This document shows positions 1 through 21,657 of a stretch of 21,657 nucleotides of DNA, piece after piece. This DNA is from a virus: positions 1 to 21,657 of IMG/VR virus record IMGVR_UViG_3300033146_000128. One strand, 5' to 3'. Position numbers and translations under genes: made by a program. Within the stretch, counting starts at the first letter, position 1; each line of letters opens with the position of its first letter. The notes beneath the pieces are model-generated. The model was given only the letters and a program-made list of their open reading frames with translations, ran no database searches and was not told the DNA's origin.

Positions 1-1571
1 GCCATTGTATCTACTATATAACGATACTGAATCATATCAGGGTTTAAAAGTCCTCTTGAGATCCCTGGATCATTTAACATTTCATAAATCTTAAATACAC
101 CTTCTTCTAGGTTAGGTTTACCATCTTTATCATAACCAGGTAAGTGATTAGAATTAAGCTTTAAACTATCTAATGGGATAAATCTAAGATGAGTAGTAAT
201 AGTTGGATCAGTAATAGGTTTTTGTACAAGAACTGTAGGAGGATTTAATTCATAATCCTCAATAGGTTCTGCTGTTTCTATAAGATAAGATCCAGAATCT
301 GTATAGGTTTTTGCTGTTACATAAGTAACACCAGGTGCTGTATTTTCTACAGTTGAATCCTTCTTAATAAGAGATCCTATAGTTATTAAATCTCCATCTG
401 ATGCATCTATCTCAAAAGATTTTCCTGTTACTGTATCGAGTGTAGATGGATTTAAATCTACAGTTGTGTGTATTTCACCATCTGATGCATCTATATCATA
501 ACTTAAAAACGTAGAAGCAATACCTGATGTTTTGTCTGCCCAGTCATGGCCAACTAAATCAATTAAGATATTAGCTGCACCAGAAGTTAGGCCATCACCA
601 GATTTCCATTGTTTAGTGTCATCATCCCATATAAGTTGGTCTAATGCATCTTTATTTATATTTAAAAGTATACCAGTTAATTGAGTAGAAGCATTAACAA
701 TATTTTCTAAATATTGATTAGCTCCAGTTTGGTCTTGGAAATCAGGAATAAAAGTTCCTACCCAAGAAGCAACTAAACTAACAGCAGGTAAATTTATAAA
801 TTCATTAAGTAATTCTGGTCTAATACCTTCTTGTGTAAAATATTTAGAATAGTAAGGATCTGTTGATAGTTTAGGGTAATTATCCCAGTTACCTTCAATA
901 GCTATAATTTGTACAAAATAATCTTTTATTTTATCATATGGTCTAATCCAATCAAAAGGAATATTATCTTCACTTCCATACCAGTCTTTTGCAAATACAT
1001 CATAACCAGCTACATCTGCTTTTTTAATTAAGAATGACATGTTTTTAGTTCCAACATTAGCTAATTGTAATAAACTTGTAGCAGAAGGTTGTCCAGGAAC
1101 GCCTTCTTTATTTTGAGCTATTCCGAATAGATATTCTGAATCTGCTTTCCAGAATCTTTCTTTGTTAAAATAATTTACAAATTTATCTTTGATGTTTTCA
1201 AGCTGATTATCTTTGTCTGCATCTAAAGATAATGACATCATACCTGCGTTATCTATTTCTGGTTTTGTTGGATCTTTGTCAACATTTAAAAGATTTATAG
1301 CAAAAACAGGAGATTGATAAAGAGCTGTATCAATCGAAAGATGAAAGAATGAACCCTTTCTTTCTAATTTTTTATCCCTTTCTCCGTAGAATTTTAAACG
1401 ATCTTTAGTAGAACGTATAAATACAGGAGCATTGAAAGGACCATTCTTAGAAAAACCAGGTAACAATCTTAATGACTGATTTGTTACAGTTACTCTTTGT
1501 GTCTGATCTATTTCTATAGTATAAACACCAGCTGCGGTGAATTGAGATAGATCTATTGATAATTTAGCCAT
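1..1571 (-). CDS. Tail sheath protein, T4 gp18-like (C-terminus cut by window edge)
   Basis: Open frame of 523 codons without a stop from the ATG at 1571-1569 to the window edge; the 3' end is outside. The product should polymerise around the tail tube and contract at infection. What is seen: residues 35-52 (LRLLPGFSKNGPFNAPVF) and the following RLKFYGERDKKLERKGSFF stretch look like the N-terminal handle region of sheath proteins from large myoviruses. A second conserved-looking stretch around residues 200-235 contains KDWYG, WIRPYDKIKDYFVQ and EGNWDNYP. The frame is still open at RYIVDTM, as expected if the C-terminal polymerisation domain follows. Position supports the call: it lies directly downstream of the large terminase, like gene 18 after 17 in T4. 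It is separated from terL by a 113-base gap, so it may have its own promoter. T4 gp18 has 659 residues, so roughly the last fifth is probably missing. The alternative is another large tail structural protein. Confidence 0.78.
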   Translation of the reverse strand, partial: MAKLSIDLSQFTAAGVYTIEIDQTQRVTVTNQSLRLLPGFSKNGPFNAPVFIRSTKDRLKFYGERDKKLERKGSFFHLSIDTALYQSPVFAINLLNVDKDPTKPEIDNAGMMSLSLDADKDNQLENIKDKFVNYFNKERFWKADSEYLFGIAQNKEGVPGQPSATSLLQLANVGTKNMSFLIKKADVAGYDVFAKDWYGSEDNIPFDWIRPYDKIKDYFVQIIAIEGNWDNYPKLSTDPYYSKYFTQEGIRPELLNEFINLPAVSLVASWVGTFIPDFQDQTGANQYLENIVNASTQLTGILLNINKDALDQLIWDDDTKQWKSGDGLTSGAANILIDLVGHDWADKTSGIASTFLSYDIDASDGEIHTTVDLNPSTLDTVTGKSFEIDASDGDLITIGSLIKKDSTVENTAPGVTYVTAKTYTDSGSYLIETAEPIEDYELNPPTVLVQKPITDPTITTHLRFIPLDSLKLNSNHLPGYDKDGKPNLEEGVFKIYEMLNDPGISRGLLNPDMIQYRYIVDTM

Positions 1572-1633
1572 ATTAAGTTTATTTTATTTTATTTATTCAA
1601 AAAAATATTAGCATTTTTGAAGTTAATTAATAA

Positions 1634-1650
1634 GTTATATTTTATATATC
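1634..1650 (-). promoter_or_regulatory. Putative late-promoter-like A/T motif upstream of the sheath gene
   Basis: Read on the minus strand the site is GATATATAAAATATAAC. It resembles the T4 late promoter core TATAAATA and the motifs found here in four other gene gaps. It lies 62 bases before the sheath ATG in the largest gene-free gap of the window (1572-1684). In such A/T-rich DNA this could be chance. Confidence 0.3.
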
Positions 1651-1684
1651 GTAAATAATTATTGGCAATTTCATATTAAACCTT

Positions 1685-3577
1685 TTAGCCAAAAACTTGT
1701 TTAAGGAGGGCAGACTCGTCATAAGCCACGTCGTTATGGTCATGCATAGCTTTAAATAACCCATCATCTATTTCATTCTCGTCATAAGGTTCTTTTATAA
1801 TTTCCATTGCAAACTTTTTAGCAGGACTCATTGGAAGATTCTCTAGAAAATCTTCTAACCACTCAGAATATTCATCTTCTTCATAGAATCTGCTTATATT
1901 TAATGTCGCCATTACTGTATCATCGTGTTTAGCTATACCTTTATATGTATTTTTAACTTTACCAAAAGAACCGAATTCTTCATACGAAGTCTTATCTTTG
2001 GGTATAAGAGTTTTAGCTTTTATTAATTTTCTGCCAAGTTTTACAAAGTAATTTTTATCTGATCTAGTTTTATATCCTGGTTTTTTTCTAGGAGGCTTTT
2101 CTCCTGGTATAGGAGCAGTATGATAACTATGCATCATTAAGTCATCATAAAATTCATCATGTGTTGATAGTTTCTGTAAAAATGATTTGCCATTGAAATT
2201 CATTTCAGTGACTAATTTACAAATCTCAGTTCCTAAATGTTCAAATATAACAGTTTGATTTATTTTGGCCATAATCTCTTCGTCATCTATATTATCTCTA
2301 TAAATACCAACCTGATTAATTCTAAATAAATTCTTGATAGTATGTTCGTCTTTTCGTAATGTTCTTAATTTAGCAAGACTTTTTAATTCAACAGAAAATA
2401 TATTTGTTATATTAAAGTCATTATCTTTGACTTCTTCTATATCTTTTCCTTCTGCTATATCATTAGCTAATATAAATCTAAATTCATTTTCATCAAAACC
2501 TGCATTAGGATCAAAATCTTTATGCCATAATAATTTATCTTTATATAACTCTTCGTCTAATGTACTGTTTTCTAAATCTTTATATACAAATTTAGAATGT
2601 ATTTTATTTAGCCATTTTAATTGATCTATATTCAATAATAGATTAGCTTGGCTATCAAAACTTAATTCATACTCTTGAGCAAATTCTTCCTCACCGAAAT
2701 CTCTTCTCATTTTTTCTACCCAAGCTTCATCCCTACCTTCTACTTCCCAATAATCTGTTCTTTTATTCACAAAAGAGTTTTTTCCTTTTGTAGACTTGTC
2801 CCATATATCAAAGAACAAATTAGTCATACCATTTGGTGTACTAGTTATTATGCATTGAGATACATCAGATGAACTAAGTGTGGGATAAACAGATCGCCAT
2901 AATGATTTAGATATATTATTAGGTATATGAGCAAATTCGTCTATATAAAGTAAATGAATAGTAAAACCAATAGATGCTGTTTTAGTTGTAGCTTGAGAAG
3001 ATAACATACATCCATTATCTAAAATAAGGCCAAGTTTACCAATATTATGGATGCCTGGTTTTAGGAAATAAGGAAGACCTCTGAATACATCAATAACCTT
3101 TCTGACAATTTCTGTTGTTGTTGCTTGTTTATTTGCTATTATTAAAAGGTTTCTATCATTATGAAAACATAAATACCAAGCAAAGAAAGCAGAAACTGTA
3201 GTAGTTTTGCCAATCTGTCTACTCGCCATCCAAATAATATTTCTTTCTTTTGGTGCAAAATCGTCAATTTTTTCTAAATATTCTTCTTCGCTAAATGTTT
3301 CCAAGACATCAGATTGATAATCTCTTAGCTGTACTGTCTTTTTACCTTCATCTGTTAGAAATTTACAATATTTACTAACAAAATAATTAACATCAACAGC
3401 ACATTTATTAAATTCATCTTGTTCTGCTGCTGATATCTTAAATCTTGTTTTTGCTTTTCTGAGCTCAGGATCACCTTCATAAAAACATGATAAGTCTACA
3501 TTATCTCCGCCTGTCCTAATATCCTTTTCTAAATCTGCTATATTCTCTGTTGTCCATGTTCTGCTGAAATTTGCCAT
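1685..3577 (-). CDS. terL: Terminase large subunit, T4 gp17-like packaging ATPase/nuclease
   Basis: DNA-packaging motor of the phage: it hydrolyses ATP to translocate DNA through the portal and cuts concatemers. The 630 residues match T4 gp17 in length (610) and motif order. Walker A is SRQIGKTT at residues 119-126, Walker B is LLYIDE at 209-214 with E214 as catalytic base, and the coupling motif ITSTPNG is at 244-250. The C-terminal nuclease shows the three acidic positions expected: D373 (ANDIAEG), E458 (TEMN) and D552/D553 (KHDDTVMA). The D373-E458 spacing is 85 residues against 57 in T4 gp17, so there is an insertion of charged sequence around 378-445. The gene starts one base after the TerS stop. 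A GAGG eight bases upstream is the only Shine-Dalgarno-like stretch I see at a start here, and it doubles as the last codons of terS. Confidence 0.97.
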   Translation of the reverse strand: MANFSRTWTTENIADLEKDIRTGGDNVDLSCFYEGDPELRKAKTRFKISAAEQDEFNKCAVDVNYFVSKYCKFLTDEGKKTVQLRDYQSDVLETFSEEEYLEKIDDFAPKERNIIWMASRQIGKTTTVSAFFAWYLCFHNDRNLLIIANKQATTTEIVRKVIDVFRGLPYFLKPGIHNIGKLGLILDNGCMLSSQATTKTASIGFTIHLLYIDEFAHIPNNISKSLWRSVYPTLSSSDVSQCIITSTPNGMTNLFFDIWDKSTKGKNSFVNKRTDYWEVEGRDEAWVEKMRRDFGEEEFAQEYELSFDSQANLLLNIDQLKWLNKIHSKFVYKDLENSTLDEELYKDKLLWHKDFDPNAGFDENEFRFILANDIAEGKDIEEVKDNDFNITNIFSVELKSLAKLRTLRKDEHTIKNLFRINQVGIYRDNIDDEEIMAKINQTVIFEHLGTEICKLVTEMNFNGKSFLQKLSTHDEFYDDLMMHSYHTAPIPGEKPPRKKPGYKTRSDKNYFVKLGRKLIKAKTLIPKDKTSYEEFGSFGKVKNTYKGIAKHDDTVMATLNISRFYEEDEYSEWLEDFLENLPMSPAKKFAMEIIKEPYDENEIDDGLFKAMHDHNDVAYDESALLKQVFG

Positions 3578-3578
3578 A

Positions 3579-4214
3579 TTATATTTCCTCTATATCTTCT
3601 ATATCTTTTGATTTATGCAACAATACTTTCAGTTTCTTTGCTTGATTTATTAAATCACTTGTTCCTATTGTGATTAAGCTATTGTCAGAACTTTTTATTA
3701 AATTATCCCCTGCATCTATAGCTTTAACTTCCTCTCTACCTTCGATATCTATTTTTACATCTCTATATGCCATTTTTATAGCTTCTATAGTTTGTAATAA
3801 TTGTTTATTTAATTCGCTAATTGATTTAGTCTGGCTAGAGAATACTTCAAACATTCTGGGCGATGCTGCACCAGATTGAACTTCTTCCATTAATGCCTTT
3901 TGCATAGTTTCATTTACTTCTAATTGATAAAGTAAACCTGATAAAGATATTATATCTATATCCATCTTTTGTTTAAGATAAGGATTACTAGCTATCACTT
4001 TATCACTAAGCAAAAGACCAGTAGAAGTTTTAATCATCTTTTTTGCTTTTTTTCTAGTAGTTGATTTAATTTTTTTAAAATCTATTTCGAAAATAGGCTT
4101 GGCTTCTAATTCTTCATTATCTAAAAATTCTCCATTAGGGCTATTATTTGCAAGAGAAGCATTTGACCCAGTTAATATATTTTCTAAATCTTCTCTGTCT
4201 GATTTTATTGTCAT
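3579..4214 (-). CDS. terS: Terminase small subunit, T4 gp16-like
   Basis: 211 residues. TerS oligomers recognise phage DNA and regulate the large subunit. The main sequence evidence is residues 118-125, SPRMFEVF, followed by a helix with N136 and regularly spaced leucines (SELNKQLLQTIEAIK). This matches the central SPRHMEVF...N..ILKLHKDMK region of T4 gp16. The flanks (an acidic N-terminal part, the basic patch KKIKSTTRKKAKKMIK at 47-62, and a lysine/acid-rich C-terminus) are not recognisable and make the protein longer than T4 gp16 (164 residues). The position immediately before terL is the classical one. The start follows the preceding LRR gene's stop by two bases (TAATTATG), so translation is probably coupled. 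No helix-turn-helix is evident by eye, as expected for the T4 type. Confidence 0.87.
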   Translation of the reverse strand: MTIKSDREDLENILTGSNASLANNSPNGEFLDNEELEAKPIFEIDFKKIKSTTRKKAKKMIKTSTGLLLSDKVIASNPYLKQKMDIDIISLSGLLYQLEVNETMQKALMEEVQSGAASPRMFEVFSSQTKSISELNKQLLQTIEAIKMAYRDVKIDIEGREEVKAIDAGDNLIKSSDNSLITIGTSDLINQAKKLKVLLHKSKDIEDIEEI

Positions 4215-4216
4215 AA

Positions 4217-4783
4217 TTAATGTGTATTCGTTAATAATTTTTGATATTCTTCATTTGATGTAACTATATATGTAAAAGCACCTATCGTATATTTAACTTC
4301 TTCAAAATTCTGAAATATATAATCAGGTAATTCTTTTATACCAGTAGATTTAAGATTCAATTGATATGCACTAGCACCAAGTGGTATTCTTGTAATTTTA
4401 GGAACATCTCTTAGTATTATTTTCTTGGCTTTTAATATTTCAGGTAGATTAGTTAATTCTATACATCTAGCTAATCTGATTGTATCTGATGATATTATCT
4501 CCTTAGGCATTTTGATTAAATTTTCACAAGATACTATACGAACATATCCAACTTTTAATTTGTCAAATGGAATAATTTTCAAATTCTTATCATCTAAATA
4601 TAAATCATCAGTTTCTACAGATAAATCGTTGCCTATTTTAAACCCAGATTCAGCATCATATTTTTCAAACCAATTTTCTATCTTTTTCTTAAGAACTTTA
4701 CTTTTATAAGACACATCCAAGTCCATATCAGCATCTTCTGATGCATAAGGATCTATCATTTCGAATACTTTTTTTGCTTTCAT
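4217..4783 (-). CDS. Degenerate leucine-rich-repeat-like protein, paralogue of the next gene upstream
   Basis: 188 residues, function unknown. The first ~40 residues (MKAKKVFEMIDPYASE, then an aspartate-rich stretch, then a lysine-rich helix ending ENWFEKY) are clearly related to the start of the neighbouring 202-residue protein at 4786-5394. Most of the remainder has an irregular LRR-like rhythm (for example LTNLPEILKAKKIILRDVPKITRIP and LNLKSTGIKELP), with leucine/isoleucine followed by proline roughly every 20-23 residues. The repeats are much more eroded than in the paralogue. Stop and start overlap in the same TAATTATG arrangement on both sides. The gene sits between the neck protein and the small terminase, the place of gene 15 in T4, but I see no similarity to gp15. 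No signal peptide or membrane segment is visible. A virion, assembly or host-interaction role are all possible. Confidence 0.8.
   Translation of the reverse strand: MKAKKVFEMIDPYASEDADMDLDVSYKSKVLKKKIENWFEKYDAESGFKIGNDLSVETDDLYLDDKNLKIIPFDKLKVGYVRIVSCENLIKMPKEIISSDTIRLARCIELTNLPEILKAKKIILRDVPKITRIPLGASAYQLNLKSTGIKELPDYIFQNFEEVKYTIGAFTYIVTSNEEYQKLLTNTH
4660..4783 (-). repeat. Duplicated 5' gene segment, copy 2 (partner at 5270-5394)
   Basis: The first ~40 codons of this gene and of the one at 4786-5394 are near-identical over the first 16 codons (only silent or conservative changes, such as GCT/GCA and TAT/TTC). They stay similar through the WF motif. The upstream bases TAATT before each ATG are also identical. 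This indicates a gene duplication with faster divergence of the 3' part. Confidence 0.8.
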
Positions 4784-4785
4784 AA

Positions 4786-5394
4786 TTAAAAATCTTTATA
4801 TATGTTGCCTCCTACATCTAAATCATCAGGTAAGCTAGTTATTTTTGTCTGAGAAATGTCTAACCAACTACCTACTGTTAAATTTTTAGGAAGTTTAGTA
4901 ATTTTACACCTCATCAAATTAAGGTAACCTTCTGTTCTTAAATTATCAGGTAATCTTTCTACATCTGATTCAAATAAACTTAAATTACCTACAACCAAAT
5001 CATCTGGGATCATCTTTATAGGATTTTGGGATAAATTAAGAGTGCCTGCGACTATTAGATTACTAGGTAATTTGACAAAATCCATATTACATAAATCCAA
5101 TGAGCCATGTACTGTCAGATTAACTGGAAGTGTAGTTATATTTGTTTTTTGTATCTCGAGATGATTTTTTACTGTCATGTTATTTGGCAGTATGTCAACT
5201 TTTTTCTCTATTAAATCAAGAGTGCCATATACAGTTATAAAAAGATTTTCACCGCTTATATCATATTCATTATCAGGTGCCCATTTAGCAAACCAATCTT
5301 CGATAAGTTTCTTCTTATAACTTACGTCTAAGTCCATTGCATCTTCTTCTGATGCATAAGGATCTATCATTTCATATACTTTTTTAGCTTTCAT
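4786..5394 (-). CDS. Leucine-rich-repeat-like phage protein with seven ~20-residue repeats
   Basis: 202 residues. After an N-terminal module (residues 1-40, MKAKKVYEMIDPYASE...DWFAKW) shared with its downstream paralogue come repeats with a proline after leucine or isoleucine at about residues 69, 89, 109, 129, 148, 168 and 188. The unit reads roughly LP-xx-L-x-V-x-G-x-L-x-L-xxTxI. This regular 20-residue spacing predicts a small curved LRR-type solenoid, a fold used for protein binding. Repeats of this LP..L.V.G.L.L type occur in uncharacterised phage proteins; a precise role is not known to me. The protein ends only a few residues after the last repeat and has no capping domain. The gene begins two bases after the neck-protein stop and is followed two bases later by its paralogue, so it belongs to the packaging/neck operon and is expected to be expressed late. 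Confidence 0.85.
   Translation of the reverse strand: MKAKKVYEMIDPYASEEDAMDLDVSYKKKLIEDWFAKWAPDNEYDISGENLFITVYGTLDLIEKKVDILPNNMTVKNHLEIQKTNITTLPVNLTVHGSLDLCNMDFVKLPSNLIVAGTLNLSQNPIKMIPDDLVVGNLSLFESDVERLPDNLRTEGYLNLMRCKITKLPKNLTVGSWLDISQTKITSLPDDLDVGGNIYKDF
5270..5394 (-). repeat. Duplicated 5' gene segment, copy 1 (partner at 4660-4783)
   Basis: Codons 1-40 of this gene match those of the downstream paralogue at nucleotide level, most strongly over the first 16 codons. This shows that the two LRR-like genes arose by tandem duplication. Confidence 0.8.
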
Positions 5395-5396
5395 AA

Positions 5397-7049
5397 TTAT
5401 CTTTGTTTAGAAATATAAGGTATTGTAAGTTTCTGATCTGCGTTATCTAGAATTAACCCATAATCTCCGTTTACTGTAAAATAACTTAATAATTCATTAC
5501 TTTGTTTTTCTTCTTCTATCGTTTGATTAAATAATCTTATATTAGTTAAATAACTTTCAGAAGCATTTATATAATATTTATCTAATTCTATATCTGCTGG
5601 TTCTATACTTATAGTTTTAAAGTATACGCTTTCTAATTTATTTTCTAAATCTGTAAGAGAAGGCGTCCATAGATTTACATTTAATTGATTCCATGCATTT
5701 CCGAAATTAACAACTATACCATACCAAGTTCCATCTTTGATAGCAGTTTCTAATGAAAATATATTTATCTTTTGTCCATATTCGACTTGTATAAATTTAT
5801 TACTTATGATATTAACCTTAAATTTATCCTTCTCGCCTATAGAGCTTAAAATATTAATATTACTCTTAACTGATGCTTTCCATCCTTTGGTTAAATACCA
5901 CTTAGTTTGAATACTATCCATATTATCTAAAACATCCTGTTCTATCTTAATAAAATATATACCATTCATAGAATATGTATCATCTATTATAGTTCCATAG
6001 AATGTCTGTATATCAGTCTTATGAACTGTTAATACATCTCCTTTAGCAAATTTATGATTACCTTTTATGTATATCTTAAAATTAGCTGGATAAGTTATGG
6101 TACTATCTGGTATTATCTTTGTAACTAAATATTTTTTAGTATTTGTCTTCTTTGGATTAAACCAAGCTAATATAGATCTACTATTATTTTTATCAATTTT
6201 ATCTTGAGAATTTTTATAATTTATCGAGATTTTTTCATCAGAAGTGGATAGATCATAAATAGATTCTGCTACAGTAATTCCTCCTATTTTTAGATCATAA
6301 TTGATAGTTTGTAACGTTTTGGAGATTTCTTTATACTTGTCTTTAGTAGTAGAATTAGCTGGATCCATTTGTTTTTTGTCAACAATTTTCTCAATATCAT
6401 CTTTTATCATATCTCCGAATAATTCTTCTTCTCCTACAGTATATTGATCAATTGTATCTTGTAGTGCTTCACTTTCTTTTCTTGATGCTTCTTGTGAATA
6501 TTTTCTTAAATTAATTACCCAATGAGTTTCTTGTTCCATAAATCCTCTTTTCAAATATGATGATTCTACTTGAAATAATTTATTAGCCATTACTAAATAA
6601 ACTATATCTTTCTTTTGTGGTGCAGTGCCATAACCGGCCATTTCTTCCCAGTACATTTTATCTATATTAACTTCAAATGGCAATTCGTACTCAAGGCCCA
6701 TTAAATCATAGTTGTACTTAGATTCAATAGATTGTCCTGTTGGCAATAACACATTTAAACAAATGGGTTCTTCTTCTACTTGAGATAACGTATATTCTTG
6801 GAAAATTACATCTTTTGATCTTTGTTGAGGAACTGCTCTAAACCACCTAGCTTCTAAACCAAACATTTTATTGGCCACATTATTTAAAACTTTATAAGTT
6901 TGCACAGCTGACAAAAGATTATTAGGATTAAAGATAGTATTCTTTAAAGCATCTTCATTTACATTTAAGCCTATTCCTTTTTTGGGATTATTATTACCAG
7001 GAACGGCTCCACTTATACCTTGATTTTCTGTATTACAAGAATCTGACAT
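5397..7049 (-). CDS. Neck protein, T4 gp14-like N-terminal region with a long C-terminal extension
   Basis: 550 residues. In T4, gp14 joins the completed head to the tail. The evidence is in the first ~190 residues. The stretch EARWFRAVPQQRSKDVIFQE (66-85) corresponds in pattern to T4 gp14 ECYYVPREYVSPDLIFGED. The stretch KKDIVYLVMANKLFQVE (146-162) corresponds to EGDLIYFPMDNSLFEI and is followed by an INLRKY helix. T4 gp14 has only 256 residues, so about 290 residues here have no counterpart. The extension is rich in beta-type sequence and lysine/asparagine, and I recognise no domain in it. Position agrees: gp14 lies just upstream of the terminase genes in T4. It is first in a tightly coupled operon of five genes and starts just after a palindromic terminator. 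The similarity is weak and read by eye, so another neck or connector protein is possible. Confidence 0.62.
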   Translation of the reverse strand: MSDSCNTENQGISGAVPGNNNPKKGIGLNVNEDALKNTIFNPNNLLSAVQTYKVLNNVANKMFGLEARWFRAVPQQRSKDVIFQEYTLSQVEEEPICLNVLLPTGQSIESKYNYDLMGLEYELPFEVNIDKMYWEEMAGYGTAPQKKDIVYLVMANKLFQVESSYLKRGFMEQETHWVINLRKYSQEASRKESEALQDTIDQYTVGEEELFGDMIKDDIEKIVDKKQMDPANSTTKDKYKEISKTLQTINYDLKIGGITVAESIYDLSTSDEKISINYKNSQDKIDKNNSRSILAWFNPKKTNTKKYLVTKIIPDSTITYPANFKIYIKGNHKFAKGDVLTVHKTDIQTFYGTIIDDTYSMNGIYFIKIEQDVLDNMDSIQTKWYLTKGWKASVKSNINILSSIGEKDKFKVNIISNKFIQVEYGQKINIFSLETAIKDGTWYGIVVNFGNAWNQLNVNLWTPSLTDLENKLESVYFKTISIEPADIELDKYYINASESYLTNIRLFNQTIEEEKQSNELLSYFTVNGDYGLILDNADQKLTIPYISKQR

Positions 7050-7059
7050 ATACTGTTTT

Positions 7060-7072
7060 GTTATATTTATCC
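7060..7072 (-). promoter_or_regulatory. Putative late-promoter-like motif before the neck-protein gene
   Basis: The minus-strand sequence GGATAAATATAAC contains ATAAATA, close to the T4 late promoter core TATAAATA. It ends ten bases before the ATG at 7049. If used as a T4-type late promoter, it would give an almost leaderless message. Confidence 0.33.
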
Positions 7073-7075
7073 ACA
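7067..7075 (+). other. Exact DnaA-box 9-mer TTATCCACA in an intergenic gap
   Basis: A perfect match to the high-affinity bacterial DnaA box consensus (TTATNCACA). It abuts the 16-bp palindrome at 7076 and overlaps the promoter-like motif at 7060-7072. It is a single copy; one chance match in a window this size would not be surprising, so function is uncertain. Confidence 0.25.
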
Positions 7076-7111
7076 GAAAAATTGATCATATCAAAATATG
7101 ATCAATTTTTC
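7076..7111 (-). terminator. Perfect 16-bp inverted repeat, probable intrinsic terminator (possibly bidirectional)
   Basis: The arm GAAAAATTGATCATAT (7076-7091), a four-base loop (7092-7095) and its exact complement (7096-7111) form a 16-bp hairpin. Each arm ends in a run of five A or T, so a U-rich tract forms at the end of the stem in either direction. It follows the 165-residue gene (stop at 7127) and precedes the neck-protein gene, separating the fibre and packaging transcription units. Each arm contains TGATCA, and the whole stem is A/T-rich. Confidence 0.8.
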
Positions 7112-7126
7112 TATATTTTTTATCAC

Positions 7127-7624
7127 TTATGGTAAGTCTATAATAGATATATTATCTATATCTGTCAATTTTTTAATATATATTTCTTCTTCTGTGATTA
7201 TTTGTCCTGTAGAAGAATCAAAGAAATTACCAGAAGATGGATTCCATAATGCTTTAGTATCTGGGTCAAGATAATTCCCTGTTGAAATATCATAATCTAA
7301 ACCTATACTACTATCTTGATTGACTGGTATTTGTCTAGTTTTATCTGTTGATAAATATTCTCGGTATTTGCTGTGTATAAATGTAAGAGGATCTGATCCG
7401 TCTAATTCTCTAATATATCGAAAATCTAAATATTCGGGCACTTCTAAAATATTAGATATTTTATATTCTTTATTTTCTGTATATGAATCTCTTGATGTGT
7501 ATACATAAGGTATAGTGTGTATTGATTTACCATTAGGATCTACACTATAGTAAAATCTAAAATACAAAGAATTTACTTCTAAATTTCCTAAAATTTCTAC
7601 TGACGAATCTATTAATAATGCCAT
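7127..7624 (-). CDS. Uncharacterised late protein with S-T-G repeat segment
   Basis: 165 residues, not recognised. Residues 1-105 look like a mixed beta domain (MALLIDSSVEILGNLEVNSLYF..., later LDFRYIRELDGSD). Residues 110-142 contain three short related units, DISTGNYLDPDTKALWNP, SSGNFFD and SSTGQII. This pattern of D/S-S-T-G followed by an aromatic or leucine and D is seen in extended linkers of virion proteins. No signal peptide or membrane helix is visible. It follows the S74 fibre gene by 41 bases and is the last gene before the palindromic terminator, so it may be a partner of the fibre such as an assembly factor or connector. In T4 gene 13 lies just before gene 14, but this product is half the size of gp13 (309 residues) and shows no similarity that I can see. 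Confidence 0.75.
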   Translation of the reverse strand: MALLIDSSVEILGNLEVNSLYFRFYYSVDPNGKSIHTIPYVYTSRDSYTENKEYKISNILEVPEYLDFRYIRELDGSDPLTFIHSKYREYLSTDKTRQIPVNQDSSIGLDYDISTGNYLDPDTKALWNPSSGNFFDSSTGQIITEEEIYIKKLTDIDNISIIDLP

Positions 7625-7634
7625 AATTTTTTAA

Positions 7635-7650
7635 GTTTATATTATATATA
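7635..7650 (-). promoter_or_regulatory. Putative late-promoter-like A/T motif before the 165-residue gene
   Basis: The minus-strand sequence TATATATAATATAAAC is closely similar to the motif at 10683-10698 (GATATATATAATAAAC). It ends ten bases before the ATG at 7624 in a 41-base gap that has no other obvious content. Confidence 0.28.
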
Positions 7651-7665
7651 TTGTTTGTTTTATAA

Positions 7666-8031
7666 TCATTTATAAATGCCCAATTTTAAAAATATTTTTT
7701 TAAGATCTTTTTCTAAATCAGAAATACGTTTTTCTTGGGATTTTATTGTTTTTTCTTGGGATTTTATTTTATCATTCAATTCTCTGATAGCAGCTGTATT
7801 GTATGGAATTATTTCTTGATATCTAATTGTTTTATATTTTCCTTTTTGGCCAATTATTTCATGTTCAACTACAACTTCAGGGATAATATGTTCAACTTCT
7901 TGAGCTACAAATCCTATATGAACATCATCTCTATCTATAAATTTATATTCTATTGGGTTTAGTTTCAATACTTTATTTAAAGCTTTGCTTGGTATAATAT
8001 AATTTACATCTTTCTTTAATCTAATATCTGA
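7666..8031 (-). other. S74 intramolecular chaperone domain, predicted self-cleavage before Ser871
   Basis: This segment encodes residues 871-991 of the fibre. The Ser-Asp-Ile-Arg-Leu-Lys signature and the downstream GFVAQEVE motif are the two hallmarks of the family. The predicted released fragment has 121 residues and ends in a ~40-residue coiled coil suited to trimerisation. Confidence 0.88.
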
Positions 8032-10641
8032 TAAAGTAGAAGAAAATGCAACGATATCTCCTTTTGCGTGAAATGTAGATGCATCCCATCTAAAATTTTC
8101 AACTCCATCTGTAGATAGACTTATTCTGCCTGAAGTTCCTGTGTGAAAGAATCCAGTATTTGTATCACTTAACCAAGTAATAGTTGGGTCCGACGCCGAT
8201 CCATTAACACTTGTTCCTATTGATTTTTTAGTCCATAAATTACCATCAGAACTAAGTTGACCAATTACCCCATGGTTATTTTTCCAAACGAAACCTCTAT
8301 TAGTGCCACCATTCATAACAAAATACATATGATAATCAGTGTCATTAACTAAATTACCGCCCCATGTAGCATCGCTATCAGGAGACATATATATTTTATA
8401 TGAATCACTATTCCAAAATTTAATACCTCTTCCATATCCTTGTCCAACACTATAACCACCATAACTATAAACGGCATTAGTACCTGTATTTCTACATAAT
8501 ATAGCCCCATTAACATCTAATTTATACGCACTTGCAGGAGATGCTATGTTTAAACCAAAAGTACCATCTTTAGATAATACAGCTTTTTGAGTATTATTAG
8601 TATAAAATCTTAATTCTTTATCACTGTCAGTTTTTATTATACCATGACCACCTGTATTAGTTGCAATTGTAAATAAACCATCAGTTGTTCCATCATCTAT
8701 AACTAAACCATTAGCTGAATTAATTTTAACTTTACCAGAAGTTTGAATATTACCATTTACGTCTAATTGTTCAGTTGGTGTGGATGTGCCTATTCCAACT
8801 TTACCATCACCTTTAATTGTTAGCCTATTAACGTTGTTGGTTCTAACAATCAAGTCTGCATTCTGATAGTTGCTCAAGTACAAGTCATCAGATGTAGCTG
8901 ATGGATTACCGAAATACCAATTATCAACACCATCTTTAACCCCTCTTATATAACCTGTTTTTCCTGCTGGGTACCTTAAACTTAATAAATCTCCGCCAGC
9001 TGATCTATTAACAACTAATTGATTATTAACTGTTAATTTACCACTTGTTGAGTCATCCTCATCACTTCTTAAAAATTGTGCTGCATGTACAGTATCCAAA
9101 GTATCTGCATCTAATCCTGAACCTATTCCGACATTACCTTCATGCCATATTTTATTATATGTTTGTGTTCCAATTTTTTTAATATACGCTTCTCCTGGAT
9201 AAGTATCTAATGTAACTTTCCCTAAATAAGCAGAAAGAGTAACATCATTAGATGTTGTTCCATTTCTTCCAAATAGCCATGCTCTACCAGAACCATTATA
9301 AACATTACCTGAAACCAGTGAACCATATCCTTGTTTAGATTGAATATCTACACCTATTCCTGTTGATTCTCCTGTAATTGTTAATCTTCCATTTGAGTCT
9401 CTAGTCATACCTGAACTAGTATCAAATCTGCTTAATGTATTATTCCAAAAAGCAATACCAGTATCTGTTGGGTCATCTTCTCTTGTTGCAACTGATTGTG
9501 TACTTGCATCATCAAATGAAGGCCCTGTTTGTAATGGTGCAGTTCCTACTCTGAACGTTTCATTACTTTCATCATATAAAAATACATAAGGATCTGATGT
9601 ACCTCTATTTACGATTATACCTGATTGCATAGTTGCTGGAGGTGATCCAGTTTCTCCTGTATTTAAATTAATAAATGCACTAGATACATCTATAGTTTCT
9701 ACATCTCTTATATATAAAGATCCATCTATAATAACATCACCAGATACAGTTAATCCGTGATTTATAACTAAACTTCCATCTATAGTACCACCTGTTAATA
9801 ATAAATAATTCCCAGATGGATCTGAGCCATTAAATTTATCATCCACATATTTTTTATGAGTTAGCCAACGGTCATCAGTTGAAGAATATCCTAAATCTTT
9901 ATATCGTGCTCCAACAGAATCTGTATCTTCGATTACTATAGAATCTCCATCACTAGGATCCATTGTGATAGAATATGTTTTTGTTGACTTAGATGTTTTT
10001 AATAAAATTCCATCATAATGATTTAATTCAAAATGATTAGCAATATTATAACCAGTGTTTAAATTAAAGGTCCATAAGTTAAAACCTGTAGGACTTCCCT
10101 GAAAATACGTATCTAATGATGCATCTTTTTTAGCTCTCATATAAAATTGATCATTAGATAATCGTAGAAATGATAAATTATCAACATTATCAGCAGGAGC
10201 TGTCCATAATTGTATTAAATCATTTTCAAAAGTTGCTGTTGTGAAAGTATTTGGTGCAGTTATAACGCTTTTAGAGTTAATTCCATCATAATAAAAAATA
10301 GATGTGTCCCCGTAATTAATATTAAAAGAAGTTGAATCACTAAATAAATCTAATTTGTTACCTATTGACAAAATACTTCCATCAAAATCTAAACTGGAAG
10401 AATAGGAAAATCCATCACTTGATGAATTCATAAAAGGTATCTGAGAAACATCTCCATAATTGACAGAACCCGAGCCCTGGTGAGTAGATATATAATTTTT
10501 GATTGCATTTACTGTAGCTAAAGCAGAAGTATCTTCATAAGGCAGATTTCCGAAATCTGATGAATCTGTGATACCTAAAACTGGTTGAGAGTTTGATGGA
10601 TTACCTAATACTAATCCATTTTTAATTTTGAATTCGTTCAT
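7666..10641 (-). CDS. Trimeric tail fibre with C-terminal S74 self-cleaving intramolecular chaperone
   Basis: 991 residues; probably a host-binding fibre. Residues 275-300 carry the common fibre motif LLLTGGTIDGSLVI. Residues ~300-415 are a module shared with the 942- and 1156-residue fibres (SGIIVNRG, TFRVG, STQSVATRED, RFDTSSG). Residues ~497-527 contain IWHEGNVGIGSGLDADTLD...FLRSD, known from T4-type long tail fibres. VGIGTSTPTEQLDVNG is the repeat typical of beta-rich fibre shafts. The last 121 residues are a peptidase S74/endosialidase-type chaperone: SDIRLKK at 871-877, GFVAQEVEHIIPEVV around 910-924, then a coiled coil (KSQEKTIKSQEKRISDLEKDL). In this family the chaperone trimerises the fibre and cleaves itself off just before the serine, here predicted before Ser871. 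The gene lies behind its own terminator-promoter gap, so it can be transcribed separately from the upstream fibre genes. Confidence 0.9.
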   Translation of the reverse strand: MNEFKIKNGLVLGNPSNSQPVLGITDSSDFGNLPYEDTSALATVNAIKNYISTHQGSGSVNYGDVSQIPFMNSSSDGFSYSSSLDFDGSILSIGNKLDLFSDSTSFNINYGDTSIFYYDGINSKSVITAPNTFTTATFENDLIQLWTAPADNVDNLSFLRLSNDQFYMRAKKDASLDTYFQGSPTGFNLWTFNLNTGYNIANHFELNHYDGILLKTSKSTKTYSITMDPSDGDSIVIEDTDSVGARYKDLGYSSTDDRWLTHKKYVDDKFNGSDPSGNYLLLTGGTIDGSLVINHGLTVSGDVIIDGSLYIRDVETIDVSSAFINLNTGETGSPPATMQSGIIVNRGTSDPYVFLYDESNETFRVGTAPLQTGPSFDDASTQSVATREDDPTDTGIAFWNNTLSRFDTSSGMTRDSNGRLTITGESTGIGVDIQSKQGYGSLVSGNVYNGSGRAWLFGRNGTTSNDVTLSAYLGKVTLDTYPGEAYIKKIGTQTYNKIWHEGNVGIGSGLDADTLDTVHAAQFLRSDEDDSTSGKLTVNNQLVVNRSAGGDLLSLRYPAGKTGYIRGVKDGVDNWYFGNPSATSDDLYLSNYQNADLIVRTNNVNRLTIKGDGKVGIGTSTPTEQLDVNGNIQTSGKVKINSANGLVIDDGTTDGLFTIATNTGGHGIIKTDSDKELRFYTNNTQKAVLSKDGTFGLNIASPASAYKLDVNGAILCRNTGTNAVYSYGGYSVGQGYGRGIKFWNSDSYKIYMSPDSDATWGGNLVNDTDYHMYFVMNGGTNRGFVWKNNHGVIGQLSSDGNLWTKKSIGTSVNGSASDPTITWLSDTNTGFFHTGTSGRISLSTDGVENFRWDASTFHAKGDIVAFSSTLSDIRLKKDVNYIIPSKALNKVLKLNPIEYKFIDRDDVHIGFVAQEVEHIIPEVVVEHEIIGQKGKYKTIRYQEIIPYNTAAIRELNDKIKSQEKTIKSQEKRISDLEKDLKKIFLKLGIYK

Positions 10642-10682
10642 ATTATTAATTTTTTTCTTTCACTATCCTGAAAAATTTAATA

Positions 10683-10698
10683 GTTTATTATATATATC
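10683..10698 (-). promoter_or_regulatory. Putative late-promoter-like A/T motif before the S74 fibre gene
   Basis: The minus-strand sequence GATATATATAATAAAC lies four bases beyond the U-tract of the preceding terminator and 41 bases before the ATG at 10641. A gene directly after a strong terminator needs its own promoter, which makes this the best supported of the five motif sites. Confidence 0.42.
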
Positions 10699-10701
10699 AA
10701 C

Positions 10702-10737
10702 AAAAAAAGAGATGCTTTAATTAAAAAGCATCTCTTT
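10702..10737 (-). terminator. Intrinsic terminator after the 942-residue fibre gene
   Basis: On the minus strand the arm AAAGAGATGCTTT (10737-10725), a six-base loop and its exact complement (10718-10706) form a 13-bp stem, followed at once by seven T (10708-10702). It lies 23 bases after the stop codon of the upstream gene. This is a textbook Rho-independent terminator, ending the first fibre transcription unit. Confidence 0.93.
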
Positions 10738-10760
10738 GAATATTAATAGTTTATTATAAA

Positions 10761-13589
10761 TTAACCAGTAATTATATAATTAATTGTTCCAGCTAATGAT
10801 CCAGATACCCAACTAAATGTAACATCTCCTGATCCATTAATAGAAATCCCGACTTCTACTAAGTCAGTTCCTTCATATACAGAAATATTATAATATCCTT
10901 GAGCTATTTGATGGGTTGCTTGAGTAATAGTAATAGTATCAATACCAGTAGACGAGAAAGATCCAGTGTACTTATGAACTGTAGTTGTACTATCAGCAGC
11001 ATTAATAGTTATAGTAGAACTATCTGATGTAAATGTAACTCCTGTACCAGGTACTAATTGCTTAATTAAAGCAGTTCCCGTAGGACTTTCTTCTGCATAT
11101 ACATTTTTAGCTCCTGTAGCTCCAGAAACTGTAGATGCAACAGCATCAATTTTATCATTAAATGTGTCCCAATCTGTTGAGCTTAAATAACCATCTGTTG
11201 ATGTATTCGCTTGGTCAATTGAAATTGCCATAGTAGATAAAACTTGATCAGCTCCAGATACATTAATAGGACCTGTTCCAGTTGCAGTAACTGCGTCAGT
11301 AAATGCTGTGTCAGATAATTCTCTAACTCCAACAGAACCATCTGTATCGATAACTAATGCAGTATTTTCTGTGGCCATTGTGACCATACTTGAAGTTATA
11401 GCCAGACCTCTGTTTAATACTAATTGATTAGCATTTAATTCTAAATCAGTAGTAGTATCAAATCTATTAGCAGTTGCATTCCAATATGGAATTGCTAAAG
11501 ACCCAGGGGTATTTTCTCTTGTTGCTACTGCTTGAGAATTACCAGGTAATCCTGATTCGTTTTCTATACCAATTCTGAATGTATCAGATGATTCTTCAAA
11601 TACAAACATATAATCATTAGCAGTTCCTCTGTCAATTCTGATACCAGCATATCCTTTAGATACTCCAGCTCCAGTTTCGCCAACGTTTACACTAATAATA
11701 TTATCAGATACATCTAAATCTACAGAATTTATATAAGTTAACGAACCATCTACTGTTAAATTACCGTGGATTTTAGTTTCTCCTGTTATACTAAATACAA
11801 ATCCTTGAGTATTTATATCAGTATTTTGAATTAAATCACCACCTATACCTATTGAATTATCACCACCTGAACCAATTGCTTCTAAACCATTCATATGCTG
11901 AGGAATATTAGCTACCCCTTGTATATCATCACCTTCTATGAATAATGTATTATCATTTGTATCTCTTTTGATTCTGATATCTCCTGAACCGAAAGCAGTT
12001 GCAGAAGCTACAGAAACTAATGAATCTGATGTTATTTCTGCTACATCTACTTTTAATTCATGTGAAGCATTTCTATATACAGATACGTCATTAGTAATAG
12101 ATTTAGAGGTTACAATACCATCAACGATATCATCAGAATCTAATCTAATATTACCAACTCCATCATCAATTTTTGCAAATACTGCATTACCAGCAACTGT
12201 TGATGTATTAGTTATATCTAAATCAAATGCATTAGATGTTTCTGAAATACCAATACCTGCTGTAGGTATTGAATCCCAAACTGCTTTAGCGGTAGGTAAT
12301 TCAGAATCTGTAGATGCTGCTGTAACTGAAGTACTAATAGCATTAACAGTGTTTGAATTCATTGTTAAATTAGCAAGTGTTAAAGTTCCACTGATTGTTG
12401 CATCATTAGATACATTTAATCCAGTTCCTGCCGCAGTAATTGCTAAAGCACCTGTCATTGTATCACCGGCAAGTTCTACGTAATCAGCATCTGATTTAAA
12501 CGCCATACCTCCTAATGTAGTAGTTCCAAGAACTCCATTAATATGAGAAACTATAGTAGTTTGTTCAGATTGAGCCTGTAAACCTGCGAATGTTAATGTG
12601 TTAGCAGCTGTAGTTGTAATAGTTGTAGCTTCAGTTAAAGCAGAGCCTAATCCATATGAACCATCAGTTAAAATTTGAAGACCGTTGCCAGCTCCTCTAT
12701 TAGCTGCTGCTCCAACACCATCAGCGTAAGTCTTAACTGATTGCCAATCTGGAATAGATCTATTGCTATAACTACTAGATGGATAATCTCCCTCGTATTC
12801 TGCAGCATAGGTTCCGCCCCTTGCATCACCATTAATATAGGTTCTACCTGCAATTATTTTAATACTTCCACTTGTCTGAGATCCTAACCTAATTATCTCA
12901 TTTGATCCTTCTCCTCCGGATGCGGCGGATATGACAATCGATTGACTATAATCAGTGCTGTTATTAGCAGCTAAAGTTAATGAATGATAGGTTGAAGTAT
13001 TATCATATTCAAAAATAGCGGTAGATTGATCATATATTGCTAAATCATTTGTATTTAAATCTATACTTGTATCTTTAGATAATATTCCTCCAAATTGAAT
13101 ATCTCCTTCTACTTCATTTAAACCATTGCTAGCTGTAACTCCTGCCGAAATCGCAGAGTCAACTAATGATTTTACTGCTCCTGATGTAGGAATTGCTGTG
13201 TCTAAACTAGAAACTCCGTCTGTTGATGTATCAATAGTAGTAATAGTTACACTATCTAATGCTACTCCACCGGTATTATCAAGGACTAAACCTCCTGTTA
13301 AGGTTCCACCTGCTAATTCTAGGAATTTTCCATCCACTTCTGAACGTGGGTAATAATTTGTAGAGGCTTCCCAGGCCATTGTACCTAAGGTTCTTTCTCT
13401 AACGGAGCCAGTAGCTCCTTCTAAAATCAATGCTCGAGGAGTATCAACTGTTGAAGTTGTTAAAGCTGTAGTAAATTGTAATGCTTTATCTCCTCCTCCT
13501 GCTAATATTAACGATGCGTCGATTGTTAATTGATTATGGGATTCTAAAATTCCATGAAAATCAATCCTTGGTTGTACGTACTTTGCCAT
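10761..13589 (-). CDS. Large modular tail fibre/adhesin
   Basis: 942 residues, low-complexity and rich in Thr, Ser, Asp and Ala with beta rhythm, as in phage fibre shafts. Two internal segments look related: LGTMAWEAS...LELAGGTLTGGLVL (around 71-100) and LGGMAFKSD...VELAGDTMTGALAI (around 357-385). Each contains the phage-fibre motif G-x-T-x-T-G-x-L and is followed by a ...TDxELPTAKAV/TSGAVKS-type helix. Residues ~612-720 are the middle module shared with the 991- and 1156-residue fibres (SGIRIDRG-like, TFRIG, SQAVATREN, RFDTTTD). The last ~70 residues (from HKYTGSF) form a small beta domain ending YIITG that recalls the C-terminus of the 239-residue protein. No S74 chaperone is present, so trimerisation must rely on another domain or a separate factor. 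A classical terminator follows the stop. I infer a structural, receptor-binding role. Confidence 0.82.
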   Translation of the reverse strand: MAKYVQPRIDFHGILESHNQLTIDASLILAGGGDKALQFTTALTTSTVDTPRALILEGATGSVRERTLGTMAWEASTNYYPRSEVDGKFLELAGGTLTGGLVLDNTGGVALDSVTITTIDTSTDGVSSLDTAIPTSGAVKSLVDSAISAGVTASNGLNEVEGDIQFGGILSKDTSIDLNTNDLAIYDQSTAIFEYDNTSTYHSLTLAANNSTDYSQSIVISAASGGEGSNEIIRLGSQTSGSIKIIAGRTYINGDARGGTYAAEYEGDYPSSSYSNRSIPDWQSVKTYADGVGAAANRGAGNGLQILTDGSYGLGSALTEATTITTTAANTLTFAGLQAQSEQTTIVSHINGVLGTTTLGGMAFKSDADYVELAGDTMTGALAITAAGTGLNVSNDATISGTLTLANLTMNSNTVNAISTSVTAASTDSELPTAKAVWDSIPTAGIGISETSNAFDLDITNTSTVAGNAVFAKIDDGVGNIRLDSDDIVDGIVTSKSITNDVSVYRNASHELKVDVAEITSDSLVSVASATAFGSGDIRIKRDTNDNTLFIEGDDIQGVANIPQHMNGLEAIGSGGDNSIGIGGDLIQNTDINTQGFVFSITGETKIHGNLTVDGSLTYINSVDLDVSDNIISVNVGETGAGVSKGYAGIRIDRGTANDYMFVFEESSDTFRIGIENESGLPGNSQAVATRENTPGSLAIPYWNATANRFDTTTDLELNANQLVLNRGLAITSSMVTMATENTALVIDTDGSVGVRELSDTAFTDAVTATGTGPINVSGADQVLSTMAISIDQANTSTDGYLSSTDWDTFNDKIDAVASTVSGATGAKNVYAEESPTGTALIKQLVPGTGVTFTSDSSTITINAADSTTTVHKYTGSFSSTGIDTITITQATHQIAQGYYNISVYEGTDLVEVGISINGSGDVTFSWVSGSLAGTINYIITG

Positions 13590-13622
13590 AAAATTAATTA
13601 TTTTTGTTTTGTTTTTATTTTT

Positions 13623-13640
13623 GTTTTTATATACTATATA
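13623..13640 (-). promoter_or_regulatory. Possible promoter-like A/T motif before the 942-residue fibre gene
   Basis: The minus-strand sequence TATATAGTATATAAAAAC begins the 51-base gap upstream of the ATG at 13589. The rest of the gap is an A-rich leader made of repeated AAAAAC/AAAAAT units. It shares the T/A core ending in AAC with the other four sites but is the weakest match. Confidence 0.22.
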
Positions 13641-14360
13641 TTAAAATCCCAATATAACTATTTCATAATTAACTCCAATATTAGGAGCTTCGTTAAAAAT
13701 AATTATATCTGAATTCAATCCTCGGATTAGACCCGGATAAATAACTTCATTTGTGTTATCAAATACTGTTATATTCTGTCTTAATGTATTTAAGCTATGA
13801 TCTACTACAAAAGATGAAGTAGTTCCATTACCTGTTAATGTTCCATCATAAGCTTTTAATGGATATGATCCATCAATAGCAAAAATACTTCCATCAGTAG
13901 CATAGATAGCACCATTTAATGTATCTATCTTTAATGATTCTAGGGTAATGTGGCCTGCTGTAACATTTGCGTATGTAGATCCATCGAATTTAACTACTTC
14001 TAAATTACCAGAAACGTCTTTTAATATTACTCCATTTTCGTCATTATTTAATTGGAATGTAGCAGATGAAGTACCCGTTAGATTTATAGAAGAATCACTG
14101 TTTAATTTTAACCATGAATCATGAGTTGTGTAATTAGTTTCATCTATTAAAAAATACACTCCATTATTAGCTGTATTAGAATCAGATGTAACAGAAACCA
14201 ACATTCCTTTATATAACCAAATATTATTATTGGTATCTTCCCAGACAGTACTGGAAATTAAATCATTTTTAGTGCCAACTATTATCCTCGCGTCTAATGG
14301 AGCTTTAGTTAAAACTTCAAAATTTGACGAAAAATTAAATGTTCCCTTATTTCTACTCAT
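13641..14360 (-). CDS. Short virion/fibre protein with MSRNKG N-terminal domain
   Basis: 239 residues. Residues 1-84 align without gaps to the N-terminus of the 665-residue protein at 17870-19867, with 51 of 84 positions identical by hand count (MSRNKGTFNF, PLDAR, NIWL, NNG.YFL are invariant). A shared N-terminus on otherwise different proteins suggests a virion-attachment domain. The middle (90-170) is fibre-like beta sequence. Residues 176-239 (FVVDHSLNTLRQNITVFDNT...NYEIVILGF) resemble the small C-terminal beta domain often found on phage fibre and baseplate proteins, with H-x-L followed by a V-x-V-x-D strand. It starts 18 bases after the stop of the 1156-residue fibre gene. It could be a short fibre or a cap/adaptor, and it may be a shortened paralogue of the 665-residue protein. 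Confidence 0.8.
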   Translation of the reverse strand: MSRNKGTFNFSSNFEVLTKAPLDARIIVGTKNDLISSTVWEDTNNNIWLYKGMLVSVTSDSNTANNGVYFLIDETNYTTHDSWLKLNSDSSINLTGTSSATFQLNNDENGVILKDVSGNLEVVKFDGSTYANVTAGHITLESLKIDTLNGAIYATDGSIFAIDGSYPLKAYDGTLTGNGTTSSFVVDHSLNTLRQNITVFDNTNEVIYPGLIRGLNSDIIIFNEAPNIGVNYEIVILGF

Positions 14361-15227
14361 TAAATTTTAAAATTTATTTTAAAATACCAATCTAATTTTG
14401 ATATCACTTCTGTCTGTTCCATTATATACATAATTATCATAACTTATATTTTGACTATGTAAAGTTCTTGTTGTTGATGTTACAGTCCAATGGGTTAATG
14501 AACTAGCTCCAGTTCCCCCTGTATATTCCCAAGTATTAGAAGCAGTACTAAATGTTTGTATACCTGTGATAGATCTATTAGTAGGAGCTCCTGTCCATGC
14601 CTGAGCAATAGAAAATGACTGTTTATTGCCTCCTGTTTCTGGTACCATTTCAATTTCTATATTATTACCAGTTAGCATTGAAACTAATGGCTGTAATGTA
14701 TAAACTGATATAGATGAAGTAGTTGCATACAAAGGATAAACTCCCTCTATCGAGATATTTTTATTTGTAGTAGTTCCTGCATTCAAAGGACTATCTACAT
14801 TATTATTTTTATTATCTTTTGGCTGAGGCCCTTCTTGATATGAAATAGTATTAGTAAAAGCCTGTGTTCCTATATTTATCAAATAACCTGTTATAGTCTG
14901 AACATTAGTTAATGATGTAGAATTAGTATTTACTAATAATGTATTCGAAGATGGATCTGTGTAAGTGTATACACTTGCATCACCAGATCTATAATCTTGG
15001 AATGTTCCATTTACTAAAATTTCCCCTTTGTCTAAAGCTGCAGTAAATGTAATATTTATAGAATCTCCTATTTCTTGTAAAGTATTAACGTTATCAGTAA
15101 ATGTATTATCTGGATTAACATAGGTTGGATTTATGGTAGGAAAAAGTAATTCATCCCACATTTTAATTAATGCATCCCCCTTCAAATCAGATACAGCTGT
15201 GCCTGCTGGTAAACCTCCTACTGTATT
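14109..15227 (-). repeat. Duplicated gene-junction block, copy B (partner at 19616-20712)
   Basis: The block covers the last 282 codons of the 1156-residue gene, an 18-base gap and the first 84 codons of the 239-residue gene. The same arrangement occurs at 19616-20712. Similarity extends through the junction itself: both copies read ATTTTAAAATAA at the stop of the first gene. The duplication therefore crosses a gene boundary. Confidence 0.82.
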
Positions 15228-17849
15228 AGGCATTTCAAGACTAGCATCTAATGTGGTATCATAAATAGGTTCTGAGCCATAATTACCATATTCAATAGCT
15301 CCCATATCAATAATATTATTATTGATACGTAAATTATTTGCATAATCTAAATCAAGATTTATTAAATTTCCTACCCTAGTTTTTATAAAATTATAAAGAG
15401 TATTATCGCCTGCATCTATTGATACAGAACCAGATACTGGAGAATAATCACCATTTGATGGATCTTTTAATGATACTGAAGTATTTTTAATATTATCAGT
15501 GTCTATTATTATACCATTATCTTTATTAAAATTACCTTCTATGATATTATATGTAACTTCTACAAAAGAAGTATTTCCTGTATCAATCTTAATTGAATTA
15601 GTATTACCTTCTATAATATTATTAGAAACTTTAAATGTATGTACATCCTCATCTAATACAATATCATTACCATTTTTATTATTATAAAATGTGTTATTAG
15701 TAATATAAGTTTGATAGTCGGCAGTGTTTACAACACAACCATTAGATACTCCATTTTCATTACCATCAAATATATTATTATTTACATATAATTCAAAATT
15801 ATCACCATCATCATTAACAGATATTGCAGTTCCAAATGTTCCAATATTATTCTTAAATTTGCTGTGGTTTATAACTAAAGGTCTATTATTTGCGTCATAA
15901 TAAGAAAAATTGTATATGCCAATACCTCCGGACCAGTCATAACCTGTAGAAGGGTTTACATTACCGTATACATCAATATTATCTACTATTCCTGAAATAT
16001 TAAATAAAGCTAGACCTGAAATCTTAGCAGATGTATTATTATAAATAGACGAATCTTTTATAATAATATTTCCTTCTATTTTACCAGCACCACCCCAAGA
16101 CAATGAAGTATTATTATGAATTTCAGCATGTGAAAATTCTATAACTCCTTTATCTGTATAAATACCACCATAATTAGAAGCTAAACCTTCAGTTAATTCA
16201 CTGTTGGTAAATTTTATAGATTTATGATTTTTAAGAAATACAATAGCTCCTTGATTTTGAGTATCAAATGAATCAGATATAGCTCCATTTGCGTATCCCT
16301 TTTCTATTTTTATTCCATCTATTATTACATTATCTATTCCATATCCATATACAACATGATATGAATAGTTAGAAGGATCTCCACTATCAATATCTCCAGA
16401 TAATACAGTGTTTAATGAGTTTAATGTTCTTATATCTTTTGAATATTCACCTCCTTTAAATCCTCCATAAATATTAACACCAGATTTAAGATTAAAATAT
16501 ACATCTCTATTAGTGCTTATTGTTGTTGGATAATATATTCCTTCTGCTATCCAAATTTCATCATTGTATTTTGCATCATCTAAAGCTTCTACTAAAGTTA
16601 AATAAGCATCTGTCCAAGATGCGCCTGTCTGTGACCCTGATGCAGAATGATTAACATAAATAATAGTTCCTATTCTTAATTTGTCAGCACTTGCTTCTAT
16701 TAATTTGTCAAGAGCTAATGAAATTGTACTTGGATCTATTCCTACTTCTTCTATCCATAAACTAGGGTCAGACGAATTATATGAAATATCTGATGCATCA
16801 ATAGCACTAAAATCAACTTGTAAATTTCCTGAACTATCCCATTCTAAAGAAGAACCTATACTAGATTCTAATACAAAAGAAGGTAGTTGTTTAGATTGTA
16901 ATGTTCCATTAGAATCAACTGTAACATAATATCCATCATTTCCTGATAATTGGGAAATTCTTAATGAACCATCAATAAATAAACCACTTGCATCAAAGAT
17001 TAATCCTGATGATGTATCAAATCTACTTAATGTTTCATTCCATATAGTAAGTGCATTTGTAATAGGATTATCCTCTCGTGTTGCTACTGCCTGTGTAGAA
17101 GCGTCAATATATGAAGAACCATCTAATGTTGAAATTCCAATTCTAAAAGTATCTTTAGTTTCATCAAATACAAATACATATGGGTCTTCGGAACCACGTT
17201 CTACTACTATACCTGACTGTAGCCATTCAGGTGGTGTAATATTATTAGGTAAACCAGTATTTAATTTAATATAATTAGTAGAAACATCAACAGTAACTGT
17301 GTCTAGTATTGTAGTTGAACCATCAACCGTTAAATTACCGCCAATAGATAAATTGCCATCTATAATAGAATTGCCACCAATAGATAAATCATTAGTAATT
17401 GATACTCCAGTAACTGTTAAGTCACCTGTCATTGTATCTCCATCTTTTCTAACATAATCTCCTAAACTAGATTCTATGTCAGAGTATTTCCCATAAAGAT
17501 CCGAAACTGATGAATCTAAATATCCAACAGAAGTTTCTAAATTATCGACTCTTGTAACTAGATCACCTAATGATGAATCTACGTTACTTCCCATCTTTTC
17601 CCAAGTATTAGGTTTACCTTGTTTAAACCATTCTCGATCTATATTTCCGGATGGATCTAATTGAGCATATCTAGTACTAATAGGTGAATTATAAATTAAA
17701 AATTCTCCAGATGTAGGGGATGCACTTGAACTTGCGGTATTTGGATTAGCATTAAATGTTAATAGACTACCATTAGGCATAGTTGTAGTAGGTTTAAATA
17801 CTATAACCCTTCTTTCCATTTCAAATCCTAATTCTTCTAGTGTTGCCAT
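14379..17849 (-). CDS. Modular tail fibre/tailspike with embedded right-handed beta-helix (choice-of-anchor Q-like)
   Basis: 1156 residues, four parts in order. Residues 1-135: N-terminal region with a heptad-like stretch (VDNLETSVGYLDSSVSDL), then DTMTGDLTVTG and short DLSIGG/NLSIGG repeats. Residues ~173-287: the middle module shared with two other fibres (SGIVVERG, TFRIG, STQAVATRED, RFDTSSG). Residues ~397-856: a complete bacterial-type right-handed beta-helix, opening with IYVNHSASG...GASWTDAYLTLVEAL and DEIWIAEGIYYPT. It continues with VNIYGGFKGGE and LSGDIDSGDPSN, many N-N-x-I/F-x-x-N rungs, and closes with SIDAGDN and IDMGAIEYG. Residues 875-1156: C-terminal domain shared with the 486-residue protein (EGVYPL, WEYTGG, IKIRL). 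The helix is a good candidate for carbohydrate binding or cleavage, but I cannot identify catalytic residues. This is the longest gene of the window and probably a major host-range determinant. Confidence 0.87.
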   Translation of the reverse strand: MATLEELGFEMERRVIVFKPTTTMPNGSLLTFNANPNTASSSASPTSGEFLIYNSPISTRYAQLDPSGNIDREWFKQGKPNTWEKMGSNVDSSLGDLVTRVDNLETSVGYLDSSVSDLYGKYSDIESSLGDYVRKDGDTMTGDLTVTGVSITNDLSIGGNSIIDGNLSIGGNLTVDGSTTILDTVTVDVSTNYIKLNTGLPNNITPPEWLQSGIVVERGSEDPYVFVFDETKDTFRIGISTLDGSSYIDASTQAVATREDNPITNALTIWNETLSRFDTSSGLIFDASGLFIDGSLRISQLSGNDGYYVTVDSNGTLQSKQLPSFVLESSIGSSLEWDSSGNLQVDFSAIDASDISYNSSDPSLWIEEVGIDPSTISLALDKLIEASADKLRIGTIIYVNHSASGSQTGASWTDAYLTLVEALDDAKYNDEIWIAEGIYYPTTISTNRDVYFNLKSGVNIYGGFKGGEYSKDIRTLNSLNTVLSGDIDSGDPSNYSYHVVYGYGIDNVIIDGIKIEKGYANGAISDSFDTQNQGAIVFLKNHKSIKFTNSELTEGLASNYGGIYTDKGVIEFSHAEIHNNTSLSWGGAGKIEGNIIIKDSSIYNNTSAKISGLALFNISGIVDNIDVYGNVNPSTGYDWSGGIGIYNFSYYDANNRPLVINHSKFKNNIGTFGTAISVNDDGDNFELYVNNNIFDGNENGVSNGCVVNTADYQTYITNNTFYNNKNGNDIVLDEDVHTFKVSNNIIEGNTNSIKIDTGNTSFVEVTYNIIEGNFNKDNGIIIDTDNIKNTSVSLKDPSNGDYSPVSGSVSIDAGDNTLYNFIKTRVGNLINLDLDYANNLRINNNIIDMGAIEYGNYGSEPIYDTTLDASLEMPNTVGGLPAGTAVSDLKGDALIKMWDELLFPTINPTYVNPDNTFTDNVNTLQEIGDSINITFTAALDKGEILVNGTFQDYRSGDASVYTYTDPSSNTLLVNTNSTSLTNVQTITGYLINIGTQAFTNTISYQEGPQPKDNKNNNVDSPLNAGTTTNKNISIEGVYPLYATTSSISVYTLQPLVSMLTGNNIEIEMVPETGGNKQSFSIAQAWTGAPTNRSITGIQTFSTASNTWEYTGGTGASSLTHWTVTSTTRTLHSQNISYDNYVYNGTDRSDIKIRLVF
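15285..16660 (-). other. Beta-helix domain of the 1156-residue fibre
   Basis: Encodes about residues 397-855. The opening (Y-V-N...S-W-T-D-A, D-E-I-W-I-A-E-G-I-Y) and closing (S-I-D-A-G-D-N ... D-M-G-A-I-E-Y) signatures are those of the choice-of-anchor Q/polymorphic-outer-membrane-like beta-helices of secreted bacterial proteins. They bracket a long series of asparagine-rich rungs. Confidence 0.8.
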
Positions 17850-17869
17850 ATATTTTTATTATTTTTTTA

Positions 17870-19867
17870 TTATATTGTTTCTGCTATTGTTATAGTACTA
17901 GCTTGTGATGATGACTCAGCAGCATTAGTATCTAAAATATTCACAGAAGTTGGATTATTATCCAATTGATCTATTGTCCAAGCATTTGCATCTGATACTG
18001 CTGATGTTGTTCCAACTGGTCTTTTTACTGTTAATGATTTAACTGACCAATTTAATGTATTAGATATTTTACCATAATCCGAAACTGCTACATTTATTGT
18101 AGCAGAAGTTCCGAATGCAGCAACTGCAACAGTTCTAGTTTTAAATCCACCTAATGTATATTGAGTTTGCCCTGTATTTGAAACAACAGTTTGCCCTGCT
18201 AAATTAGTTGCAGTAAAAGATCCCCATGTGAATTGACCCTTATCATGGTCATCATCTACATTTAATGTATTAGTATATGTAATATGATTAGCAGTGTTAA
18301 ATGTACTACTAGATGCCCATACACCAGCATTAGCTACATTATTTAATGTAACATTTGCAGTACTTAATAATCTTTGTGTAGATACTATAGTTATTGTGTG
18401 ATTTGCTATAGTAGTTCCATCATTACCTCCAGATATCATTCTAGTAGGAGAACTTATTGATATAGTTGCATTTGTATCTGCTATATTTACTACAGCAGAA
18501 GCAGAATTAGTAGCTCCATTTGCGGTTCGTGTTGCAGAAATTGCAAAATTAGAAGTAGAAACATTATAACTTCCAGAAGAATAAGTTACAGTTTTTGGAG
18601 ATTCGCTAGTAGTGCTGTTTGTTATCGTTAATTCAGAATTTGGTGATGAATAATTATATACATCTGCGTTTGAAATAGAATTAACAACCGTAGCATTTTC
18701 TCCTGATTTTATTGCTTCTTGACCAGCTGGATAAGAAATAGATCCAATAGTAATAGTTGGATGGGTGTTATTTAATTTAACTGTATTAGTACCATCAACA
18801 GAACCGGCTGTACTACTTGTAAACCATGAACTCCATGTTCCTGTTGATTTTTTAATTCTAATTCTAAATCCTAAATCTTGTGTAGAATTCCCTCTATTTG
18901 CAATAACTAAATTATTTATTATAAAACTATTTGATGATGTTATTGATGTTTCTGATTTTACTTTAAAAGCACCATAATTCTCTATTTCGTAAGCAACTAC
19001 AGCTACATCAGATGTTATACTTACAGAATATACATCATTTTCTTTTAATTCAGTCTGGGTTCCTGGGTATCCTCCAGTAAATGTAGCAGTCTGAACAATT
19101 GGCGGGTTATCATAAGAAATTGCTAGTGTATCTGACGCTCCATCTTCATGAATCACTTTTAAAGTAGATGCATCATCTAAATCAAATGCTAATGTTCCTG
19201 TGAAAATAGGTCTATCTGAATTTTCTGTTAAAGATACTATTGAACCATCTATTGTTACAACTGGTTTATAATTAGTATTACCAGGCAAAGCTAAAATATG
19301 AAGATTAACATCATTTGTTGATGTAGTTAATGATTCTATCACTCTACCATCAGATGAATATACTTTATCTCCTACATTATCATTTGTATTAATTGGTGTT
19401 ACGTCTGAAAACCAAACTCCACCATTTACTCCAAAATTATCACCTTCTATTCCTATTACTATTTGGTTGCCTACTTGAGTTACCACAATAGGTCCACTTC
19501 CAGAGATAGTTCGTAATGATATATTTCCGCTAGAATCAAATCCCGCAAAAACACCAGCCGAACCATCTCCAATATTTACAACTCCTATACTAACATCTGA
19601 ATTAGACCCAGCTAATACCCAATTATCAATATCAGTGTAGTTAACTGCATCTTTTAGAAAATAAATACCATTATTTTCAACAGAGGCATCTGCCGAAACT
19701 GATACTATTGCGCCATCAAAAAGCCAAATATTTGAATTATTATCTTGCCATGTTAAGGGATTAGTTAAATCTGATTTAGATCCTACTAACATTCTTGCGT
19801 CCAGTGGAGCTTTAGCTAAAACTTCAAAGTTTGCTGCAAAATTAAATGTTCCTTTATTTCTTGACAT
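17870..19867 (-). CDS. Virion structural protein with MSRNKG N-terminal domain and Ig-like/beta-rich repeats
   Basis: 665 residues. Residues 1-84 are the domain shared with the 239-residue protein (61% identity by hand count) and probably anchor the protein to the virion. Residues ~90-140 contain a short fibre-type linker (DGSAGVFAGFDSSGNISLRTISGSGPIVV). From ~190 to the end the sequence is Ser/Thr-rich with evenly spaced hydrophobic strands, best explained as several Ig-like beta domains. Landmarks are TVTYSSGSYNVSTSNFAISA, GNDGTTIANHTITI, GQFTWGSFTATNLAG, YTLGGFKTRTV and WTIDQL. The overall pattern reminds me of large uncharacterised structural proteins of marine T4-like phages, but I cannot confirm it. 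No catalytic motif, signal peptide or membrane segment is seen. It lies 14 bases downstream of the 486-residue gene and 20 bases before the beta-helix fibre gene, so it belongs to the same fibre operon. Confidence 0.8.
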   Translation of the reverse strand: MSRNKGTFNFAANFEVLAKAPLDARMLVGSKSDLTNPLTWQDNNSNIWLFDGAIVSVSADASVENNGIYFLKDAVNYTDIDNWVLAGSNSDVSIGVVNIGDGSAGVFAGFDSSGNISLRTISGSGPIVVTQVGNQIVIGIEGDNFGVNGGVWFSDVTPINTNDNVGDKVYSSDGRVIESLTTSTNDVNLHILALPGNTNYKPVVTIDGSIVSLTENSDRPIFTGTLAFDLDDASTLKVIHEDGASDTLAISYDNPPIVQTATFTGGYPGTQTELKENDVYSVSITSDVAVVAYEIENYGAFKVKSETSITSSNSFIINNLVIANRGNSTQDLGFRIRIKKSTGTWSSWFTSSTAGSVDGTNTVKLNNTHPTITIGSISYPAGQEAIKSGENATVVNSISNADVYNYSSPNSELTITNSTTSESPKTVTYSSGSYNVSTSNFAISATRTANGATNSASAVVNIADTNATISISSPTRMISGGNDGTTIANHTITIVSTQRLLSTANVTLNNVANAGVWASSSTFNTANHITYTNTLNVDDDHDKGQFTWGSFTATNLAGQTVVSNTGQTQYTLGGFKTRTVAVAAFGTSATINVAVSDYGKISNTLNWSVKSLTVKRPVGTTSAVSDANAWTIDQLDNNPTSVNILDTNAAESSSQASTITIAETI

Positions 19868-20712
19868 ATTATATTGTTATTTTAAAATTTTAATCTTATT
19901 TTTATTGTACTTCTATCTACACCATTATATATGTAATTAGTATAATCTATAGGTATAGAAAAGATATCTCTTTGTTCTGGTATAGTAGTCCATAAATCCA
20001 ATGAAGCTGATGCAGAACCTCCAGTATATTCCCAATTTCCGCTAAATTCATTATAAGTTTCTACTCCTAGCAAAGGTCTAGATGATGTCCAACTAACAGG
20101 TACAGAAAATCTTTGTTTCATACCACCTGTTTCTGTTACCATTTCAAATTCTATATTATTAGAATATAACATAGATTGCAAAGGTTGTTGTGTATATGTA
20201 TTTATATCTATAGTAGTTCCAAACAATGGATAAACTCCTTCTAGAGATTTAGAAACATTTGAAGTGGTCCCCGCAGGTAAAGATGAATCATATGAACCTC
20301 CTTTACTATCTAGTGGTTGCTCACCTTCATCATAAGAAACTCTAGATAACCACGTTTGGGTTCCTTGTGCAACAATATACCCCGGGATGAATTGATAATC
20401 TACTAAACTAGTCGTTAAAATATTATTAACAGTTCCTGTAGTATCTGTAAAATGATACGTATTAGGTAAACCGCTTCTATTACCAGAAGTTCCATAAGCG
20501 GGGTTTATAAATCCCCTATTAAAATTAGAAGTAAATTCTATATCAATAGAATTTCCTATTATTTCTAAATTATTTACATCAAAAGAAAAAGTATTATAAG
20601 GATTTGAAAAATTCGGATAAAGAGTAGGATAAAACATAGATGCCATTGTATCTGCAAAGGTTTTTCCGTCATCGAAAAATGTATCTCCTGCATGAATACC
20701 TCCAACTGTATT
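19616..20712 (-). repeat. Duplicated gene-junction block, copy A (partner at 14109-15227)
   Basis: Covers the last 276 codons of the 486-residue gene, a 14-base gap and the first 84 codons of the 665-residue gene. Protein similarity to copy B is obvious on both sides of the junction (EGVYPL, ETGG.KQ, WEYTGG, IKIRL, then MSRNKGTFNF), and the nucleotides at the stop codon match. Confidence 0.82.
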
Positions 20713-21342
20713 TACAACCGGGTCTGGATTCTCATAAGAAGCACCTGATCCCCCGTCTGAAGAAATTATAATAGACGAGCTGTCTTCTTGAAATGAAATA
20801 CCATCACCTGGCTTTAAACCTTTAAATACAAATGTAGTTCCATCGGAAGAATCTTCTCTATGTGAAAATAAATCATAAACAGAAGGATCTTCTGTTGTCT
20901 TTATGCCTAAATCTGAAAATGGTCCTGTGTGATTTAATCTGTTTAAAAAATATTCAGGAAAGTCGTATTTCAAATAAGCAGATTCACTAACATCAACAGG
21001 TTGATATTCCATATTACCAGGTAATTCCTGTTTATCAAATAAATCGAAAAATATAAAAAATGAAGTAATGTCATAAAAGCCAGATACAGGTTTTTCGTAC
21101 CTGACTTGAATATAGAATTCTGTATCAGGAACAAACGAAATAGAAGCCATATTAATCTGTGTAAGATCTTGATAAGGTTCCCAATTTATATTATCAAACG
21201 AAATCCTAAAATCTTTATTGACAAAATCTCCATAATTTGATCCTATCCTAAAGTAATTAATATTTTTAATATCTTTTAATGGCTCAGAGTTTGCGAATTG
21301 TATATGTGTACTAGTATACTCTCTCTGTAGTTGATATTGCAT
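19882..21342 (-). CDS. Virion protein sharing its C-terminal domain with the beta-helix fibre
   Basis: 486 residues. Residues 1-~165 are a unique beta-rich domain (SFDNINWEPYQDL, TEFYIQVRYEKPVSG, FFIFFDLFD) that may bind a baseplate or fibre partner. A linker with FVFKGLKPGDGISFQED...IIISSDGG follows. Residues 211-486 are homologous to residues 875-1156 of the 1156-residue fibre; roughly half of the last 120 positions are identical by eye, including EGVYPL, NNIE.EMV.ETGG.KQ, WEYTGG and YNG.DRS.IKIRL.F. The same C-terminal domain on a fibre and on this smaller protein suggests a common docking or oligomerisation role. The stop is 14 bases before the 665-residue gene. The start at 21342 has an A/T leader (AAAAGATTAGAAAATG) without a clear ribosome-binding site. 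Function is inferred from domain sharing and position only. Confidence 0.8.
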   Translation of the reverse strand: MQYQLQREYTSTHIQFANSEPLKDIKNINYFRIGSNYGDFVNKDFRISFDNINWEPYQDLTQINMASISFVPDTEFYIQVRYEKPVSGFYDITSFFIFFDLFDKQELPGNMEYQPVDVSESAYLKYDFPEYFLNRLNHTGPFSDLGIKTTEDPSVYDLFSHREDSSDGTTFVFKGLKPGDGISFQEDSSSIIISSDGGSGASYENPDPVVNTVGGIHAGDTFFDDGKTFADTMASMFYPTLYPNFSNPYNTFSFDVNNLEIIGNSIDIEFTSNFNRGFINPAYGTSGNRSGLPNTYHFTDTTGTVNNILTTSLVDYQFIPGYIVAQGTQTWLSRVSYDEGEQPLDSKGGSYDSSLPAGTTSNVSKSLEGVYPLFGTTIDINTYTQQPLQSMLYSNNIEFEMVTETGGMKQRFSVPVSWTSSRPLLGVETYNEFSGNWEYTGGSASASLDLWTTIPEQRDIFSIPIDYTNYIYNGVDRSTIKIRLKF

Positions 21343-21394
21343 TTTCTAATCTTTTATTTTATTTATCTATAATTTAAAAGGCAAGAATCATAAT

Positions 21395-21657
21395 TCAATA
21401 TAAGTATTCTATAAATAACATAACAGTTTTAGCGGTGGCAGAGTTATTAAGATATTCTATTTTTATAGGCATATTTTTAGGTAACCGTTGACCTGTCGGA
21501 ACTGCCTCACCTATATCTATAGTCTGAGGAGTATTGAAAAATAAACCATCAGCTAATTTAATAATCAATTGTACATAAGTTCCTGCACTTATATCTGCTT
21601 CTAGTGGAAATTCTAATGATAATTTAGAAAAAGTTGTATCTATATCTATAATTCTAT
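21395..21657 (-). CDS. C-terminal end of an unidentified late protein (N-terminus outside window)
   Basis: An open frame of 86 codons enters from the right edge and ends with TGA at 21397-21395. The visible part reads as beta-rich: IIDIDTTFSKLSLEFPLEA, then GTYVQLIIKLADGLFF, GEAVPTGQRLPKNMP and finally KTVMLFIEYLY. Codon use and strand match the neighbours, and there is no competing long frame. It is too short and unspecific to name. A 52-base A/T-rich gap separates it from the 486-residue gene, with no hairpin that I can see, so it probably belongs to the same late transcription unit. A tail, baseplate or head-decoration protein is plausible from context only. Confidence 0.65.
   Translation of the reverse strand, partial: RIIDIDTTFSKLSLEFPLEADISAGTYVQLIIKLADGLFFNTPQTIDIGEAVPTGQRLPKNMPIKIEYLNNSATAKTVMLFIEYLY

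Follow-up and report, generated by a model that had tools for sequence, protein, structure and literature searches.

Consecutive fibre proteins of the phage described here are probably coupled to one another by a recurring junction, in which the C-terminal domain (CTD) of one protein is followed across the gene boundary by the N-terminal domain (NTD) of the next, and this junction would double as a recombination seam. On a broader reading, which we judge an even call, phages, probably of Bacteroidota, build serial fibres of variable protein number from at least two class-matched plug-and-socket joints that are new at the domain level; recombination at these joints would add, delete or swap segments, and two classes could coexist in one genome and thereby fix the order of the parts.

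Two related joints in one fibre gene chain

The window, the whole 21.7-kb viral contig analysed here (30% G+C), encodes a tail sheath protein (3-1571) and a large terminase (1685-3577), the latter being closest to Prevotella Lak megaphages (39%). All genes lie on the minus strand and are read in the order g486, g665, g1156, g239, g942 and onwards (Table 1). We assign g486, g665, g1156 and g239 to the fibre of this virion by their gene neighbourhood and by related annotations. Blastp finds the N-terminal part of g486 in the first proteins of the related loci L016, L017, L020, L022 and L024, and homologues of the tip-like domain of g239 occur in the proteins that end the chain in L016, L017, L020 and L024. 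For g665, a full-length relative exists in a 779-aa protein of L022 (43%). The boundary between g665 and g1156, with a g665-type end and a g1156-type start, is present in L022 too and may be another kind of joint.

Table 1. Positions of the fibre genes, their domains and the gaps between them in the window.
Feature	Position	Strand	Evidence
g486 (486 aa), opens the fibre chain, with CTD copy 1 at its C-terminus	19882..21342	-	ORF
CTD copy 1 (g486 residues 201-486), proposed socket	19885..20742	-	blastp 45.5% vs CTD copy 2; HMM score 318
Joint 1 gap, g486/g665, 14 nt	19868..19881	-	
g665 (665 aa), second fibre protein	17870..19867	-	ORF
NTD copy 1 (g665 residues 1-84), proposed plug	19616..19867	-	51/84 identical to copy 2; HMM score 121
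g665/g1156 gap, 20 nt	17850..17869	-	
g1156 (1156 aa), third fibre protein, ends in CTD copy 2	14379..17849	-	ORF
g1156 residues 1-98, homologous (52%) to the start of the 229-aa gene of L022 (residues 1-96)	17556..17849	-	blastp
CTD copy 2 (g1156 residues 869-1156)	14382..15245	-	blastp to copy 1; HMM score 313
Joint 2 gap, g1156/g239, 18 nt	14361..14378	-	
g239 (239 aa), last fibre protein of the chain	13641..14360	-	ORF
NTD copy 2 (g239 residues 1-84)	14109..14360	-	HMM score 124; AF2 model pLDDT 81.5
g239 residues 95-239, tip-like domain	13644..14078	-	40% to the 229-aa gene of L022 (its residues 91-229)

An earlier note on this DNA had claimed that a block spanning a gene boundary is duplicated in the two gene pairs, and such a block is indeed present in both, at a similarity far above chance. 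The CTDs of g486 (residues 201-486) and g1156 (residues 869-1156) are 45.5% identical over 292 columns (E 2e-71). Residues 1-84 of g665 and g239 align without gaps at 51 identical positions, whereas the next 60 residues share only 5. The nucleotide similarity across the junction that the claim implied is found as well: an alignment of 641 columns at 67% (E 3e-40; window 19635-20248 against 14128-14756) spans both stop/start boundaries, and an extra 75-nt piece of DNA similarity lies deeper within the CTD. The cargo flanking the two joints is unrelated (best E 0.77 upstream and 0.46 downstream). The word duplicated holds in the sense of old paralogy but not of a recent local event. A recent tandem duplication in this genome was rejected, as neither the CTD tree nor the NTD tree places the two joints as sisters; they are old paralogues at different fibre positions. 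The stop-codon context that the note had reported as shared is likewise real: ATTTTAAAATAA, made up of a Phe codon, the stop and the A/T-rich start of the gap, stands at 19877-19888 and 14374-14385 and is unique to these two sites in the window. However, since the sequence of the intergenic gap is not conserved among the joints of relatives, this match carries little weight and was rejected as a signal.

Pairing and class matching in relatives

Two seed alignments served as the starting point for the relatives. The first of these were the human-faecal phage MT835470, with a gap of 8 nt, and the crAss-like phages cr4_1 (domains in adjacent genes), cr125_1 (an abutting gene pair at the NTD match) and cr11_1 (CTD and NTD within one protein). 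IMG/VR was scanned with CTD and NTD separately, GTDB genomes were scanned in addition, and the results were read with iterated HMMs, yielding 60 different contigs, among them one GTDB locus, in an Alistipes MAG, that is paired too. A class-A NTD comes next in 40 of the 44 contigs found with the CTD, and a CTD is directly upstream or fused in 24 of the 24 found with the NTD, although these contig counts include near-identical sets (e.g. L050-L053 and L031-L035) and the independent number is smaller; 47 joints are left below 90% CTD identity. The four remaining CTD-found contigs comprise L072 with a class-B NTD, L014 with a divergent NTD supported by BLAST, and L010 and L015 with only NTD-like starts. 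Several apparently unpaired cases were dismissed, being artefacts of broken frames or of the gene caller (L029, L030, L059, L068, L070 and L113) or, for the second CTD of L025, having an NTD past the edge of the locus. A search of 26 whole records, 2.6 Mb in total and the longest of 323 kb, gave 30 NTDs, every one adjoining a CTD and none unlinked. The head-to-tail co-occurrence suspected from the window is thus essentially universal, and the opposite arrangement, the two domains in unlinked genes, has no example among these records in the form of a lone NTD. Gaps at adjacent joints measure between -16 and 21 nt, apart from a single gap of 67 nt.

A second class of joint, CTD-B followed by NTD-B, occurs in 29 loci and is paired in all 29; both classes occur in L019, with one joint apiece. 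Homology between NTD-B and NTD-A was not found by hhalign (probability 3%). The nearest relative of a given CTD at another locus has the same NTD class in 59/59 cases for class A and 40/40 for class B, together 99/99 valid cases, a count that leaves out L018, L021 and L084, whose apparent class mismatches arose from a stretch further downstream that the class-B seed had taken in. That CTD class predicts NTD class so regularly agrees with the idea of a matched pair of domains, as does the co-divergence of CTD and NTD (r=0.74 against a shuffled maximum of 0.19, 47 joints).

It is conceivable that the pair reflects nothing but synteny, that is, two unrelated neighbouring fibre genes with joint vertical inheritance. 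Neighbouring virion genes often remain together, and the correlation of CTD and NTD distances is partly shared ancestry. However, single genomes carry two copies of the pair, it is spread over crAss-like phages, this sheath-bearing phage and records of more than 300 kb, the cargo to either side of it is unrelated, and it moves between phages as a block. As a full explanation synteny is refuted by the within-genome copies and the exchange of cargo, and we hold it to be very improbable.

Chains, fusions and exchange of cargo

Class-A daisy chains, in which a CTD-NTD joint is followed by another, exist in five genomes (L016/L039, L020, L007, L054 and L069). Only the middle proteins of these chains carry both an NTD and a CTD, the first protein being without an NTD and the last without a CTD, and the four proteins of the window fit this pattern at both ends. 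In six records (cr11_1 gp44 and L031-L035) the joint is naturally fused as CTD, a linker of ~52 residues and NTD. The NTD had been suggested to be a virion-anchoring partner, a role that is not supported. Because it always comes after a CTD, also inside polypeptides, and because the first protein of a chain begins otherwise, the NTD is better regarded as the link to the preceding fibre protein.

One could still imagine that the NTD anchors each fibre protein to the virion and that the CTD serves as a tip or folding domain common to their C-termini, in which case the boundary would look duplicated only because tandem fibre genes resemble each other at either end. Fibres often have a conserved anchor at the N-terminus and a folding domain at the C-terminus (PMC6872550), and middle chain proteins do have an NTD at the start and a CTD at the end. 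Yet the first and last chain proteins, those of the window among them, lack the NTD and the CTD, respectively, an NTD and a CTD share one protein in few cases against ~100 CTD-NTD neighbours, the CTD is non-terminal and the NTD not N-terminal in fusions, and the class of a CTD foretells that of the NTD in the next protein. We therefore consider such an anchor-and-tip arrangement unlikely. An intramolecular chaperone of the S74 type at the fibre C-terminus was also rejected: Pfam gives no match at all in g486 or g1156, and Peptidase_S74 is present in g991 only.

That the moving unit is the junction rather than a gene, as the earlier note had argued, is borne out by L008 and L063, which share the joint over 1,222 nt at 90.8%, while nearby genes are 68-69% identical and the protein ends outside the block are unrelated. 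The proposed swap of the parts on either side is seen more generally, since at a CTD identity of 45-55% the cargo is unrelated in 125/142 upstream pairs (88%) and 127/147 downstream pairs (86%). A single 229-aa gene of L022 consists of the g1156 N-terminus (52% over 98 residues) and the g239 tip (40% over 145; E 7e-29 and 4e-29), and at the matching point the window has cargo and a joint splitting two genes. If middle proteins are gained or lost through recombination at joints, hybrids are further to be expected, and L017 is such a case. In the NTD tree, the NTDs that precede a g239-type tip (window, L017, L020, L024 and L039) group together (94/90), whereas in the CTD tree the sole CTD of L017 falls with the first joints of L020 (94/92), so that its CTD sides with 'first' joints and its NTD with 'last' ones. 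By these trees the two halves of a joint are not strictly inseparable, and L017 looks as expected for recombination within joints of one class.

These exchanges raise the possibility that the boundary is kept solely as a crossover site for fibre gene swaps, with contact between the domains being unnecessary. The DNA block of L008 and L063 stops near the joint borders and cargo is exchanged on both sides, as such a seam would have it. However, at CTD identities of 25-45% most joints have diverged too far for recombination, and yet the domains and their order persist, the intergenic DNA is not conserved, and fusions retain both domains without a gene boundary, all of which makes a pure seam decidedly improbable. 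A coupling of consecutive fibre proteins, on the other hand, explains the pairing, order, class matching, fusions, chains and the split gene jointly.

Structural models and database searches

The CTD fold is mostly beta according to the model of a relative. AlphaFold2 predicts for the natural fusion L031 a confident, mostly beta CTD, a confident NTD core and a disordered linker (pTM 0.56), with no confident CTD-NTD packing in this single-chain model, which cannot show a joint between trimers. The NTD is made up of a conserved N-terminal peptide of 25 residues and a small beta domain; modelled in isolation, the latter (residues 26-87) comes after a 25-residue low-confidence stretch. Residues 1-25 have the lowest entropy (1.27 vs 1.9) and yet a pLDDT of 55-72, a pattern expected, as far as the models go, for a peptide that folds on its partner.

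No family in Pfam or PHROGs covers the CTD or the NTD, neither has a sequence match in the PDB, and Foldseek against solved structures returned no relative of either at E <= 0.001; weak tailspike matches of the NTD (E 1.2) were not significant. Against predicted viral proteins, Foldseek recovered cr11_1, cr125_1, a Tenacibaculum phage and others. A description of the CTD-NTD pair was not found in the open-access literature.

Comparison with known docking systems

In modular polyketide synthases, a C-terminal docking domain pairs with the N-terminal one of the next protein, in matched classes that follow the gene order and sometimes fused. Co-occurrence, fixed order, class match and natural fusion (cr11_1 gp44, L031-L035), which are marks of a matched docking pair, are found for CTD and NTD, but polyketide synthase docking domains are short, helical and part of enzymes, and the analogy is one without homology. 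The T4 long tail fibre is a further parallel, its gene order following the order of the fibre. Its proteins gp34-gp35-gp36-gp37 are placed end to end, one C-terminus meeting the next protein (PMC5537660). The knee of T4 is single and fixed and contains gp35 as an additional protein, whereas here an interchangeable pair is repeated, and CTD and NTD have no PDB sequence or fold match to the gp34 C-terminus, gp35 or gp36.

Anchor-branched RBP systems (G7C gp66/gp63.1, SP6/K1-5 and Klebsiella phages) use an N-proximal T4gp10-like domain as the socket and often a peptide of 7-29 residues as the plug (PMC6872550). They resemble the present joint in having a docking domain on one protein and a conserved N-terminal element on the next, with the adhesive parts swapped (PMC6872550); here, this element is the 84-aa NTD, most conserved in residues 1-25. 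They differ from it in that here the socket is C-terminal and ~286 aa long, the plug has 84 aa, the genes abut, and joints are repeated serially and fused; a T4gp10-like docking domain was not found in the CTD by Pfam, PHROG or PDB sequence searches or by fold at E <= 0.001. In crAss001, residues 1-26 of gp22 dock into gp38/gp39, the tail fibre docking hub, and gp22 meets further fibre proteins (PMC10172136). There too, a trimeric fibre protein is docked to a receptor by a short segment at its N-terminus, but the hub serves attachment to the tail, and CTD and NTD were not found in bases 1-50000 of this phage, which hold the genes of its solved virion, so that crAss001 was rejected as a solved example of the joint. 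By analogy, we infer that the joint works like the docking of anchor-branched RBPs combined with the end-to-end fibre of T4.

Proposed mechanism and significance

We propose that the C-terminal domain of one fibre protein is a socket that would take the plug, the N-terminal domain of the next, whose first ~25 residues, the most conserved ones, are predicted to remain unfolded until bound and would be the likely binding residues; in oligomeric state and stoichiometry, the joint may be one between trimers. Gene order would equal protein order along the fibre, presumably from proximal to distal, with g486, joint 1, g665, another boundary, g1156, joint 2 and the g239 tip. Joints of one class could recombine homologously, within a genome or between phages, and thereby insert, delete or replace whole segments, possibly with consequences for host range. 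As the gene boundary has the socket immediately on one side and the plug on the other, such recombination would always leave a socket facing a plug.

Fibre adapters are usually recognised per phage group, and mostly as N-terminal anchors. Here, two uncatalogued domains form one recurring joint, single, double or fused, in matched classes. If binding is confirmed, the joint would explain how fibres of several proteins can acquire and shed segments and still assemble, and it would make the order of fibre proteins readable from sequence and give names to many unannotated proteins. It also makes testable how mosaic recombination spares multi-protein machines.

Other features of the window

Three genes of the window, g991, g942 and g1156 (named by their length in residues), have in common a segment of ~200 residues ('...ERGSEDPYVFVFDETKDTFRIG...ATRED' is an example) that lies at a different position in each and is 26-35% identical. 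This is another mobile fibre segment, distinct from the joint formed by the C-terminal domain (CTD) closing one fibre gene and the N-terminal domain (NTD) opening the next. The middle of g1156 (15400-16700) is an N/S-rich repetitive stretch that by eye resembles the right-handed beta-helix of tailspikes; Pfam gave no match for it.

The fibre gene g665 (17870-19867) has a match to PHROG 15433 (E 2e-124), a family that carries the label 'tail sheath'. That label may be wrong, since g665 looks like a fibre gene in this setting and the window's sheath gene lies elsewhere (3-1571).

The tandem paralogues g188 and g202 are 34% identical over 156 aa, with start regions 86% identical in DNA, and by eye appear leucine-rich-repeat-like.

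Coordinates of additional features in the window
Feature	Position	Description
g188	4217-4783	tandem paralogue of g202
g202	4786-5394	tandem paralogue of g188
Palindrome	7075-7112	38 nt, near-perfect, terminator-like; between g550 and g165
g991	7666-10641	carries ~200-residue segment
g942	10761-13589	carries ~200-residue segment
g1156	14379-17849	carries ~200-residue segment

The boundary between a g665-type end and a g1156-type start is kept in both the window (17850-17869) and the related locus L022 (L022:5856-5873), where it may represent yet another type of joint. Upstream of the class-A chain of a second related locus, L020, lies a weak class-B-like CTD (L020:3-811). The protein start that comes after it, 'DIPLDVRY...YWYEGMQVY', is again NTD-like, a hint that more classes of joint exist.
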